Source of the DNA: Isosphaeraceae bacterium EP7
GTDB lineage: Bacteria > Planctomycetota > Planctomycetia > Isosphaerales > Isosphaeraceae
DNA: 64,000 nucleotides
Direction of reading: 5' to 3'
NCBI GenBank assembly: GCA_038400315.1
Contig: CP151667.1
Span: forward strand, 1,685,174 to 1,749,173
Shown here: positions 1 through 64,000 of the stretch, in pieces
Numbering within the stretch: the stretch's first letter is position 1
Layout: the number at the start of each line of letters is the position of its first letter
The notes under the pieces: model-generated
The model's database searches: none
What the model was told of the DNA's origin: nothing
What the model saw: only the letters and a program-made list of their open reading frames with translations
Program-made: the position numbers and the translations under genes

Positions 1-114
1 GATGTAATCGACGAACTCCGAGCGACTCGCTCGCACATGGATGGCCGCGGTCGAGGATTCGGGCAACTGGTCCCCCCCCCAGGCACCGGAAAACGCGATG
101 ACCATCACGATCAC
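1..114 (-). CDS. 5' fragment of an exported protein, cut by the window edge
   Basis: A frame on the minus strand opens with GTG at 114 and stays open to base 1 (38 codons), so the gene continues outside the window. The start is supported by AGGAGGTGA at 121-129, a full match to the anti-Shine-Dalgarno sequence, seven bases before the GTG. The first residues are hydrophobic (VIVMVIAFSGAWGG) and look like the core of a signal peptide or membrane anchor; what follows (DQLPESSTAAIHVRAS) is not recognised. The gene is divergent from the acyltransferase at 353. Function cannot be judged from this fragment. Confidence 0.55.
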   Translation of the reverse strand, partial: MIVMVIAFSGAWGGDQLPESSTAAIHVRASRSEFVDYI

Positions 115-320
115 GAGGTTTCACCTCCTCGCGCCCCTGCGCGCCCACTCTCCCCGATACGGCCGTGAGATCCCCCGCTTCGACGGCGTTATGCGGGCTT
201 CGCTCCCGAGTTAGACGCCCCTCCGCGTCAACACGGGCACGGCGAGGATCTCGCTCGTTCGCCCCGAGACAGTCTCGCGGATCCGAAGGGACTCCGCCTT
301 GTAAGTTTAAAACAGAACAT

Positions 321-332
321 ATTCAAATGAAT
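321..332 (+). promoter_or_regulatory. AT-rich inverted repeat in the divergent intergenic region
   Basis: ATTCAAATGAAT is an ATTCA/TGAAT inverted repeat with a 2-bp centre. It lies in the only AT-rich patch (about 300-335) between the leftmost minus-strand gene and the acyltransferase that starts at 353. A weak -35-like TTGTAA lies at 299-304. It could be an operator or part of a promoter; nothing else supports either. Confidence 0.25.
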
Positions 333-352
333 TATTGGCGCGGAGCTAAGCT

Positions 353-1429
353 GTGCATCGGGACCCCTCAGTTGAGACGATTCGAGGCCTGGCGGTGGTG
401 CTCGTCGTGCTGTTCCACTCGCTGGTCTCGGTGGACGGTGCGCACCTGAGCGACGCGGGTCTCTCGGCCCTCAGGTGGCTGATGGCCCCGCTGGTCCTGA
501 TCAGGATGCCATTGTTCGCGGCGATGTCGGGCTACGTCGCCGGGCTCGGGTCGGCGGGCGCGGACCCGAGCCCGAGGCGATTCATCGCGGCGAAGGCCCG
601 GCGGCTCCTCGTCCCGTTCGCCTCGATGCTGACGCTGACCTTGCTGGTGCGTGCCGCTCGGAACGGACTGAGGCCGGACAAGTACCCGATGGACTGGGAT
701 CCGGGCGTGCTGCTCGGCCACTTCGTCTACGGCTTCGAGCACCTCTGGTATTTGCAGGCGTTGTTCCTGATGGTGGTGGGGTTCTCGGCGCTGGACCGTC
801 TCGGGTGCGTGCGGACGGTCGGCGGCTGGATGGCGACGACGTGCGTGGCGGCGGCGCTCGCCCTGCTGCTGCCGGACTGGCGGATCTTCAATCTGCACGA
901 GGCCCTGGCCCTGTCGGCGTCGTTCCTGCTCGGCGTCGGGTTGGCCCGCTTCCCAGCGATGATCTTCACGCGGACCACGATGGTCGCCTGCATGCTGGCG
1001 ACCGCGGTCGGTTTCGCCACATTCTTGCTGACCAAGTCTGGCCACCTGGAGGTCCCCGCCGGCCGGAACAGCCTGGTGGGCGTCCTGACGGCGATGGCGG
1101 CGATCCCCGTGATCTTCCGCCGGAGGCTGATTCTCCCGGTCTTGCCGACGCTCGCGAGCTATTCCTACTCGATCTACCTGTTCCACACCCTCGGGCTCTA
1201 CTGGGGCTACTGGCTGTCGATCAAGCTCTTGCAGGGCCATGACCGCCTGCTGTTCGTCCTGTTCAACGCCATGTTCGCCATCGTCTTCTCCGCGGCCGCC
1301 CACCACGTCGTGACCTCCCACCCGATGCTCGCGTTCCTGTTCCTGGGCGAGAGAACGAAGGTTAAGGTACGGGCGCCCAGGCCTAGGCCGGCGGCCATCA
1401 GAACGATCCTGGTCGGCCAGGTCTCCTGA
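353..1429 (+). CDS. Acyltransferase family 3 (OafA/NodX-like) integral membrane protein
   Basis: This is a multi-spanning membrane acyltransferase of the family that O-acetylates sugars on surface glycans or lipids at the inner membrane. The N-terminus carries the family signature: ETIRGLAVVLVVLFHS (residues 8-23), in which Arg and the His after the first membrane helix form the expected acyl-transfer motif. About ten hydrophobic helices follow, including YSYSIYLFHTLGLYWGY near the C-terminus, also typical. The GTG start at 353 has GGAG seven bases upstream. Length of 358 aa is normal for the family. The acceptor cannot be told; polysaccharide genes elsewhere in the window make a surface glycan a fair guess. 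The direct neighbours are regulatory and give no help. Confidence 0.8.
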   Translation: MHRDPSVETIRGLAVVLVVLFHSLVSVDGAHLSDAGLSALRWLMAPLVLIRMPLFAAMSGYVAGLGSAGADPSPRRFIAAKARRLLVPFASMLTLTLLVRAARNGLRPDKYPMDWDPGVLLGHFVYGFEHLWYLQALFLMVVGFSALDRLGCVRTVGGWMATTCVAAALALLLPDWRIFNLHEALALSASFLLGVGLARFPAMIFTRTTMVACMLATAVGFATFLLTKSGHLEVPAGRNSLVGVLTAMAAIPVIFRRRLILPVLPTLASYSYSIYLFHTLGLYWGYWLSIKLLQGHDRLLFVLFNAMFAIVFSAAAHHVVTSHPMLAFLFLGERTKVKVRAPRPRPAAIRTILVGQVS

Positions 1430-1480
1430 GCCTCGCGGCGATCGCCGAGCCCCGCTCGGGGGAGAAACACCCACGTCGGC

Positions 1481-1533
1481 TTGACTTCTCAGACTGGTTG
1501 TCTTAGCCTTTGACGGACAAAGACAATCTGTCT
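1481..1533 (+). promoter_or_regulatory. Promoter of the BlaI gene with two AGAC-N5-GTCT operators
   Basis: A -35 box TTGACT (1481-1486) is followed after exactly 17 bp by a weak -10 TAGCCT (1504-1509). The palindrome AGACTGGTTGTCT (1491-1503) fills the spacer between the boxes. A second palindrome with the same half sites, AGACAATCTGTCT (1521-1533), lies exactly 30 bp downstream, just before the start codon. Half sites, spacing and position relative to a BlaI-family gene point to autorepression by a dimeric winged-helix repressor. Classical BlaI/MecI sites are TACA/TGTA palindromes, so this would be a lineage-specific variant. Confidence 0.65.
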
Positions 1534-1548
1534 CGGGCGAGGATGGCG

Positions 1549-1929
1549 ATGGCACGGACCCCGCGCGATGTGACGGAGGCGGAACTCGCGGTGCTCCAGG
1601 CGCTCTGGGACCTGGGGCCTTCGACGATCCGGCAACTGACGGAGGCGACCTATGCGGACGAGGGGGCCTCGCCGTACGCGACGGTGCAGAAGCTGCTAGA
1701 GCGGCTTGAAGGGAAGGGGATCGTGGCCCGCGATCGGTCGACCCAGGTGCACGTCTTCCGCGCGAGCGTCGACCGCGAGGCGCTCATCGGCCGTCGGCTC
1801 AGGGCGGTGGCCGACACCCTCTGCGGCGGCTCGCTGACTCCCTTGCTGACGCATCTGGTCCAGGCCAACCGGCTGAGCGAGCAGGAGCGGGCCGCCCTGC
1901 GCAAGCTGATCGACAAGATGGGGCCCTGA
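1549..1929 (+). CDS. BlaI/MecI/CopY family transcriptional repressor
   Basis: This is a winged-helix repressor of the penicillinase-repressor family. The N-terminal domain is clear: VTEAELAVLQALWDLGPSTI, then a recognition-helix region around PYATVQKLLERLEGKGIV, followed by a C-terminal dimerisation helix rich in Leu (LVQANRLSEQERAALRKLI). The ATG at 1549 is preferred (126 aa) because GGCGAGG lies six bases upstream and because an in-frame TTG at 1510 would place the downstream operator inside the gene. ATG 1543 is also possible. BlaI proteins are normally released by a membrane M56 (BlaR-type) protease encoded next door. No such gene is present here; two small envelope proteins follow instead, the first after 19 bp. 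Confidence 0.88.
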   Translation: MARTPRDVTEAELAVLQALWDLGPSTIRQLTEATYADEGASPYATVQKLLERLEGKGIVARDRSTQVHVFRASVDREALIGRRLRAVADTLCGGSLTPLLTHLVQANRLSEQERAALRKLIDKMGP

Positions 1930-1948
1930 GCCCAGGCGGGATGGACCG

Positions 1949-2554
1949 ATGGCCATTCGAAGCGGAATCGCGGGCCGCTGGATGCTCGGGGCGACCATGC
2001 TGCTGACGGTAACGAGTCGGGGTCAGGACGCACCTCAATTGCGGGCCCTGGACGCGGTCGACGCGCAGGACCGGGCCAGGAGCGAGGCACGCGCGAGGGA
2101 GGCGGCTCCCTCAGACGCGGCAACAATCGGCCACCCGCGTTCCGGCACCGCGACTTCGGCGAGGCTGAGAGCGGAGTTGGCGGCGACGCGGAAAGCACGC
2201 GTTGGCGCCTGCGTGGAGTCGAAGAAGCGACTCGACGCGAAGATCGCCCGGCTGTCGGCGGAGCTTACCTCGATGGCCGTCAGGTCCGTGGATGGTGGCG
2301 CGGAGGTTGCGGCGGACCGGGACGAGCGTGAGTTGCGCGGGCTGGAAGAACGTCTGGCGATGTTGGTCCGGCGAGCCGGCGCGCAGGAAATCCCCTCGTC
2401 GGAGTCCGATGACGAGATGGCCGAGCGGCTCGAGCTTGAGCGGGAGATCGGCGAGGTTCGGGCCGGGCTGGAACGGTCGAGAAAGGCCCTGAAGAGGGCG
2501 GTTCGGCCAGTTCCTGGGGTCGAATCGAGGCCTGTTCCGACAAACCGCGATTGA
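1949..2554 (+). CDS. Exported coiled-coil protein of unknown function
   Basis: I do not recognise this 201-residue protein. It begins with a short basic segment and a hydrophobic stretch (MAIRSGIAGRWMLGATMLLTVTSRGQ) that reads as a signal peptide or anchor. The rest is highly charged and helical, rich in Glu, Arg, Ala and Leu (for example LEERLAMLVRR and LELEREIGEVRAGLERSRKA), consistent with a coiled coil. It starts 19 bp after the BlaI stop, in the place where planctomycete BlaI loci usually carry an M56 sensor protease, so it is probably co-transcribed with and controlled by BlaI. No catalytic motif is visible. Confidence 0.6.
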   Translation: MAIRSGIAGRWMLGATMLLTVTSRGQDAPQLRALDAVDAQDRARSEARAREAAPSDAATIGHPRSGTATSARLRAELAATRKARVGACVESKKRLDAKIARLSAELTSMAVRSVDGGAEVAADRDERELRGLEERLAMLVRRAGAQEIPSSESDDEMAERLELEREIGEVRAGLERSRKALKRAVRPVPGVESRPVPTNRD

Positions 2555-2623
2555 CGGCGCGGGCGGCCGACGGTTTGCTTGGCGTGTGGATCGACGCCGG
2601 AACCGGATCGGGGTGAGACTGCG

Positions 2624-2761
2624 ATGGATAAGCGAACGAAATTCCGCGCGTTGCTGGCGTTCTATCTGGGATGGCTCATGCTGCTGGGGACCGTCGGCTA
2701 CCTCTCGGGTAAGAAGCCGACGGTGAGGCCGACCGCGCCGGCGCGGTCGGCCCAACCCTGA
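2624..2761 (+). CDS. Small single-pass membrane protein
   Basis: This is a 45-residue protein with one membrane helix (FRALLAFYLGWLMLLGTVGYL), a basic N-terminus (MDKRTK) and a basic, Pro-rich tail. The ATG at 2624 has GGGGTGAG about eight bases upstream; a longer TTG-initiated reading from 2579 is unlikely because the extra residues look non-coding. It follows the coiled-coil protein by 69 bp and probably ends the BlaI operon; it converges on the methyltransferase gene 15 bp away. Function is unknown; a role as a partner of the preceding exported protein is only a guess from position. Confidence 0.55.
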   Translation: MDKRTKFRALLAFYLGWLMLLGTVGYLSGKKPTVRPTAPARSAQP

Positions 2762-2775
2762 AGTCGCCAGGCCGG

Positions 2776-3966
2776 TCAGAGGACGCGGCAGAGCAGGCAG
2801 CTGAGGTAGTCGGTCTCAAGGCAAGAGGCGGCGACCGGATGGTCGAGGGCCGCGCCTCGCTGCTCGAGGATCTGGATCGGCCGCTCGGAGAGCTCGGCGA
2901 CGCGGCCGAGGAGGTCGGCGAACATCCGCCGGTCGACCAGGCCCGAGCACGAGAACGTCACCAGGATGCCGCCGGGCTCCAGCACGGAGAGCGCCAGTCG
3001 GTTCAGGCGGAGATAGGCCTTGAGGGCGTCATCGACGTTGGCGGCGCTGCGGGCGAACTTGGGGGGGTCGCAGACGACCATCCCGTAGGTCGTTCCGGCC
3101 GCCTTCTGGGCCTCCAGGAAGTCGAAGACGTCGGCCTGCTCGAAGGTGGCGGGCAGGTTGTTGCGCTCGGCATTACGCCGGGCCAGGGCGAGCGCCGGCG
3201 CGGAGGAGTCGACCCCCAGCGCCGAGGTCGCGCCCGCGGCGAGCGCATTGAGGGCGAAGCCGCCCGAGTAGGTGAACAGGTCGAGCACCGACCGCCCCTT
3301 GGCGAGCGCGGCGGTGGCCCGGCGGTTGTCGCGCTGGTCGAGATAGAAGCCGGTCTTCTGGCCGGTGGCGAGGTCGACGGCGAAGGTCAGGCCGTTCTCC
3401 ACGATCTCGATGGGGCCGTCGGGCATGGTGCCGCGGACGGGCCCATCGCTGACGACGAGCCCTTCGCGTTGGCCGATCCCCTTCTCGGTGCGGAGGATGA
3501 CCCCCTCGGCGCCGGTCCGCGCGATCAGGTGGTCGAGGATCAGGTCGCGGCGCTCGTACAAAGCCCGGCTGGTGAACTGGACTGCCAGCCAGCGGTCGAA
3601 GCGGTCGACGGTGAGCCCGGAAAGGCCGTCGGCTTCGCTGAAGACGAGGCGGCAGGCGGAATTGGGGGCCGACGAGAGATCGAGGACGTCGTTGCGCAGG
3701 GCGAGCGCGGCGTCGAGGCGGCCGAGCCAGAAGGCGTCGTCGAGCGGCTGGTCGTCCCAGCGGTAGAGCCGGACTCGAATGGCGCTTGCGGGATTGAAAA
3801 GGCCGCGTGCGACGAACTGGTTCTCGTGGCTGACGACGACGACCTCGTCGCCAGCTGCGGGCTCGACGTCGACCCGGGCGATCGACTGGACGTAGACCCA
3901 GGGGTGGCGGGCGAAGAAGGGGCGGGCCCGGCGAGGGCCGAGCGTGACGCGGACGGGTGCGGACAT
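2776..3966 (-). CDS. Class I rRNA (cytosine-C5-)-methyltransferase, RlmI/RlmK family
   Basis: This is a SAM-dependent methyltransferase of the RlmI type, which methylates a cytosine of 23S rRNA. The first ~75 residues form a PUA-like RNA-binding domain (LGPRRARPFFARHPWVY at the start). The linker holds GQKTGFYLDQRDNR (202-215), highly conserved in this family. SAM motif I is DLFTYSGGFALN (229-240), and DPPKF (300-304) is motif IV. The catalytic Cys is in TFSCSG near the C-terminus. Length from the ATG at 3966 is 396 aa, equal to E. coli RlmI; longer in-frame extensions upstream look non-coding. The target base in this organism is not proven, so no symbol is given. Confidence 0.88.
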   Translation of the reverse strand: MSAPVRVTLGPRRARPFFARHPWVYVQSIARVDVEPAAGDEVVVVSHENQFVARGLFNPASAIRVRLYRWDDQPLDDAFWLGRLDAALALRNDVLDLSSAPNSACRLVFSEADGLSGLTVDRFDRWLAVQFTSRALYERRDLILDHLIARTGAEGVILRTEKGIGQREGLVVSDGPVRGTMPDGPIEIVENGLTFAVDLATGQKTGFYLDQRDNRRATAALAKGRSVLDLFTYSGGFALNALAAGATSALGVDSSAPALALARRNAERNNLPATFEQADVFDFLEAQKAAGTTYGMVVCDPPKFARSAANVDDALKAYLRLNRLALSVLEPGGILVTFSCSGLVDRRMFADLLGRVAELSERPIQILEQRGAALDHPVAASCLETDYLSCLLCRVL

Positions 3967-4014
3967 GGGGGCCGGCTCGATCTGGGAGAAAGGAACTAGG
4001 TGCGTTGCGTCGGG

Positions 4015-4030
4015 CCCGGCTTGCGCCGGG
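4015..4030 (-). terminator. Possible terminator hairpin after the receiver gene
   Basis: CCCGGC (4015-4020), a TTGC loop and GCCGGG (4025-4030) form a perfect short hairpin between the receiver gene (stop at 4067) and the methyltransferase start (3966). No T-tract follows on either strand, so termination is uncertain; it may simply be an intergenic hairpin. Confidence 0.3.
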
Positions 4031-4066
4031 TCAGTTCGGTTCAGGACGGGTGCAGGGCAGGCCCGT

Positions 4067-4528
4067 TCAGGGGGCCTGCTCGCGGCTGGCAGTCTCGAAC
4101 TCGGAGAGGTAAGCCAGGGTCCGCTCGAGCTGACTCTGGTAATGGCGGACGCGGAGCAGGCTCTTGATCCGGCAGAGCAGCTCAACCTTATTGACGGGCT
4201 TGGTGAGGAAGTCGTCGGTGCCGGCCTGCACGCCGCGCTCGAAGTCGGACGGCTCGTTGAGCGCGGTGACCATCAAGATGAGCAGGTCGCGGGTGGCGGG
4301 GTCGGCCCGCAGCTTCTTGCAGACCTCGAAGCCGGAGAGCTTGGGCATCATCACGTCGAGCAGGATGAGGTCGGGGCGGTCGGCGGCGACGGCGCGCAAG
4401 GTGTCCTCGCCGTCGAATGCGGTTTTGATCTCGCATTCGACGTCGGACAGGTACGCCTCCAGAAGCTCGACGTTCTGGATGTTGTCGTCGGCGATCAGGA
4501 TTTTGGGCAACGGCTTCGGCAGGTCCAA
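4067..4528 (-). CDS. Stand-alone response regulator receiver protein
   Basis: This is a CheY-like phosphoreceiver with all key residues: the acidic pair D14-D15, phosphoacceptor D58 (LLDVMMP), T88 and K110 (TKPV). After the ~120-residue receiver there is only a helical tail (LLCRIKSLLRVRHYQSQLERTLAYL) like the linker that precedes GGDEF or HD domains in PleD/RpfG-type proteins, but no output domain follows, so it must act through a partner. The TTG at 4528 is chosen because GGAGG lies eight bases upstream and the receiver fold begins at once (153 aa). No histidine kinase is adjacent. The gene is divergent from the sigma factor at 4810. Confidence 0.85.
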   Translation of the reverse strand: MDLPKPLPKILIADDNIQNVELLEAYLSDVECEIKTAFDGEDTLRAVAADRPDLILLDVMMPKLSGFEVCKKLRADPATRDLLILMVTALNEPSDFERGVQAGTDDFLTKPVNKVELLCRIKSLLRVRHYQSQLERTLAYLSEFETASREQAP

Positions 4529-4809
4529 GGTCCATGCCTCCAGGGGCGGCGGGCTGCCGGACGCGGTCGGCGCCGGCCGCGCCGCGAAGCAACCGATCTT
4601 ACCGCCCTTGGGGCCGGGCTGGAATCCGGAATCGAGACCGGCCCCCTGGATCGTGGGCGGGACCGATTCCGCCGACGCGCAACTTTCGGATCGCTTGCCG
4701 ATGCCATTCGAGCGGGTAGAATTGGGGGTTGAGGCGAGACGGGCTCTCAGGGCGGCGGCCCGCACGGTCGCCGCGTCTCGTCATCGCCCTTGGGTCGGGA
4801 GGTCATTCC

Positions 4810-5388
4810 ATGCCCTTGGCCGAGATCGATCGCCAGTTGCTCGACCGGTGCCTGAAGAAGGAGCCGGGGGCCTGGAACGACTTCGTCGATCGTTACATGG
4901 GCCTGATCTACCACGTCATCCACCACGCATCGCATGCGCGGAGCGTGGTCCTCAGCCAGCCAGATATCGAGGATATCGCCGCCGAGGTCTTCCTGGCCAT
5001 CGTCGACGATGACTACGCCGTCCTCCGCCGCTACAAGGAAACCGCGGCCCTGCCGACCTATCTGACGGTGATCGCCCGGAGGATCTGCGTCAAGGAGATG
5101 GTCAAGCGGTTCCGCGAGGCCGAGCTGGGCCACACCTCGGCGCATCGCGCGGGGCTGGAAGACGAGATCTCCGGCGAGGCCGAGCCAGTCATCGCGGCCG
5201 AGGAGCTCGACCGGATCCTAGGCGAGCTGCCCGAGCGTGAGGCCGAAGTCGTCCGGCTCTATCACCTGAAGTACCAGAACTATCGCCAGATCGGCAAGCA
5301 GCTCGGGATCCCCGAGAACTCGGTCGGCCCGATCCTGGCCAAGGCCCGCAAGAAACTCCGCCTGACCGCCGAGCAGCGGGCCTCCTGA
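4810..5388 (+). CDS. ECF-like RNA polymerase sigma-70 family factor
   Basis: This is a 192-residue alternative sigma factor. Region 2 spans roughly residues 10-95 (CLKKEPGAWNDFVDRYMGLIY is its first helix; DIEDIAAEVFLAI and TYLTVIARRICVKEM follow). Region 4 begins near residue 137 with LGELPEREAEVVRLYHLK and ends in a helix-turn-helix (YRQIGKQLGIPENSV). The ATG at 4810 has GGGAGG eight bases upstream. No anti-sigma factor is encoded next to it; the nearest regulatory gene is the divergent receiver protein 281 bp away, so a phospho-partner-switch arrangement is possible but unsupported. Target promoters are unknown. Confidence 0.88.
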   Translation: MPLAEIDRQLLDRCLKKEPGAWNDFVDRYMGLIYHVIHHASHARSVVLSQPDIEDIAAEVFLAIVDDDYAVLRRYKETAALPTYLTVIARRICVKEMVKRFREAELGHTSAHRAGLEDEISGEAEPVIAAEELDRILGELPEREAEVVRLYHLKYQNYRQIGKQLGIPENSVGPILAKARKKLRLTAEQRAS

Positions 5389-5398
5389 GGCCCACGCG

Positions 5399-6118
5399 TC
5401 ACCGGGGGGAGACGGCCCGAGCCGAAGGCCAGAGCCGACGGAATTTGGCCGACGCTCCCTCCTTGATCGGCTTGCCGTGGCCGAAGCAAGCGACCTCGAA
5501 GTCAAGTTCCGAGAGCCTGGCCAGGCTCTCGCGGCCCTCGGCCAGGTCCTCGTAGAGCGGGCTCAGCCCGAGGCCGAGGACATTGGCCGCGGCATCGGCG
5601 ACGAGCAGGACGCCCCCCTGGTGGGGCCAGAGCAGGGCGACCTGCCCCGCACAATGACCAGGCGCATGGATCGCCCGCAGGCCGCCGCCCACCGGCAGGA
5701 TCTCGCCATCGGCGATCTCGTGCTCGACCTCGGCGGCTTCCAGGTCGTTGGGGGCGAGCCGAAGGATCAGGTTGCCGATCAGCCAGTTGCTAATCCCGGG
5801 GGCCGGCTTCAGCGGTCGCTTGCATCGACCCGCGCGGACCATCTCGGCGTCGACGGGGTGCATCCAGGCCTCGGCCCCGGTCCTCCGCTTCAGCTCCGCC
5901 AGGCTGCCGGCGTGGTCGATGTGGCAATGGGTGACCACGATCGACCGCAGGTCGCCCGGATCACGGCCGATCGACCGGATCGCGGCCACGATCTCGTCGG
6001 CCTTGCCGGGGTATCCGGTGTCGACCAGCGTCAGGACCTCGTCGGCCTCGATCAGATAGGCGTTGACCGAGCCGATCGCGATTCGGTGGAGGCCCGGGAC
6101 GACTGGCTCGATGGACAT
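5399..6118 (-). CDS. MBL-fold metallo-hydrolase
   Basis: This is a metallo-beta-lactamase-fold hydrolase with the zinc motif HCHIDH (64-69) and further ligands in HAPGHCAGQ and the Asp of LLVADA; a late His lies in CFGHGKPI. The N-terminus (PGLHRIAIGSVNAYLIE) is typical of the glyoxalase II/lactonase-like branch. Length is 239 aa. The substrate cannot be predicted; family members include glyoxalases, acyl-homoserine lactonases and persulfide dioxygenases. It converges on the sigma factor gene, 10 bp apart, and has no same-strand partner. Confidence 0.85.
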   Translation of the reverse strand: MSIEPVVPGLHRIAIGSVNAYLIEADEVLTLVDTGYPGKADEIVAAIRSIGRDPGDLRSIVVTHCHIDHAGSLAELKRRTGAEAWMHPVDAEMVRAGRCKRPLKPAPGISNWLIGNLILRLAPNDLEAAEVEHEIADGEILPVGGGLRAIHAPGHCAGQVALLWPHQGGVLLVADAAANVLGLGLSPLYEDLAEGRESLARLSELDFEVACFGHGKPIKEGASAKFRRLWPSARAVSPR

Positions 6119-6442
6119 TGTGGGTAAATCCTCGGGGGCTCATCGGTTCAGGGGCTGACCTCGATCTCGATCGGCCCGTTGCATCGCAGGCAGTCGGTGG
6201 CGGATTCTGCGGCCCGCGCGAATCGATTGGCGCAGCTCTCCGGGGTGGGCGTCAAGGCATTGGCGTGTCGTCTGAAGATCGATCCCGCAGATCTCGTGTC
6301 AAACAACCGGGAAACAAATGATGGCGATCCATATTGTGCCGCGATACAGTCCAAGGTCTCTCCGCGAGTGACACAAAGGCCGGGGGGCTGCCAGGGCGGC
6401 AGGCCTGCGGCCGTTCATCTGGATACGTCTTGAGGTGCCATC
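6119..6442. other. Divergent intergenic region, no confident gene
   Basis: This 324-bp stretch separates the divergent MBL hydrolase and DUF1559 genes and must hold both promoters. It is somewhat lower in GC around 6290-6350. A 68-codon frame on the minus strand exists, with CxxC near its end, but nothing makes it convincing as a gene. Confidence 0.5.
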
Positions 6443-7525
6443 GTGGTAGTGAAACGACTTTTGAGGCCGGACGACCGCGCGAGTCAAACACGTGCGGGGT
6501 TCACCCTGATCGAGCTTCTGGTGGTGATCTCGATCATCGCCGTGCTGATCGCGCTGCTGCTGCCGGCGGTGCAGAGCGCACGCGAGGCGGCCAGGCGGGT
6601 CCAGTGCGTGAACAATCTCAAGCAGCTCGGGCTGGCGCTCCACAATTATGAGAATGGCGTGGGTGCGTTCCCGCCGTCGGGCAAGTCGACCTATTTCGGG
6701 TCGAGCCCGCCCAATAATCAGTACGTCGACGGCGTCGGGCTGCTGCCGAGGTTGCTTCCGACCCTGGAGCTGACCACGACGTTCAACGCCATCAACTTCT
6801 CGATCGAATACAACCACATCTCGGGCGGCAACTTCACCGCCTATTCCACCGCGATCGCCGCATTCGTCTGCCCTTCGGCGGTCCGTGAGCCGTCGGGGAG
6901 CCGCGACTCGCCCGACCCGGCCGACCCGGCTTCGATGCAGGCGGGCCAGGGATATGGTGTGACCGATTACGCCGCCACCTGCGCGACGACCATCGACCCG
7001 CAGGGGCGGGCGGGCGGGCCTTGCAGCACTCCGATTGCCATCTACCGCAACTGCAATGCGCGGGTGGACGGGATGCTGAAGCAGGGGAAGACGCGGATTT
7101 CCGAGGTGACCGACGGCCTCAGCCAGACGATCGCCGTGACCGAGGACGCGGGGCGTGACGCGCGGTTCATCGGGGCCTACTCGGAGAACTACGTGACGCC
7201 GGTGCTCTCGTATACCCGGCCGGTGCCGCCGGGACTGCGTCGATTCTGGCGCTGGGCCGAACCCGACGGCGCGGTCGTCTCGTCGTCGGTGATCAATAAC
7301 AAGGGAACCCCCAGCCACGAGAACACGCAGCACCCCCAGTCGGGCACGTCCGGGGCCGACGGAGCCGGGGCAAACGACGAGATCTTTGGGTTCCACCCCG
7401 GCGGCGTCAACGCGCTGATGGGCGACGGCTCGGTCAAGTTCCTCAAGGAGACGGTCAATATCGTCGTCCAGCGCTCGCTGATCACGCCCAATCAGGGTGA
7501 GATCATCTCGGCTGACGCGTACTGA
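6443..7525 (+). CDS. DUF1559 domain protein with type IV pilin-like N-terminus
   Basis: This belongs to the large planctomycete family of DUF1559 (SBP_bac_10-like) proteins exported by a type II secretion/pilin-like route. The prepilin signature is clear: after a basic leader comes G19|[17 protein letters not shown] with Glu at +5, then the family's [20 protein letters not shown] and LALHNYEN. The C-terminal H-x9-DG-type motif is present as [18 protein letters not shown]. Length of 360 aa is normal. The GTG at 6443 has GAGGTG just upstream. These pseudopilin-like proteins are found in dozens of copies per genome; their role is not established. A stem-loop at 7539 probably ends the transcript. 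Confidence 0.93.
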
Positions 7526-7538
7526 TCCGGGACCAGGC

Positions 7539-7574
7539 CGATCGGGGCATCGCAGGACGCGTTTGCCCCGATCG
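7539..7574 (+). terminator. Terminator-like stem-loop after the DUF1559 gene
   Basis: CGATCGGGGCA (7539-7549) and TGCCCCGATCG (7564-7574) are perfect 11-bp complementary arms around a 14-nt loop, 14 bp after the DUF1559 stop. No T-run follows, but the strength and the position between convergent genes support a terminator for one or both strands. Confidence 0.55.
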
Positions 7575-7673
7575 CATTGCAACGATGTCCCCGCGCAAGG
7601 CCGCCCTATTTCCCGCCGCTCGACGGCGACAGTCGTTTCGTCATCTCATTCATTCGGGATGCGAGTCAAGCGA

Positions 7674-8222
7674 CTACAGCGCCCAATCGATGGGCGGAAG
7701 CGTATTCCACCAGGGCAATTTTGCTCGCGCCTGGCTGTATGCCCTTCGCCACGGCTTGCCCACCGCCGCGTTCAGCGCCGCCTCCAGTGAAGCCAGGGGG
7801 TACTGCTCCAAAGTCGCACCGAGGTCGATTAAAAGGCTCTCGTCTTCCTTGGATCGTCCGGCCAGTTCAGCCGCCGTGGCGCCATCGCGGCATAGCTCAG
7901 CCAATGCCCTGTAGCTAATGTCCGTGAACTCGGACCTCGCCATGGCGTGCAGGTTTCGACCGGCATCGTCCGGGCTCGCGGTCATCAACCCGCCGGGGCA
8001 GGGAAACCCGGAATCGTCGCCGGCGAGGATGACGGGATCGCCCAGCCAGGCACCCCGGAACGAGGTCGTGTCTCGCCCATAGCAATCCGCGATGAGGAGT
8101 TTCAAGGACCCGATGCAGTGATCGCCACGCAGCACTGAGGAGATCTTGACCGCCTCGCCGAACCGCGACGGGTCCAGATATTGCCGCCTCACCGGGTTGA
8201 CGACCAAGAAGTACGCTCCCAC
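7674..8222 (-). CDS. Conserved-looking hypothetical protein, 182 aa
   Basis: I do not recognise a named family. The start is well defined: GTG at 8222 with GGGAGG six bases upstream, giving an N-terminus MGAYFLVVNPVRRQYLDPSR. The sequence then shows GDHCIGSLKLLIADCYG, a patch rich in Gly/Asp (GAWLGDPVILAGDDSG) and a helical C-terminal half that ends in Trp-rich NTLPPIDWAL. The N-terminal strand pattern and the strongly constrained aromatic/Gly positions read like a folded cytoplasmic protein. No signal peptide or membrane helix is present. It stands alone between the DUF1559 and DUF3500 genes. From memory similar proteins occur in other planctomycetes, but I cannot verify this. Confidence 0.7.
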   Translation of the reverse strand: MGAYFLVVNPVRRQYLDPSRFGEAVKISSVLRGDHCIGSLKLLIADCYGRDTTSFRGAWLGDPVILAGDDSGFPCPGGLMTASPDDAGRNLHAMARSEFTDISYRALAELCRDGATAAELAGRSKEDESLLIDLGATLEQYPLASLEAALNAAVGKPWRRAYSQARAKLPWWNTLPPIDWAL

Positions 8223-8746
8223 GCGTATCCTCCCTCTTACCAGCGATAGGGAACAGGTCGACGAGGGCCGGCCCGAGCGGGACGATCGCGGTGACCGCAC
8301 GTGCCAGATAGCCGCGCGGATCCGGTCCCCGATGACATCGTCTTCCCCAACCTACGTCGCGGACGTGATCGTGGAGATCACCTTCCGCGATTGCAAGCAG
8401 GACGACGGGGCTGGCCAGCAGCAAGCGCGAATGATCTGAGTGAACGTCGGAGCGTCCCACATCTTTCTGTGTACGCCACGCTGACCATGGCCCGGGCCTG
8501 GGACCGGAGCGATGAAGGATCTGGTGGTCCTTCGGGCTTGCTTAGGGATAGCCCATCTCGGCGCCCGAGACACGCGGACAAGGGACGGCCCTGGTGTCGG
8601 GAAGGCTGGGCGAGGAAAAGCGAGCGGTTCTACCTCGCGGGGCTGCCAATGTAGAAATTCAAGTCGTTGCCGACAGGCTGCTCGACCTGGCGGTTGACAT
8701 CGAGGTTCTCTCGGAAAATACAGCGGGGAATGAGAGGTGAGAATTC

Positions 8747-8794
8747 ATGCCCCGTTCTTCGTCAGCGGAGATCGAGGGTCCACGCCCTTGCTGA
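8747..8794 (+). CDS. Possible 15-codon leader peptide
   Basis: ATG at 8747 is preceded by AGAGGTGA, a strong ribosome site, with a short spacing, and opens a 15-codon frame (MPRSSSAEIEGPRPC) ending in TGA at 8794. Four bases later a long hairpin begins. Strong ribosome site, tiny frame and hairpin resemble a leader-peptide attenuator for the downstream DUF3500 gene, but the codons show no obvious run of one regulatory amino acid (Ser three in a row is the only run). It may be chance. Confidence 0.25.
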   Translation: MPRSSSAEIEGPRPC

Positions 8795-8797
8795 ACA

Positions 8798-8877
8798 CTG
8801 CCCTGGATGGAATGGGGGGTGGTCCCACACCCCGACCGTCCCAGGGCCGGGTGTGCCCCCCACGCCATCCAGGGCAG
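8798..8877. repeat. Long imperfect inverted repeat / hairpin
   Basis: The left arm 8798-8832 begins CTGCCCTGGATGG and the right arm 8849-8877 ends CCATCCAGGGCAG, a perfect 13-bp match. After two mismatches TGGGGGG pairs with CCCCCCA, then after a 6-nt bulge on the left CACACCC pairs with GGGTGTG. In total 27 pairs enclose a 16-nt loop. It could be an attenuator/terminator in the leader of the DUF3500 gene or a small non-autonomous mobile repeat; no target-site duplication is evident. Confidence 0.75.
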
Positions 8878-9068
8878 GAAGGCGAAGATATCGAGACTGA
8901 GATTCAATGTCAATAAATTCGTCGGTTGAGACGGGAGAAATCCGGGCTGATGGGCTGGATTTCGTGCCGTGGGGTGTGAACGGGTTCTGTAGGATCGAGC
9001 GTGAGGCGGAGGCTGCCAGGCCTCCGGGGTCGAATATTGGGATCAAGCGTCTAGCGGAGGGACTGCTC

Positions 9069-10100
9069 ATGGGCGTCCGACACGAGGATTCAGGGCCCGA
9101 GCGGGGCGACGCGGGGGTTTCCAGGCGTGCGTTCGGGCGCACGGTCGCCGGGATCGGCGCCGGGCTGGCTTCGGCGGGCGGTTTGCTGCCCTCGATCCTG
9201 ACGCCCTCGATGGCGCGTGCCGAGGCACGGGCGGCGGCGAAGGGGAAAAATGCCGGGGCCGAGACGGCCGTCAAGCGGTTCTATGACACCCTGACGGACG
9301 AGCAGAAATCGACGATCTGCTTCCCGTTCGAGCATGAGCTGCGGAAGAAGATCAACGCCAACTGGAGCATCACCAAGCCGTCGATCGGCAGCGACTTCTA
9401 CAAGCCCGACCAGCGCAAGCTGCTCGACGAGGTCTTCCGCGGAATCACGAGCCCCGACGGCTACGAGCGGTTCATCACGCAGATGGACGACGACTCGGGC
9501 GGCTTCGACGCCTACAGCGTGGCGGTCTTCGGCACCCCCGGGACCGGAGAATTCGAATGGGAGCTGACGGGCCGCCACCTGACGGCGCGGGCCGATGGCG
9601 ACAGCGTCACGGGCGCGGCGTTCGGTGGGCCGATCGTCTACGGCCACGGCGCCGGGGACGGGGAGAAGGGGCTTCCGGGCAACGTCTTCTACTACCAGAC
9701 GCAGAAGGCCAACGAGGTCTTCAAGGCGCTCGACGGCACCCAGCGCAAGGCCGCCTTGCTCTCCAAGGCCCCCAAGGAAGACAGCGTCAAGGTGCAGGGG
9801 GCCGAAGGCTCGTTCTCGGGCCTGAAGGTGGGCGACATGTCGTCCGACCAGAAAGAGCTGGTCGAGAGCGTGATGAAGGTCTTGCTGGCCCCCTATCGTG
9901 AGAGCGACACCGAGGAGGCGATGGCGATCTTGAAGGACGGCGGCGGCGTTGACGCCCTGCGCATGGCCTTCTACGAGAGCGACGACCTGGGCGGCGACCA
10001 CGAGTGGGATCTCTGGAGGCTGGAGGCGCCCAACTTCGTCTGGCACTTCCGCGGGGCCCCGCACGTCCACTGCTATGTGAATATCGCCAAGAAGGCCTGA
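9069..10100 (+). CDS. Tat-exported DUF3500 family protein
   Basis: This 343-residue protein begins with a twin-arginine signal (VSRRAFGRTVAGIGAGLASAG, about residues 16-36) followed by an Ala-rich cleavage region. The mature part matches what I know of DUF3500: RFYDTLTDEQKSTICFPFEH near the start, a central FEWELTGRHLTARADGD and FGGPIVYGHG, and a C-terminal segment with paired His residues (HFRGAPHVHCYVNI). The conserved His and acidic residues suggest a metal-dependent enzyme, but the reaction is not known. The ATG at 9069 has GGAGG eight bases upstream. The gene stands alone, with a possible leader/hairpin region before it and a terminator after it. Confidence 0.85.
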   Translation: MGVRHEDSGPERGDAGVSRRAFGRTVAGIGAGLASAGGLLPSILTPSMARAEARAAAKGKNAGAETAVKRFYDTLTDEQKSTICFPFEHELRKKINANWSITKPSIGSDFYKPDQRKLLDEVFRGITSPDGYERFITQMDDDSGGFDAYSVAVFGTPGTGEFEWELTGRHLTARADGDSVTGAAFGGPIVYGHGAGDGEKGLPGNVFYYQTQKANEVFKALDGTQRKAALLSKAPKEDSVKVQGAEGSFSGLKVGDMSSDQKELVESVMKVLLAPYRESDTEEAMAILKDGGGVDALRMAFYESDDLGGDHEWDLWRLEAPNFVWHFRGAPHVHCYVNIAKKA

Positions 10101-10128
10101 AACCCCAGGCCTGACGTGATATGAACCC

Positions 10129-10171
10129 GACCGCGGCCCGGCCCATCTCGGCCTGGCCGCGGTCTTCGTTT
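10129..10171 (+). terminator. Intrinsic terminator after the DUF3500 gene
   Basis: GACCGCGGCC (10129-10138) pairs perfectly with GGCCGCGGTC (10155-10164), with an inner GCC/GGC pairing, followed by TTCGTTTC. It lies 28 bp after the DUF3500 stop, between convergent genes, and may also serve the minus-strand gene. Confidence 0.7.
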
Positions 10172-10218
10172 CGAAGGCCCCCATCGGAGGACGGCCTGAG
10201 TCTGGTGGTTCGCTTCGT

Positions 10219-13200
10219 TCAATCCTTCGAAGCCGGCTGGGCGCCGTCGTTGCGGGGGGTGAGCAGAACCGTCTTCAGGTCGAAGACGGCGTTGTTGATG
10301 GGCCCGTCGGCGCGGATGTCCAGCGTCTGACGCCCGGCGTCGAGGTGGACCTCGGCGACGAAGGCGGTCCGGTAGCGGTCCCACGAACCGGGGGCCGTGG
10401 GGCCGACGACGGACGAGAATTCGCGGCCGGGGATGCGGATCAGGTAGCGATTTCCGGCCGATTCGTCGGGGCAGGCCCACTCGATCGAGAGGGTATAAGT
10501 TCCCTCCCTGGCGACGTCGAGCGACCAGGAAGCTCGATCGCTCGGGGACGACCAGAAGCCGAGATTCGCATGCTCGGGCTCGAACGCGAGCGTGTCTCCA
10601 TAGATCGATGCGGCGCTCGCCACCAGCCGGATCGAGCCGTCGGCCTGCTGGGCGACGGTGCGGGGCGTGTTGCCGGGGAACGACCTGGGGGCCGCGCCCT
10701 GGCCTCTCAGATAGGCGACGAGGTCGGCGAGCTCGCCCGGCTTGAGGTCGCGCTCTAGCCCTTCGGGCATGAGTGACTTGCCGCCGAACTTGAGGGCTTC
10801 GATGTCGGCGCGGAGGAGGACGTCGAGGCGACCGCCGGCCGACTTGAGGGTGACGGCGTTGGCGGTCTCCGATGCCAGGATTCCGCTCAGGACGCGGCCA
10901 TCGGAGAGCGCGGCGGAGGCCTCGACATAGCGGGCGTCGACGTCGCGGTTGGGGTCGAAGATCGCGGCGAGCAGCCCTTGCGGCGAGAGGTCGGTGAGCG
11001 CGGCCAGGTCGGGGCCGACTTCGTGGCCCACACCGCCCAGCTTGTGGCAGGTCGAGCAGAGCCGGCCGAAGACGACGGCCCCCTTCTCGACACTGCCCGC
11101 GCCGCTCCCTTCTTCGAGCCTCGCGGCGACCAGCTCAGCGCGGGCGGTGTCGCGGCCGAGGCCGGGGAGCGTCTGGGCGCGGGCGCGGATGGCGTCGTCG
11201 GGGTGATCGACGAGCTGTTTGCGGCGTCCCGCGTCGATCGATCCGGCGGGGATCAGGTTCTTCGCCAGGGCGTCGAGCAGGAGTGACGTCGAGCCGGGTC
11301 GAGCGAGGAGCGCGTCGAGCAGGTCGCCGCGATCGGCCGGGGGGAGGGCCGGCCAGGCGGCGAGGAGCCTGGCACCGGCGTCAGGGTCGTCGATCCTGGC
11401 GAGCCGGGCGATGGCTGCGGACCGGAGCGCGGGCGGGGCCTCGGCGGTCAGGAAGCTGGAAACAAGGGCGAGATCGGCGGGGAGCTTGCGAGGTTCGCGG
11501 CCGAGAAGACGGACGGCGAGGGCGCGGTCATCGTCGGGGATGGACTCGCGTCCGACGATCTGACGCGCGACGCCGAAGGTCGGGAGGAGGGGGGAGAGGT
11601 CGAGGTGGCGGCTCTCGGCGAGCTCGGCCAGCGCGGAGAGCCGCCAGGTCTGGGGATGCTCCGGATCGAGCTTCGCGAGAAGCGGGAAGAGGCCAGCGAG
11701 CGCCTTCGCGGTGCCCGGCGTGGCGGGCGCCGCGGCCAGCGTGGCGACGAGCGGGCTGACGAGTCGAGAGTCGGGCGTGCCCTGGCCGGCCGCCCCGAGC
11801 ACGGCGGAGAGGACCTCGGCCGGGAGCCTGAATGCGGAGCTGAGCACGGCTCCCCGGATCCATTCGTCTTCGGGATCGCGGAGGGCGATGCGGGCGAGGG
11901 CCGCGGCGGAATGGGGATCATTGGACGCGCCGAGGGAGAGGGCGAGCTGATAACGGACGATGAGTGCGGGGTCGGATTCGAGGGCCAGGAGGCCTTCGAG
12001 GATGATGGATCTGCCGGCGACGCGGCGCCCCGACAAAAGGACTGCGTGACGCCGGACTCTGGCGTCGAAGTCCTTGAACGATGCAATCAGGAGGGTGTCG
12101 GGCAGCGATCCGAGGGTGTCGAGGATGCCGAGGGCCTGGAGGCGGACGCTCGGGCGGGGCGAGTTGGCGGCGAGGCGTGCCAGGGTCGGGACGGCCAGCG
12201 TGTCGGCACGGTGGAGGAGCAAGCGATGGACGGTGTCGCGGCGGGTGCCGCTGGAATCGTCAAGCGCGGCGGCGAGGGCCGGCGTGTCGAGGGTTTCGAG
12301 GCTGGCGGGGGCGTGGCGCGAGGCGTCGGCCTGTCGCGTGACGCGATAGATGCGGCCGAGGTCGGCGCCGGCGCGGACGTCGAGGGTGGCGAGCTGATCG
12401 GGGCTGATCCAGCGAGGGTGTTCGATGACGTGCCGGTACATGTCGACGACGTAGAGGGCGCCGTCGGGACCGGTGCGGGCCTGGACGGGCCGGGACCAGG
12501 GGTCGGTGGAGGCGAAGAATTCTTGATTGTCTGGGGTGAGTGCGCGTTGACCGGCGAATGTGACGCCGTCGTCGGTGAGGGTCTCGCGGTGAACGAGGTT
12601 GTGGACGGGCTCGCAGACGAAGAGGTTGTTCTGGTATTCGGGGCCGAGGGAGTCGCCCCGGTAAATGCAGATCCCGCACGCTGAAGTGGCGTAATTCAGG
12701 CTCTCGGGGTGGTTGAATCGCTCCTGCGGGGTGCTCGCCGGATAGAGCTTGTTGGGGTCCTCGGATCGGGGGACGTAGACGGACGGGTCGGGGGTGGCGA
12801 CGCGCGGATTACGTCGCGCGGCGTCGTCGGGGAAGGGGAAGTGATTGGCCAGGGCGCTGTTGCTGCACCCGAAGGCGTTGCCCCAGTCGTCGCGGACCCG
12901 GCCCTGCTGGCTGAGGCCCGAGACGGGCTCGACGGTGCCGCGGTCGGGGTCGAACCGGAGGTCACGGCCGCCGAGGTCGACGACCTGGCCGGTGAGGGTG
13001 GACCTGATCGACCCGCCGAGCAGCCCGTTGGCGGCGTGGACCAGGCCGTCGAGGCCGAGGTGGAGTCCGTTGATGCGAGCCTGATAGTTCTCGGAGTTGA
13101 AGCCTTCGAAGAGCACCCTGCGGATGTCGGCCTTGCCGTCGCCGTCGGTGTCCTCGGCGTAGAGGATCTCGGGGGCGGCACAGATGAGCACGCCCTTACG

Positions 13201-14844
13201 CCAGGCCATGATCCCGGTGGGGAAGGGGAGGTCGTCGAGGAGGGTCGTCGCGGTGTCATATCGGCCGTCGCCGTCGGCGTCCCTGAGCCGCTTGACGCGG
13301 CCTCCGGGCTTGAACTTGCGGTCGAGGCCTGTGGGGTAGTCGTACATCTCGCAGACCCAGAGCGAGCCGTCCCCCCCCCAGTCGATGGCGACTGGGGAGG
13401 TGACCAGGGGCTCGGCAGCGACGAGTTCGGCCTTCAGGCCGGGCGGGAGCTTGATCGACCTGCGCGACTGATCGGGCGTCTTGGGAGCGGTCCCTTTGAC
13501 CGGGGCTTGCGCCTTCGCGTGGAACTTCGGCGGCGAGATGGCGAGGACCTGCGCGATGATCGCGTCCTCGACGCCGGGCTTGAGACGGGTGGGCCAGCCG
13601 TAGTAAGCCATCGCGCCGATGGCCTCGTAGCCGCCTTCGCGCAGGATGCGCTCGGAGGGGATATAGCAGGGATCGTCATTTGTGTATGCGACGACCCAGA
13701 GCCGGGCGGGATCGAGTTCCTTCTTGAGACGCAGGACGTAGTCGACCACGACCTCGCCGGGGAGGAAGACCATCAAGAGGTCGTCATCGAAGGCCCAGGT
13801 CTGGACGGAGTAGGGGATGGAATCGATGGGGGGCGTTCCGGCCTCAAGCTGCTTCAGATAGTTGGATGCGTTGTAGCCTGGGGCACCGCCGGCCTTGATG
13901 GTTTCGAGATACTGCTCGCGGGTGGGGAGGGTGTCGAATGGGAGGCGGAACGACTTGAGAGTCGCGGCGGGGGGACCTTCCAGGGGTTTCAGCGGGCCGG
14001 CGATGAGTCGCGCAACCTCCTTGCCGAGCTTCTCTCCGTGGGCGTTGACGACGGCCTTGCCGGGCGTGCCTCGAAGCTTGGGGTTGGCGTCGGCCCCGCA
14101 GCCGACGATGGTCAGGGCGACGACGCCGGGGTGGTCACGCTCGATGGCGGCCTGCGCGACGCCGGCCCAGTCGGCGTGAATCGTGTTCTCCGATGGGTCC
14201 ATGGTGGTGCAATGGCATGCGTAATTGACGAGCACCGCGCGGGGCTTGCCGTCCGTCCCGCGGGCGACGAGGACCGGGACGGAGTGATCGACGGGGCCGC
14301 CCTTGGTCCGGCGGTTCTCGGCGAAGTCGACCGAGCCTTGCGACCAGCCGAGGGTGGCCGGGGATCGGGCGGCGAGGGCGTCCAGGCAGACCTTCTCCAG
14401 CTTGTCCGCGAGGCCGACCGTGTAGCGATCGATCGTGGACTGCTCGAGATCGGTATACTTTCGTCCGAAGATATTCGGCGCGAGGCCCGTGATGCAGGGG
14501 GCGCTGTGGGTGTGCGAGGCGGAGACGGTGAGCCGTTCTCGGGGCAGGCCGACCTTCTTCTGGAGCCGGGCCGAGAGGTCGGCGACGAGGTCGTCGGTGA
14601 CCCCGAGGAGGTCCGCCGAGAGGAGCAGGACGGGCCCCTGGGCGTCCGATCCGATGGCGATCGCCTTGGCGCGGATCGGCTGGTCGATCCCCTTGGAGGG
14701 GCCGGAACGTCCGAGGTAGCCGTGCAGGCGGATGGGCCCATCGGGAGAAATGTCGACCTGCGCGACCCCGACGTCGACGGCCAGGGCCGTTCCATTCATC
14801 GTCGCGAGGGAGAGCAGAAGGATTGCCGCGAGCCGGGATTGCAT
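10219..14844 (-). CDS. Giant secreted fusion: ceramidase-like / PVC dehydrogenase / HEAT / c-type cytochrome / binding domain
   Basis: A 1541-residue exported protein with a cleavable signal (MQSRLAAILLLSLATMNGTALA). Residues about 23-450 resemble the neutral/alkaline ceramidase N-terminal domain: SASHTHSAP (108-116) and a His/Cys-rich CHCTTMDPSENTIHADW carry likely metal ligands. About 470-870 is the planctomycete membrane-bound dehydrogenase (beta-propeller) domain with calcium-like DADGDGRYD and DTDGDGKAD loops. About 880-1200 consists of HEAT-like repeats. A haem c site CSTCH is at 1263-1267 with LMPEG as likely axial Met. The last ~170 residues look like a carbohydrate-binding beta-sandwich. 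PVC dehydrogenases with HEAT and CxxCH are well known; the ceramidase part in the same chain is the unusual element. The substrate is unknown. Confidence 0.87.
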   Translation of the reverse strand: MQSRLAAILLLSLATMNGTALAVDVGVAQVDISPDGPIRLHGYLGRSGPSKGIDQPIRAKAIAIGSDAQGPVLLLSADLLGVTDDLVADLSARLQKKVGLPRERLTVSASHTHSAPCITGLAPNIFGRKYTDLEQSTIDRYTVGLADKLEKVCLDALAARSPATLGWSQGSVDFAENRRTKGGPVDHSVPVLVARGTDGKPRAVLVNYACHCTTMDPSENTIHADWAGVAQAAIERDHPGVVALTIVGCGADANPKLRGTPGKAVVNAHGEKLGKEVARLIAGPLKPLEGPPAATLKSFRLPFDTLPTREQYLETIKAGGAPGYNASNYLKQLEAGTPPIDSIPYSVQTWAFDDDLLMVFLPGEVVVDYVLRLKKELDPARLWVVAYTNDDPCYIPSERILREGGYEAIGAMAYYGWPTRLKPGVEDAIIAQVLAISPPKFHAKAQAPVKGTAPKTPDQSRRSIKLPPGLKAELVAAEPLVTSPVAIDWGGDGSLWVCEMYDYPTGLDRKFKPGGRVKRLRDADGDGRYDTATTLLDDLPFPTGIMAWRKGVLICAAPEILYAEDTDGDGKADIRRVLFEGFNSENYQARINGLHLGLDGLVHAANGLLGGSIRSTLTGQVVDLGGRDLRFDPDRGTVEPVSGLSQQGRVRDDWGNAFGCSNSALANHFPFPDDAARRNPRVATPDPSVYVPRSEDPNKLYPASTPQERFNHPESLNYATSACGICIYRGDSLGPEYQNNLFVCEPVHNLVHRETLTDDGVTFAGQRALTPDNQEFFASTDPWSRPVQARTGPDGALYVVDMYRHVIEHPRWISPDQLATLDVRAGADLGRIYRVTRQADASRHAPASLETLDTPALAAALDDSSGTRRDTVHRLLLHRADTLAVPTLARLAANSPRPSVRLQALGILDTLGSLPDTLLIASFKDFDARVRRHAVLLSGRRVAGRSIILEGLLALESDPALIVRYQLALSLGASNDPHSAAALARIALRDPEDEWIRGAVLSSAFRLPAEVLSAVLGAAGQGTPDSRLVSPLVATLAAAPATPGTAKALAGLFPLLAKLDPEHPQTWRLSALAELAESRHLDLSPLLPTFGVARQIVGRESIPDDDRALAVRLLGREPRKLPADLALVSSFLTAEAPPALRSAAIARLARIDDPDAGARLLAAWPALPPADRGDLLDALLARPGSTSLLLDALAKNLIPAGSIDAGRRKQLVDHPDDAIRARAQTLPGLGRDTARAELVAARLEEGSGAGSVEKGAVVFGRLCSTCHKLGGVGHEVGPDLAALTDLSPQGLLAAIFDPNRDVDARYVEASAALSDGRVLSGILASETANAVTLKSAGGRLDVLLRADIEALKFGGKSLMPEGLERDLKPGELADLVAYLRGQGAAPRSFPGNTPRTVAQQADGSIRLVASAASIYGDTLAFEPEHANLGFWSSPSDRASWSLDVAREGTYTLSIEWACPDESAGNRYLIRIPGREFSSVVGPTAPGSWDRYRTAFVAEVHLDAGRQTLDIRADGPINNAVFDLKTVLLTPRNDGAQPASKD

Positions 14845-15203
14845 GGAGGGGGTGTCCTGGGAGGAGGTGGGGCGGGGTCTGCCTCACATGCTGACGGGGC
14901 CGTGGCCTCGGGTCAACCGACGAGTTCGCCCCGGCGGTCCAGACGGTCCCGGCGGTCCTGGGTCGTGTCGGGCTGGCATGTCCGATGGAGTTCGGGGAGG
15001 AGGCCAGGACGCGTCAATGGGATCGAATCGTGAGATTTCCAAGGTGAGGCGGCAGGGGATGGGTCGGGCTGCTTGAAAGACTCCCGGAATTTTGGCGAAG
15101 GAGTAGGCTTCGCACGCGTCGGCGCAGGCTACAATAACCGCCGAGCCCCGGAGGAGTGCGGGGGACTTGCCGAGTCGGATACGCCTTCTGAGTGGAGGGG
15201 CCG
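14845..15203. other. Divergent intergenic region
   Basis: This 359-bp region separates the giant fusion gene from the HEAT protein gene. A -10-like TACAAT at 15130-15135 on the + strand could serve the HEAT gene, although no good -35 is found at the right distance. No gene is evident. Confidence 0.4.
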
Positions 15204-16286
15204 ATGAGTGAAGGCGAGAGGCCGAGGCGATTCGGACGACCGTCGCGCCTGGCGCAACTGACGGTCGCGATGGCGTGCGTCGTCCCCGCGGGGCACGTCG
15301 CGCTGGTGAGGGGACCGGCCTGGCACGAATCCGTGCTCGCCTGGCGCAGTGCGTGGAGAGTCGAGTTGATGGCCGCGAAGCTGCGCGACACCAACGCGGC
15401 GGAGCGCGCGGCGGGGCTCGACGGCCTGATCACGGCGGGCCCCGTGGCCGAACCCTGGCTGGTCGAGGCCGCGACCGAGGAAGACGTCGAGGTGCGCTTG
15501 CTGGCGATCCAGGCGCTAGGGCGGGTCTCACCAACGCCGACGACGGCGGCGATCGACGCGTTGCGGGCGAACTTCCGCAATCTCGACGTGCGGGTGAGGC
15601 GGGCCGCGGTCGATGTCCTGAACCGGGTCGGCGTCGAGAAGGTCACGCGGGCGCGTGCGGAGCTCTATTGGGCGCTCGACGACGAGGACTCGGAGGTCCG
15701 GTTCCACTCGGCACGATTGCTGACGCGGATGGAGACGGAACCGGTCGAACCGGCAATCTGGGTGCTTCTGGAACTCCTGAGATTGCCCGAGGACTCGACT
15801 TCGTTCGGGCGAATGGATGCGGTCGATGCCCTGAGGCTCGCGGGGCCGAGGGCCGAGCGGCGGGCCGTGGCCGAGCTCATCACGCTCGTGAGTAGCAAGG
15901 ATGTGAGCACGCGTCGGTCGTCGGTGGAGTGCCTCGAGCGGCTGGGGCCCAGGGCGGCCGAGGCGGTGTCGGCGCTCGAGGGGGCGATGAAGGATGAGGA
16001 TCAGGCGGTGCGGTGCATGGCGACGTTGGCGCTCCTCGAGATCGAAGTGTGGGAAGAACGGCGGACGCGATCGCTGCTCGTGAGCCTGGCGGGTTCGGCC
16101 GACCTGCCGCCGACGGTCTCGGCCCGAGTGCGTTCGATCGTGGATTCGGGCCCTTTGAAATCGAATTCCAAATTTTTGTTTCGCGACGTCGTGCAAGGGA
16201 TTCAGATCGGCGGGCGAGATCGCGGCTCCTCTCGATTTATGCCCCTGGGAGTCAACAGGCCGTCGAGGCTGGGCGCCATGCCTTGA
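15204..16286 (+). CDS. Membrane-anchored HEAT-repeat protein
   Basis: This 360-residue protein has a basic N-terminus, one hydrophobic segment (LAQLTVAMACVVPAGHVALV, about residues 16-35), and then tandem HEAT-like helices through about residue 310, for example DVEVRLLAIQALGRV, DVRVRRAAVDVLNRV, DSEVRFHSARLLTRM and DQAVRCMATLALLEI. Such repeats are scaffolds for protein-protein contacts, so no enzymatic role is implied. The C-terminal 40 residues are not repeat-like. GGAGGGG lies just before the ATG at 15204. The gene is alone, divergent from the giant fusion and convergent with the EEP gene. Confidence 0.8.
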   Translation: MSEGERPRRFGRPSRLAQLTVAMACVVPAGHVALVRGPAWHESVLAWRSAWRVELMAAKLRDTNAAERAAGLDGLITAGPVAEPWLVEAATEEDVEVRLLAIQALGRVSPTPTTAAIDALRANFRNLDVRVRRAAVDVLNRVGVEKVTRARAELYWALDDEDSEVRFHSARLLTRMETEPVEPAIWVLLELLRLPEDSTSFGRMDAVDALRLAGPRAERRAVAELITLVSSKDVSTRRSSVECLERLGPRAAEAVSALEGAMKDEDQAVRCMATLALLEIEVWEERRTRSLLVSLAGSADLPPTVSARVRSIVDSGPLKSNSKFLFRDVVQGIQIGGRDRGSSRFMPLGVNRPSRLGAMP

Positions 16287-16357
16287 CGCCCGGCCTGCCT
16301 CGGTCGGAACTCGCTCGTGAGTCGCGGCCCTCGGGAGATCGGGGGGCGAGAATGACA

Positions 16358-17269
16358 TCAACGCATGCCGAATCGCGAGAAGACAGCCGCGTGGTCGGAG
16401 GGCCAGCGGGTGGCGTGGCGGTCCACCACGGTCGAGGCTTCGACGTCGAGGGCATCCCCCTTCCAGAAGATGAAATCGATGCGGTCCTGGATCTGATCAG
16501 GGAAGCGCGGCGACCAGGTCCGGTCCTTCGATCGGTCGGCCTCGGGGTTGGCGACGCGGTAAGCGTCGCGAAAGCCAGCAGCCTCGATGATCGCGGTGAC
16601 GGGCCAGCGGACGGGGGGACCGAATCGGGCTCGATTCGCCTCGGTATAATCGAGGTGCGAGTTGCTGTTGAAGTCTCCGGCGAGGATGACCGGGACGCCT
16701 GGAAGGTCGGCCATCTGGTCCTTGATGCCGTCGAGGATCGCACGCACCTCGACGGCGCGGGTGGGCCCGTCGGCGGCGATGAGGTCGGCGGGCGACCTGC
16801 CGTCGCGCGAGCGAGGGTCGGTCCAGATGTCGTCGACGTAGTGAATCCAGGCGGTGAAGACGGCGAATTGCCGGCCGTCGGGGCGCTCGATGAGGGCGCC
16901 GACGCAGTGGAACGGCTTGTAAACGGACAGGTCGCGCTTGATGGGCCAGCGGCTGAGGATCGAGACGTTGGTGCCGCGCGGGTGGAACGCATAGCCGAGG
17001 TGGTCGGCGATCACCTGGCCGCTGCCGTAGGTCTCGACCATGGCGACCACGTCGGCCTCCGTGGCCTTGATGACGTCGGCGATGCTCTTCTGCTTGGCCG
17101 CCTTGACGGCGGGATCAGTCGCCGACTTGGCCTCGTCGCCGCCGTTCCAGATGTTCCAGGCGAGGACGCGGAGGTGGTCGGCGGGACCTGCCGCGAGGGT
17201 CGCACGGGAACAGGCGAACAGGACGGCGAGGGCGAACGCGGTCGTGGATCGCGACCCTTGGTGGATCAT
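16358..17269 (-). CDS. Secreted endonuclease/exonuclease/phosphatase (EEP) family protein
   Basis: This is a 303-residue protein with a signal peptide (MIHQGSRSTTAFALAVLFACSRATLAAG) and the EEP/DNase I fold. Visible catalytic landmarks are VLAWNIWNGG near residue 36 (Asn), VVAMVET (metal-binding Glu), a central ILAGDFNSNSHLDY (Asp and Asn), and the C-terminal RIDFIFWKGD plus PSDHAAVFS with the essential Asp-His. The family covers nucleases, sphingomyelinases and inositol phosphatases; the signal peptide points to an extracytoplasmic phosphodiesterase. It lies 59 bp downstream of the M1-barrel gene on the same strand and may share its transcript. Confidence 0.87.
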   Translation of the reverse strand: MIHQGSRSTTAFALAVLFACSRATLAAGPADHLRVLAWNIWNGGDEAKSATDPAVKAAKQKSIADVIKATEADVVAMVETYGSGQVIADHLGYAFHPRGTNVSILSRWPIKRDLSVYKPFHCVGALIERPDGRQFAVFTAWIHYVDDIWTDPRSRDGRSPADLIAADGPTRAVEVRAILDGIKDQMADLPGVPVILAGDFNSNSHLDYTEANRARFGPPVRWPVTAIIEAAGFRDAYRVANPEADRSKDRTWSPRFPDQIQDRIDFIFWKGDALDVEASTVVDRHATRWPSDHAAVFSRFGMR

Positions 17270-17328
17270 GTGTCTGCGCTCGTGGTGTGGGACGTGTTGC
17301 GAACACAAGAGAGGGGCGAACTCGACGG

Positions 17329-20253
17329 TCAGAAGACCTGATTGAGCCCCATCCAGAGAATCGGGCCGCGGCCGGTGCCGATGGGCTGGGCGATATCCAG
17401 GCGGAGAGTGGCGCGTTCCAGGAAGGAGAAGAGGGTGGTGTCCAGGCGGAGGCCGACTCCGATGCCGCTGACGACGCCCTGGTCTTTTCCGCCGAGGAAC
17501 GACTGGCCGACGTCGTAGAAGACGGTGCCGAAGAGGTTGCGGAAGGAGAGGGCGTGGTCCATCACGTCGCGGTCGATGTTGCGCCACAGGGGCGCACGCC
17601 ATTCGAGCGTGATCAGCCAGACGGCGTTGCCGATGTCCTGGCTGAGGTCGAGAGCGCGGAGTCGACGGCCGCCGCCCAGCCGGAAATAGGGCTCGGTGTC
17701 TGGGAAGCCGATGCCGCCGTAGGCTCGGAAGGCGAACCGCGAGCGTGAGAAGTAGCCCAGGCCCTCGGGAAGCGGCCGGACGATGCCGTACTCGGCGGAG
17801 ATGCGCTCGTAGCTATACTGGGATCCGAATGCCTTGAATCCATACTCGGCGTTGAGGTCGATGAGCTGGCCGCCGACGGGGTCCCAGAACGGGAAGAGGG
17901 TATTCAGCCGGTAGCGGGCGCCCACGGCGGTGAGGCGGCCGTTGACCGGCCGGCCGTCGTCGCCGGCCCAGAATTCATTGCCATTGCCCAGGTAGATCTC
18001 GGCGAACCCCTGGTCGTCGGCCAGGAAGCTGGAACTCTCCAGGAAGCGGTGGCGGAGGAAGATGCGCCCGCCCGAATGCCGTTTGTCATTGTAGAAGTTG
18101 TACATGCCCTGTTCATAGAAGACGCCGACGGCATCCTTGGGCCCGGGCAGGTGGAAGAGGGTGGCCTGGCCGCCGAAGATGGCCTCGTTGAGCGCGGGCT
18201 CGACGCCGGCCCAGCCGATGATCTGCCACTTCTCCAGCCGCTGGAAACCGGCCTTGAAGCCGCCGCGGGCGTACTGGTCGATGAACGGGCCTGCAACGAG
18301 GCTGGGCTTGTCGTAGGCCTGGAACTGGCCGGCGGTGTCCAATGGAGTCATGAACGGCGTGACGCGCCAGGCGACCTCGGGCTTCCATCGGTTGTTGTCG
18401 GGCACGGCATCGAGGAGTGCGTGCTCGGGGTCGACGATCACCTGCGTGGGGGCTCCGGGCGCGACCAGCCGGACGGTCCAGGTCTTGCCGTCGCGGTCGA
18501 CCTTGGCTCCCGGGATCTCGTAATGTTCGAGCTCGGGCCAGATGGGGACGCGGACTTCCGACTCCCCGGCGCGGCACATCACGACGGTGGGCTCGACCAT
18601 CTCGCCGACGTGGGAGAGCTGCACGGTGACATCTCGGCCGGCCTGGGTGGTGAGCCCTGTCTTGACCGACGCGACCGACCAGTCGCCGTCCTTGTGCTCC
18701 ACGAGCCAGCCGTCGAGGAACGCGGGCCAGTGACCTTCGGGATCGAATTCATTAAGCTCGCGCTTCAGGTCGGCATACGAGAACGTCTTGTAGGCGTAGT
18801 CGCGGTAGATATCCTGGAAGAAGGCGAAGAAGCGTTCGGGACCGAGGCGGTTGTGGACCATCTCGACGACCTTACCGCCGCGGTCATACGCGAGGCAGAA
18901 GAGGTTGCCGAGGTTGCCCATCTCGTTGATGTCGCGGAGAGCAGAGCCGGTGCCACCGCGGGCGCGCCAGCCGTAATAGCCGGAGAGGCGCATGTCCTCG
19001 CGGCCCACGGTGGGGAGCCAGTTGAGGGCGGTCGGCCAGACGATGAGCGGTGCGTTGCGGCCGTTCTTGGAGTCGAGCCGCAGGGCGGTGAAGCAGGTCA
19101 CGAGCCCTTCGTCCATGAACGTCTCGCGGAAGCCGTCTGTGCCGACGACGTTCCAGAACCACTGGTGGCAGGTCTCGTGCGTGGCCAGGTGTTCGATGTA
19201 GCGGCGGCCGACCGAGGGGAGGCGTAAAACGCGGTCGTCGATGAAGACGAGGCCCGAGCACTCGTTGCCGTTCCAGCCGAAGAAGCCGGGCGCCATCTCG
19301 TATTCTTCGTCGTAGTAGGGCCCGAACCAGCGCTCGTACTGGGGGATGACCTCGCAGGCGGAGTCGAGCAGATAGGCGGCGTTGTCGTGGTGCTCGGGCA
19401 GGGAGACGACCCGTACGAGGGTGGAGCCGGCGCGACGCTGGTTGACCTCGAACCTGTTGGAGCAGGCCAGGGCGAAGTCGCGCGAGGGGCTGCCGCCGAT
19501 GGTGATCAGCTTGCGGCCGGGCGCCGAGGGCTGCTCCTCCGAGATCCGCCCCGTGGACGCGACGACCTGATCTTTCGGAAGGTCGAAGGTGACGTTGTAG
19601 TGCGACGCCTCCTGGTGCCAGGGCTGGTGCCAGGGGACGAATGGGGTGCGCGACCACCCGCCGTCGTCGTGATAGGCCAGGACCGGATACCAGTTCATCA
19701 GGTAGGTGACGTCGCGATAGTGGCCCCAGCGCCCCCACTTCTCGGGCAGCGAGAGGGTGAAGTCGACCTCGCACTCGATCGACTTGCCGGGCGCCAGCGG
19801 CCCCGAGAGGGGGACCGACATCAGGGTGTCGATCTTGGGGTCGAAGTCATGGCGGGCCGGCTTGCCCGCGATCCGGACCTGGGAGACTTCCAGGCGTCGG
19901 CCCTGGGCGTCGAGCGCCTCGTCGGGGCTGAGTCGGAGGACTTCGAGCGTCTTGGACAAGGCGGGGATGTCGGCGGGGTCGACCTTGAATCGCGGGTAGA
20001 CGTGGAAGACCAGCTCGTTCACGTCCACCTTGGAGCGGTTGGTGAACTTGACGACCTGGCTGGCGCCGACGCTCTTGGCATCGAGGTCGAGGCGGGCGTT
20101 GATCCGATATTCGGGGAGGCCCGCGGGGATCGCGGGTCGCAGGGGAGGGCCGAGCGGGACGGGCTCGTCGGCCAAGCCGTTGCTACCGATCAAGGACGCC
20201 AGGGCGATCGCGAGGATGGCCTGCGTGCGGATTCCGCGGCGGATTCGGCTCAT
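17329..20253 (-). CDS. M1-family metallopeptidase fused to an outer-membrane beta-barrel
   Basis: A 974-residue exported protein with a signal peptide (basic start, then AILAIALASLIGSNGLADE). Residues about 45-580 form an M1 aminopeptidase-like unit: HETCH (359-363) gives two zinc His ligands and catalytic Glu, and E382 after exactly 18 residues is the third ligand. The usual GAMEN exopeptidase motif is replaced by GNECSGL. From about residue 640 the sequence changes to alternating aromatic/Gly beta-strands (GRIFLRHRFLESSSFLAD, LNAEYGFKAFGSQYSYERI) and ends in aromatic LNQVF, the pattern of Omp85-type barrels and a BAM signal. So a peptidase may be anchored in the outer membrane by its own barrel. 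ATG 20253 is chosen over GTG 20277. Confidence 0.85.
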   Translation of the reverse strand: MSRIRRGIRTQAILAIALASLIGSNGLADEPVPLGPPLRPAIPAGLPEYRINARLDLDAKSVGASQVVKFTNRSKVDVNELVFHVYPRFKVDPADIPALSKTLEVLRLSPDEALDAQGRRLEVSQVRIAGKPARHDFDPKIDTLMSVPLSGPLAPGKSIECEVDFTLSLPEKWGRWGHYRDVTYLMNWYPVLAYHDDGGWSRTPFVPWHQPWHQEASHYNVTFDLPKDQVVASTGRISEEQPSAPGRKLITIGGSPSRDFALACSNRFEVNQRRAGSTLVRVVSLPEHHDNAAYLLDSACEVIPQYERWFGPYYDEEYEMAPGFFGWNGNECSGLVFIDDRVLRLPSVGRRYIEHLATHETCHQWFWNVVGTDGFRETFMDEGLVTCFTALRLDSKNGRNAPLIVWPTALNWLPTVGREDMRLSGYYGWRARGGTGSALRDINEMGNLGNLFCLAYDRGGKVVEMVHNRLGPERFFAFFQDIYRDYAYKTFSYADLKRELNEFDPEGHWPAFLDGWLVEHKDGDWSVASVKTGLTTQAGRDVTVQLSHVGEMVEPTVVMCRAGESEVRVPIWPELEHYEIPGAKVDRDGKTWTVRLVAPGAPTQVIVDPEHALLDAVPDNNRWKPEVAWRVTPFMTPLDTAGQFQAYDKPSLVAGPFIDQYARGGFKAGFQRLEKWQIIGWAGVEPALNEAIFGGQATLFHLPGPKDAVGVFYEQGMYNFYNDKRHSGGRIFLRHRFLESSSFLADDQGFAEIYLGNGNEFWAGDDGRPVNGRLTAVGARYRLNTLFPFWDPVGGQLIDLNAEYGFKAFGSQYSYERISAEYGIVRPLPEGLGYFSRSRFAFRAYGGIGFPDTEPYFRLGGGRRLRALDLSQDIGNAVWLITLEWRAPLWRNIDRDVMDHALSFRNLFGTVFYDVGQSFLGGKDQGVVSGIGVGLRLDTTLFSFLERATLRLDIAQPIGTGRGPILWMGLNQVF

Positions 20254-20379
20254 CCTGCCCGCTGCCCTCTGCGACACGGTCGGGGCGCGCGGACGTGATG
20301 TCCGAGGGGGGCGCGGCCGCCGACTCGCCGGGGAGGTTAGCGGAAACGTAGGAAATCGAACAGCCGAAGCGATCGGCGA

Positions 20380-21660
20380 TCAGACGTGGGTCAGCACCAG
20401 GGTCGCGTTCTGGCCGCCGAAACCGAAGCTATTCGAGATGGCCGAACGGAGCGGCTTCTCGCGAGCGGTGTTAGGGACATAGTCGAGGTCGCAGTCGGGG
20501 TCGGGGCAGGAGTGGTTGATGGTCGGCGGGATCACGCCTGAGTCGAGCGAGAGGGCCGTCGCGGCGGCTTCGAGGGCGCCCGAGGCGCCGATGAGGTGGC
20601 CGATCATCGACTTCTGCGAGCTCATGGGGACGGCCGAGGCGCGGTGGCCGAAGACCTGCTTGACGGCGACCGTCTCCATCAGGTCGTTCAGGCGCGTGCT
20701 CGTGCCGTGGGCGTTGATGTAGCTGACGTCGGCGGGGTCGAGCTTCGCTTCACGCAGGGCCGATCGCATCGAGATCGCGGCGCCCTTGCCATTGGGGTCA
20801 GGCCGTGTAATGCCGTAGGCGTCGAACGACGAGCCGTATCCGGTGATCTCGGCGTAAATCGTGGCACCACGACGCTTTGCACGCTGGAGGCTCTCCAGCA
20901 CGAGCACCGCGGCCCCCTCGCCCATGACGAATCCGTCGCGTTCGCCGTCGAATGGGCGCGAGACCTCGGTGGCGGGCCGAAGGCCGGGGCTGAGAGCCTT
21001 CATGGCGGCGTAGGCGACGAGCAGATGGGGCTCGAGCCGGCTGTCGCAGCCGCCGGCGAGCATGACGTCGGCGTCGCCGCGGCTGATGAGGCGGAAGGCC
21101 TCGCCGATGGCCTGGGTGCCGGCGGCGCAAGCGGTGACGATGGTGTTGTTCGGGCCCATCGCCGTGTGCAGGATCGAGAGGTGCGCGGCGGCCATGTTTG
21201 GCAGGTGACGGAGCAGCCAGAGCGGGTCCATCGACAGGGCGCGCGACCTGGCGAATTCGGCCGCGTCGAACTCGCCGTCGCCATTGAGACTCGCGGCGAT
21301 GGGGCCGACCAGCTCGCCGATGTCCATCGGCGTGATGCCGGTGCCCATGCAGACACCGAAGCGAGACGGGTCGAGTTTGCCCGTCTCAAGGCCCGCGTCC
21401 TCGACAGCCATGGCGCCGGCGCCGACGGCGAATGTCACGGCCCGGCTCATCATCTTCAGGTTCTTGCGTTGCGAGCCAAGGTAGGGGCCGACGTCGAAGT
21501 TCTTCACCTCGCCGGCGATCTTGATCGCCAGACCAGTGGTGTCGAACCCCTGGATCGGCCCGACCCCCGATCGTCCCTCGACGATCGCTTCGGCGAATTG
21601 CTTTCGGCCCAGGCCGTTAGGCGAAACGATGCCCAACCCGGTGATGACCACCCGACGCAT
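20380..21660 (-). CDS. Beta-ketoacyl-ACP synthase II-type condensing enzyme (FabF-like)
   Basis: This 426-residue thiolase-fold enzyme condenses malonyl-ACP with an acyl chain. The start VVITGLGIVSPNGLG is typical. The catalytic triad is complete: C178 (TACAAGTQ), H318 (NAHGTST) and H355 (KSMIGHLIGASG), with K350 conserved. NDLMET and SFGFGGQN also fit. It departs from housekeeping FabF in some loops (AHLSILHTAMGPNNTI), so it may be a second, pathway-specific synthase. It does not sit in a fab cluster; genes for an M1 peptidase and a nuclease follow on the same strand. The ATG at 21660 is preferred over one at 21672. Confidence 0.88.
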   Translation of the reverse strand: MRRVVITGLGIVSPNGLGRKQFAEAIVEGRSGVGPIQGFDTTGLAIKIAGEVKNFDVGPYLGSQRKNLKMMSRAVTFAVGAGAMAVEDAGLETGKLDPSRFGVCMGTGITPMDIGELVGPIAASLNGDGEFDAAEFARSRALSMDPLWLLRHLPNMAAAHLSILHTAMGPNNTIVTACAAGTQAIGEAFRLISRGDADVMLAGGCDSRLEPHLLVAYAAMKALSPGLRPATEVSRPFDGERDGFVMGEGAAVLVLESLQRAKRRGATIYAEITGYGSSFDAYGITRPDPNGKGAAISMRSALREAKLDPADVSYINAHGTSTRLNDLMETVAVKQVFGHRASAVPMSSQKSMIGHLIGASGALEAAATALSLDSGVIPPTINHSCPDPDCDLDYVPNTAREKPLRSAISNSFGFGGQNATLVLTHV

Positions 21661-22029
21661 GAGACACCCCATCTCGTCGCGCGACTTCCGTGACTCGCCG
21701 ACGTCCAGTGGACTCGTGGCTTCGCACTCTTGCAGCCAATCACGATGTAGCGAACTCGAATCCACTCGCCAGCGAATCGACTCGCCGGCAAGCTTCGCCC
21801 TATCACCCCAATCTAGCACCCCGCCGTCGGAAATCAAGTCTGACTAGGAGTTCTGGGAAGATTGGGGAATAAATATAAGTTCCGTAATCCTCGCCCGTTG
21901 TACCCTAGCTAATGGTTGACTGACGAGGGGTTGAAGCCCGTGGTAAGATCGTTCGACCTGGCGGCGGGGCGACGGAGGGGGGGAACCCGGCCGGGCGACC
22001 CTTGCTCCAGGCCTTGAGGAGTCGGGGAG
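21661..22029. other. Divergent intergenic region with candidate extended -10
   Basis: This 369-bp region lies between the ketosynthase and aminotransferase genes. TGGTAAGAT (21941-21949) on the + strand reads as an extended -10 (TG-n-TAAGAT) about 75 bp before the aminotransferase start; TTGACT at 21916-21921 is too far (22 bp) for a standard -35. The stretch 21840-21910 is AT-richer than its surroundings. No gene is evident. Confidence 0.4.
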
Positions 22030-23223
22030 ATGTCGCTGCCGCTTGCCGCCCGTTCCACGTTGATCGCCCCGTCCGCAACCCTGGCGATGGCCGCCGCGGC
22101 GAAGAAGCTCAAGGCGTCCGGGGTGGACGTCCTGGACTTCGCGCTCGGCGAGCCCGACTTCGATACTCCCAAGAACGTTCAGGACGCCGCGGTGCGCGCC
22201 ATCCGCGAGGGGAAGACGCATTACACCCCCCCCGCGGGGATTCCCGAGTTGCGGTCCGCGCTGGCCGATCACTACACGAAGGCGGTCGGGCTGGCGACGA
22301 AGGCCGAGCAGGTTATCGTCTCGAACGGCTGCAAGCAGTCGATCCATAACGCCTTGATGGCCCTGACGGGACCGGGCGACGAGGTGATCATCCCGGCCCC
22401 GTACTGGGTGAGCTACGCCGACCTGGTGAAGCTGACCGGCGCCGAGCCCGTGATCGTGCAGACGACCGACGCGGCCGAATTCAAGCTGACTCCCGAGCAG
22501 TTCCTGGGCGCCGTGACGCCCAGGACCAAGCTGTTGATGATCAACAGCCCGTCGAACCCGACGGGCGTGGTCTACGGCCGTGGCGAACTGGAAGCCCTGG
22601 CCGACGCCGTGCTACAGACGAACGTTGGCGTGCTTTCCGACGAGATCTACGAGCAACTGACCTACGGTGACGCCCGGCCAACTTGCTTCGCCACGCTGCG
22701 ACCTGGCCTGGCCGACAGGACCGTCACACTCAGTGGTGTCAGCAAGACTTATGCCATGACCGGCTGGCGTATTGGGTGGGCGGTGGCTCCGCTGGAAGTA
22801 TCGAAGTTCATGGGCGACCTTCAGAGCCAGGAGACGAGCAACCCGTGCTCGGTCAGCCAGTGGGCGGCCCTGGAGGCGGTTACCGGACCGCAGGACGCCG
22901 TGGTCGAGATGAAGAAGGCTTTTTCCGACCGACGGGCCTACGTCCTGGATCGCGTGAAGCGTTTGCCTGGCGTGACTTGCGTCGAGCCGGGCGGGGCGTT
23001 CTATGTCTTCATGAACGTCACGAACCATTTTGGTCGGACCTTGGGCGGTTCCGTGGTGAATAATTCCACGGACTTCTGCCTGACGGCGCTCGCCCAGGCG
23101 CACGTGGCCCTGGTGATGGGCTCTGCGTTCGGGGCCGAGGGGTTCGCCCGGATGTCGTTCGCCACCGATCTGAAGACGATCGGCCGCGGGTTCGACGCCC
23201 TGGAGCAGTTCCTCGCGAGTTGA
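22030..23223 (+). CDS. PLP-dependent aminotransferase, aspartate aminotransferase (class I, subgroup 1-beta) type
   Basis: This 397-residue fold-type I aminotransferase transfers the amino group of aspartate (or prephenate) to 2-oxoglutarate. Hallmarks are LDFALGEPDFDTP near residue 35-47, NSPSNPTGVVY (172-182), LSDEIYEQLTY and the PLP lysine K239 in LSGVSKTYAMTGWRIGW; FARMSFAT near the C-terminus holds the carboxylate-binding Arg. In several bacteria subgroup 1-beta enzymes act both as aspartate and prephenate aminotransferases, so either role is possible. The gene is alone, with a candidate promoter about 75 bp upstream and a nested hairpin 57 bp after the stop. Confidence 0.9.
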   Translation: MSLPLAARSTLIAPSATLAMAAAAKKLKASGVDVLDFALGEPDFDTPKNVQDAAVRAIREGKTHYTPPAGIPELRSALADHYTKAVGLATKAEQVIVSNGCKQSIHNALMALTGPGDEVIIPAPYWVSYADLVKLTGAEPVIVQTTDAAEFKLTPEQFLGAVTPRTKLLMINSPSNPTGVVYGRGELEALADAVLQTNVGVLSDEIYEQLTYGDARPTCFATLRPGLADRTVTLSGVSKTYAMTGWRIGWAVAPLEVSKFMGDLQSQETSNPCSVSQWAALEAVTGPQDAVVEMKKAFSDRRAYVLDRVKRLPGVTCVEPGGAFYVFMNVTNHFGRTLGGSVVNNSTDFCLTALAQAHVALVMGSAFGAEGFARMSFATDLKTIGRGFDALEQFLAS

Positions 23224-23280
23224 GTCGGGCGACGTCTCGTGCCGATTGATGCTGGTGACGGGGTGGTGCGGACGGAGGCA

Positions 23281-23329
23281 GGCGGTCGACCTTGCCCGAT
23301 TTCCTGGATCGGGTTATGGTCCGACCGCC
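23281..23329 (+). terminator. Nested hairpin after the aminotransferase gene
   Basis: The outer arms GGCGGTCGACC (23281-23291) and GGTCCGACCGCC (23318-23329) pair with one bulged base, and inside them CCCGAT (23295-23300) pairs perfectly with ATCGGG (23308-23313). No T-run follows. It is most likely a terminator, but the two-level architecture is unusual. Confidence 0.5.
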
Positions 23330-23450
23330 CTTCCGCTGGCCTACCTCCCCGCGCCGCATCCCGGAACGACGTCCGCTCTCACACGCTGGTCAGCCTGCCA
23401 AGTCCCGATGTCGGGGCACCCGGGCGGGCTGAACGGGGAGGTTTCCGGTC

Positions 23451-24623
23451 ATGCATCGTCGGCACGCTAGCCTCGGCTTGCTCGCACTCCTGGCGACGGG
23501 TTGCCACGCCGGGAGCCTGCGCACGGCGCCCAGGCCCGAGGTGGCGTCGCTCACCCCGCAGGCCGAGATGACCCGGGATCAGGTGCTCGCAAGGCTCAAC
23601 GCGAATGCCGCGGCGATCACGAGTCTTGAGGCCTATCCGGCGCTGACGGCCGTAATGGATGACGGGACCAAATACGGCCTATCCGGCCGCCTCCTGTTCG
23701 AGCGCCCGCGTAACTTCAAGCTGGTGATGCGGCATAGCGGCACCACCCAGGTCGACCTCGGCTCGAACGATCAGGGGTTCTGGATCTGGACGAAGGAACG
23801 CCGCGGCGACGACAAGAGCATTCTGTTCGGCACCTATGATGCCGACGGGGCCAGCACCACCGGCGCCAACATGCAGCCGGATTGGATCATCGAGGCCATG
23901 GGCCTGCGCGAATACAGCGAGCAGGACCGATCGAAGATCTCGATCGCGGCCTCGCCCACCTTGCCCAAGGGATACACCCTGAGCGAGCGTCTCACCTCGT
24001 CCACCGGCCAGAACCTGCTAAAGCAGACCGAGGTCGACGCCTCCGGCCTGCCCCGCTCGCGTAAGCTCTATTTGCTGGACAAGACGCAGAAGACGCTGCT
24101 GGCCGAGGCCTCGATCGCCCATTATCAGCAGGTGGCAATGGCCGCAGCCGACGAGGCGAGCACGCCCGTCCAGGCTCATGTGCCCGACTCGATGAAGCTA
24201 GTCTGGTACCTGCCGCAGAGGCTCGAGCTTCAGGTCATGTCGATGGCGAAGCTGGCTCCCAACGTGGCGATGAAGCCCGGCGCCTTCGACGAGCCCACCT
24301 ACACCGGCTACGCCCGCCGCTCGATCGACCAGAGGGAAGCCCTGGCCGATGCCTCTGGCACCGGCACCGAGATTCGCGAGTCGTTGCCGTCCCACCCGTC
24401 GGCCAAGATGGGCGAGCCCACCCCGCTCGGCCCCGACGGCTCGAAGCGGACCTCATTCGATCCCGAGCCCATGGGCGCAGACCTCCCCGCCTTGCCCGCC
24501 GAGGCCAAACCCGAGGCCACCCGTGGCCTGATCCGCCCCGCCACCCCCAGGCCTCCGGTCTCGCAAGGCGAGGTGTCGGATCGTGAGGCCTTCCTCGAGA
24601 TCCCCAATAGCCTGGCACGCTGA
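23451..24623 (+). CDS. Putative lipoprotein, LolA/outer-membrane lipoprotein-sorting-like
   Basis: This 390-residue protein has a lipoprotein signal (MHRRHASLGLLALLATGC, lipid-anchored Cys18). The mature part starts with a helix (QAEMTRDQVLARLNANAAAITSLEAY) followed by beta-strands such as YGLSGRLLFERPRNFKLVM, the arrangement of LolA/LppX/VioE-type half-barrels that bind lipids. The last ~100 residues are Pro-rich and probably disordered. GGGAGG lies eight bases before the ATG. Family assignment is by pattern only; no residue-level signature proves it. It stands alone before a strong terminator. Confidence 0.65.
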   Translation: MHRRHASLGLLALLATGCHAGSLRTAPRPEVASLTPQAEMTRDQVLARLNANAAAITSLEAYPALTAVMDDGTKYGLSGRLLFERPRNFKLVMRHSGTTQVDLGSNDQGFWIWTKERRGDDKSILFGTYDADGASTTGANMQPDWIIEAMGLREYSEQDRSKISIAASPTLPKGYTLSERLTSSTGQNLLKQTEVDASGLPRSRKLYLLDKTQKTLLAEASIAHYQQVAMAAADEASTPVQAHVPDSMKLVWYLPQRLELQVMSMAKLAPNVAMKPGAFDEPTYTGYARRSIDQREALADASGTGTEIRESLPSHPSAKMGEPTPLGPDGSKRTSFDPEPMGADLPALPAEAKPEATRGLIRPATPRPPVSQGEVSDREAFLEIPNSLAR

Positions 24624-24929
24624 GGGTTCGCGAGGAGGCGTTCCTAGCTGTCCCCGAGGGAGTGGGTCAATCGCGTCACGGGTCCGGGGGATGTTAGCGC
24701 TCGCTCGATTTCCGCCTTTGGGCGGCGGCACGAAGCGTTCGGACATGAGATCAAGCTGACCAGTCGCCTTCCTGGCTCGGTCAGGCGAGATTCATGTCTG
24801 GCCGAACCCGATTCGGTTCGCCATTCTCGGGCAAGCGACCCCTTGCATGCAACGTAACCACGACGGCCGCGCCGACCATCGTGGGATGGTCGGCGCGGCC
24901 GTGTTGGCGTTGGTGGGCTGATGGCTTGA
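24624..24929. other. Convergent intergenic region with terminator
   Basis: This 306-bp region separates the lipoprotein gene from the convergent TPR gene. The only structure seen is the hairpin at 24863-24902; the first ~230 bp show no gene. Confidence 0.5.
24863..24902. terminator. Bidirectional terminator between convergent genes
   Basis: Two perfect 18-bp arms, ACGGCCGCGCCGACCATC and its complement, surround a GTGG loop (24881-24884). It lies 27 bp from the stop of the TPR gene and 239 bp from that of the lipoprotein gene. T-runs are absent on both sides, as is common in high-GC genomes. Confidence 0.8.
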
Positions 24930-27900
24930 TCAGCGGACCTTCTTCAGGAGGGCATCGACGTCCTTGGCCATGGCGGGGGTCAGGGACGCGGATCGGGCCT
25001 TGGCCTTCTCCAGATAGGGGACGGACTTGGTCGCCCGGTTGCGGTCGAGGGCGAGGAGACTGCCCATGTGGTAGTTCAGGGCGGGTAGGTCGGGGGACTG
25101 GTTCAGGCCCCGGGCGTAGGTTTCCTCGGCGGGCTTGAGCTGGCCCATACCCTGCTGGATCGAGCCGAGGGTGTCGAAGAATTCGCCGGGCAGGGTCGAG
25201 GGGTCGGCCCGCTTGAGGAACGCGTTGGCGAGATCCAGGGCGTCCTGGCCACGCTTGAAGTAGGAGTGGAGGATCCAGGCCTTGTTGTTGACGGCCTCGA
25301 CGGAGGTGGCGTCGACCTTCAGGACCTTGTCGTACTCGACCAGGGCTCGTTCGAGCAGCTCCTTCGCCCCGTTGGAGGAGGGGTCAGACTCGGCGATGGC
25401 GAGGAGCAGGTCGCCGAGGTTGAGATGGACGGCCGGCAGGTCGAGGAGCTCGGCGGCCTTCTCGGCCCAGGGGAGGGCCAGGTCGGGCTTGCCGCCGCGC
25501 TGGAAGCCGATGGCGAGGGCCAGGCAGGACTGGCCCTTGGTGTCGCGGCCGCCGGCGGATTCTGCCAAAGCCTTGGCCTCGACGAGATCCTTGGCGGCGG
25601 GGTCCTTGCCGGGCTCGCCGGATCGGACGAGCAGCTCGACGAGCTTCGACAGGCTGGTCGCGTCGTCGGGGCTGACCTTCAGGGCGTCCTTCAACGTGGC
25701 GATGGCCTGGTCACGCTGGCCCCCGGCGATCTGGACCTCGGCGAGCTGGTAGTAGAAGTTGAGCTGGTTGGGCTGACGCTTGATGGCCGCGGCGAGAAGC
25801 GAGGTCGCCTCGTCGCGATTGGTCGACTGCTGGGTGGGCGAGCCGGGTCGCTTGACCAGTCCTCGCGCCTGGAGGACCAGGGCGTCGGGGCGGTCCTGGT
25901 CGGTGTTCAGCACGGCGGACGTCTGCTTGAGGGCCTCGTCGAACTGGCCGAGGGACAGGTTGGCCTGGGCCAGCAAGAGTCGGACGTCAGTCTGGCGTGG
26001 GTTGCGCTCGAGGGCTTCGGTGTACGAGTCGGCCATCTCGCGGGTCTTGTTCTGCACCTGGTAGAGCCGGGCGCGGAGCAAGGGGCCGGCGGGCGACGAC
26101 GGATTCTCGGTGTCCATCTGCTGGGTCAGGGTCAGGGCCCGTGTCAGGTCGCCCTGTCGGGCGGCCAGCTCGGCCTCGGCCTGGGTGAAGGAGAGGTCCT
26201 TGGGGAACTTGATCCGCATCTCGCGGATGAGGGTGGCCGACTTCTCATTGAGCGTCTTCTCGGCGGCGGCGTCATTCTTGCGGCCCGCATCGACGGCCTG
26301 CTGGACGACGAGCTGGACGAGCAGATGCGCGAGCCTGGGATCGTCGGGCTGGTCGGTGCGGAGGTCGCGGACGACGGCCTCGGCGGCGGCGTGGTTGCCG
26401 CGGTCGCGGTAGACGTCGGCCAGGAGCCGGCGGAAGGGGCTCTTGGGGGCGGCCTTGACCTTGGCTTCGACGAAGGCGAGGGCGCCGTCGGAGTCGTTCT
26501 GGAGCATCAGGACGCGGTAGCGGGCCTGGACCAGCTCGATGGAGTCGGGCTTGCGTTCGAGGCCGCGGTCGAGCGTGGCGGCGGCCTGTTTGAGGCCGTC
26601 GAGGCCCGGCGTGGCCAGGTTCTCGAAGGCCGCGAGCATCAGGAAGAACGCGGCGGGCGGCTCCTTCGACCCGGAGATCGCCGAGCGGAGCAGGGCGATG
26701 GCGTCGGCCGGCTTCTTGGCGGTGCCGAGGATCGAGGCCTTGCTGACGACGGCCGCGGGCTGCGCGGGGTCGGCGGCCAGGACGAGGTCGAGCTGCTTGG
26801 TCGCCTCGGTGGCCTCGTTGTTCTTGCGGAAGAAGTCGGCGGCCCGGACCCGGTCGCCGGGGGTCGGCGGCGTCTTGGCATCGCCCAGGATCGCGACGAT
26901 CTCGGCGCGGGCGGTTCCCCAGTCACCCTTGGCGGCCTCGGCCGTGGCGAGCTGCCAGCGGAGCGACTTGTTGACCGTGCCGGTCTCATTGGAGGAGAGC
27001 AGCTTGGTGTAGCGGGCGATGGCGTCGTCGAAGTTGCCGCTCTCCAGCGACATCCCGGCCAGGGCGCTCTCGGCGGCCGTGGTCAGGGTGATCCCGGAGT
27101 CAAGTTCCTTCGTCGGCTGATCCCGGACGATGGCCTCGAAGACCTTGGCGGCCTCGGTGGTGCCGCCGACCTGGCCGTCGACCTGGGCCTTCCAGAACTG
27201 GACGACCTTGTTGCCGGGGTCCTTCACCAGGGCCTGCTCGAAGTGGGCCGAGGCCGAGGGGTAATCGCCGCGCGACATGGCGAGCTGGGCGTCAAGCAGG
27301 TCGGCTGCGGCGGCTTCTTTCCAGCGGGCCCTGATCTTGGCGATGGTGGCCACGACGGCCTTCTCGTCCTTACGCCTCAGGTCGAGGATGGCGAGCTGGA
27401 CGAGCGGGGCCGAGTTGTCGCAGCGGGTCGCGGCCGCGCTGAGCAGCTCGCGGGCCTGATCGGGCTTGTCGAGCATCTCGGCCAGGATCTGGGCGCGAAG
27501 CTGGATGGCGCCGATATTGTCGGGCTGCTTCTCGAGGAAGGCCTTCAGGACGGCGTCGGCCTCGTCGTACTTCTTCTCGCGGGAGAGGAGCGACGCCTCA
27601 AGGCTGGCCAGCTCGCCCGATTCGGGATAACGCTTGCGGGCGGCGGCAAGCACTTCCTGGGCGTTGGTCGTCTTGCCGATTTCCATCAGGGTCAGAACGG
27701 CGAGGTGCTCAGCCTGGGCACCGGCCTTGCCGTCGCCCCTGAGCTGCTCGATCCGCTTGATGGCGACATCCTGGCGGCCGAGAAGGACCTCGATCTGGGC
27801 GATCCGGAGGCCGACGGCGGGGGTCGGCTTCAGGCCGGCGGCGAACGCCTTCTCATACTCGGCGAGCGACTGGATCAGGTCGGCCTTGGTGCGGCGCGAC

Positions 27901-29570
27901 TGGGCGATCTCGCCGGCCAGCAGGTGGACGGTCCCGGCGATCTCCTTGGGAAGGCGGCCCGAGTCGAGCTGCGTGAGCAGGCGCTCGACGACCGGCTTGG
28001 CCTCCTCGGGATAGCCGGCCTGGACCATGGCCCACGCGGCCCAGATCTGATACTGGGCGTCGATCGGCCCCTTGCGAAGGGCGGCGACGAGGTGCTGACG
28101 GCCGAGTGCGGCCTCTTGCGAGAGGATCAGGGCCACGCCGTAGCGGGCCTCGGCCTCGGGGACTTCGGGCAGCAGCTCGGTGGCCGCCTTGAGGTGGACG
28201 ATGGCCGATGTGCGCATCTTGGCGGCCGCCGGCGTGAGCGTCAGGCTCCCGGTCGGGCCGGGTTCATTCGCCGGGTCAGCGCCAGGGGTGCCGCCGGGGC
28301 CGCTGGCTCCGACGAGGCCGGACTTCTCCAGGTCGATGGCCCCCTGGAACAGGTGGGCGAACCCCTGGTGACGCGGGGACGAGCTGGCGAGGAGATCGTC
28401 GATGAACGGCTTGGCCACCTCGAACCGCTTGGGGTCGGTCGGATCCGACAGGGCGGCCTCGACGGCGATGGCCTTGAGGTTGTTCACCGAGTCCGCGAAG
28501 GCGGGCTGCTTGGCCAGCTTGGAGCCGAGCCCCTGGGCCACGACCTCCAGGCAGCGGGCCCGTTTGCGGCGGAAGCGGAGGTGATTCGCGTAGGTGACGC
28601 ACAGCGAGGGATCGGCGCCGCCGGGGCGGGCGAGGGCCCGCTTGAAGACCGAGTCGGCGACCTCGTCAATCGAGCCGACCATGGCCTCGACGGCCGGGAG
28701 CATCGGCGGGGGCTGAGTCGCGGAGAGCTGGCTGAGCCCGCGCTGAACGCCGTCGACGATGCCTGCGAGGCGGGCCAGCCGCATCGAAGGGACCTCGGGC
28801 AGCGAGGCCAGAGCCTGGACCTCGGCCTGGAACGCCTTGACGCGTTCGGCCTTGAGGGCCATCTCCGGGGCGACCTGGAGGTCCATGGCCCGCAGCCTGA
28901 TGAGGGCCATCTGGTCGAGCGGGTCGGTGCCGAGCGTCATGGCACGGGCCCGCACGAGCACGGCGTCGCGGCCGGCCTCGTCCTTGGCCAGGTCGGCGAC
29001 CCTTGCCTTGATCCAGTCGGTGCGTGCCGAGGTGGGCGCGGCGGCCTCGACAACGGCGAGGTGCTTGCTGACTTCGGCCAGGCTGGGCGTGGATTCGTCG
29101 AGCTGCTCGAGCGCCAGGACGTCATGGGCGGGGGCGTCCTTGGGATCGAGGGCGACGACCTCCTTGGCCCAGCGGGTTGCCTCGCCCAACTCTTCCTGCT
29201 GAATGGCGTCGGTCAGCAGGAGCCTGCGGGGCTGGACGCGCTTCTTGTCGAACTTGGCGGCCTGGGCCAGCGAGCTCAGGCGGTCGGCGCGGAGGGCGGC
29301 GGCCCGCTCCGGCTCGGCGGTCTGCTTCTCCCACTCGCCGAACATCTCGGCCAGCTCTTCATGCACCGCGGAGGCCTTGCCGTCGGCCTGGAGGGCGCGC
29401 TGATACTGGATCTTGGCCCGCTCGAAGTTCTTGGCGGTGCGTTCGACGCGGGCCAGGCCGACGAGGTCGGACGACCCGACGGGGGCCATGGTGAGGATGA
29501 CCAGGCCGGCCGCGGCGATCACCACGAACAGGCCGGAAAGCAGCAGCAACGGTTTCCAGCGGACGGTCAT
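24930..29570 (-). CDS. Giant membrane-anchored TPR-repeat protein (1546 aa)
   Basis: The N-terminus is MTVRWKPLLLLSGLFVVIAAAG..., a single membrane anchor (about residues 7-28). Almost all the rest consists of tetratricopeptide-like repeats, recognisable from motifs such as NFERAKIQYQRALQADGKAS, YPSASAHFEQALVKDPGNK, and QFDEALKQTSAVLNTD. Roughly 35-40 helices' worth of repeats would form a long superhelix outside or inside the membrane. AGGAG lies nine bases before the ATG at 29570. TPR proteins of this size act as scaffolds; the composition recalls TPR proteins of PEP-CTERM/exopolysaccharide systems (PrsT), and a PEP-CTERM protein is encoded 7 kb away, but a link is speculative. Confidence 0.88.
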   Translation of the reverse strand: MTVRWKPLLLLSGLFVVIAAAGLVILTMAPVGSSDLVGLARVERTAKNFERAKIQYQRALQADGKASAVHEELAEMFGEWEKQTAEPERAAALRADRLSSLAQAAKFDKKRVQPRRLLLTDAIQQEELGEATRWAKEVVALDPKDAPAHDVLALEQLDESTPSLAEVSKHLAVVEAAAPTSARTDWIKARVADLAKDEAGRDAVLVRARAMTLGTDPLDQMALIRLRAMDLQVAPEMALKAERVKAFQAEVQALASLPEVPSMRLARLAGIVDGVQRGLSQLSATQPPPMLPAVEAMVGSIDEVADSVFKRALARPGGADPSLCVTYANHLRFRRKRARCLEVVAQGLGSKLAKQPAFADSVNNLKAIAVEAALSDPTDPKRFEVAKPFIDDLLASSSPRHQGFAHLFQGAIDLEKSGLVGASGPGGTPGADPANEPGPTGSLTLTPAAAKMRTSAIVHLKAATELLPEVPEAEARYGVALILSQEAALGRQHLVAALRKGPIDAQYQIWAAWAMVQAGYPEEAKPVVERLLTQLDSGRLPKEIAGTVHLLAGEIAQSRRTKADLIQSLAEYEKAFAAGLKPTPAVGLRIAQIEVLLGRQDVAIKRIEQLRGDGKAGAQAEHLAVLTLMEIGKTTNAQEVLAAARKRYPESGELASLEASLLSREKKYDEADAVLKAFLEKQPDNIGAIQLRAQILAEMLDKPDQARELLSAAATRCDNSAPLVQLAILDLRRKDEKAVVATIAKIRARWKEAAAADLLDAQLAMSRGDYPSASAHFEQALVKDPGNKVVQFWKAQVDGQVGGTTEAAKVFEAIVRDQPTKELDSGITLTTAAESALAGMSLESGNFDDAIARYTKLLSSNETGTVNKSLRWQLATAEAAKGDWGTARAEIVAILGDAKTPPTPGDRVRAADFFRKNNEATEATKQLDLVLAADPAQPAAVVSKASILGTAKKPADAIALLRSAISGSKEPPAAFFLMLAAFENLATPGLDGLKQAAATLDRGLERKPDSIELVQARYRVLMLQNDSDGALAFVEAKVKAAPKSPFRRLLADVYRDRGNHAAAEAVVRDLRTDQPDDPRLAHLLVQLVVQQAVDAGRKNDAAAEKTLNEKSATLIREMRIKFPKDLSFTQAEAELAARQGDLTRALTLTQQMDTENPSSPAGPLLRARLYQVQNKTREMADSYTEALERNPRQTDVRLLLAQANLSLGQFDEALKQTSAVLNTDQDRPDALVLQARGLVKRPGSPTQQSTNRDEATSLLAAAIKRQPNQLNFYYQLAEVQIAGGQRDQAIATLKDALKVSPDDATSLSKLVELLVRSGEPGKDPAAKDLVEAKALAESAGGRDTKGQSCLALAIGFQRGGKPDLALPWAEKAAELLDLPAVHLNLGDLLLAIAESDPSSNGAKELLERALVEYDKVLKVDATSVEAVNNKAWILHSYFKRGQDALDLANAFLKRADPSTLPGEFFDTLGSIQQGMGQLKPAEETYARGLNQSPDLPALNYHMGSLLALDRNRATKSVPYLEKAKARSASLTPAMAKDVDALLKKVR

Positions 29571-30046
29571 CGGGCTCAACTCCTTGGGCTCGCGAAACCG
29601 GGCCACGCCCTGGGCTTGAATGCCCCCCGCCATCGACCCTCCGGGTCGCGTCGGGAGACGCCCTGGGGCGCGTCGTTGTCAATCAAAGGGAGCGGTTCGG
29701 GCGCGGCGGCTCGATGAGTGACATCAAGACGAGTGCCGCGGACCTGGGCGAGAGATCGCCAGTGGGAAGGGGAGACGAGCCGGAAGAGGTGGGGAGATGT
29801 GCGCGGTTGGGCAACGCCATTCGCCCCGAAAACCCCGGTGGGTCGCGATCCTTCGCCTGGAAACTCGGCCGTGGCCGCCAGCATAGAAGACCCGCGGCGC
29901 GATTGACAAGCCTCCACCCAGGTTCTCGCCCGGATTCCTCCGAGCATGGGGGCATGTCGTTACGCGCCGCGAGCAGTTTCGCCGACGGCTCATTCTTCAT
30001 TCGTGAAATCGCCGGACGAGGCGACGCGATTTGCTTGCGAGATGGC
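29571..30046. other. Intergenic region, nothing recognised
   Basis: This 476-bp stretch lies upstream of the TPR gene and downstream of the thioredoxin-YHS gene (both minus strand). Small open frames on both strands have no ribosome site and no sensible composition. The promoter of the TPR gene should be here but I cannot point to it. Confidence 0.4.
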
Positions 30047-31039
30047 TCAGCGACGGGCGGTGGTCGAGGAATCTCGGAAGAGGAACGCGCTCAGGTGCAG
30101 CGAGTCGGGGAACCAGTAACGCAGGCCCGACCTCGACGCAGAGAACTTGGGCAACCCGCGCACCAACGTCCGGTTGTTCTTCCAGCAGTGCGGGCAGAAG
30201 CCCCGATCGGCCACGTCGATGTCCGCATACCGCGTGGGATTCTTCAGAAAAGCGGCGCGGCTGGGTTCGTCGGCGAACGTGTAGAGGTGGCCTCGGTAGA
30301 GCAGGCCGAACCGGGGATCACCCCGCCGGAGGTCCCCTTTGTCCACCAGATTCACCGGGCAGTTCCCCTCGTTGCGGGGGACGAACCGAGACGGGTCGGA
30401 GAGGAACTTCGAACGAGCCTGGGCGTTGGCGAAGCGATATTCCGACCCTTCGTAGCTGGCCTTCATCAGCTCGCGGCCCGGCACGATCTTCCGGTCGGAG
30501 ACCAGCGAGACGGGGCAGACGCCGTCGAGCTTGATCGCCGCGAGCCTCGACTCGGCGGGGTCGGGCAGGGGGCTCTTGCTCGGCCGGCCGTCGGCGGAGA
30601 GCGAGCCCGCGAGGAAGCCGTCGAAGGCCTCCGCCTCGGCGAAGCCTTCTTGCCTGGCGATGATCTGGCCGGACGGGGTGACGATCACCGTCGAGGGGAG
30701 GACGCTCAGGCCGAGGTCCAGGGCATACTGTTCGTGCGTCTCGGTGCTGAGGGTGACGGGGATGAACTGGGCCCCGGCGCGTGACCGGACGCGGGGGTCT
30801 CGGAACGTCTCCTCGTCCATCTTGTGGCAGTTCTGGCACCAGGGTCCGGTGAACTGGATCCAGAGCAGGCGATTCGAAGACAGGGCTTCCGCCTGGGCGC
30901 GGGCGAGGTCGGTGCGCCAGGCGATGGGGGTCGGCTCGGCCCCGAGAAGGTTCGGACAAACGGAGAGAAGGAGGAGGGAAATCATCGGGGCGACAAAGCG
31001 ATGAGCGACCCTCGTCGGTCGAGTATTCCGTTTGGGCAT
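30047..31039 (-). CDS. Exported thioredoxin-like protein with tandem YHS-like domains
   Basis: This 330-residue protein has a signal peptide (hydrophobic MISLLLLSVCPNLLGAEP after a basic start). A thioredoxin-like domain follows with the redox motif WCQNCH (67-72) and the cis-Pro loop LSVLPSTVIV. After a linker come two repeats of the YHS type (about 170-215 and 220-265): DGVCPVSLV...YEGSEYRFANAQARSKFLSDPSRFVP and NCPVNLV...YRGHLYTFADEPSRAAFLKNPTRY, followed by CPHCW near 273. YHS domains are linked to metal, often copper, handling; combined with a thioredoxin this suggests an envelope redox/metal protein. Start at 31039 has GGAG eight bases upstream. It is apparently transcribed alone. Confidence 0.82.
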   Translation of the reverse strand: MPKRNTRPTRVAHRFVAPMISLLLLSVCPNLLGAEPTPIAWRTDLARAQAEALSSNRLLWIQFTGPWCQNCHKMDEETFRDPRVRSRAGAQFIPVTLSTETHEQYALDLGLSVLPSTVIVTPSGQIIARQEGFAEAEAFDGFLAGSLSADGRPSKSPLPDPAESRLAAIKLDGVCPVSLVSDRKIVPGRELMKASYEGSEYRFANAQARSKFLSDPSRFVPRNEGNCPVNLVDKGDLRRGDPRFGLLYRGHLYTFADEPSRAAFLKNPTRYADIDVADRGFCPHCWKNNRTLVRGLPKFSASRSGLRYWFPDSLHLSAFLFRDSSTTARR

Positions 31040-31365
31040 TCGGCGGCTCCGTCAAGGCGGCGGCGGGATGGAGTCGGTGCGCATTGCAGGTCGAGGGGGA
31101 AAGGGGCACTCCATCCCTGGAGCTGTTCCGCCCCTTGGAAGGGCGGAGCCATGCCGTTGGCGGGGGGCGAGGTCAAGGTGTGCTCTTTCGATCGGAATGC
31201 ACCCACCGCAACCTCCAGAAGAATAAAGGAGTTGCAAACATTCGAGGGCCGTCCGCGACGGCTCGGCCGATTCGACGTCTCGTCGCGGTGAAACGCGTCC
31301 GACGATGTCTGACGATGTCGCCAGACGCAACGATCCGAGCGATCGGGGGGCTGCCAGCGCGTCGA

Positions 31366-31393
31366 TTGACCGTCCAACCGGTTCTGGTACGAT
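31366..31393 (+). promoter_or_regulatory. Candidate sigma-70 promoter upstream of rny leader
   Basis: TTGACC (31366-31371), a 16-bp spacer and TACGAT (31388-31393) match five of six and four of six consensus positions. It would start transcription near 31400, some 620 bp upstream of rny. Confidence 0.5.
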
Positions 31394-31984
31394 GGTGGTG
31401 CGTCCCATAATCCCGGCATGGCCGGGGTTTGGGGCGGGAGTGAGTCGGGCTGCGTTGGCCGAAAGGTCGTCGCCGTCCGCAGTTCGTTTCTCTGTCCTAG
31501 AACCGACGTGTCGTCGCGAGACGGAGAGCCACCCGACCCTTGACCGGGCCGGGACGGTGACCGTGGATCCTGCGCGGCGATCGACGAAATGTGGATTTCA
31601 ACGCGACGAGGCTCCCCGGTGCAGTTCCTGCTCATCCTCACCTGCTGGGCTTGCGACCGGACGAAGCTGCGGCACGCAGCCACGTCCCTCCGTCGCGTGC
31701 ACCGCGGCGCGGGGTGGATGCTGGCGACCGCGGGTCCTTCGTCGATGCGAGACGGATGCTCGGTGGGCGGTCTTCCGTCAACCGGGTTGAACCGAGGTCG
31801 CCCCCGGCCTGGGCCGCTCCTGCGAATCGACGCAGGGATGGTCCGCGGCGGGTGTCCCCGATCGAGTGGCGATCCCCTGCGCCTCGCCCGTCTCCGCCGG
31901 TGTTATCCGCCTCGTTGATCGAGCCTTCGATCCATCCCCCGCCGCGCGGGCCTACGAGGGCCCGTGGACCACTTCGCCGCCGAC

Positions 31985-32007
31985 TTCACGCATTCGATAT
32001 ACGTGAA
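31985..32007 (+). promoter_or_regulatory. Inverted repeat next to the rny ribosome site
   Basis: TTCACG (31985-31990) and CGTGAA (32002-32007) form a hairpin with an 11-nt AT-rich loop. Its 3' arm overlaps the GAAAGG ribosome site of rny, so folding could hide the site. Confidence 0.35.
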
Positions 32008-32021
32008 AGGTTAGGCCCGTC

Positions 32022-33581
<1,560 letters not shown>

Positions 33582-33614
33582 CTCGAACAATCTCAGACGG
33601 ATCGGCTTGCAATC

Positions 33615-34427
33615 ATGTCCCTGAATATCCTGATGATCGGCGACGTGGTCGGCGGGCCCGGGCGCAAGCTCGTCTCGCAGCTCGTCCCCCGGCTCATCCG
33701 CCGCTGGAACCTCGGCCTGGTCGTCTGCAATTCGGAGAACTCCGCGGGGGGCTCGGGCCTGACGACTTCCTGCTACGAAGAAATCGTCGAGTCTGGTGTC
33801 GACGTCATCACGATGGGCGACCACATCTACCGGAAGGATGACATCTACGCGCTGATCGACCGCGACCCCCGGATCCTCAAGCCGGCGAACTATCCCGAGG
33901 AGTCGCCGGGCTCCGAATATTTCATCACCAAGGCGCGCGACGGCACGCCGGTCGCGGCCTTCTCGCTGATGGGCCGGACCTTCATGAAACCGGTCGACGA
34001 CCCCTTCCGCGCCGCCAACCGGGTACTCGACAAGATCGGCACCCAGACCAAGGTGATCCTGGTCGACCACCACGCCGAGGCGACCAGCGACAAGCAACTG
34101 ATGGGCCGACACCTCGATGGGCGGGTCTCGGCCGTGATGGGGACGCACACGCACGTCGCCACCGCCGACGAGCAGATCCTCAAGGGGGGGACCGCCTATC
34201 AGACCGACCTCGGCATGACCGGCCCCTACGACTCGATCCTCGGCCGGCGCGTGGACCGCGTGATGACGTCGACGATGACCCTCATGCCCAACCACTTCGA
34301 CGTGGCGACCGGCGATCCCCGGCTCTGCGGGGCCTACATCGAGATCGACCCGGCCACGGGCAAGGCGACCTCGATCCGCCGGGTCTCGATCGACCAGGCC
34401 GAGGCCCAGAAGATCATGACCGCCTGA
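33615..34427 (+). CDS. YmdB-type metallophosphoesterase (TIGR00282 family)
   Basis: This 270-residue dinuclear metallophosphoesterase resembles B. subtilis YmdB, a 2',3'-cAMP phosphodiesterase linked to RNase Y. Metal ligands can be read: D10 (MIGDVVG), E41 (NSENS), H70, H153 (DHHAEATS), H178 and H180 (GTHTH). One position is unusual: the family's GNH motif is GDH here, so the bridging Asn at residue 69 is Asp. GLTTSCYEEI and the C-terminal AYIEIDPATGKATSI also fit the family. It lies 33 bp after rny and is certainly in the same operon. The convergent phosphotransferase gene ends 8 bp away. Confidence 0.92.
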   Translation: MSLNILMIGDVVGGPGRKLVSQLVPRLIRRWNLGLVVCNSENSAGGSGLTTSCYEEIVESGVDVITMGDHIYRKDDIYALIDRDPRILKPANYPEESPGSEYFITKARDGTPVAAFSLMGRTFMKPVDDPFRAANRVLDKIGTQTKVILVDHHAEATSDKQLMGRHLDGRVSAVMGTHTHVATADEQILKGGTAYQTDLGMTGPYDSILGRRVDRVMTSTMTLMPNHFDVATGDPRLCGAYIEIDPATGKATSIRRVSIDQAEAQKIMTA

Positions 34428-34435
34428 CCCCCCGC

Positions 34436-35464
34436 TCAGGTAATGAGCCGCCCGCCGAACAGGTCGATCATCCGGGCAACGCTCCGCTCCAGGCCGAGCC
34501 GCGGAGCAACGGGATCATCGAATCTGCGACCCTCGATGTAATGCCAGCGGATCCAGCTCTCGCCCGCGAAGAACGCCGCCGCTTGCTCGAAGACCGGGAT
34601 TGCTCCGAGTTCTTCATTCGAGAGCGGACGCACGGCGACGTAAGCGTTCAGGGCGGCGTCACGGACAAGTCGATCATTGCCGGCCCAGTCCGGAAGCAAA
34701 CGGCCGAGGTCGGCCGCGACCGTGTCAAACTTCATCGCCGCGAAGTCGATCAGGCCGGTCAGCTTCGGGCCGTCGAACAGGAAATGATCGGGCCTCGCGT
34801 CGCCCAGGCAAGGCTGGACCGGGAGCAGGACGTTGATTTGTTCGACCAGGCGATCATCGAGCGCCTTCAACGTCCTCCTCGCGAGCAAGATCCAGGCCCT
34901 CGCAGCCTGTTCACATTGATCGGCCCGAATGCAGGCTTCCAGTTCGTTGAAGCCGAAGGCGTCCAGGGAATCAAGCGATTCCATCCGGGCATTCATGCCG
35001 GAGGTCAACGTGCTCATCGCGTCGCGGCCCAGGGCTCGATGAAGGCGGGCCAGCGCGGCGAATGCGATCCGAGTCCGGGCGAGGTCTCTCGGCTGGCTCT
35101 GATCCGGCGCCCCCGGTAGCCATGGGACAAGCTCCCAGAATCGCGCGGACTCCTCGACGAAGGTCACTCGATCCGAGTTGAAGAAGGGGACGGGGAGGAT
35201 CGGGCCGAGAACGGCGTCGCTCGCCGATGCGTCGAAGAGGTAGGCGTGAATTTTCCGGATGCTGCTACGTCGGCATTCCAGGCTCCGAGGGGCCGGCCAT
35301 GCCTTGAGGCCGAGTGTGCCTAGCTCGGACTTGAAACGCCAGAACGACGCGCCGCTGAATCCGCCGGCATTGCCCAGGGGCTCAATGCGTGACCGCGGCT
35401 GGAGCATCCTGGGATAGTGCCGGAGTGCCCGAGTCGGATCGAGCGGTGGCGGGGGTGTCTCCAT
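34436..35464 (-). CDS. Phosphotransferase-family (APH/kinase-like) protein
   Basis: This 342-residue protein has the protein-kinase-like fold of aminoglycoside/choline kinases. The N-lobe begins RIEPLGNAGGFSGASFWRF, a nucleotide-loop-like segment. The catalytic loop is CLGDARPDHFLFDG, corresponding to the HGDxxxxN motif with His replaced by Leu and the metal-binding Asn by His/Asp-like residues, and LTGLIDFAAMKFDT is the DFG-equivalent. It is thus divergent and may not be an antibiotic-resistance enzyme; small-molecule kinase activity is a guess. The gene overlaps the upstream PlsC-type acyltransferase by 83 bp on the same strand (GAGGAGG lies 12 bases before this ATG), so both are co-translated from one message. 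Confidence 0.75.
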   Translation of the reverse strand: METPPPPLDPTRALRHYPRMLQPRSRIEPLGNAGGFSGASFWRFKSELGTLGLKAWPAPRSLECRRSSIRKIHAYLFDASASDAVLGPILPVPFFNSDRVTFVEESARFWELVPWLPGAPDQSQPRDLARTRIAFAALARLHRALGRDAMSTLTSGMNARMESLDSLDAFGFNELEACIRADQCEQAARAWILLARRTLKALDDRLVEQINVLLPVQPCLGDARPDHFLFDGPKLTGLIDFAAMKFDTVAADLGRLLPDWAGNDRLVRDAALNAYVAVRPLSNEELGAIPVFEQAAAFFAGESWIRWHYIEGRRFDDPVAPRLGLERSVARMIDLFGGRLIT

Positions 35465-36194
35465 CGGCGTTTCGGGCCTCCTCGACGGAGTTCTTCAAAG
35501 CGTGGATCGCCCCCATTAAGCGCTCGGTCGCCCTGATGAGTGTCGCATGGTCGCGGTCGTCCGCGGCATCGAAATCGGAGAGGTCCACGGCGGGCCCGTA
35601 CACGACCCTGGATTGCGAAGGGGCGATGAGGCAGGCGACGAACTCGTTGCTCTCGGGGGTCCCGTGGAGATAGGCCGGGATGACGGGGACCTTGGCCTTG
35701 AGGGCGAGATAGGCGACGCCGCTTCGACCCTCGCCGATGACCCGGCCGGACTGAGCGGTAATCTTGCCTTCGGGAAAGAGTGGGACGACCCGCCCGTCGG
35801 CCAGCGCCCGCAGCGCGGCGCGGGTGGCGCCCAGGTCGCGGCCGTCGCGTTTGACGGGGATGCAGCCCAGCAGCTTGCAGATGGGGTGGTAGAGCCGGTT
35901 GTCGTAGAACTCGCGGGCGATCATGAAGCCGAGCACGCGGCGGGCGCCGACCTGGAGCAGGAAATGGTCGATGGCGCTCGTGTGGTTGGCGATGAGAATC
36001 GCCGGTCCCCGGGCGGGCAGGGGGGCCTTCACGGTCGGGTCGAGGTGGTGCCAGAGGGTGCAGTAGGTGGCGTTGATCCACCAGATGAACGTGAGTAGGC
36101 CGTGGATCTCGGGCCGGGGCCGGACGCGGGGCATCATCAGCCGAGGGGCAAGGAGCATCCCTGCGCTGGCGACCAGAAGCGCGACGAGATCCAT
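35382..36194 (-). CDS. 1-acyl-sn-glycerol-3-phosphate acyltransferase (PlsC-like)
   Basis: This 270-residue membrane acyltransferase makes phosphatidic acid or a related acylated lipid at the inner membrane. The HX4D catalytic motif is NHTSAIDHFLLQ, the phosphate-binding motif FPEGKI, and VPVIPAYLHGT the fourth block. One N-terminal hydrophobic segment (LVALLVASAGMLLAP) anchors it. The C-terminal ~35 residues are Ala/Thr/Asp-rich and overlap the phosphotransferase gene. The only motif departure is Ile-Ala around the FPEG loop, within normal range. Its pairing with a small-molecule kinase suggests a polar-lipid or glycan modification step, but this is an inference from overlap alone. Confidence 0.87.
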   Translation of the reverse strand: MDLVALLVASAGMLLAPRLMMPRVRPRPEIHGLLTFIWWINATYCTLWHHLDPTVKAPLPARGPAILIANHTSAIDHFLLQVGARRVLGFMIAREFYDNRLYHPICKLLGCIPVKRDGRDLGATRAALRALADGRVVPLFPEGKITAQSGRVIGEGRSGVAYLALKAKVPVIPAYLHGTPESNEFVACLIAPSQSRVVYGPAVDLSDFDAADDRDHATLIRATERLMGAIHALKNSVEEARNADGDTPATARSDSGTPALSQDAPAAVTH

Positions 36195-36281
36195 GGAAAT
36201 CCGGGCTCCTCAAGGGTCTCGATCGTCAAGGGCGGCGGCCCCGCTAGGGGTCGTTGAAGCCCGGCGAGGCGCAGCACGAAA

Positions 36282-36300
36282 CCCCGCCTGATCGGCGGGG
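36282..36300 (-). terminator. Terminator of the PEP-CTERM gene
   Basis: On the minus strand CCCCGCC, a 5-nt loop and GGCGGGG are followed by TTTCG; arms lie at 36282-36288 and 36294-36300. It sits 43 bp after the PEP-CTERM protein stop and ahead of the PlsC gene. Confidence 0.7.
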
Positions 36301-36343
36301 CTTCTCGTCAGTTTATCCTACGGATGGCCCGGCGCGTCGTAAA

Positions 36344-37504
36344 TCAGGCGTCGCGGCGGAGGCTCAGCCGACGGCGGCCGCGAAGGCCCAGGGCCAGGCA
36401 GGCGACCGTCCAGCACAGGATGGTGGTGGGCTCGGGGACGGGGGCGGCCGACGAAGACGCATAGAGCTGGGCGGACGTGATGCTCGGCGCCACGTTCATG
36501 GTGAATCCCGAAGCGACGTTCTTGAAGTTCCGGCTGAGCAGGTCCTGCACCGCGGCGGCGCTGAAGACGGGGTCGGCGGCGTTCAGCAGCGTCGGGTCGG
36601 CGGAGCCCGAGTCGATGAACGTGCCGGTCGCGTCGTGGTGTTCGGCGATCCCGAAGGCGTGCATCATCTCGTGGGCAACGTTCTCTCCCACGGCGTCGGC
36701 AAGCTGCTTCGGGGACGTGGCACCGTGGAACTGATCGATGAAGGTCATCCCGTTGCCGCCGATCTGGGTCTCTCCGAGCTTATCGAGGACCGGGGTGCCT
36801 AGAGTCGCCGAGTCGGGGGTCGAGACGACGCTGAGCGTATGCGGGGCACCGGCGTTGGGGTCGAGGGTGAAGCTGGCCGGGACGCCGCTACGCTGATAGG
36901 CGGTGCTGACCCGATCGAGCACTTCCTGGGAGAACGCAGCTTGCTGGGCGGCGTTCGGAGTGTTGCCGCCATAGATGCTCTTGACCAGGCCGCTCTGGTA
37001 CCAGGGCTGGGCCGCGTAATTCGTCGAACTGCCGGGCTGAGCGAACGGCCCCGAGGTGAAGTTGATGAATCCGTCGGGGACCGAGGAACTCGAGGCGGAA
37101 CTGGCGGGAATGGACATCGGCAGAGCGACGGCGGGGGCAGCGGCCGGGGTGGAGATCACGGCGGCTGCCCCCGACGTCGCGGCCGGGGTCGTTCCGAGGC
37201 CGGGCGTCGTGGCCCATCGGCCCATGTTCTGCCAGTCGGGGGCGGAGGACGACGTGGCCACGGCGGCCGCGGCCGGAACCGTTGTCGGCTGGGCGATGTA
37301 AGGAGTGACGACGGTCGGGATGAGCGACGAGACCGTCGAAATCGGGGCGGAAGGGGCCAACTGCGCCGAGTTGAGCACGACTCCGCTGGCCGGGCTCCAG
37401 GTTGTCCAGCGCCAGGTGCCGTTGGTCAGTGCAGCCCCACGAGCCGGGAAGCCGACGGCAACCGCAGCGGCGAAGCCCAGAGCCAAGGTCTTGACGAAGG
37501 ACAT
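36344..37504 (-). CDS. PEP-CTERM protein with a metzincin-like zinc motif
   Basis: This 386-residue exported protein has a signal peptide (MSFVKTLALGFAAAVAVGFPARG), a low-complexity Ala/Ser/Thr/Pro region (about 50-160), and a matrixin-like domain. The zinc motif is HEMMHAFGIAEHH (278-290): HExxHxxG is intact, but the third His stands at +11/+12 from the first (H289/H290) instead of +10, where Glu288 sits. The C-terminus has the sorting signal: PVPEPTTI (356-363), a hydrophobic helix and a basic tail, so an exosortase elsewhere should process it. AGGAGG lies five bases before the ATG, inside a small hairpin loop. Proteolysis is plausible, but the shifted ligand leaves it unproven. Confidence 0.82.
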   Translation of the reverse strand: MSFVKTLALGFAAAVAVGFPARGAALTNGTWRWTTWSPASGVVLNSAQLAPSAPISTVSSLIPTVVTPYIAQPTTVPAAAAVATSSSAPDWQNMGRWATTPGLGTTPAATSGAAAVISTPAAAPAVALPMSIPASSASSSSVPDGFINFTSGPFAQPGSSTNYAAQPWYQSGLVKSIYGGNTPNAAQQAAFSQEVLDRVSTAYQRSGVPASFTLDPNAGAPHTLSVVSTPDSATLGTPVLDKLGETQIGGNGMTFIDQFHGATSPKQLADAVGENVAHEMMHAFGIAEHHDATGTFIDSGSADPTLLNAADPVFSAAAVQDLLSRNFKNVASGFTMNVAPSITSAQLYASSSAAPVPEPTTILCWTVACLALGLRGRRRLSLRRDA

Positions 37505-38277
37505 GCGAACCTCCTGTTCGGAGTGCGTAAATGGCACCATCCTGGCGCCATCTGGACCGCGGACTGGCCGTGCGTCCGGCCGAGGCGTTCCGATCACGGA
37601 TCGCCAAACATTCTTCCGACCAAACCTGATCGGCCCTGGAGCCGACGACTTCGTGGGTTGATCTGGGGAATACACCAACAGAGAGCAAGACATGCGCCAA
37701 AGCGATCATTTGCCCGAAGATTGCCTCGAAACAGGACGGTTTCAACGCCGATTTTGCGACACAATCCATGATTTTGATTCGATTTGAGGAAATCGAACGA
37801 TTCGACCCCGAATTCGATCCGAGATACGGCGTGGTCGGCAGTGATTGGCCCGAGGGTCGAAAGTTACAAAGAGGTGGTAAAAAGGGGTCGTAACGGCAGG
37901 TCATTCGGCAAAAACGACACAGCCAAACAAATCCTCAGGAGGAAAATGCAGGGTCTTTGACTCAAGTTTTCGCCGGGTGGTGGCGACGACCAATTTTCCA
38001 GGAGGCCATCAGACCCGAAAAGGTTACTAAGCGTCAACTGGCTCATCACTTGCGTCAAGCTAAGGGCCGGTCGAGATCGAATCCGAGCGTGGCATGACGC
38101 CCCCAGTAATCTCGCCCGGCATACGATTGAACTGGCCTGGAAATCGATTTGTCTGGCAGGCCTTTTGCTCAAGAGACACTCGACTGAAACCGACAGGCAC
38201 CGGCCCTTCGATGAGCTGGCGGTGCCCGGCGTAAGTCCAACCGATTTGTCCTTGTCTCAGACGTCCTGATTCTCAAT
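37505..38277. other. 773-bp AT-richer intergenic region
   Basis: This is the longest AT-richer stretch in the window, especially 37690-37880 and 37900-38050. It holds a CGAAC-CTCCT-GTTCG hairpin around the ribosome site of the PEP-CTERM gene (37506-37520) and the 8-bp inverted repeat at 37778-37797. A 102-codon frame on the minus strand has no ribosome site. I see no gene; promoters and possibly a small RNA may be here. Confidence 0.45.
37778..37797 (-). promoter_or_regulatory. 8-bp perfect inverted repeat
   Basis: TTCGATTT (37778-37785), GAGG, AAATCGAA (37790-37797) lies about 275 bp upstream of the PEP-CTERM gene in AT-rich DNA. It could be an operator or a weak terminator; nothing decides. 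Confidence 0.3.
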
Positions 38278-39153
38278 TCAGAGCTGAGTCGCGGATGTGG
38301 GCGATGACTGGACAACCGTGTTTCGAAGGGTACCGATGCCGTCGATCGACATGCGGATGATGTCGCCAGGGGTCAGCCCGAATTCATCGGGTGGGACGAC
38401 TCCGGTGCCTGTCAGGAGAATCGCCCCATCGGGGAAGGCGTTGTCGCGGGAGAGCCAGCCGATCAGTTCGTCGAAGGTTCGCTTCATCTTGGCCGCCGAG
38501 GTTTCAGACTGGACGACGATCGCGCCGGCTCGCTCGATCTCAAGGCGAATGCCGATCTCGGCAACGGCGGGCATCCCCTCCGCGAGCGTGATGACGGGGC
38601 CGAGGCCACAGCATGCATCGTGGACCTTGGCTTGCGGCAAGTAGAGCGGATTCTCCCCCTCAATGTCGCGCGCACTGACGTCATTGCCGATCGTGAAGCC
38701 GACGAGCCGCATGGTAGGCGACAGGACGAGCGCCAGCTCGGGCTCGGGAACACTCCAGCGCGAATCGCTCCGCACGCGGATGGCCTGGTCGTGGCCGATG
38801 ACGCGCCTGGCGTTCGCCTTGAAGAAGAGCTCGGGACGAGGAGCCCTGTACACGAGGTCATAGAAGCTGGCGGCCTTCTCCGACTCCTCTTCGCGCGCAA
38901 TTTTGCTGCGTTCGTAGGTGACCCCGGCGCCCCAGACCTCCTGGTCGTCGATCGGTGCCAGCAGCTCCACCTGGTCGAGCGATAAGGTGACGCCCGCAGG
39001 CACGTGCGCCCGTGCGTATGAGGCGGGGTCATCGGAGTGGAGCACGTCGGCGAGGCGTCCCGCATCCGGGGCGAGAGGGCGGACGACCGACTCCTCGACG
39101 ATGCCAACGCGCGGGGACGGGTCCGACTTGGTCCGAAATCTAGCGAGCTTCAT
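38278..39153 (-). CDS. Fumarylacetoacetate hydrolase (FAH) family protein
   Basis: This 291-residue protein belongs to the FAH fold, whose members hydrolyse or isomerise 2-oxo-diacids and dehydrate sugar acids. Family marks are [10 protein letters not shown] (metal-binding Glu residues), [21 protein letters not shown] (Asp/Lys active-site block) and [15 protein letters not shown] near the C-terminus. The N-terminal part ([20 protein letters not shown]) is the usual small domain. By sequence flavour it is close to 2-keto-3-deoxy-arabinonate/xylonate dehydratase-like members rather than true fumarylacetoacetase, but the substrate is not certain. It has no metabolic neighbour; the next gene is an acyl carrier protein on the other strand. 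Confidence 0.87.
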
Positions 39154-39439
39154 CGCGGTTCCGATCCAGCTTGGTTTCGTCGAGGTCTCGACGGGCAGGG
39201 GGGCGGTTGGGTCGCCTCGGCCACCAAACTAGACCGTCTCCCGGCGCGACCGTCAACGGCCGGGCGAACTTGCGGCGACCGTGATGTCGTCCCCGAATTC
39301 AAGTTCAAGGTTGCACGGGCCGATTGAATCAGTGGTGCCGGGTGCGACAGCCCGAGGGACGGCTCGCCTTCGAGGCTCGACGTTCAAGGGATCGCGATGG
39401 TCATCGAGACGGCGTCAGGAAATCCAGGGAGGCGGTCCC

Positions 39440-39700
39440 ATGAACGAAGCATCCCCCGCGATGGTCGCCCAGGTCGCCGAGATCGTCCGACTCGTCGGCA
39501 AGCTCGCTCCCGAGACCAAGGTTTCGTCCGAGTCGAGATTGTCCGAAGACTTCGGGATCGACTCGCTCGACCAGGTCTCGATCCTGATGAAGATCGAGGA
39601 TTCGTTCGGGCTCGAGATCAATGACGACGACGTCTCGGGCCTCCAGACGGTCGGCGAGCTGGCCGATCATGTGGCGCGGACGAAGGCGGCGGCGGCCTGA
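39440..39700 (+). CDS. Acyl carrier protein
   Basis: This 86-residue four-helix acyl carrier protein has the phosphopantetheine attachment site Ser42 in FGIDSLDQVS. Flanking helices (VAQVAEIVRLVGKL, LMKIEDSFGLEINDDD and LQTVGELADHVART) are normal. AGGGAGG lies upstream of the ATG. It differs from a housekeeping AcpP (more hydrophobic first helix, DQVSIL after the serine), and no fab genes flank it. Forty-nine bases downstream is an LpxL-like acyltransferase, so it most likely serves as dedicated acyl donor for that enzyme. The condensing enzyme at 20380 is a possible but distant partner. Confidence 0.9.
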   Translation: MNEASPAMVAQVAEIVRLVGKLAPETKVSSESRLSEDFGIDSLDQVSILMKIEDSFGLEINDDDVSGLQTVGELADHVARTKAAAA

Positions 39701-39749
39701 GAGCGTGGCATGGAAGTCGGACTCGTTCGATCGATCGGGGAGTGGCTGG

Positions 39750-40667
39750 ATGAGGCGTCGCCTACATAATTTCCGCAAGGCCATGCTGAAGTTGGCCCTC
39801 CCCCTGATCAGGCGACTTCCTCCGCAATCCGCCACCCGGGCGCTTGCGCAAATCGGCCACGTCGAATACGCGATGTCGAAGAAGTTCCGGCATCGGTTCG
39901 ACACCGCCATCCAGCACGGGGCCATCCATTTCGGGGCGACATGGGACCCGTCGAGCCTTGGCCCTTCGCTCGCCGGTCGTCAGATTCTCGGTCGTTCTTA
40001 TGATCTCCTGCTCGACGGGATGGATGACGAGACCGTTGCCCCCCTGATCGCCGTCGAGGGGCGTGAGATCCTCGACCGGGCGCTGGCCGGCGGGCGTGGC
40101 GTGATCCTGCTGATCAGCCACTTCGGGTCGAACGTCATCCCGACTCACTGGCTCTATCGCAACGACTATCCGGTCCGCTGGCTCACCGAGCGGCCTCGCC
40201 ACCTGTCCGATTACATGAATCGGAAGCTGGAGGTCGAGGGCCAGCGCGAGCTGTTCCTGTCGAGGCGTGCGACCCCATCGGAAGGGGCGGCAACAGTCCG
40301 TCGCGCAGCCAAAGCGTTGCGAGCGAACATGATCCTGAAGGTCGCCTGCGACGTGCGATGGCAGGGGCCGAGTTCCGTCCCCGCGCGGTTCCTGGGCCAA
40401 GACCTGACGTTCGCCGCGACCTGGGTGCGACTCGCCGCGATGACCGGTGCGCCGGTCGTCCAGTCCTTCGGCCGGATCGCCGACGACGGGAACTACGCCA
40501 TCGAGTTCCTCCCCGAGTGGAACGTCCCCACGACCGGCTCGAAAGAAGACGAAGCGGCCATCTGGGTCCAGCACGCGCTCGACCGGATCGAAGAACGCGT
40601 TGGCGTGCATCCGGCAGACAGCAACGACTATTTCTTCTGGCGAGAAGAGACCCTGGCCGGGGCCTGA
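39750..40667 (+). CDS. LpxL/HtrB-like lipid acyltransferase
   Basis: This 305-residue protein resembles lipid A (lauroyl/myristoyl) acyltransferases: a basic N-terminus, the core GGRGVILLISHFGSNVIPTHWL, then WLTERPRH, and VVQSFGRIADDGNYAIEFLPEW near the C-terminus. In LpxL enzymes the catalytic motif is HxxxxE (HFGNWE-like); here it is H124-FGSN-V129, so the acidic partner is missing. Either the enzyme uses another residue or it has another role. The ATG at 39750 is chosen for GGGGAG seven bases upstream; ATG 39783 is an alternative. It follows the acyl carrier protein gene by 49 bp, which suggests ACP-linked donor chains. Confidence 0.75.
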   Translation: MRRRLHNFRKAMLKLALPLIRRLPPQSATRALAQIGHVEYAMSKKFRHRFDTAIQHGAIHFGATWDPSSLGPSLAGRQILGRSYDLLLDGMDDETVAPLIAVEGREILDRALAGGRGVILLISHFGSNVIPTHWLYRNDYPVRWLTERPRHLSDYMNRKLEVEGQRELFLSRRATPSEGAATVRRAAKALRANMILKVACDVRWQGPSSVPARFLGQDLTFAATWVRLAAMTGAPVVQSFGRIADDGNYAIEFLPEWNVPTTGSKEDEAAIWVQHALDRIEERVGVHPADSNDYFFWREETLAGA

Positions 40668-40791
40668 GCGCGGCCCGGATGTCGGCTTGACCTTGCCGGC
40701 CCGGGGCGAAAGGGGTAGACCACCGCCTCGCCCGGCGTGAGCCGAGACTTGGCGCCACTGCCCCGGCGCGCCCGTATCGGGTCCCTCTCCC

Positions 40792-42261
40792 ATGATCTCA
40801 ACGTCGAGATTCGCCAAAGTTTGGCCCTGGCTCGTCCTCCTGCTGGCCATGGCGCCGGCGATCTGGCACTTTGTCGACTTCCCCGACGACCTCGACGGGG
40901 AATATCCGTCGATCCTCCGGCCGACCTTCAGCGCCCGGCCGCCGTCGGCCTACCGCCTGGCCGAGCCCGGCGACACGATCGACCGGGTGGGCATCTACGC
41001 GTCGGCCGCGGGCCTGGTCCTGACCGCGTTCGGATGGGGATTTGCCTGGCGTAACGGGACCCGCACGGGGCTCTGGCCGGCCTCGTTCGCGGTGCTGCTG
41101 GCCGCGGGCTGGCACGCGTCAAACCCGATGCCCACGGCCGACGGCTGGCACGGCCTGGGATGGGCCGCGTTGCTCGATCCGGCCGCCCCGATCGGCCTGC
41201 GGATCGGGCTCGGCCTGGCCGCGGTCGTGCTCATCACTGTGGCGGCCGTTTCCGCCCACACATCGCGGCCGGATCGGCTCAAGCCGGGGGTGGCGTCGCT
41301 CGGACTCGTCGGCCTCGGCCTGATGATTCTCCGCGTGCTGAACATGCCCGACGTCGAGCCGCTGGGCTACTGGCCGCGCTGGTGCTTCGCCTGGGGCCTG
41401 ATCGCCTGGGACCTTTCGCTGCTCAAGAGCCTCCCGGCGATTTCCCTCGTCGGAAAGAAGGCGCGTTGGGGCCTCGCGGTGGCGGGCCCAGTCGGCTGGG
41501 TCGTGCTGGTGCTGGCGGGAATCCAGCTCTCGTGGTATCACCGCCCGCTATCCCGGCTCAAGGAGATCGTGCCGGGTGCGATTTATATCAGCGCGATGCC
41601 CACGTATCGAGGTCTGGAAATCGCCCAGGAGCGGCACAAGTTCAAGACGATCATCAACCTCTTCGCCGAGGACACGCCCCGGCGTAGCCCGATCTTGCCG
41701 CAGGAGCTGAAGTTCGTCCGAGAGAACGGGATCGCCTACTACAACAGCCCGGCCGATGCGTCGAAGTCGGACGAGTTCCTGGACATGACGCTGGCCCTGG
41801 CCCGCGATCCCGCGGCCTGGCCGATCCTGGTCCATTGCCACGGCTGCATGGATCGGACGCCCGCCTGGGTGGGGATCTACAAGTTCGTGGTGCAGGGGAA
41901 GCCGCTCGACGGGATCTTCCGGGAGATCGAGGCCCATCGGGGACATCGACCCAAGGCATCGGTGACCTTGCTGTATAATCGTGTCCTCCCTCCGCGAGCC
42001 CCCGGGCAATACGCCGAAGATCCGACGGCGCCGATCCTCCGCGAGATCGCGCACGGGATCGTCGATCCTCACGACGCGGCGATCGCCTCGAACGAGGGGC
42101 CGAAGGCGAACCCGCGGCTGGCCCGCGGTGTCCCTGGTGCGGCCCACTCACCCGGGAAACTTGACGGGTCTCCGGATCAGGCTAAAGTTCCCCAAGATGC
42201 CGCAACAGTCCCCAACCGCGAGTCCTCAGGGCACCATGACACCCCGAATCCCGTTCAGTGA
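40792..42261 (+). CDS. Multi-spanning membrane protein with dual-specificity phosphatase domain
   Basis: This 489-residue protein has an N-terminal membrane part with about six helices (WPWLVLLLAMAPAIWHF, LVLTAFGWGFAW, ASFAVLLAAGWHA, and so on up to about residue 245) and a cytoplasmic or periplasmic phosphatase domain (about 255-400). The catalytic loop is HCHGCMDRT (348-356), a proper CX5R P-loop with C349 and R355; the upstream YYNSPADASKSDEF contains candidate general-acid Asp. The ~90-residue tail is low complexity and its end overlaps the next gene's start. Such phosphatases act on phosphotyrosine or phosphoinositide-like lipids. Its place after lipid acyltransferase genes hints at a lipid phosphate substrate, which is inference. 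Confidence 0.8.
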   Translation: MISTSRFAKVWPWLVLLLAMAPAIWHFVDFPDDLDGEYPSILRPTFSARPPSAYRLAEPGDTIDRVGIYASAAGLVLTAFGWGFAWRNGTRTGLWPASFAVLLAAGWHASNPMPTADGWHGLGWAALLDPAAPIGLRIGLGLAAVVLITVAAVSAHTSRPDRLKPGVASLGLVGLGLMILRVLNMPDVEPLGYWPRWCFAWGLIAWDLSLLKSLPAISLVGKKARWGLAVAGPVGWVVLVLAGIQLSWYHRPLSRLKEIVPGAIYISAMPTYRGLEIAQERHKFKTIINLFAEDTPRRSPILPQELKFVRENGIAYYNSPADASKSDEFLDMTLALARDPAAWPILVHCHGCMDRTPAWVGIYKFVVQGKPLDGIFREIEAHRGHRPKASVTLLYNRVLPPRAPGQYAEDPTAPILREIAHGIVDPHDAAIASNEGPKANPRLARGVPGAAHSPGKLDGSPDQAKVPQDAATVPNRESSGHHDTPNPVQ

Positions 42262-43522
42262 CGCGGCAAACCGGACCTCACCGCCGGCCATCAGCGAACT
42301 CATGCAGGTGGCACTCGCCAATCCGGGACTGATTTCCCTGGCCGCCGGATTCGTCGACCAGGGGTCACTCCCGGTCGGGCCGGTCGCCGAGGCGATCGCC
42401 TCCATCGCGGCCGACCCGGTCGAGTCCAGGCGTGCGTTGCAGTACGGGACCACCGCGGGGGATCGAGGCCTGAGGTCGCAGATCGTTGGGCTGCTTGAGC
42501 GGAGCGAAGGGGTGAAGCCCGGCACCTACGCCTCGGCGCACGACCGGATCCTGATCACGACCGGCTCGCAACAACTGCTCTATCTGGTGGCCGAGGCCCT
42601 GATCAATCCCGGCGACATCGTGATCGTCGAGGCGCCCACGTATTTCGTCTATCTGGGCGTTCTCGAGACCCAGGGAGCCAGGGCCGTCGGCGTGCCGATC
42701 GATGACGGCGGAATGCGGCTCGACGCTCTCGAGCAGACGCTCGTCGAGATTGAAGCCCGCGGCGAGCTGGATCGGGTCAAGCTGATCTACACGATCAGCG
42801 AGCACTCGAACCCCTCGGGCATCAGCCTTGCGGCCGACCGGCGAGGGCCTCTGGTCGAGCTGGCGAAACGCTGGTCGAAACGCCACCAGATCTTGATCCT
42901 CGAAGACGTGGCCTATCGCGGGGTCTGCTTCGACGGTCACGAGGCGCCGAGCGTCTGGAGCCATGATCCCGAGGGTGAGACGGTCATCCTCGCCCGTTCG
43001 TTCAGCAAGACATTCAGCCCCGGCCTGAAGACCGGCTTCGGCGTGCTGCCTCCCGCACTTCACGCGGTGGTTCACCGGCTCAAGGGGAACCACGACTTCG
43101 GATCGTCGCACCTCAATCAGCAGATCCTCGACCACGTCCTTGCCAGCGGCACGTTCGACCGGCACCTCGCGAAGCTGGTGGCGATGTATCGCCGCAAGCG
43201 GGACGTGATGCTGGGTGCACTTGAAACCTACTTCGGCGGGGCGGATTCCGGGGTCAGCTGGACGCATCCGCACGGCGGGCTCTTCGTCTGGCTCACGGCC
43301 CCCGAAGGGGTCGACACCGGGCCGCACGGCTCGTTCTTCGCCCGCTGCCTTGAGCGCGGGGTGCTGTACGTGCCCGGCTCGTATTGTTATGCGGCCGAGG
43401 GGAGCCCAGCCCCCACCAACCAGGCCAGGCTTTGCTTCGGCGTTCCGGGTGAGACCGAGCTCAAAGAGGGAATTCGCCGGCTGTCGGCGGCGATGTCCGA
43501 TTGCCTGATCGAGACGGTCTGA
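42236..43522 (+). CDS. PLP-dependent aminotransferase, LysN/2-aminoadipate type
   Basis: This 428-residue fold-type I aminotransferase matches LysN/MocR-like aminotransferases without a DNA-binding domain. The N-terminal ISLAAGFVDQGSLP is typical, NPSG (192-195) binds the cofactor phosphate side, LEDVAYRGV carries the conserved Asp-Tyr, and K258 in ARSFSKTFSPGLKTGF is the PLP lysine. Family members act on 2-aminoadipate, kynurenine or branched aromatic amino acids. The ATG at 42236 is chosen (another in frame at 42197); both overlap the phosphatase gene end by 26 or 65 bp, so translation is probably coupled. The next gene, an Lpt permease, starts about 215 bp downstream. Confidence 0.88.
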   Translation: MTPRIPFSDAANRTSPPAISELMQVALANPGLISLAAGFVDQGSLPVGPVAEAIASIAADPVESRRALQYGTTAGDRGLRSQIVGLLERSEGVKPGTYASAHDRILITTGSQQLLYLVAEALINPGDIVIVEAPTYFVYLGVLETQGARAVGVPIDDGGMRLDALEQTLVEIEARGELDRVKLIYTISEHSNPSGISLAADRRGPLVELAKRWSKRHQILILEDVAYRGVCFDGHEAPSVWSHDPEGETVILARSFSKTFSPGLKTGFGVLPPALHAVVHRLKGNHDFGSSHLNQQILDHVLASGTFDRHLAKLVAMYRRKRDVMLGALETYFGGADSGVSWTHPHGGLFVWLTAPEGVDTGPHGSFFARCLERGVLYVPGSYCYAAEGSPAPTNQARLCFGVPGETELKEGIRRLSAAMSDCLIETV

Positions 43523-43738
43523 GGTTCCCGGGGTCGTCTCGGGGATGGCCTCCAGCCGATAACCCATCCATGTGGCTTCGAGCTGGGAATTCCTCTCGAC
43601 CGTTTCGGCCCGACGTGGCATTCTGTGCGCGACATGCGCCCCCTCCGAGGGATCGGAGTGGGGCACGGTCACGAGCCTGGACGACCTGTGGCAGGGATGC
43701 GAGGGTTGCCCGTGATCTGGGGTAGTGCACACGGCCTG

Positions 43739-45166
43739 ATGCAGGGGGGAATGCTCCGCCTCGGCGGCATCGTGCTGGCCTCGGCCTGCGGGATGTCGTT
43801 GCTTGGTGTCGTCTCCCGGGGCACGATCAAGATCGTGATGCCCGTCGACCCGATCGGCGGCCCGCCGCCCGAGGGTCCGGGCGCCATCGATCGCCGGCCA
43901 CCCGTCCAGACCAGGCAATTCGAGACGGTCTCCGATCGCCCGTGGCGGCGGAAGACCCCCGTCTTCGGCATCCTCCAGCGCTACATCCTGGGCGAGATCT
44001 TCCGCTCGTTCCTGCTCGCACTGACGGCGATCACCGGCATCTTCGTCCTGTTCATGGTCATGGCCCAGGCCACCAATGCGGGTCTCTCCCCTCGCGACAT
44101 TCTCAGGCTGATCCCGTTCGTCGTGCCGACGAGCTTGCCCTATACCGTCCCCGTCGCGCTCCTGTTCGCGGTCACCGTGGTCTTCGGCCGGATCGCCGCC
44201 GACAATGAGGTGGTCGCCATCAAGACCGCCGGCCTCAGCGCAATGGCCGTATTGAAGCCCGCCTACGCCTTCGGCCTGGCGCTCAGCGTCTTGCTCTTCT
44301 TCCTCAGCGGCGGCCTGATCCCCAAGGCGAACAACTACGCCAAGAAGGTCGTGTTCGAGAACTTCGAGGATCTGATCTACAAGACCCTCAAGAAGGACCG
44401 CGAGCTGAATAACGGCTTCCCCTTTTATATCAAGGTTCGCGACGTCGTGGGCAAGACCCTGATCGAGCCTACCTTCAAGCGACGCGCCCCCAAGCTCGGG
44501 CCGAACTCGTACGACGCGATCGTGCAGGCGGCCACGGCCGAGATCCAGTTCGATCTCGACGCCCACGTCGCCAAGGTCTATCTCAACGGCAGCACGATCC
44601 AGACGACCGGAACGTCTCAGGTCGTCGCCCTGGTTCATGACAAGATCCTGGAAATTCCGATGCCCGGCGACAACAAGATGTTGCAGGACAAGAAGGTCCA
44701 GGAAATGACCACGTCCGAGTTGAAGGTGCGGTACGCCGAGAACAAGGTGAAGATCGCCACCGAGCGGCAACGTCAGGCGATCGAGTCGGCCATGTCGATC
44801 GGCGCGGGGATGTTCCAGAAGGTGAACTGGGCCTCGGTTCAGAAAGTCTTCATCGACTACAACTACTGGGAACAGGAGTGCAACAAGGTCGAGACCGAGC
44901 GTCAGCTCAGGACGGCCCTCGCCGCCGGCAGCATCTTCTTCGTGATGCTGGGCGCGCCGATGGGGATCCGGGCGGCACGCGGCGACTTCCTCAGTGCATT
45001 CATCGCCTGCTTCGTGCCGATCATCATGATCTACTACCCGCTGACCCTGTTCGGCGTGAACCTGGGCAAAGAAGGGGTCATGACCCCCTGGGTCGCCCTC
45101 TGGGTGGGCAACCTCGTCCTGGCGGTGCTGGCCCTGCTCGTCATCCGTCCGGTGTTGAAGCATTGA
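43739..45166 (+). CDS. LptF/LptG (YjgP/YjgQ) family permease
   Basis: This is a transmembrane subunit of the LPS-export ABC system. The typical LptF/G start is LQRYILGEIFRSFLLALTAITGIFVLF, then two more helices (VVPTSLPYTVPVALLFAVTVVFGRIAADNE), a periplasmic beta-jellyroll of about 200 residues, and three C-terminal helices (LAAGSIFFVMLGAPMGIRAARGDF, AFIACFVPIIMIYYPLTLF, and NLVLAVLALLVIRPVL). The first ~70 residues before this are unusual and contain an extra hydrophobic stretch (LRLGGIVLASACGMSLLGVVS). The start is therefore uncertain: 43739 is used here, 43838 would remove the extra segment and 43625 would lengthen it. It opens a six-gene envelope cluster. Confidence 0.86.
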   Translation: MQGGMLRLGGIVLASACGMSLLGVVSRGTIKIVMPVDPIGGPPPEGPGAIDRRPPVQTRQFETVSDRPWRRKTPVFGILQRYILGEIFRSFLLALTAITGIFVLFMVMAQATNAGLSPRDILRLIPFVVPTSLPYTVPVALLFAVTVVFGRIAADNEVVAIKTAGLSAMAVLKPAYAFGLALSVLLFFLSGGLIPKANNYAKKVVFENFEDLIYKTLKKDRELNNGFPFYIKVRDVVGKTLIEPTFKRRAPKLGPNSYDAIVQAATAEIQFDLDAHVAKVYLNGSTIQTTGTSQVVALVHDKILEIPMPGDNKMLQDKKVQEMTTSELKVRYAENKVKIATERQRQAIESAMSIGAGMFQKVNWASVQKVFIDYNYWEQECNKVETERQLRTALAAGSIFFVMLGAPMGIRAARGDFLSAFIACFVPIIMIYYPLTLFGVNLGKEGVMTPWVALWVGNLVLAVLALLVIRPVLKH

Positions 45167-45186
45167 GCGATCGCGTCCGGGGTCGG

Positions 45187-45830
45187 ACGTTGTGGCGTAG
45201 GGCTCGGAACGAGTTGCGTGGAGAGTAGGCCGATGAGAATCCTCGACGGAGAGCGAAGCAGGGCCCTCCTCAAGGCGTATCTCATCACGATTATTTCATT
45301 GGTCGGGTCCTACGTCGTGATCGACGCGACGACCAATCTCGACGAGTTCCTGCGGATTGAAGACGGGAACCTCGGCCTGTTCCTGAGGATAGGGCAGTTT
45401 TACTGCGTCCGCCTGGGCGATCTCATCGTGCGACTCAGCGGCGTGGCCATCATCATGTCGGCGGTGGCCGTGTTCGTCGTCCGGCCGATGGTGAAAATTT
45501 GATCGGACGAATGACCTCTCGAACGTGGTGGCGTGGGGCGATGACCAGGGAACGTCGGGCGTACGTGGCGGGAGAAGGCCGATGAGAATCCTCGATCGCG
45601 AGCGATACAAGGCCTTCTTCAAGGCGTATGTCATCTGCTTCATCGTGCTGGTGGGGCTCTACGTCGTCATCGACGCATTCACCAATCTCGATGAATTTCT
45701 GAAGATTGACGACGGCTCGTTCGGGCTGTTCAGGCGGATGGGCCGGTTCTACCTGATCCGCCTGAGCGAGTTTTACGACCGCCTCTGCGGCGTCATCAGC
45801 ATGATGGCGGCGATTTTCACCGTCACCTGG
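45187..45830 (+). repeat. Partial tandem duplication of the LptG-type gene start
   Basis: Bases 45187 to about 45480 and 45523 to about 45830 are two diverged copies. Both include a leader (GTTGTGGCGTAGGGC versus GTGGTGGCGTGGGGC), GGAGA plus AGGCCGATGAGAATCCTCGA at the start codon, and about 80 codons with roughly 55-60% identical residues by eye (KAY, YVVIDA, TNLDEFL, DG, GLF and FY are shared). The leader pair is offset by 336 bp and the start codons by 349 bp, showing a small indel. Confidence 0.85.
45233..45502 (+). CDS. Truncated paralogue of the LptG-like N-terminus (89 aa)
   Basis: This 89-residue protein equals the first quarter of the LptG-like permease that follows. MRILDGERSRALLKAYLITI leads into the first membrane helix (ITIISLVGSYVVIDATTNL), then FLRIEDGNLGLFLRIGQFY, a second hydrophobic segment (LIVRLSGVAIIMSAVAVFVVRPM) and a stop. 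No jellyroll domain or later helices remain. Its ribosome site and start are as good as those of the full copy, and it has no internal stop, so it may be expressed as a small membrane protein or be a remnant. It lies 66 bp after the LptF-like gene, in the same direction. Confidence 0.7.
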   Translation: MRILDGERSRALLKAYLITIISLVGSYVVIDATTNLDEFLRIEDGNLGLFLRIGQFYCVRLGDLIVRLSGVAIIMSAVAVFVVRPMVKI

Positions 45831-46733
45831 ATGCAGAAGAACAACGAGCTGCTGGCGATGCTCGCCGCCGGGGTCGGCACCAAGCGGGTCATCCGGCCGG
45901 TCCTCATCTCCGCGGTGATCGTCAGCCTGCTGGCGATGGCCAACCAAGAATTCGTCCTGCCGAGCATCGGCGAAGAGCTCCAGAAGTCGCACGACGACGA
46001 CGGCACGCGGCGGGTCGGCGTCTACGGCCGGGCCGACGGCAACCGGATCGAGATCGACGGCCAGCTCGCCGACCGCAAGGCCAGGACGATCTTCCACTTC
46101 AGCGCCACCTTTCCGGTGGCCCTGACCGGACGCCTGACCTGGGTCGAGGCGGCCCAGGCGCTTTACGTCCCGCCGAATCACCCCGATGCCCCGCTCAAGG
46201 GCGGCTGGCTGCTGAGAGGGGCCCGGATCAGGCCCGAGGACGACGAGTTCCGCAGCGAGGTCCTCGTCCCGCTCGAGACCGATGCGGGCTTCGCCCCGCC
46301 GGTCGGGGTACTGGATGACCTCGGGCACGCGACCTACTTCCTCAAGACCGACCTCCCGTTCGCGGCGGTGACTCGCAAGCGGGACTGGTACCGGTTTGCG
46401 ACCACGCCCGAGCTCTTCACGTCGTTGACCGACCCGACCACCGAGCCCGAGTGGCTGGACATCAACGTGGCGCTGCACGGCCGGTTGCTCAGGCCGATGC
46501 TCGGGCTCTGTCTGATGTTCGTCAGCCTCCCGTTGGTGCTGGGTGGGAGCGGGCGCAACATGTTTATCAACCTGGGGATGTCGCTTGGGACGTCGGGCCT
46601 GTTCTACGGGGTCACGTTCCTGATGCAGTACCTCGCCGGCACCGACGTCGTCTCGGCCGAGCTGTCGGCATGGGCCCCGCTGATTGGCTTCGGCACGTTC
46701 GCGACGGCCCGCTGGGATGCGATCAGGACCTGA
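45582..46733 (+). CDS. LptF/LptG family permease (second subunit)
   Basis: This 383-residue permease is the likely LptG-type partner of the gene at 43739. It starts MRILDRERYKAFFKAYVICF, has helices at about 15-35, 60-80 and 100-120 (VIRPVLISAVIVSLLAMANQEFV), a periplasmic jellyroll (about 135-290; IEIDGQLADRKARTIFHFSATFP), and C-terminal helices MLGLCLMFVSLPLVLGG and LGMSLGTSGLFYGVTFLMQ. The two subunits of an Lpt transporter normally lie side by side; here only the truncated copy separates them. The ATPase (LptB) is not in the window. GGAGAAGG lies just before the ATG at 45582. Confidence 0.88.
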   Translation: MRILDRERYKAFFKAYVICFIVLVGLYVVIDAFTNLDEFLKIDDGSFGLFRRMGRFYLIRLSEFYDRLCGVISMMAAIFTVTWMQKNNELLAMLAAGVGTKRVIRPVLISAVIVSLLAMANQEFVLPSIGEELQKSHDDDGTRRVGVYGRADGNRIEIDGQLADRKARTIFHFSATFPVALTGRLTWVEAAQALYVPPNHPDAPLKGGWLLRGARIRPEDDEFRSEVLVPLETDAGFAPPVGVLDDLGHATYFLKTDLPFAAVTRKRDWYRFATTPELFTSLTDPTTEPEWLDINVALHGRLLRPMLGLCLMFVSLPLVLGGSGRNMFINLGMSLGTSGLFYGVTFLMQYLAGTDVVSAELSAWAPLIGFGTFATARWDAIRT

Positions 46734-46865
46734 GCCGACTGGCCCCCTCGAATCCGGTCCCGCGCCGGGGATGGTCATGGCGTCGGCCTGCGCCGTTGCA
46801 TTAGACTGGAACCCAGGTTGGGGCGTCGCGGTTGGACGCCCGTCGACGGCCCTGGGCCCTTGAAG

Positions 46866-47429
46866 ATGAATGATTTGACGTGGGCGTTCGTGCTGCTGGC
46901 CATCGGCCTGTTGCTCGTCGTCGCCGAGGTCTTCGTCCCCTCGGGCGGGCTGATCGGCCTGCTGGCTCTGGGCTTGCTCTGCCTGAGCCTCTGGAACGCG
47001 TTCCGCTACTCGACCGAGGCGGGATGGCTGTTCATCCTGGCCGATCTGGGCCTGCTCCCCGTGGCGCTCATCGTCGCGGTGAACCTCTGGCCCAAGACGC
47101 CGTTCGCCAAGGCGACCTTCCTGAGGCCCCCGGACGCCGAAGACCTGGCCGAGCCCCCGAACGCCAGCCGGTTGGACCACCTCATCGGCGAGTTGGGCAG
47201 GACCCTGACCCCGATGCGGCCCTCCGGTATGGTCAACTTCGAGGGCAGACGCCTCGACGGCATCGCCGAGGAGGGCATGATCGACGCCAACGTGATGGTC
47301 CAGGCTGTGCGCAAGCAGGGGGCCTATCTCATCGTCAGGCTCGCAGGGGAAATCCAATCTCCGCTCGCCTCGATCGACCTGGAAGAACCGCTGCCTGCCG
47401 TCGACCTGAGTGAACCGCTCGACGAATAA
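46866..47429 (+). CDS. NfeD-family membrane protein
   Basis: This 187-residue protein begins with tightly packed membrane helices ([33 protein letters not shown] and [20 protein letters not shown]). Its C-terminal part after residue ~115 ([28 protein letters not shown]) is the OB-fold of NfeD proteins, ending in an acidic tail. NfeD proteins usually lie next to flotillin/stomatin genes and assist them in membrane microdomains; here the flotillin-like gene follows after 65 bp, which supports the assignment strongly. It is short because it lacks the N-terminal serine-protease domain of long NfeD proteins. Confidence 0.92.
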
Positions 47430-47494
47430 TCCGGAATTCCACGCGGCCCGCGCCGCGAGACTCGTTCGGCCTACGCACCCAAGGATTCACCGCT

Positions 47495-48562
47495 ATGGAT
47501 GCCATACTGCTGGCCCAGGGCCCGGCCCAGGCCTCCACCTCGTTCCTGGTGATCATCGTCATCGTGACGATCGCCCTGTTCTCGCTGTTCGCGTTCATCT
47601 TCTTCGCCAAGTACTTCAATCTCTGGATCCAGGCCAAGATGACCCACGCCAACGTGGGGATCTTCGAGCTGATCGGGATGTCGTTCCGGAAGGTGAACCC
47701 CAACATCATCGTCCGCTCGAAGATCATGGCCATCCAGGCGGGCATGACCGAGAAGGATGGGATCACCACCCGCGGCCTCGAGGCCCATTACCTCGCCGGC
47801 GGCAACGTCCCCAACGTCGTCCGGGCGCTGATCGCCGCCAATCGGGCCGACATTCCCCTGAGCTACAAGCGGGCCGCCGCCATCGACCTGGCCGGGCGAA
47901 ACGTGCTCGACGCCGTGCAGACCAGCGTCAATCCCAAGGTCATCGACTGCCCCGACCCCACCAAGGGCCGGCAGACCGTCGACGCCGTGGCCAAGGACGG
48001 CATCCAGCTGAAGGCCAAGGCCCGCGTGACCGTGCGGACCAACATCGACCGACTCATCGGCGGTGCCACCGAGGAAACAATCATCGCACGCGTCGGCGAG
48101 GGCATCGTCACCACCATCGGCTCGGCCATCTCGCACAAGCTCGTGCTGGAAAACCCCGACTCGATCTCCAAGCGAGTGCTGGAGAAGGGCCTCGACGCCG
48201 GCACTGCGTTCGAGATCCTCTCGATCGACATCGCCGACATCGACGTGGGCGACAACATCGGCGCCAACCTCCAGGCCGCCCAGGCCGAGGCCGACACCCG
48301 GGTTGCCCGTGCCAAGGCCGAGGAACGACGCGCCTTCGCCGTCGCCATGGAGCAGGAGCACATGGCCTCCGTCCAGGAGAACCGCGCCAAGGTCATCGCC
48401 GCGGAGGCCGAGGTTCCCCTGGCCATCGCCGAAGCCTTCCGCAAGGGTAACCTGGGCATCACGGACTATTACCAGCTCCGCAACATCCAAGCAGACACAG
48501 AGATGCGCAACTCGATCGCGGGCGGAAACTCCAAGCGCGACTCGACGCCGGCCGGCAGTTAA
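47495..48562 (+). CDS. floA: Flotillin-like protein FloA
   Basis: This 355-residue SPFH-domain scaffold organises functional membrane microdomains. The N-terminal hairpin helix is [21 protein letters not shown]. The body matches the bacterial FloA (YqfA) family: [74 protein letters not shown] and a coiled C-terminal part with Glu-Ala repeats ([35 protein letters not shown]). Length is standard. It follows NfeD by 65 bp, the arrangement known from Bacillus (yqeZ-floA-yqfB), and is followed after 42 bp by a small membrane protein. Confidence 0.96.
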
Positions 48563-48604
48563 GCCCTGGCAGACACCCTTGGCCCGCACCACGAGAGGCG
48601 TCCC

Positions 48605-49234
48605 ATGGACCCGGATGAGCTGATCCGCGCAGTCGTCCCTCTCACCTTCCTGGCGATCTGGGCATTGACCTCGCTGTTCAACCGCGAGGCCAAGCCCTTG
48701 CCCCCGAGGGGCGGCACCGCGGGCGGCCCACTCGGGCCCTATGCCCAGCCACCAAGGCCGCAATCCGCCCCCCAGCCCTGGCAGCCCGCTCAAACGGGCC
48801 CCGCCGCGGGCCAGAAGCAACCGACCATGCGCTGGGGCGGGCCCGCCGGCGGCCGGCCCCAGGTCGACGACGACATCCTGATCATCCGCGACAAGCCCAG
48901 TCAGGCATTCCAGCGGGCCAAGCCCGCGAGGCCGCAGAAGTCGCAGCGCAGTCGCGAGCCGAAGGCCCACCAGGCACCGGCAACCGACATCGACTCCATG
49001 AAGATGGAGTCAATGACGCAGAATCTGACCGCGGATCTCGGCAAGGAGCTTCAGCTCGACAAACTCTCAGCCGGCGTGACGAGCGCCCGGGCGGTCGGGC
49101 GGAACGACGAACGACCCGCGACGATGGCCATCACCACGCTCCTGAACTCGCCCGAGCGGGTGCGTGAGGCCTTCATCCTCAAGGAAATCCTCGACCCGCC
49201 CGTCTCCCTCAGAGGTCGGGTCATCAGGCGTTGA
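48605..49234 (+). CDS. Membrane-anchored protein of unknown function after floA
   Basis: I do not recognise the family. The 209-residue protein has one N-terminal helix (IRAVVPLTFLAIWALTSLFN), then about 110 residues of Pro/Gln/Ala/Arg-rich disordered sequence (a QPPRP/QP-rich region and basic SRPQKSQRSREPKAH), and a C-terminal helical segment (ITTLLNSPERVREAFILKEILDPP) that looks conserved and probably binds a partner. AGAGG lies six bases before the ATG. Position directly after nfeD-floA suggests a microdomain-associated protein. It converges on the prpB-type gene four bases away. Confidence 0.72.
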   Translation: MDPDELIRAVVPLTFLAIWALTSLFNREAKPLPPRGGTAGGPLGPYAQPPRPQSAPQPWQPAQTGPAAGQKQPTMRWGGPAGGRPQVDDDILIIRDKPSQAFQRAKPARPQKSQRSREPKAHQAPATDIDSMKMESMTQNLTADLGKELQLDKLSAGVTSARAVGRNDERPATMAITTLLNSPERVREAFILKEILDPPVSLRGRVIRR

Positions 49235-49238
49235 GGGC

Positions 49239-50132
49239 TCACGCCGGATTCGAAGGGCCTGACGGCTCCCCCCCGAAGTAGGCCCGATCGCGGGCCTCCC
49301 ACGCCGAGTAACCGAGGTGCTCATAAAGCTCGGCCCGATCCATCATGGCGCCGAGGGACGACCGTTGCGTCCCTCGGTCGCGCAGCTCGGCCAGCACATC
49401 ACCGGCGGCCTTCATCGCGGCCCGGAAGGCGGTCAGCGGATAGAGCACCGCCTTGTAGCCGTAGCCTGCAAGCTCGTCGAAGTCGAGCAGCGGCCCGCGG
49501 CCGAACTCGGTCATGTTGGCGATGAGCGGGGCTTTCACCTCGCGCGCGAACCGCTCGAACTCGGCGGCTGACTCCAGCGCCTCGGGGAAGATCATGTCGG
49601 CCCCGGCGTCCAGGTAGGCGCGGCTACGCGTGACAGCCGCTTCGAAACCCTCGACCGATCGTGCGTCGGTGCGCGCGATCAGGACGAAGTCGGGGTCGGA
49701 TCGAGCGGCCACTGCGGCGCGGATCTTGGCGCACATCGCGTCGACACCGACAAGTCGCTTTCCCGAAAGGTGCCCGCAGCGTTTGGGCATCTCCTGGTCT
49801 TCCAGGTGCAGACCGGCCGCGCCTGCCCGCTCGTAGAGCGTCACCGTACGCTCGACATTGATCGCCTCGCCGAAACCGGTGTCGGCGTCGCAGAGCAAGG
49901 GTAGGGACGTCGCTCGAGCAAGCACCGCCGCCTGGTCGGCGAATTCCGTCGCCGTCAGGAGCCCGATGTCGGGCACGCCGGCCCAACCGGCCGAGAGTGC
50001 CCCGCCCGAGAGATAGATCGCGTGATAACCCAGCCGCTCGGCCATCCGGGCCGTCAGGGCATTGAAGGCACCCGGGATCATGATCGGCCCGGCGTCCAGG
50101 GCCGCCCTCAGCTTCGCACCCGGGGACGTCAT
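49239..50132 (-). CDS. prpB: Methylisocitrate lyase-like protein (isocitrate lyase/PEP mutase family)
   Basis: This 297-residue TIM-barrel enzyme cleaves 2-methylisocitrate to pyruvate and succinate. The KKCGH catalytic loop is present as KRCGH (MPKRCGHLSGK), preceded by the metal-binding DADTGFGE (82-89) and HLEDQE. The start PGAFNALTARMAERLGYHAIYLSG and the C-terminal FGRGPLLDFDELAGYGYKAVLYPLTAFRAA are characteristic of PrpB rather than oxaloacetase or phosphonopyruvate hydrolase, though those cannot be excluded. GGGAG lies seven bases before the ATG. A PrpD-type gene on the same strand is 7.6 kb away across a glycosyltransferase island; no prpC is seen. Confidence 0.85.
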   Translation of the reverse strand: MTSPGAKLRAALDAGPIMIPGAFNALTARMAERLGYHAIYLSGGALSAGWAGVPDIGLLTATEFADQAAVLARATSLPLLCDADTGFGEAINVERTVTLYERAGAAGLHLEDQEMPKRCGHLSGKRLVGVDAMCAKIRAAVAARSDPDFVLIARTDARSVEGFEAAVTRSRAYLDAGADMIFPEALESAAEFERFAREVKAPLIANMTEFGRGPLLDFDELAGYGYKAVLYPLTAFRAAMKAAGDVLAELRDRGTQRSSLGAMMDRAELYEHLGYSAWEARDRAYFGGEPSGPSNPA

Positions 50133-50409
50133 CGGTCGGCTCCCAAAGTCGGCCAGAAACGGGCGTTACACGAATGATTTCGGGGTGATCCCGCGTCGAA
50201 AATCGCGACCACGCAGATCGGGACGAATGTGTCGGCTCAAATTGACCGATACTCTGAACGAGGCGGGAAATCCGGCACGCCCAGGATGTGACGCGACCGT
50301 AGGTTGCGATTGACGTCATGCGTGCCGCGAGATAGTTTCCGGCCGGAGCCGATTGTCGCCGGTACGTCGAACGGAGTCGACCCGGTGCAGTCTGCGGGAG
50401 ATGGTAGCC

Positions 50410-52065
50410 ATGCCGCCAACGAGCCCGAACGCGGCGTCAAGGGACGACGCCGGCGCGGACGACCCCTGGCTCTTCCTGGTGGGGACCGACGGCCACGACC
50501 GCGACATCCTCGACATTCACGGCGGCGACGCACGTGCGTCCAGGATGATGCTCCAGGTCCTCGGCCCCGCGCTGGAACTCCTCGGGCGTTGGCGTACGAT
50601 CGAGAGGCCGTCCAGCAGCCTTCCGTTCGTCGCTTCCAAAGCGAAAAAGGACGGGATGCGGCCGGTCCATGTCTCGTTGCGCCACCCCCACGAGACCTAC
50701 CTGACGCCGGCCTCGCCCACGGTCATCCTGTGCAACTGGCCATTCCCCGACGTGCCGGGTCGCGCCTTCGGGATCGACACGCGTCACCACTGGCCCCGGA
50801 TCCTGGCCCACACCGACCTGCTCGCCGGGACCAGCCGCCGAAGCGCCAAGGCCTTCCGCGAAGCCGACTTGCCTTGCCCCGTCGCCCACGTCCCGATCCC
50901 GGCCCCCTCGGCGACCGACGCTCCGCCGCCCTGGTCGACCGACGCTTCCTGGACCTTGGACTGCTGCCACGTCGTCATCAACGGCGGCCAGCAGCACATC
51001 TCGTCCGTCGCGACCGATCCGTACGAGCCCTCCGAGGAGTCGGCCTTCGTCCCGCCCCGTCCCCGCCTGGGGTCGAGAATCAGACACAAGGCAACCCAGA
51101 TCGCGAAGTCGGGGTGCGGCAAGGTCGAACAGACCATGCCCGCCGGCGTCAGGGCCCGCTTCGTGAAGACCAAGGGGGCTGTCGTCAGGCTCCCCTGGAA
51201 TTCGCCGAGGCGCCTGCCCGTCGCGGTCCTCCGCAAAGTTTACGGGCGTTACTGCGCCGGAAAGCTCGATAGCCGCCTGCACGCACGCCTCGTCTGGCTG
51301 AAGCGAGCCATGCGTCGGATAGAGGGCCCCGTTCCCGTTGCTTCGGTCCATGTCGAGCCATCGCTGCCGCCAATCCCATCCGCACCGCTGACCTTGAGCG
51401 GGATCACTTACACGGCGATCCTCGACGTGATGGACCCCCGCGAGGACGTGTCGAGCCTGCTCGAGTCCTTCGTCCGGGCCTTCGCTCTCAGGCCCGACGT
51501 GACCCTGGTCATCAAAGTGCTCACGTCTCCCCTCGCCGCTCCTCACGCTGTCCATCTGATGAGACATCTGCTCCACGTCATGGGCATCCCCGCCCTATGC
51601 CGCATCGTCGCGGTCACCGACGACATCGACGAGAAGGCCCTGCTCGGCGTGACGACCTACCATGTCGATTCCAGCAAGGCACGCGGCGGCGCCCTCGGCC
51701 TGCGACGGGCCCTGGCCTGGGGGCGACCCGCGCTGGCTCCCACGCACACCGGCCTGGCCGAATTGATCGACGACCGGGTCGGCTTCTCCGTCTCGTCAGC
51801 CCCTGAGCCCGCCTCATTCCCCCGCGATCACGAGCGCCGGGGCGAGACGACCTGGTTCCAGGTCTCGGTCGATGATCTGAGCGCCCGCCTGGTCGAGAGC
51901 CTCGCCCTCGTCGAGGACGGATCAGAATCTTATGCCGAGATGTGCCGGTGCGCGGCCGAGAAGATGGCCGAGCAGTTCTCGCCCGAACGAACCGCAGAAG
52001 CCCTCGGCCGTGCCCTCGAAACCCTGGTCGAGGCTCGTCCAGGTGCCATGGCCTGGTCCTGCTGA
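50410..52065 (+). CDS. Glycosyltransferase-like protein of the GT4 kind (551 aa)
   Basis: This protein is probably a cytoplasmic glycosyltransferase, but it is a divergent one. The middle/C-terminal part has a GT-B pattern: YTAILDVMDPREDVSSLLESFVRAFALRPDVTLVIKV opens the second Rossmann-like domain, DSSKARGGALGLRRALAWGRPALAPTHTGLAELIDD resembles the GT4 donor-binding block with the E-x7-E region reduced to a single Glu, and helix FSPERTAEALGRALE closes it. The first ~330 residues match no motif I know. The ATG at 50410 has GGGAG nine bases upstream. It is convergent with the glycosyltransferase operon on the minus strand and has its own terminator. Confidence 0.72.
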   Translation: MPPTSPNAASRDDAGADDPWLFLVGTDGHDRDILDIHGGDARASRMMLQVLGPALELLGRWRTIERPSSSLPFVASKAKKDGMRPVHVSLRHPHETYLTPASPTVILCNWPFPDVPGRAFGIDTRHHWPRILAHTDLLAGTSRRSAKAFREADLPCPVAHVPIPAPSATDAPPPWSTDASWTLDCCHVVINGGQQHISSVATDPYEPSEESAFVPPRPRLGSRIRHKATQIAKSGCGKVEQTMPAGVRARFVKTKGAVVRLPWNSPRRLPVAVLRKVYGRYCAGKLDSRLHARLVWLKRAMRRIEGPVPVASVHVEPSLPPIPSAPLTLSGITYTAILDVMDPREDVSSLLESFVRAFALRPDVTLVIKVLTSPLAAPHAVHLMRHLLHVMGIPALCRIVAVTDDIDEKALLGVTTYHVDSSKARGGALGLRRALAWGRPALAPTHTGLAELIDDRVGFSVSSAPEPASFPRDHERRGETTWFQVSVDDLSARLVESLALVEDGSESYAEMCRCAAEKMAEQFSPERTAEALGRALETLVEARPGAMAWSC

Positions 52066-52096
52066 ACGAGACCCGATCCTTCGGGAACACAAGACG

Positions 52097-52136
52097 AGCC
52101 ACGCCCCGACATCGACGTCGCGGCGTGGCTTCTTGT
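52097..52136 (+). terminator. Intrinsic terminator of the + strand glycosyltransferase gene
   Basis: AGCCACGCC (52097-52105) pairs perfectly with GGCGTGGCT (52122-52130), followed by TCTTGTC. It lies 31 bp after the stop. Confidence 0.75.
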
Positions 52137-52218
52137 CATGAGACGCCGGCGTATTCCCAGTGCTCTGTCCATCGTCCGTTCGATGGGTTGAGCGTTGATC
52201 GTGAGAATGCTTCGCCAC

Positions 52219-52251
52219 GAAAAATGCCCCCGCCGGATGGGCTGGGGGCAT
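52219..52251 (-). terminator. Intrinsic terminator of the minus-strand glycosyltransferase operon
   Basis: On the minus strand ATGCCCCC, a 12-nt loop and GGGGGCAT are followed by TTTTT (arms 52224-52231 and 52244-52251, A-run at 52220-52224 on the + strand). This is the best terminator in the window, 36 bp after the last gene of the operon. Confidence 0.88.
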
Positions 52252-52286
52252 GATCGTTTCGGAAGATATTGATCAAGAGCACTCGA

Positions 52287-52580
52287 TCAGGCGGCGTCGG
52301 ACTCGCGGCGGAAGCTGGCGGCATCGTCCAGGCGGTCACCCTGCTCGGCGACGAGCTGCTGGAGCACCTCGACCTGCATCTGAAGGCGAAAGACTTCGTT
52401 CAGCAGGCTGTCGAGCACGAGGTTCGTCTCGTTCGAAGGGGTGCGTGCGGCGGCCTGAGTCTCGAGGGCATTGAGCATGCATTTGGAGAAGAAGCCCGAG
52501 GCCTTCGCCTGCACCGGGTGACGCAGGGGGCCAGTTTTCCGCCAGGCGGCGGACATCGACCTCTGGAACCAACGCTTCAT
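52287..52580 (-). CDS. Small coiled-coil protein at the end of the glycosyltransferase operon
   Basis: This 97-residue protein is basic and amphipathic at the N-terminus (MKRWFQRSMSAAWRKTG) and has a helical segment LVLDSLLNEVFRLQMQVEVLQQLVAEQGDRL that forms a coiled coil. GGAGGAG stands directly ahead of the ATG with good spacing, and the gene sits 33 bp after the bifunctional glycosyltransferase gene, before a strong terminator. No enzyme motif is visible; a small adaptor of the glycosylation complex is plausible. I do not recognise the family. Confidence 0.7.
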   Translation of the reverse strand: MKRWFQRSMSAAWRKTGPLRHPVQAKASGFFSKCMLNALETQAAARTPSNETNLVLDSLLNEVFRLQMQVEVLQQLVAEQGDRLDDAASFRRESDAA

Positions 52581-52613
52581 GACGATCTCCTCCCCGTGGC
52601 GTGGGTCCCTGGA

Positions 52614-55076
52614 TTAGCTGGCCATCAGCCTGAGCGAAGGCCCGGCGGCGACCACACCCGCACGTCGTGATTCGTGGATTCGCTCGATCGCGTCGCGGAA
52701 CTGCCCCGCGACGACGTCGAAGCCGTGGATCCGATCCACATATTGGATTGCACCAGCTCCGACCCGCTGCCGCTTCGAGACGTCGCGACCATACGCCCGC
52801 AGCGTCTCCCCGAGCTCTTCGACGACGGGCCGCAAGCCCGGTAGCCGAATCGCGGCGCTCTGGGGAATCTCGCCCGCGAAGGCAGCATCGTTGATGATCG
52901 TGGGGATGCCCGCGAGGAGCAGGTCGAACAGGGCGCCAGGCGCTCGATAGGGAGCATTCGGTTCGTGGAGATTGACGGCCAGGTCGGTCGCGGCGATCAG
53001 GTCGGCCATATCCGCGGGGCGTCTCAATCCCATCAGCCGGACTCGATCCGTCAGTCCAAGCCGTCCCACTTCGGCCCGGAGCCGCCCGTCATCGGCCTCG
53101 GGGCCGGCAACAACCAGGATCGCGCCGGGATGGTCCGCGAGAAGCAACCGGAACGCTTCGAGCGTTTCGAGATTTTGCGTGTCGGCATGGATCACGCCGA
53201 ACTGGCCGACGACGAGGTCGGCCGTCGGAAGGCCGAAGCGGGCGCGAACGTCGCGGCGCCTGGCCTCGGAGACGGGCCTGGATGTGAGGGGCGTCGGGAT
53301 CACGTGCACCTTGCCGGCTAGGGCAGGGGCCGCGGCGAGCCAGCGTTCGGCGGCCCAGGCGGACGGGACGATGAGCCCCGCCGATTCAAGCAGCGAGCCG
53401 AGAAGAATCCCGGGTTCGAACGGGATGGTGCCGAGGGGCCAACGTTGCATCGCCTCGATCGGGCGGAGCCGGGCAGGGAGGTCGCGGGCGGACTCGAAGC
53501 CGAAATAGTCGCAGGCGGAGAGGTCAAACTCGCCCGCGAAACCGGGGACCGTCTGCCGCCAGGTGGAGAAATCGGCCCAGCCGAAGTCATGCGCGAAGAA
53601 CAGGTTCCGCCCCAGCGGCATCGAGCCCTCGGCGAGCATCTGGGGGTGCCCGCTCATCACGAGGACGCCGCGATAGTTCGCCACGTCGTCGAGTCGGCCA
53701 AAGATCCGCCGATCGTGCCGACCGACGTCGCGCCGGCCGAGCGCAGGACGGGGGACGTCGCCCGTGTCGTGGAACAGGTCGACCGTCGCGTGGGCGGCCA
53801 GCGCATCGAGCCAGCGCGAAGGGTCGTCGCCGGCCGGCGTCGGGCGGTGCCAGTAAACCGCGACGCGAGGCCTGGGCTGGCGTCGTCGCGACGAACGCCG
53901 ATCGCGGGCGATCCGTTCGAAGACTCCAAGCGCGATGTCGGCCGACGCCTCCCACGAGAAGCTCTCGGCGTGCCGCTGACCGCGATCGCTCAGTGTCGCC
54001 CGATAGGCATCGTCGCCCAGGACCTGGAGCATGTGTGCCGCGATCGCGTCGGCATCGTCGGCCTCGGCGAGCAGTCCGCCGGAGCCTGTCGCCTCGATGA
54101 GCGACGAATTGTTCCCCGCGATCACCGGGGCACCGCAGTGCATCGCCTCCAGAATCGGCAGGCCAAACCCTTCGTAGAGCGAGGGGAAGACGAACAGGCG
54201 GCACCGCTGGTAGAGCGTCCGCAGTAGCTCATCGGTGATGTGCTTCGACAGCACGACGGGATCGGCGATGCCGGCCGCCCGCACGCGGGCCCGGAACAGC
54301 TCATCGTGCCCGTGGCTCATCTCGCCGACGAAGACGAGCTGGTGCGAGTCCTGAATCGCCTTCGGCAACTTCGCGTAGGCATCGATCAGGATGTTCTGAT
54401 TCTTGCGGTCGTTGATGACGCCGACGGTCAATACGAATGGCTTGGTGATGCCCAGCCGATGCAGCAGGTCGCGGACCTCGGCGGCGGGGGGCTCGCGGCG
54501 ATCGGGGACGAAGAAGGTCCCCTGGCCGGCGCTTCCGATGGCGACGACACGATGGTCGTCCATCTCCAGCAACGAGAGGCAATCTCGCCGCGTCGCCTCG
54601 GAATTCGTCAGCAAGGCGTCGTAATTCCGCAGCGGCCTGAGCCGGCGGTGGAATCGCGCCGAGTAGGCCGCATCGAGCAGGTATCGCTCGGGGAAGACGA
54701 ACGGGATCAGGTCGTGGACGACTGCGAGCAGTGCGGGGCCACCGGGCGGCGGCGATGGGAGCGACAGGCTCAGGCACATCTCGAGCGGATTGGGGATCAG
54801 CAGTGCATCGATCGAGTCTGGGTTGAGCCTGGCGATCCGGGCCAGCGAGTCGAGCATCGTCGCCTCGCCGCGCGACGCATCGGGCCGGACCACCCGGATC
54901 GACGCGTTGTCCGACTTGGGGATGAACTCGGTCGAGAGTCCGTCCTGGGCATACAGGATGAACTCATGATCGGCACCCCGCGTGTACATCGCGGTCATCA
55001 GATTGCCGACGTAGCGGCCGATCCCGCGCAGGCGGCTCTCGGATTGGTTGCCCGACATCTCCACGCCGATGCGCAC
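52614..55076 (-). CDS. Two-domain glycosyltransferase (tandem GT-B, GT4 type)
   Basis: This 820-residue protein contains two glycosyltransferase modules. The first (about 1-420) is a complete GT4 enzyme: RIGVEMSGNQSESRLRGIGRYV at the start, LTVGVINDRKNQNILIDAYAKL in the linker, and the donor site PSLYEGFGLPILEAMHCGAPVIAGN with the E-x7-E pair. The second (about 440-820) is a diverged GT-B unit with VVGQFGVIHADTQNLETLEAFRLL and APYRAPGALFDLLLAGIPTIIND, without the full E-x7-E. The GTG at 55076 is preferred: GGAGG lies seven bases upstream, and sequence before it is not protein-like. It lies 40 bp downstream of the next glycosyltransferase gene. Successive sugar additions by one chain are likely. 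Confidence 0.87.
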   Translation of the reverse strand: MRIGVEMSGNQSESRLRGIGRYVGNLMTAMYTRGADHEFILYAQDGLSTEFIPKSDNASIRVVRPDASRGEATMLDSLARIARLNPDSIDALLIPNPLEMCLSLSLPSPPPGGPALLAVVHDLIPFVFPERYLLDAAYSARFHRRLRPLRNYDALLTNSEATRRDCLSLLEMDDHRVVAIGSAGQGTFFVPDRREPPAAEVRDLLHRLGITKPFVLTVGVINDRKNQNILIDAYAKLPKAIQDSHQLVFVGEMSHGHDELFRARVRAAGIADPVVLSKHITDELLRTLYQRCRLFVFPSLYEGFGLPILEAMHCGAPVIAGNNSSLIEATGSGGLLAEADDADAIAAHMLQVLGDDAYRATLSDRGQRHAESFSWEASADIALGVFERIARDRRSSRRRQPRPRVAVYWHRPTPAGDDPSRWLDALAAHATVDLFHDTGDVPRPALGRRDVGRHDRRIFGRLDDVANYRGVLVMSGHPQMLAEGSMPLGRNLFFAHDFGWADFSTWRQTVPGFAGEFDLSACDYFGFESARDLPARLRPIEAMQRWPLGTIPFEPGILLGSLLESAGLIVPSAWAAERWLAAAPALAGKVHVIPTPLTSRPVSEARRRDVRARFGLPTADLVVGQFGVIHADTQNLETLEAFRLLLADHPGAILVVAGPEADDGRLRAEVGRLGLTDRVRLMGLRRPADMADLIAATDLAVNLHEPNAPYRAPGALFDLLLAGIPTIINDAAFAGEIPQSAAIRLPGLRPVVEELGETLRAYGRDVSKRQRVGAGAIQYVDRIHGFDVVAGQFRDAIERIHESRRAGVVAAGPSLRLMAS

Positions 55077-55116
55077 GCGACATCCTCCAGACGGTTGAAG
55101 CGGGGGGTACGACCGG

Positions 55117-56286
55117 TCAGGCGTGACGATGGGCCGCCTTCGGCACGTGATGCGGGGCCGGAATGCACGACTTCGCGGCCGACGACGACTTGTTCGCGGC
55201 GAAGTCGAGCAAGACCTGGGCACAACGATCCCAGTTATACGTCCGGTCGAGCGGGCCTTGCGGGATCTCCACTGGGCCAGCCGCTTTGAACTCGAGCCAG
55301 GCCTGATCGAGCGTCGCCGGGTCGCACGGGTCGAAGAAGTGGACCCCGGGACCGGTGAACTCTCTCAGCGAGCTGTTCCCGCTGGTGAGCACCGACGTCC
55401 CATGCTTCAGGGCGTCGAGTACCGGGAAGCCGAACCCCTCGTACAGAGACGGATAGATCGTCCAGCCCGCCTGCTGATACAGCTTGCAGAGCTGCGCGTC
55501 TGAGACATATCCCAGAAACTTGACCTTGCGCCCGGCGATCTGTTCAAGCTGCGTCAGCTCGTCGTGGCTGAGCATCCAGCCGAGACCGCCGACCCACCAG
55601 AGTTCGACGTCGCGAGGGAGGACCGAGGTCTCGCGGAACCAGTTCAGCAAGAAACGTGTGTTCTTGCGGGGCTCGAGCGTGGAGACCGCCAGGCCGATTC
55701 GCTCGGATCGCTTGATCGGTTTCTTGTGGAGATGCGAGCCCACGCACATGCTCGGGCCGGGGTAAGCCGTGACGACGCGTTCGGGCTCGACCGAGCTGAG
55801 CCAGGCGGCGTCGGCCTTCGTCGAGTGCGAGTCGGCCATCACCAGGTCCGACAGCGGGAGCGCGTCGGCGAAATAGGTCCGGAAAGCGATCCGCGTCAAC
55901 TCGGTGCAGGTGTCCGGCACGATCAAGGGGGCGAAGTCGTGGAGGACGCTGACCTCGCGATCGAAGATTTTCCAGTCGGGCCTGTGTGCGCAAAAGAGGC
56001 CGATGGAATCCTTCGGCGGGGTTGCCAGCGGGCGCCGCGGGGCCTCGCGGACGATCCTCGTCCAGTCGTTCAGGTCCTGGTCGTGCGACCAGGTCAGGTC
56101 GGGGCCGGGAATCACCTGCTCGCCGGTGGCGAAGATGAAGAACCGGACGGGCCATCGCTGGCCCAGGGCCATGGCGAGCCTCGCGGTGTAGCGGGCAATG
56201 CCGGTGACCTGGGTGGCCTCGAAGACCGAGGCCTCGATGTAAATTGGAGGGCCGGTAGCGACCCCTTCAGGCTGGGCGAAGGCCAA
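55117..56286 (-). CDS. GT4-family glycosyltransferase
   Basis: This is a 389-residue GT-B enzyme. The acceptor side starts PIYIEASVFEATQVTGIARYTARLAMAL; the linker has AVSTLEPRKNTRFLLNWF, and the donor site is PSLYEGFGFPVLDALKHGTSVLTSGNSSLREF with E and D in the E-x7-E positions. A TTG at 56286 is the likely start since GGGAGG lies seven bases upstream; a GTG at 56304 would add six residues and place this site inside the gene. It forms part of a minus-strand series FkbM methyltransferase, this gene, the two-domain glycosyltransferase and the small coiled-coil protein. Confidence 0.87.
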   Translation of the reverse strand: MAFAQPEGVATGPPIYIEASVFEATQVTGIARYTARLAMALGQRWPVRFFIFATGEQVIPGPDLTWSHDQDLNDWTRIVREAPRRPLATPPKDSIGLFCAHRPDWKIFDREVSVLHDFAPLIVPDTCTELTRIAFRTYFADALPLSDLVMADSHSTKADAAWLSSVEPERVVTAYPGPSMCVGSHLHKKPIKRSERIGLAVSTLEPRKNTRFLLNWFRETSVLPRDVELWWVGGLGWMLSHDELTQLEQIAGRKVKFLGYVSDAQLCKLYQQAGWTIYPSLYEGFGFPVLDALKHGTSVLTSGNSSLREFTGPGVHFFDPCDPATLDQAWLEFKAAGPVEIPQGPLDRTYNWDRCAQVLLDFAANKSSSAAKSCIPAPHHVPKAAHRHA

Positions 56287-56440
56287 CGCACGTCCTCCCG
56301 TCACGGATCATGTTCGAGCGGAGAGTCCCGGATCGCATCGGAACACGATGGTTCGGGCCAGGCGCCCCGGGTCGCGGACGGCGTCGGCCGTCGACCCGGA
56401 ACCTGGCGAGCGGGCCCCCGCGAGGGGGGCCCATGCCGGA

Positions 56441-57559
56441 TCAACGGCCGGCGGAATGGGCCTTGTCGGCCTTGGCCCGCAGGGGATTCCAACGCAGGAA
56501 CCAGGGGCGACGCGGGGCCGACGCCTGGGCGACGTCGATACGCACGGCGGCGGACTTCACCCGGTCGTCGCCGTCGGTCAGCATCGCCTGGACCCCCTGT
56601 TTGACGCGCGGATCCTCGAGGACCGAGGCATCCGCCGTCTGCAAGGCGCGGGCGATGTAGTACCGGTCATCCGGGTTGGGTGCGTGGCACGAGGCCACGA
56701 CACGGACCAGGATCTCTTCGGGCGTCATGGCCTCGGTCACGCGGAACTGGCCGAGGTTCGCGGGCAGTTGCTTGACCGCCAGGTAGTCGACCACCGTCGA
56801 GGGCTGGAGGTCGCCGACCTTGACCGGCGAGAGGCGGTCGCCTTCCACCAGGTAGTTCTTGTATCCGAATGACTCGAGCTTCGCCTTGAGCGAGTCGGGC
56901 ACCAGGCCGTAGAAGTCCAGGGTATGCCCGTTGGACTCGACGAGGATGGGCGGGGCGTCGGCGCGAGAGAGCAGCGATCTCAGCCCTTCGAGGCCGGCGA
57001 CCTCGGACCCCTCGATGTCCATCTTGATGAAGTCGACCTTGTCCCAGCCTTGCTCGGCAAGCAGGTCGTCGATGGGCAGCGCGGGGACGGTGATCCGCGG
57101 GAAGTTGGTCAGCGGGGTGGCGACGTGGCCGTAGGGGCCGTACGAGCAGAACTCCAAGGAGCCCAGCTTGTCGCTGACCGCGGCGTTGACCAGCCTCATG
57201 TTCGTGAAGTTGTTTCGCTCGATGCTCGCCTGCAGGACCGAGGCGTTCGTCGGCGAGGCCTCGACGGCCAAAACCTCGTAGCCGTTGGCGGCTGTCGCGA
57301 GGGCGAACGTGCCGATGTGAGCGCCGAGGTCGAGGACCCGCCCACCCTTCGGCAGGATCGTCTCAAGGAGCTGGAACAGCGGCATGTACGTGGGCGGATA
57401 GACGCCCGCGTCCAGGTGATGGCTGATCCAGTCCGGCGCATCGACATCGGTCACAATCGAAAATGTGATCGAGTCGTTGAACCGCACTCCGTCGCGAATC
57501 TTGCTGCGCGAAGGGTCAACCGGGGGAGCCTGATACCGCCGGGGCGCCGATCCGTCCAT
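56441..57559 (-). CDS. FkbM-family SAM-dependent methyltransferase
   Basis: This 372-residue protein carries the FkbM methyltransferase fold. The SAM site is VLDLGAHIGTFALATAANGY, followed by VLAVEASPTNASVLQASIERNN and the family mark KVDFIKMDIEGSEVAGLEGL, then ILVESNGH. FkbM enzymes O-methylate sugars or polyketide hydroxyls; in a glycosyltransferase operon the target is probably a glycan. The C-terminal ~100 residues (after AVKQLPANLG) are not part of the fold and look like a helical appendage. GAGGAGAG stands before the ATG at 57559. It is the first gene of the operon. Confidence 0.88.
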   Translation of the reverse strand: MDGSAPRRYQAPPVDPSRSKIRDGVRFNDSITFSIVTDVDAPDWISHHLDAGVYPPTYMPLFQLLETILPKGGRVLDLGAHIGTFALATAANGYEVLAVEASPTNASVLQASIERNNFTNMRLVNAAVSDKLGSLEFCSYGPYGHVATPLTNFPRITVPALPIDDLLAEQGWDKVDFIKMDIEGSEVAGLEGLRSLLSRADAPPILVESNGHTLDFYGLVPDSLKAKLESFGYKNYLVEGDRLSPVKVGDLQPSTVVDYLAVKQLPANLGQFRVTEAMTPEEILVRVVASCHAPNPDDRYYIARALQTADASVLEDPRVKQGVQAMLTDGDDRVKSAAVRIDVAQASAPRRPWFLRWNPLRAKADKAHSAGR

Positions 57560-57629
57560 GGATCTCTCTCCTCGAGTCCGAGAGCGAAAATTGCTCGTCA
57601 CATGCCCTATCGGGCGTATTTCGGCATCG

Positions 57630-57657
57630 TCTTAACCTTTCGATCCAAATCTCACAA
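57630..57657 (-). promoter_or_regulatory. Weak candidate promoter for the glycosyltransferase operon
   Basis: On the minus strand TTGTGA (57657-57652), a 16-bp spacer and TTAAGA (57635-57630) lie about 70 bp before the FkbM gene, in AT-richer DNA. The match to consensus is modest. Confidence 0.25.
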
Positions 57658-57696
57658 CCCGAGTCCCATTGACAACCGGCAGAATCCACCGCTCGA

Positions 57697-59055
57697 TCAA
57701 CGCAAGATCCCGATCGTTTCGTGCGGATTCGGGTCATCAACCAGTCGGCCCAGCCGTTCCCAGACTCGGGTTGAGCCGTCGACCCCGATCGCTGGGATGG
57801 ACAGCTCGTCGAACTTGCTGCGGAGCTGGTCGTCTGTCAGCGGGTTCTTGTCGTGACCCGGCGGGAACGACACCTCTTCGCTGAGGGTCGTCCCGTCGTC
57901 GAGCCTGACGGTGACCCGGTTGGGGATGCCCGCCGGATAGCCGCGAGTTAGGTCCGGATCTTCGACGACGCTCGTGCGAGCGATCAGAGCGAGTAGGGCG
58001 GGGTCGTTCAGTCTCTCGGAGTTGAACTGTCTCGCTGTGATCTCTCCGTCGACGAGGGCCACGGCCGTGCAATAGGGCAGGCTGTGGTCGGCCGTCTCGC
58101 GGGTCTGCGGCCGCCACTTCTCGGGATCCTTGCCGATGATCTCGACGGCCACCTTGAACGTGGCGATTTCGATGGACCTGACGCGCCACGGATCGCCGAT
58201 CCGTTCACGCAGCTTGAAGGCGGCGGCGATGGCCGATTGGCTGTGGTATTCGGCCGGGACGAACTTGATCGACGTCTTCGGCAGCATCCAGTCGGCCGCC
58301 GAGGGCCCGCCGAGCTTGTCGAGATGAAAGGGCCCTGAGACCTGTTCGAAGAAGCCCATCTCGCCCTCGAACAGTGGGGCCGGGCCGGTCATCCCTTCCG
58401 CGGCAAGCTGCGCGGCGAAGATCGCGTTGCGGGACTCGTGAGCGAATGCGCATCCCTTCCACATCGAGAGCTCGCCGGCCCGCGTCAGCCGCAAGGCAGT
58501 CCCGGTCGTCCCGGCGATTCCCAGCGCGTGCACCGACTGGGCGTGAGAGAGTTTCCACAGACGCGAGACCGCCAGAGTCGAAGAGAGGCCACCGTAGGTG
58601 ACGTGGTCCCAGCCGCGTGCGCGAATACTGGCGGCGTCGCAGAGTCGGCACTGCACCTCGTAGGCCACGGCCGCGGCGGCGATCCAGTCCTTGCCGTTCG
58701 CCTTCGCAAGCTCTCCGGCGGCCATGATGGCAGCCCAGTTGTCGCTGGGGTGCGCCGGCTCCAGGGAAAGGTAGGTGTCATTGCAGTCGAGGTAGCGGAT
58801 GTGCACGCCGTTGGCGAACGCCGCCCAGTCGGCGCTGCTCCGGCCGCCGCCGATCAAGGAGGTTCCCGGCGAGCCCGCGACGGCCAGCGCGGCGGCCCTG
58901 GCGATCCCGGGGGCGGGCTCGGCCATCGCCCCCGCGGCGCACGCGAATGTGTCCTGGAGCCGGCGACGGGCCTCGACGATCACCTCGTCCGGCAGTTCTT
59001 CGAAGCGGGTCGACAACGCGAAGTCGACGAGCCGATCGGCTAGGTCATTGGCCAT
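57697..59055 (-). CDS. MmgE/PrpD family protein (2-methylcitrate dehydratase-like)
   Basis: This 452-residue protein has the MmgE/PrpD two-domain fold. Typical stretches are ARRRLQDTFACAAGAMAEPAPG, WAAFANGVHIRYLDCNDTYLSLEPAHPSDNWAAIMAAGEL, and LPKTSIKFVPAEYHSQSAIAAAF with the conserved Lys/His; the C-terminal YPAGIPNRVTVRLDDG also fits. True PrpD dehydrates 2-methylcitrate; some members act on other substrates such as itaconate or cis-aconitate. The distant prpB-type gene on the same strand makes the propionate role more likely. It is transcribed toward the FkbM operon, with no terminator evident in the 137 bp after the stop. Confidence 0.85.
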   Translation of the reverse strand: MANDLADRLVDFALSTRFEELPDEVIVEARRRLQDTFACAAGAMAEPAPGIARAAALAVAGSPGTSLIGGGRSSADWAAFANGVHIRYLDCNDTYLSLEPAHPSDNWAAIMAAGELAKANGKDWIAAAAVAYEVQCRLCDAASIRARGWDHVTYGGLSSTLAVSRLWKLSHAQSVHALGIAGTTGTALRLTRAGELSMWKGCAFAHESRNAIFAAQLAAEGMTGPAPLFEGEMGFFEQVSGPFHLDKLGGPSAADWMLPKTSIKFVPAEYHSQSAIAAAFKLRERIGDPWRVRSIEIATFKVAVEIIGKDPEKWRPQTRETADHSLPYCTAVALVDGEITARQFNSERLNDPALLALIARTSVVEDPDLTRGYPAGIPNRVTVRLDDGTTLSEEVSFPPGHDKNPLTDDQLRSKFDELSIPAIGVDGSTRVWERLGRLVDDPNPHETIGILR

Positions 59056-59139
59056 CGTCGTGATCTTCCCGGGGCCTGCGTCGTGCCCGGAATCGAAACG
59101 GCCGGGCCGCTTCCATTGGGGACGATGGCGGGGCCGGAG

Positions 59140-61038
59140 TCAATCACGCTGGGGGATTTTCGCGGCGGCGCTCTGCCGGTTCGGCGTGAGGCCGATGTGC
59201 TCCAGCAAGATCCGGTGCACTTCGCCGATCGCGATCGGGTCCTTCTGAACGCCGTGATCGGACCGGACCACCAGCTCTGACTCGACGCCGTCGATGTGGG
59301 CGCTGGTGTAGGGGACGACGCCGTCGGTGGTGACGTCCTTGGGCCTCGGGCGATTCGAGCCGATGATCGAGTGGAACGTCACTTTCGGCCCCGGCTTCAT
59401 CTTCAGCAGAGCCGGCAGGACCTCGGCGTGCGGCGAGAGGGTCTCGATGCTCGTCGGCATCCGCTGGAAATTCTTGCGCTCGAACGCGTCGGGGTTGTCC
59501 TTGCTCAGCCTGGCGAGCAGTGTCGAGATGTGGTCGGGGTCTGAGATAAGGCTCGTGCTGAGCCGCCCGACCATCCCCGCGGCGATATCCGAGCCCCGAT
59601 GCGGCGTCGCCAGGAAGACGACCCGGCGCACGAACGGCAGGGGCTTGAAGAAGAGATATCGCTTCAGTTCGGCCCGTACTTCCGGCGGCCCGAAGATGTC
59701 GTCGAACGCTCGGTCGGTGTTCAGTCGCCAGAAGAGGTCGCCGCTATCGACCACCATGGAATGGCTGAGCAGACCCCCCATGCTGTGCCCCAGCAGCACC
59801 ATCTTGCCGAACGCCGCGTCGGTGCCACCTCGGTTGAACGTGACCTCGGCGCCCTGGAGCGCCTCGCGGAGGCTGGCCATCGCAATCGGCATGGGCAGGC
59901 CGGTCGGATAGACGTAGAGCATGAACTGGAACCGTTCATTGACGCGCGGATCGCGCAGCAACTCGTTGATCATCGGAATCCAGGCCAGCGGGCTCGACGC
60001 CAGGCCGTGCACCATCACCACCGGGATCTTGCCGGTCTCGTAGGGACGCAGCAGCATCAGGCCGGTCCGTCCCAACGCCTCGCCCGGCTTCAGCAGCCCG
60101 GTCCAGCGGAACTTGGCCAGGTCGGTTCGCGACCACATGTACGCCAGCGGCGTGGTCAGGTCGCTCTCGACGACGAGCTTGGACGACTCGATGCCGAAGG
60201 TCCGGTAGACCAGGGGGTCGACCAGCTTGAGGGTGCACTCCCGCAGCTGCTCAACCTCCGACTCGTCGGTGTCCTTCAGGCGTGAGTTGGGCTGGATGAT
60301 GGCCGTCAGTGGGAAGGCCATCTCGGGCGGGTAGAATTGCTCGTGCTCACGCGCCGCGGGGTCCGACTTACGGACGCCGATCAAAGGGACGCCCACGCCG
60401 TAGAGGAACGCCTTGGACGGTAGCCCCTCGACCTCGAAGTCGCTGGCGAGCAGCAGTTCGTTGAGGTCGGCCTTCGTCCAGGGGGAGGTCTCCAGGACGA
60501 CCTTGATGGTCTGCTCCTTGCCGTTCACCTTCAGCTTCACGTCTTCATTCGGCGAGATCTTGCCGCTCGACTTGGCGGCGCGGATCAGGCGATCGAGCCC
60601 CGCATTGTAGAAGTCGCAGGCCATCCGATACCGCGGGTCCGACGGAGAACGCCCGTCGGCCATGTCGGGATCGAACAGGAAGTCGTAAGCATACGCGACC
60701 GTGTCGAGGTAGCGATCCAGGGCCCCCGGCTTGCGCTTGCGGTCGAGCTTGCGTCCTTCGACCCACGACAGCTCCGCAAGCGCGAAGACAAGGTCGGGGT
60801 CGGTCTGCAAGCGTGCACGCCGCTCCAGGCGCGAGATCGCGCCGTCGGGGCTGGTTTTGTACATCCCCTCGAGGTCGAACCGCTTGAGGGTCTCGACCGT
60901 GCGTTCGCCGGGGCGGTCCATCGCGGCGATCGTCCGCTGCCACGAGGCGTGGACCCGGTCCCCCTTGCTGGGGGTCACCGTGATGGTGTCGGCCCAGCCG
61001 ATCAGGGACAGCGTCAGGGCGAGGGAAGCCAGGGACAT
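59140..61038 (-). CDS. Exported alpha/beta-hydrolase (lipase/esterase-like)
   Basis: This 632-residue protein has a signal peptide (MSLASLALTLSLIGWADT), a helical N-terminal region (about 30-300) without clear match, and a C-terminal alpha/beta hydrolase. The nucleophile elbow is GHSMGG (417-422, Ser419); the oxyanion/N-terminal loop PVVMVHGLASSPLAWIPM precedes it, and the catalytic His is likely in VVRSDHGVQKDPIAI near residue 595-610. PHRGSDIA after the elbow is typical of triacylglycerol lipases and PGAP1-like hydrolases. Start at 61038 has GGAG about ten bases upstream. Substrate unknown; it is oriented with the prpD-type and exporter genes but spaced by more than 80 bp. Confidence 0.83.
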   Translation of the reverse strand: MSLASLALTLSLIGWADTITVTPSKGDRVHASWQRTIAAMDRPGERTVETLKRFDLEGMYKTSPDGAISRLERRARLQTDPDLVFALAELSWVEGRKLDRKRKPGALDRYLDTVAYAYDFLFDPDMADGRSPSDPRYRMACDFYNAGLDRLIRAAKSSGKISPNEDVKLKVNGKEQTIKVVLETSPWTKADLNELLLASDFEVEGLPSKAFLYGVGVPLIGVRKSDPAAREHEQFYPPEMAFPLTAIIQPNSRLKDTDESEVEQLRECTLKLVDPLVYRTFGIESSKLVVESDLTTPLAYMWSRTDLAKFRWTGLLKPGEALGRTGLMLLRPYETGKIPVVMVHGLASSPLAWIPMINELLRDPRVNERFQFMLYVYPTGLPMPIAMASLREALQGAEVTFNRGGTDAAFGKMVLLGHSMGGLLSHSMVVDSGDLFWRLNTDRAFDDIFGPPEVRAELKRYLFFKPLPFVRRVVFLATPHRGSDIAAGMVGRLSTSLISDPDHISTLLARLSKDNPDAFERKNFQRMPTSIETLSPHAEVLPALLKMKPGPKVTFHSIIGSNRPRPKDVTTDGVVPYTSAHIDGVESELVVRSDHGVQKDPIAIGEVHRILLEHIGLTPNRQSAAAKIPQRD

Positions 61039-61179
61039 GGGCGGGTCACTCCATCGACCCGGGCCCGACGCGGAGAGGGGTCGCGCGCCGGACTCGTCGC
61101 CTTCGGACACCTGTCACGACCGGCCCGTCCCGGACCGATCGGCTCTCTTCTACTGCGACCTCAGCCGAGCTTGCCCGTC

Positions 61180-61998
61180 TTAGGCACCAGGCAGATGGCT
61201 CTTGTAGTAGTCGATGACCTCGGCGATAGGCCCGTCGGCCATCACCCGGCCCTTCTCCATGCAGATCCCGCGGACGCAGAGACGCTTGAGCGTGTCCAGG
61301 TCGTGCGAGACGATGACGACGACGTTCGATCGGTCGAGCAGCCCGGCGATCCGGTCCTTGGCCTTCTGCGCGAAGGTCGCGTCGCCAGTGCCCAGAGACT
61401 CGTCGATCAGGAGGATGTCCGGGTCGATCTCCGTGGCAATCGCGAAGGCGAGACGCATGTACATGCCGGTTGAATAATACTTCAACGGCAGGTTTGCGAA
61501 CTCCTCCAGGCCCGTGAACTCGATGATCCCGGCGACCTTCTGCTCCATGATCTTGCGCGAGTAACCCAGCATCGCGCCGTTGAGCAGGATGTTCTCCGTG
61601 CCCGACAGCTCGGGGTTGAACCCCGCGCCCATCTCGATCAGCGGGGCCACCGACCCGCTCACGTTGAGCTGGCCGCTGGTCGGCGGATAGATCCGCGCCA
61701 TCAGCCTCAGCAGCGTGCTCTTGCCGGCCCCGTTATGGCCGATGATGCCCACGCGCTCGCCGCGGCCAATCCGCAGATTGACGTTGCTGAGCGCCCAGAA
61801 TCCGGAGATCGCCTCGGGCGTGTCGCGGCGCAGGATCAGGTCGAGCGCCGCTCGCTTCAGCGAATATTGCTTGTCGTGGTAGCTGACGAATTTCAGCGAG
61901 ACGTCCCGGAGCTCGACGACGGACTCGGCCGACTTCGACGCCCGGGCGTGCTCAGAGTCGGAAGACCATCTTGTCTTCGTTGCACTTGAATGCGGCAT
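61180..61998 (-). CDS. Polysaccharide ABC exporter ATP-binding subunit (Wzt/TagH-like)
   Basis: This 272-residue ATPase has Walker A GHNGAGKST (87-95), signature YSTGMYMRLAFA and Walker B DILLIDE followed by the switch His in IVSHDLD. An insertion before Walker A (LKRAALDLILRRDTPEAISGFWALSNVNL) is the mark of the O-antigen/teichoic-acid export subfamily. It has no C-terminal carbohydrate-binding domain of the Wzt(O9a) kind, so substrate selection must be elsewhere. The ATG at 61998 (GGGG seven bases upstream) overlaps the permease gene end by 47 bp, so translation is coupled. Confidence 0.92.
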   Translation of the reverse strand: MPHSSATKTRWSSDSEHARASKSAESVVELRDVSLKFVSYHDKQYSLKRAALDLILRRDTPEAISGFWALSNVNLRIGRGERVGIIGHNGAGKSTLLRLMARIYPPTSGQLNVSGSVAPLIEMGAGFNPELSGTENILLNGAMLGYSRKIMEQKVAGIIEFTGLEEFANLPLKYYSTGMYMRLAFAIATEIDPDILLIDESLGTGDATFAQKAKDRIAGLLDRSNVVVIVSHDLDTLKRLCVRGICMEKGRVMADGPIAEVIDYYKSHLPGA

Positions 61999-62821
61999 AG
62001 CCGATCCCCAGGCTCCCCGTCGCGATGGCGGCGGCAATCAGCAGCAGCGACCCCTGCGGCCACTGTCCGTCCGAGATGATCCCTTGAAACAGGCGGATGA
62101 ACGGGAACGCGGGGTTGATCCAGAATTTCCAGGCCTGCCCCGCACCCATCGTCCGCTCGTCATAAATGATCGGCGTGGCGAAGTACCACGCCTGCAGCAC
62201 CACGCTCACCAGGTGGCCGCAGTCGCGGTAGAACGTGTTCATCGTCGCGACGATCAATCCCAATCCCAGCGTGAAGGCCGCCCAGAGCAGGACCACCAAG
62301 GGAAGCATCAGCATCGGCAGGTGAAACTGCGCCCCCATCGGCTTCAGCATCAGGAACAGGGCGACCATCGACAGCACGAATGTCGTCAGGCTGATCAGCA
62401 CACGCGTCAGCGGGAAAATCAGTTTGGGAAGGTAGATTTTGCGGATCAAGGATTCATTGACGATGATGCACAACGAGCACTCGGACAGGCTTGCCGACAG
62501 GAACATCCACGGGACCATCCCCGAGAAGAGATAGATCGCGTAGCTCCACATCGACTTTTCCGACATCATCTGGCCGAAGACCAGCGTCAGCGTCGTCATC
62601 ATCAGGATCGGGTTGAGCAGGGTCCAGAAGAACCCCAGCACCGACCGCTGATAGCGGATCTTCAGGTCCTGCGACACCATGTTCTGCACGACCGGCCAGA
62701 ACCGGGTCAGCTCACGGCGATCCTTGGCGATCGTCACGAGCCAGCGCAGGTGTCCCTTCGACGCCGGCGGCGAAGGGAAAAACTCGGTATGCGGAACGGT
62801 GGCGGCCGTGCGGCTGTTCAT
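61952..62821 (-). CDS. Polysaccharide ABC exporter permease (Wzm/TagG-like, ABC-2 type)
   Basis: This 289-residue permease has the ABC-2 fold: the cytoplasmic start LTRFWPVVQNMVSQDLKIRYQRSVLGFFWTLLNPILMMTTL is a signature of TagG/Wzm/RfbA permeases, followed by helices about IYLFSGMVPWMFLSASL, LISLTTFVLSMVALFLML, LPLVVLLWAAFTLGLGLIVA, the gate WYFATPIIYDER and LLLIAAAIATGSLGIGYAAF. It exports a lipid-linked polysaccharide with the ATPase downstream. No glycan-specific tailoring gene is adjacent; the glycosyltransferase island is 4.4 kb further along the same strand. Confidence 0.93.
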   Translation of the reverse strand: MNSRTAATVPHTEFFPSPPASKGHLRWLVTIAKDRRELTRFWPVVQNMVSQDLKIRYQRSVLGFFWTLLNPILMMTTLTLVFGQMMSEKSMWSYAIYLFSGMVPWMFLSASLSECSLCIIVNESLIRKIYLPKLIFPLTRVLISLTTFVLSMVALFLMLKPMGAQFHLPMLMLPLVVLLWAAFTLGLGLIVATMNTFYRDCGHLVSVVLQAWYFATPIIYDERTMGAGQAWKFWINPAFPFIRLFQGIISDGQWPQGSLLLIAAAIATGSLGIGYAAFKCNEDKMVFRL

Positions 62822-62973
62822 CGTTCGGGCTCGTCCCTGATATTCGCCGCGATTCCATTCGCGGGCGGGTCGTCATGACCCGGCCAACGGCGGCATCCTA
62901 TGCCAGGTCCGCCGTGGGCGGAAGACCAAACGCGGGGGGCTTCGGCCACCCCGCCCAACGATGGTTTTCGGGC

Positions 62974-64000
62974 TCAGTCGCTCTCGGGGTGACGATCAAG
63001 CGAACGCACCGCGACCCGGCCAGCCATCCTGACCTTCTGGTCGGTCGAAAGCTTCTTGAGGTACGAGCCCTTCAACGCGGACAGCCAGCGGATCTCTCGA
63101 CCGTCGTAGCTGATCTTCACGTGAGTCAACACAGGGGCGGGTGTGGCAAGCGCCCGACCGATTCCGGGGCCGACCTCGGCATTGGAGAAGATCGGGTTGT
63201 AGGCCAGGCCCATCGCCGCGGCGAAGGCGGCGTAGTCGATGTGAGCCAGCTCGGTGGCCGTCGTCCTGCGATAGACCGGCTCCTGGAGCATCTGCATGTA
63301 GTGGTATGCGCCGTCTTCCAGCACGAAGAACTTGACCGGCAGACCGGCCCGCGCGGCGGTCGACATCTCCATGCCCGACATCAAGAAACAGCCGTCGCCC
63401 GTCACGCAGACGACCCGGCTGCCGGGGCTGACCCGCTGCGCCGCGATCGACGCGGGGATTGCCCAGCCCATGCTCTGGTTGTTGGCGGGCGCGAAGTAAC
63501 GGCGGGGGCCGGGAAGCTCGATCGCCTCGCTGGCCCAGTGCGTCGAGGCCGTCACGTCGACGAAGAATAGCTCGTCGGGCCCGAGCGCATCACGCAGGCT
63601 CGAAAGCAGATACATCGGGTCGACGCACGGGTCGATCTGCGGCTGGCGGTAGTTGCAGCGGTCGACCGTCCGCGCCGCTTTGATCTTCTGCCAGAGCGGC
63701 GGGCAAGCGGGCCTGGCAACCGAGGCCCCATCGGCCAGCAGCCGGTCCAGGAACAGGGGGGCATCGGCGTTCACCGCGACGTTCGCCGGGAAGTTCCGGT
63801 TCAGGTTGTGCGGGTTGGCGTCCACGTGGATGAGCGGCTTGATCGGCAGCGAGTAGTTGGCCGTCGAGACCTCGCTGAACCGCACGCCGACCGCCAGGAC
63901 CAGATCAACATCCTTGAAGGCCGCCTCGGCCGCCGGCGTACCCTGCTTGCCGTAACCCCATCCCACGGCCAGCCGATGATGGTCGGCGATGACCCCCTTG
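62974..64000 (-). CDS. TPP-dependent enzyme (acetolactate synthase-like), 5' end outside window
   Basis: The frame is open from the right edge to the stop at 62974 (342 codons seen). It contains the central FAD/linker-like domain (DLVLAVGVRFSEVSTANYSLPIKPLIHVDANP) and the C-terminal TPP domain (RRYFAPANNQSMGWAIPASIAAQ and the VTGDGCF motif at 63386-63406). In the TPP motif GDG-x26-NN the two Asn are replaced by Glu-Asp (VLEDGAYHYM). This suggests a catabolic or biosynthetic lyase/decarboxylase rather than a canonical acetolactate synthase. The N-terminal PYR domain lies outside. Gene partners cannot be seen; the exporter follows on the same strand after 152 bp. Confidence 0.82.
   Translation of the reverse strand, partial: KGVIADHHRLAVGWGYGKQGTPAAEAAFKDVDLVLAVGVRFSEVSTANYSLPIKPLIHVDANPHNLNRNFPANVAVNADAPLFLDRLLADGASVARPACPPLWQKIKAARTVDRCNYRQPQIDPCVDPMYLLSSLRDALGPDELFFVDVTASTHWASEAIELPGPRRYFAPANNQSMGWAIPASIAAQRVSPGSRVVCVTGDGCFLMSGMEMSTAARAGLPVKFFVLEDGAYHYMQMLQEPVYRRTTATELAHIDYAAFAAAMGLAYNPIFSNAEVGPGIGRALATPAPVLTHVKISYDGREIRWLSALKGSYLKKLSTDQKVRMAGRVAVRSLDRHPESD

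Follow-up and report, generated by a model that had tools for sequence, protein, structure and literature searches.

The fusion gene and its product

The window, by which is meant the whole 64,000-nucleotide stretch of DNA that was analysed, contains an unbroken minus-strand open reading frame at 17329..20253 (stop codon included) that starts with ATG and encodes a protein of 974 amino acids. An in-frame GTG at 20277 is a possible alternative start that would add eight amino acids. All features of this gene given below are likewise on the minus strand. The N-terminus shows a basic n-region and a hydrophobic core followed by NGLA/DEP, and the AlphaFold model forms a helix at residues 2-21; residues 1-29 (20167..20253) are therefore a probable Sec signal peptide.

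The first-pass annotation had read the gene product as a zinc M1 peptidase joined to an Omp85-like barrel. This architecture is confirmed by a Pfam M1 match, 16-stranded models, structural matches and invariant residues in both halves, and is supported by the open reading frame together with its orthologues. The whole fusion is conserved across five families of the class, which excludes a chance juxtaposition or a gene-call artefact.

The M1 peptidase half

Residues 45-607 align with known M1 structures, with the highest Z score (32.1) for TRI F3, followed by IRAP, ERAP1/2, PepN and LTA4H. Three domains can be delineated. The β-rich domain I spans residues 45-285 (19399..20121) in the model and in the structural alignments, which start at residue 45 for TRI F3, IRAP and ERAP1. 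The catalytic domain II comprises residues 286-519 (18697..19398) and is defined by the helices of the model and by a match to Pfam Peptidase_M1 (PF01433) at residues 295-502, with an E value of 5.8e-13 and a score of 49.4 bits against a gathering cut-off of 27.7. The same profile was matched by all 22 diverse members of the fusion family, above the cut-off in each of those listed singly. The third domain, residues 525-607 (18433..18681), is all-β and corresponds to the M1 domain III β-sandwich in the model and the structural alignment; it is not a POTRA domain. The helical domain IV is absent, and a short linker leads from domain III into the barrel.

The zinc site, HETCH-x18-E, lies at residues 359-382 (19108..19179), with HETCH occupying residues 359-363 and Glu382, which is the third zinc ligand, 18 residues further on. 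A second conserved segment, YDRGGKV (residues 456-462; 18868..18888), begins with Tyr456. An alignment of 39 sequences shows that His359, Glu360, His363, Glu382 and Tyr456 are invariant. In a pairwise alignment, Tyr456 coincides with the catalytic tyrosine of PSA, a role assigned to PSA Tyr438 (PMC10343166).

The segment equivalent to GAMEN is NGNECSGL, residues 328-335 (19249..19272), as located by pairwise alignment to PSA and by the 39-sequence alignment. GAMEN is the exopeptidase motif characteristic of M1 enzymes, although it is not universal among the bacterial members, and its glutamate binds the N-terminus of the substrate. Across the 39 sequences WNGN is invariant and the aligned motif reads NGNEC/S, in which Met and Asn are replaced and the glutamate, Glu331, is retained in 38. 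Thus, the observation that GAMEN is missing holds for the exact string and not for its glutamate. The altered specificity that had been deduced from it may be possible given the diverged motif, but the residue expected to bind the substrate N-terminus is kept. Nor is the divergence special to the fusion, as other open reading frames of the phylum with an M1 motif read GGMEY or GGMES at this position. One orthologue (L110, 5387-8353) has Gln at position 331 (PWNGNQNAG) and an intact zinc site. The complete M1 active site, as read from the sequence, suggests that the fusion protein trims residues from the N-termini of peptides.

The C-terminal barrel

Omp85 proteins assemble the outer membranes of bacteria and organelles, and their known partner domains are mostly POTRA domains. 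AlphaFold was run twice, once on the full-length protein, with 12 sequences, and once on residues 613-974 only. Each model contains 16 strands at the C-terminus, in agreement with the barrel that had been proposed for this region, which is assigned to residues 650-974 (17332..18306) from the two models and their structure matches. A Foldseek search of the PDB with the barrel-alone model returned TamA, BamA and mitochondrial Sam50, with E values of 1.6e-7 to 1.2e-5 among the matches listed. A structural aligner ranked E. coli TamA first for the same model (Z 21.6; 3.4 Å over 277 residues), with BamA and Sam50 next. As 12 sequences were usable, the confidence of the barrel-alone model is only moderate (pLDDT 69, pTM 0.72), and independent sequence evidence was sought for this reason.

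Omp85 proteins carry two signatures: the tip of loop L6 bears (V/I)RG(Y/F) and strand 13 bears (F/G)xDxG, with an Arg-Asp salt bridge linking the two (PMC4490367). The equivalent of the former is LRAL, residues 865-868 (17650..17661), located between modelled strands 11 and 12 and hence in loop L6; the latter is represented by FYDVG, residues 912-916 (17506..17520), on modelled strand 13. Arg866, Asp914 and Gly916 are invariant in the 39-sequence alignment and Phe912 is found in 38 sequences. Arg866 and the FxDxG motif make up what is called the lid-lock of Omp85 proteins. The residue that follows the L6 arginine is Gly in 17 sequences and Ala in 22, the latter including the members shown from the protein's own family. 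The final residue is Phe in 38 of the 39 sequences and Tyr in the remaining one, so that the terminal aromatic residue pointed out in the first-pass annotation is a feature of all of them.

Pfam analysis of the window protein alone detected no barrel domain, its sequence having diverged too far to match PF01103 (Omp85), and the NCBIfam Omp85 profile gave a weak match to residues 791-974 (E 6e-4) that is far under its cut-off. Among the 22 diverse orthologues, PF01103 matched 13 at an E value of 0.01 or better; the best E value was 1.7e-9 and several matches exceeded the curated cut-off. Taken together, the model matches, the signature residues of L6 and strand 13 and the Pfam matches of the orthologues identify the barrel as Omp85-type. 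A profile search for POTRA domains found no match in the 22 members, and the model shows residues 525-607 as all-β. Omp85 subfamilies that lack POTRA domains, 'noNterm' and 'Metallo', are on record (PMC4104836); the absence of POTRA therefore excludes the POTRA-bearing subfamilies and not the Omp85 superfamily.

Distribution and descent

The full or near-full fusion is present in 21 of the 45 genomes of the protein's own family and, at an E value of 1e-60, in 126 of the 397 sampled genomes of the class Planctomycetia, where it extends over five families. The rarity in planctomycetes that the first-pass annotation had supposed is therefore not supported. Singulisphaera acidiphila and Singulisphaera sp. 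GP187 are among the carriers. A sample of 392 genomes from the phylum yielded, besides the window, full-length matches only in two genomes of the same class. A tblastn search against plasmids returned only M1 domains without a barrel, none of the records reaching 80% coverage of the query, and no relative turned up when viral contigs were scanned.

Separate trees of the M1 half and of the barrel half each recover all five families. The pairwise distances of the two halves correlate at 0.93, part of which reflects shared ancestry. Given this distribution and the agreement between the trees, the gene looks like the product of one old fusion that was inherited vertically within Planctomycetia. 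Six genomes (G505, G532, G595, G598, G619 and G675) each match the fusion family twice over a long stretch, which suggests paralogues.

Genomic surroundings and other loci

FabF and aminotransferase genes lie upstream of the fusion gene in 4 of 11 relatives. Examination of the relatives' loci revealed no neighbour genes shared across families, and hence no hint of a substrate from the neighbourhood. Directly downstream of the fusion gene in the window, a minus-strand gene (16358-17269) encodes a putative exported protein of the endonuclease/exonuclease/phosphatase family, which was not found at the 12 relatives' loci examined. Another minus-strand gene of the window (10219-14844) encodes a single polypeptide of 1541 amino acids that comprises a neutral ceramidase N-terminal domain, DUF7133, HEAT repeats and a domain of the cytochrome c type. 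The genome also encodes one BamA with POTRA domains and gave no other match to the Omp85 profile, and the fusion protein is therefore not the main insertase.

Other open reading frames of the phylum that contain the M1 motif were considered as further fusions. In the long ones, apart from one orthologue (L092), the motif is found only from about residue 730 onwards, and their architecture is therefore a different one. They include planctomycete open reading frames of up to 1623 amino acids (L074-L080, L086, L087 and others), with the M1 motif at approximately residues 750-1090 and GGMEY or GGMEN. Two planctomycete proteins outside the fusion family (L088, 1473-4259; L089, 1442-4276) carry WD40-like (PD40) repeats followed by an Omp85 barrel. 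In L089, Peptidase_MA_2 also matches weakly and below threshold close to the N-terminus, with no HExxH. This may be a degenerate peptidase within a second kind of peptidase-Omp85 architecture.

Proposed location and function

Sequence, structural models and analogy to characterized proteins together point to an outer-membrane-anchored zinc exopeptidase with its M1 part in the periplasm, which we regard as the probable nature of the fusion protein. The signal peptide would direct export, and the C-terminal 16-stranded barrel, whose fold is predicted, would insert into the outer membrane. Domains I-III should then be held in the periplasm immediately beneath the barrel, to which they connect without an intervening POTRA domain. 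By analogy to TamA and BamA, in which L6 is on the outside and the two ends of the barrel point into the periplasm, the periplasmic location of the M1 domain is suggested by the even number of strands and by the placement of L6 between strands 11 and 12. Omp85 architecture in general and PlpD in particular suggest the same topology. Of the enzyme-Omp85 fusions found in the literature searched, PlpD alone had been studied in depth; export was once assumed for its enzyme, which was later demonstrated to remain in the periplasm (PMC11116518), and a tethered periplasmic exopeptidase is preferred here for this reason.

In such an arrangement the M1 part may cleave N-terminal residues from periplasmic peptides near the outer membrane. 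The barrel would first of all anchor the protein in the membrane, its outer face being closed, and would not form an open pore, as the insertase-type lid-lock residues are invariant. Anchoring would keep the peptidase at the sites of outer-membrane protein assembly or of peptide entry.

A narrower version of this explanation, which is possible and can be put forward tentatively, is that of an outer-membrane quality-control or assembly protease with a role like that of E. coli BepA at BAM, clearing or trimming misassembled proteins. A barrel of the BamA/TamA type is consistent with such a role, and the separate POTRA-bearing BamA would be a main insertase that the fusion protein could assist. 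Against this, M1 enzymes are exopeptidases, and the loci examined showed no neighbour common to the families.

The barrel could alternatively act as a peptide uptake channel, in which peptides would travel through the lumen to the M1 part for trimming, the active site being open at the barrel mouth in the absence of domain IV. The barrel does occupy the chain position that domain IV takes in full-length M1 enzymes, and the fused halves have stayed together and co-diverged. Nevertheless, the invariant lid-lock residues go with a closed outer face and no conserved transport partner is encoded nearby, so that an uptake channel appears doubtful. No more convincing, in our estimate, is a peptidase-gated channel, an unlikely arrangement in which the barrel replaces domain IV and, with its periplasmic mouth, makes up a wall of the active site or the way into it, where emerging peptides or unfolded outer-membrane proteins would be trimmed. 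If it were true, the Omp85 fold would gain a catalytic import or processing role that was previously not known.

The surface peptidase of the first-pass annotation, which corresponds to the older type Vd model with the M1 part crossing the outer membrane through the barrel to be exposed at the cell surface or set free from it, could draw on the translocases of the Omp85 superfamily such as FhaC and on the early view of PlpD (discussed in PMC11116518), but it is unlikely here, as the strand number and L6 position predict a periplasmic N-terminus, FxDxG is the insertase form as opposed to the GxDxG of the translocase FhaC (PMC4490367), a folded three-domain enzyme of ~560 residues far exceeds the lumen, and the enzyme domain of PlpD itself turned out to be periplasmic (PMC11116518).

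The anchored periplasmic exopeptidase, if correct, has implications beyond the locus. The fusion marks a predicted, testable outer-membrane protein for planctomycetes. The cell envelope of these bacteria was for a long time disputed. A conserved peptidase-Omp85 lineage would also add an enzyme-bearing architecture that the scheme of ten subfamilies published in 2014 does not contain (PMC4104836).

Comparison with known systems

The M1 peptidase and the Omp85 barrel are each known by sequence or fold. We could not find their combination described in the open-licence papers that were searched. The M1 half shares domains I-III, HExxH-x18-E, the tyrosine and the glutamate with the M1 aminopeptidases TRI F3, ERAP1/2, IRAP, PSA and E. 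coli PepN, and differs from them in having a barrel instead of the helical domain IV and NGNEC/S in place of GAMEN. A further M1 structure, PDB entry 6a8z, matches the fusion-family profile with an E value of 2.3e-7. This entry and 6iff represent a two-domain M1 metallopeptidase, the papers on which are cited in PMC10343166 and which we take to be M1dr of Deinococcus radiodurans. It is likewise an M1 enzyme without domain IV; presumably it is soluble and lacks both domain III and a barrel, whereas the fusion protein has both.

With the barrels of TamA and BamA, the fusion shares 16 strands, the L6 arginine, the strand-13 FxDxG and the C-terminal aromatic residue. In contrast to these proteins, it has no POTRA domains and carries an enzyme in their place, and its L6 motif reads RA rather than RG in its own family.

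The survey of Omp85 proteins by Heinz and Lithgow in 2014 described ten architectures, and the word 'peptidase' occurs nowhere in that paper (PMC4104836). The 'Metallo' subfamily of the survey resembles the fusion in that a metal-dependent enzyme domain precedes the barrel with no POTRA; that domain is PF00149, which the authors called a metalloprotease (PMC4104836). A profile search with PF00149 gave no match in the 22 fusion members. We take PF00149 to be the calcineurin-like phosphoesterase family.

A counterpart in organization is PlpD, the patatin-Omp85 protein of the so-called type Vd, in which a soluble enzyme is likewise N-terminal to an Omp85 barrel and resides in the periplasm (PMC11116518). 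PlpD has a patatin lipase and one POTRA domain; Pfam analysis found neither of these in the fusion protein, which has an M1 peptidase and, in agreement with the profile search of the 22 members, no POTRA. The fusion would be a second test case, after PlpD, for periplasmic retention in enzyme-Omp85 fusions.
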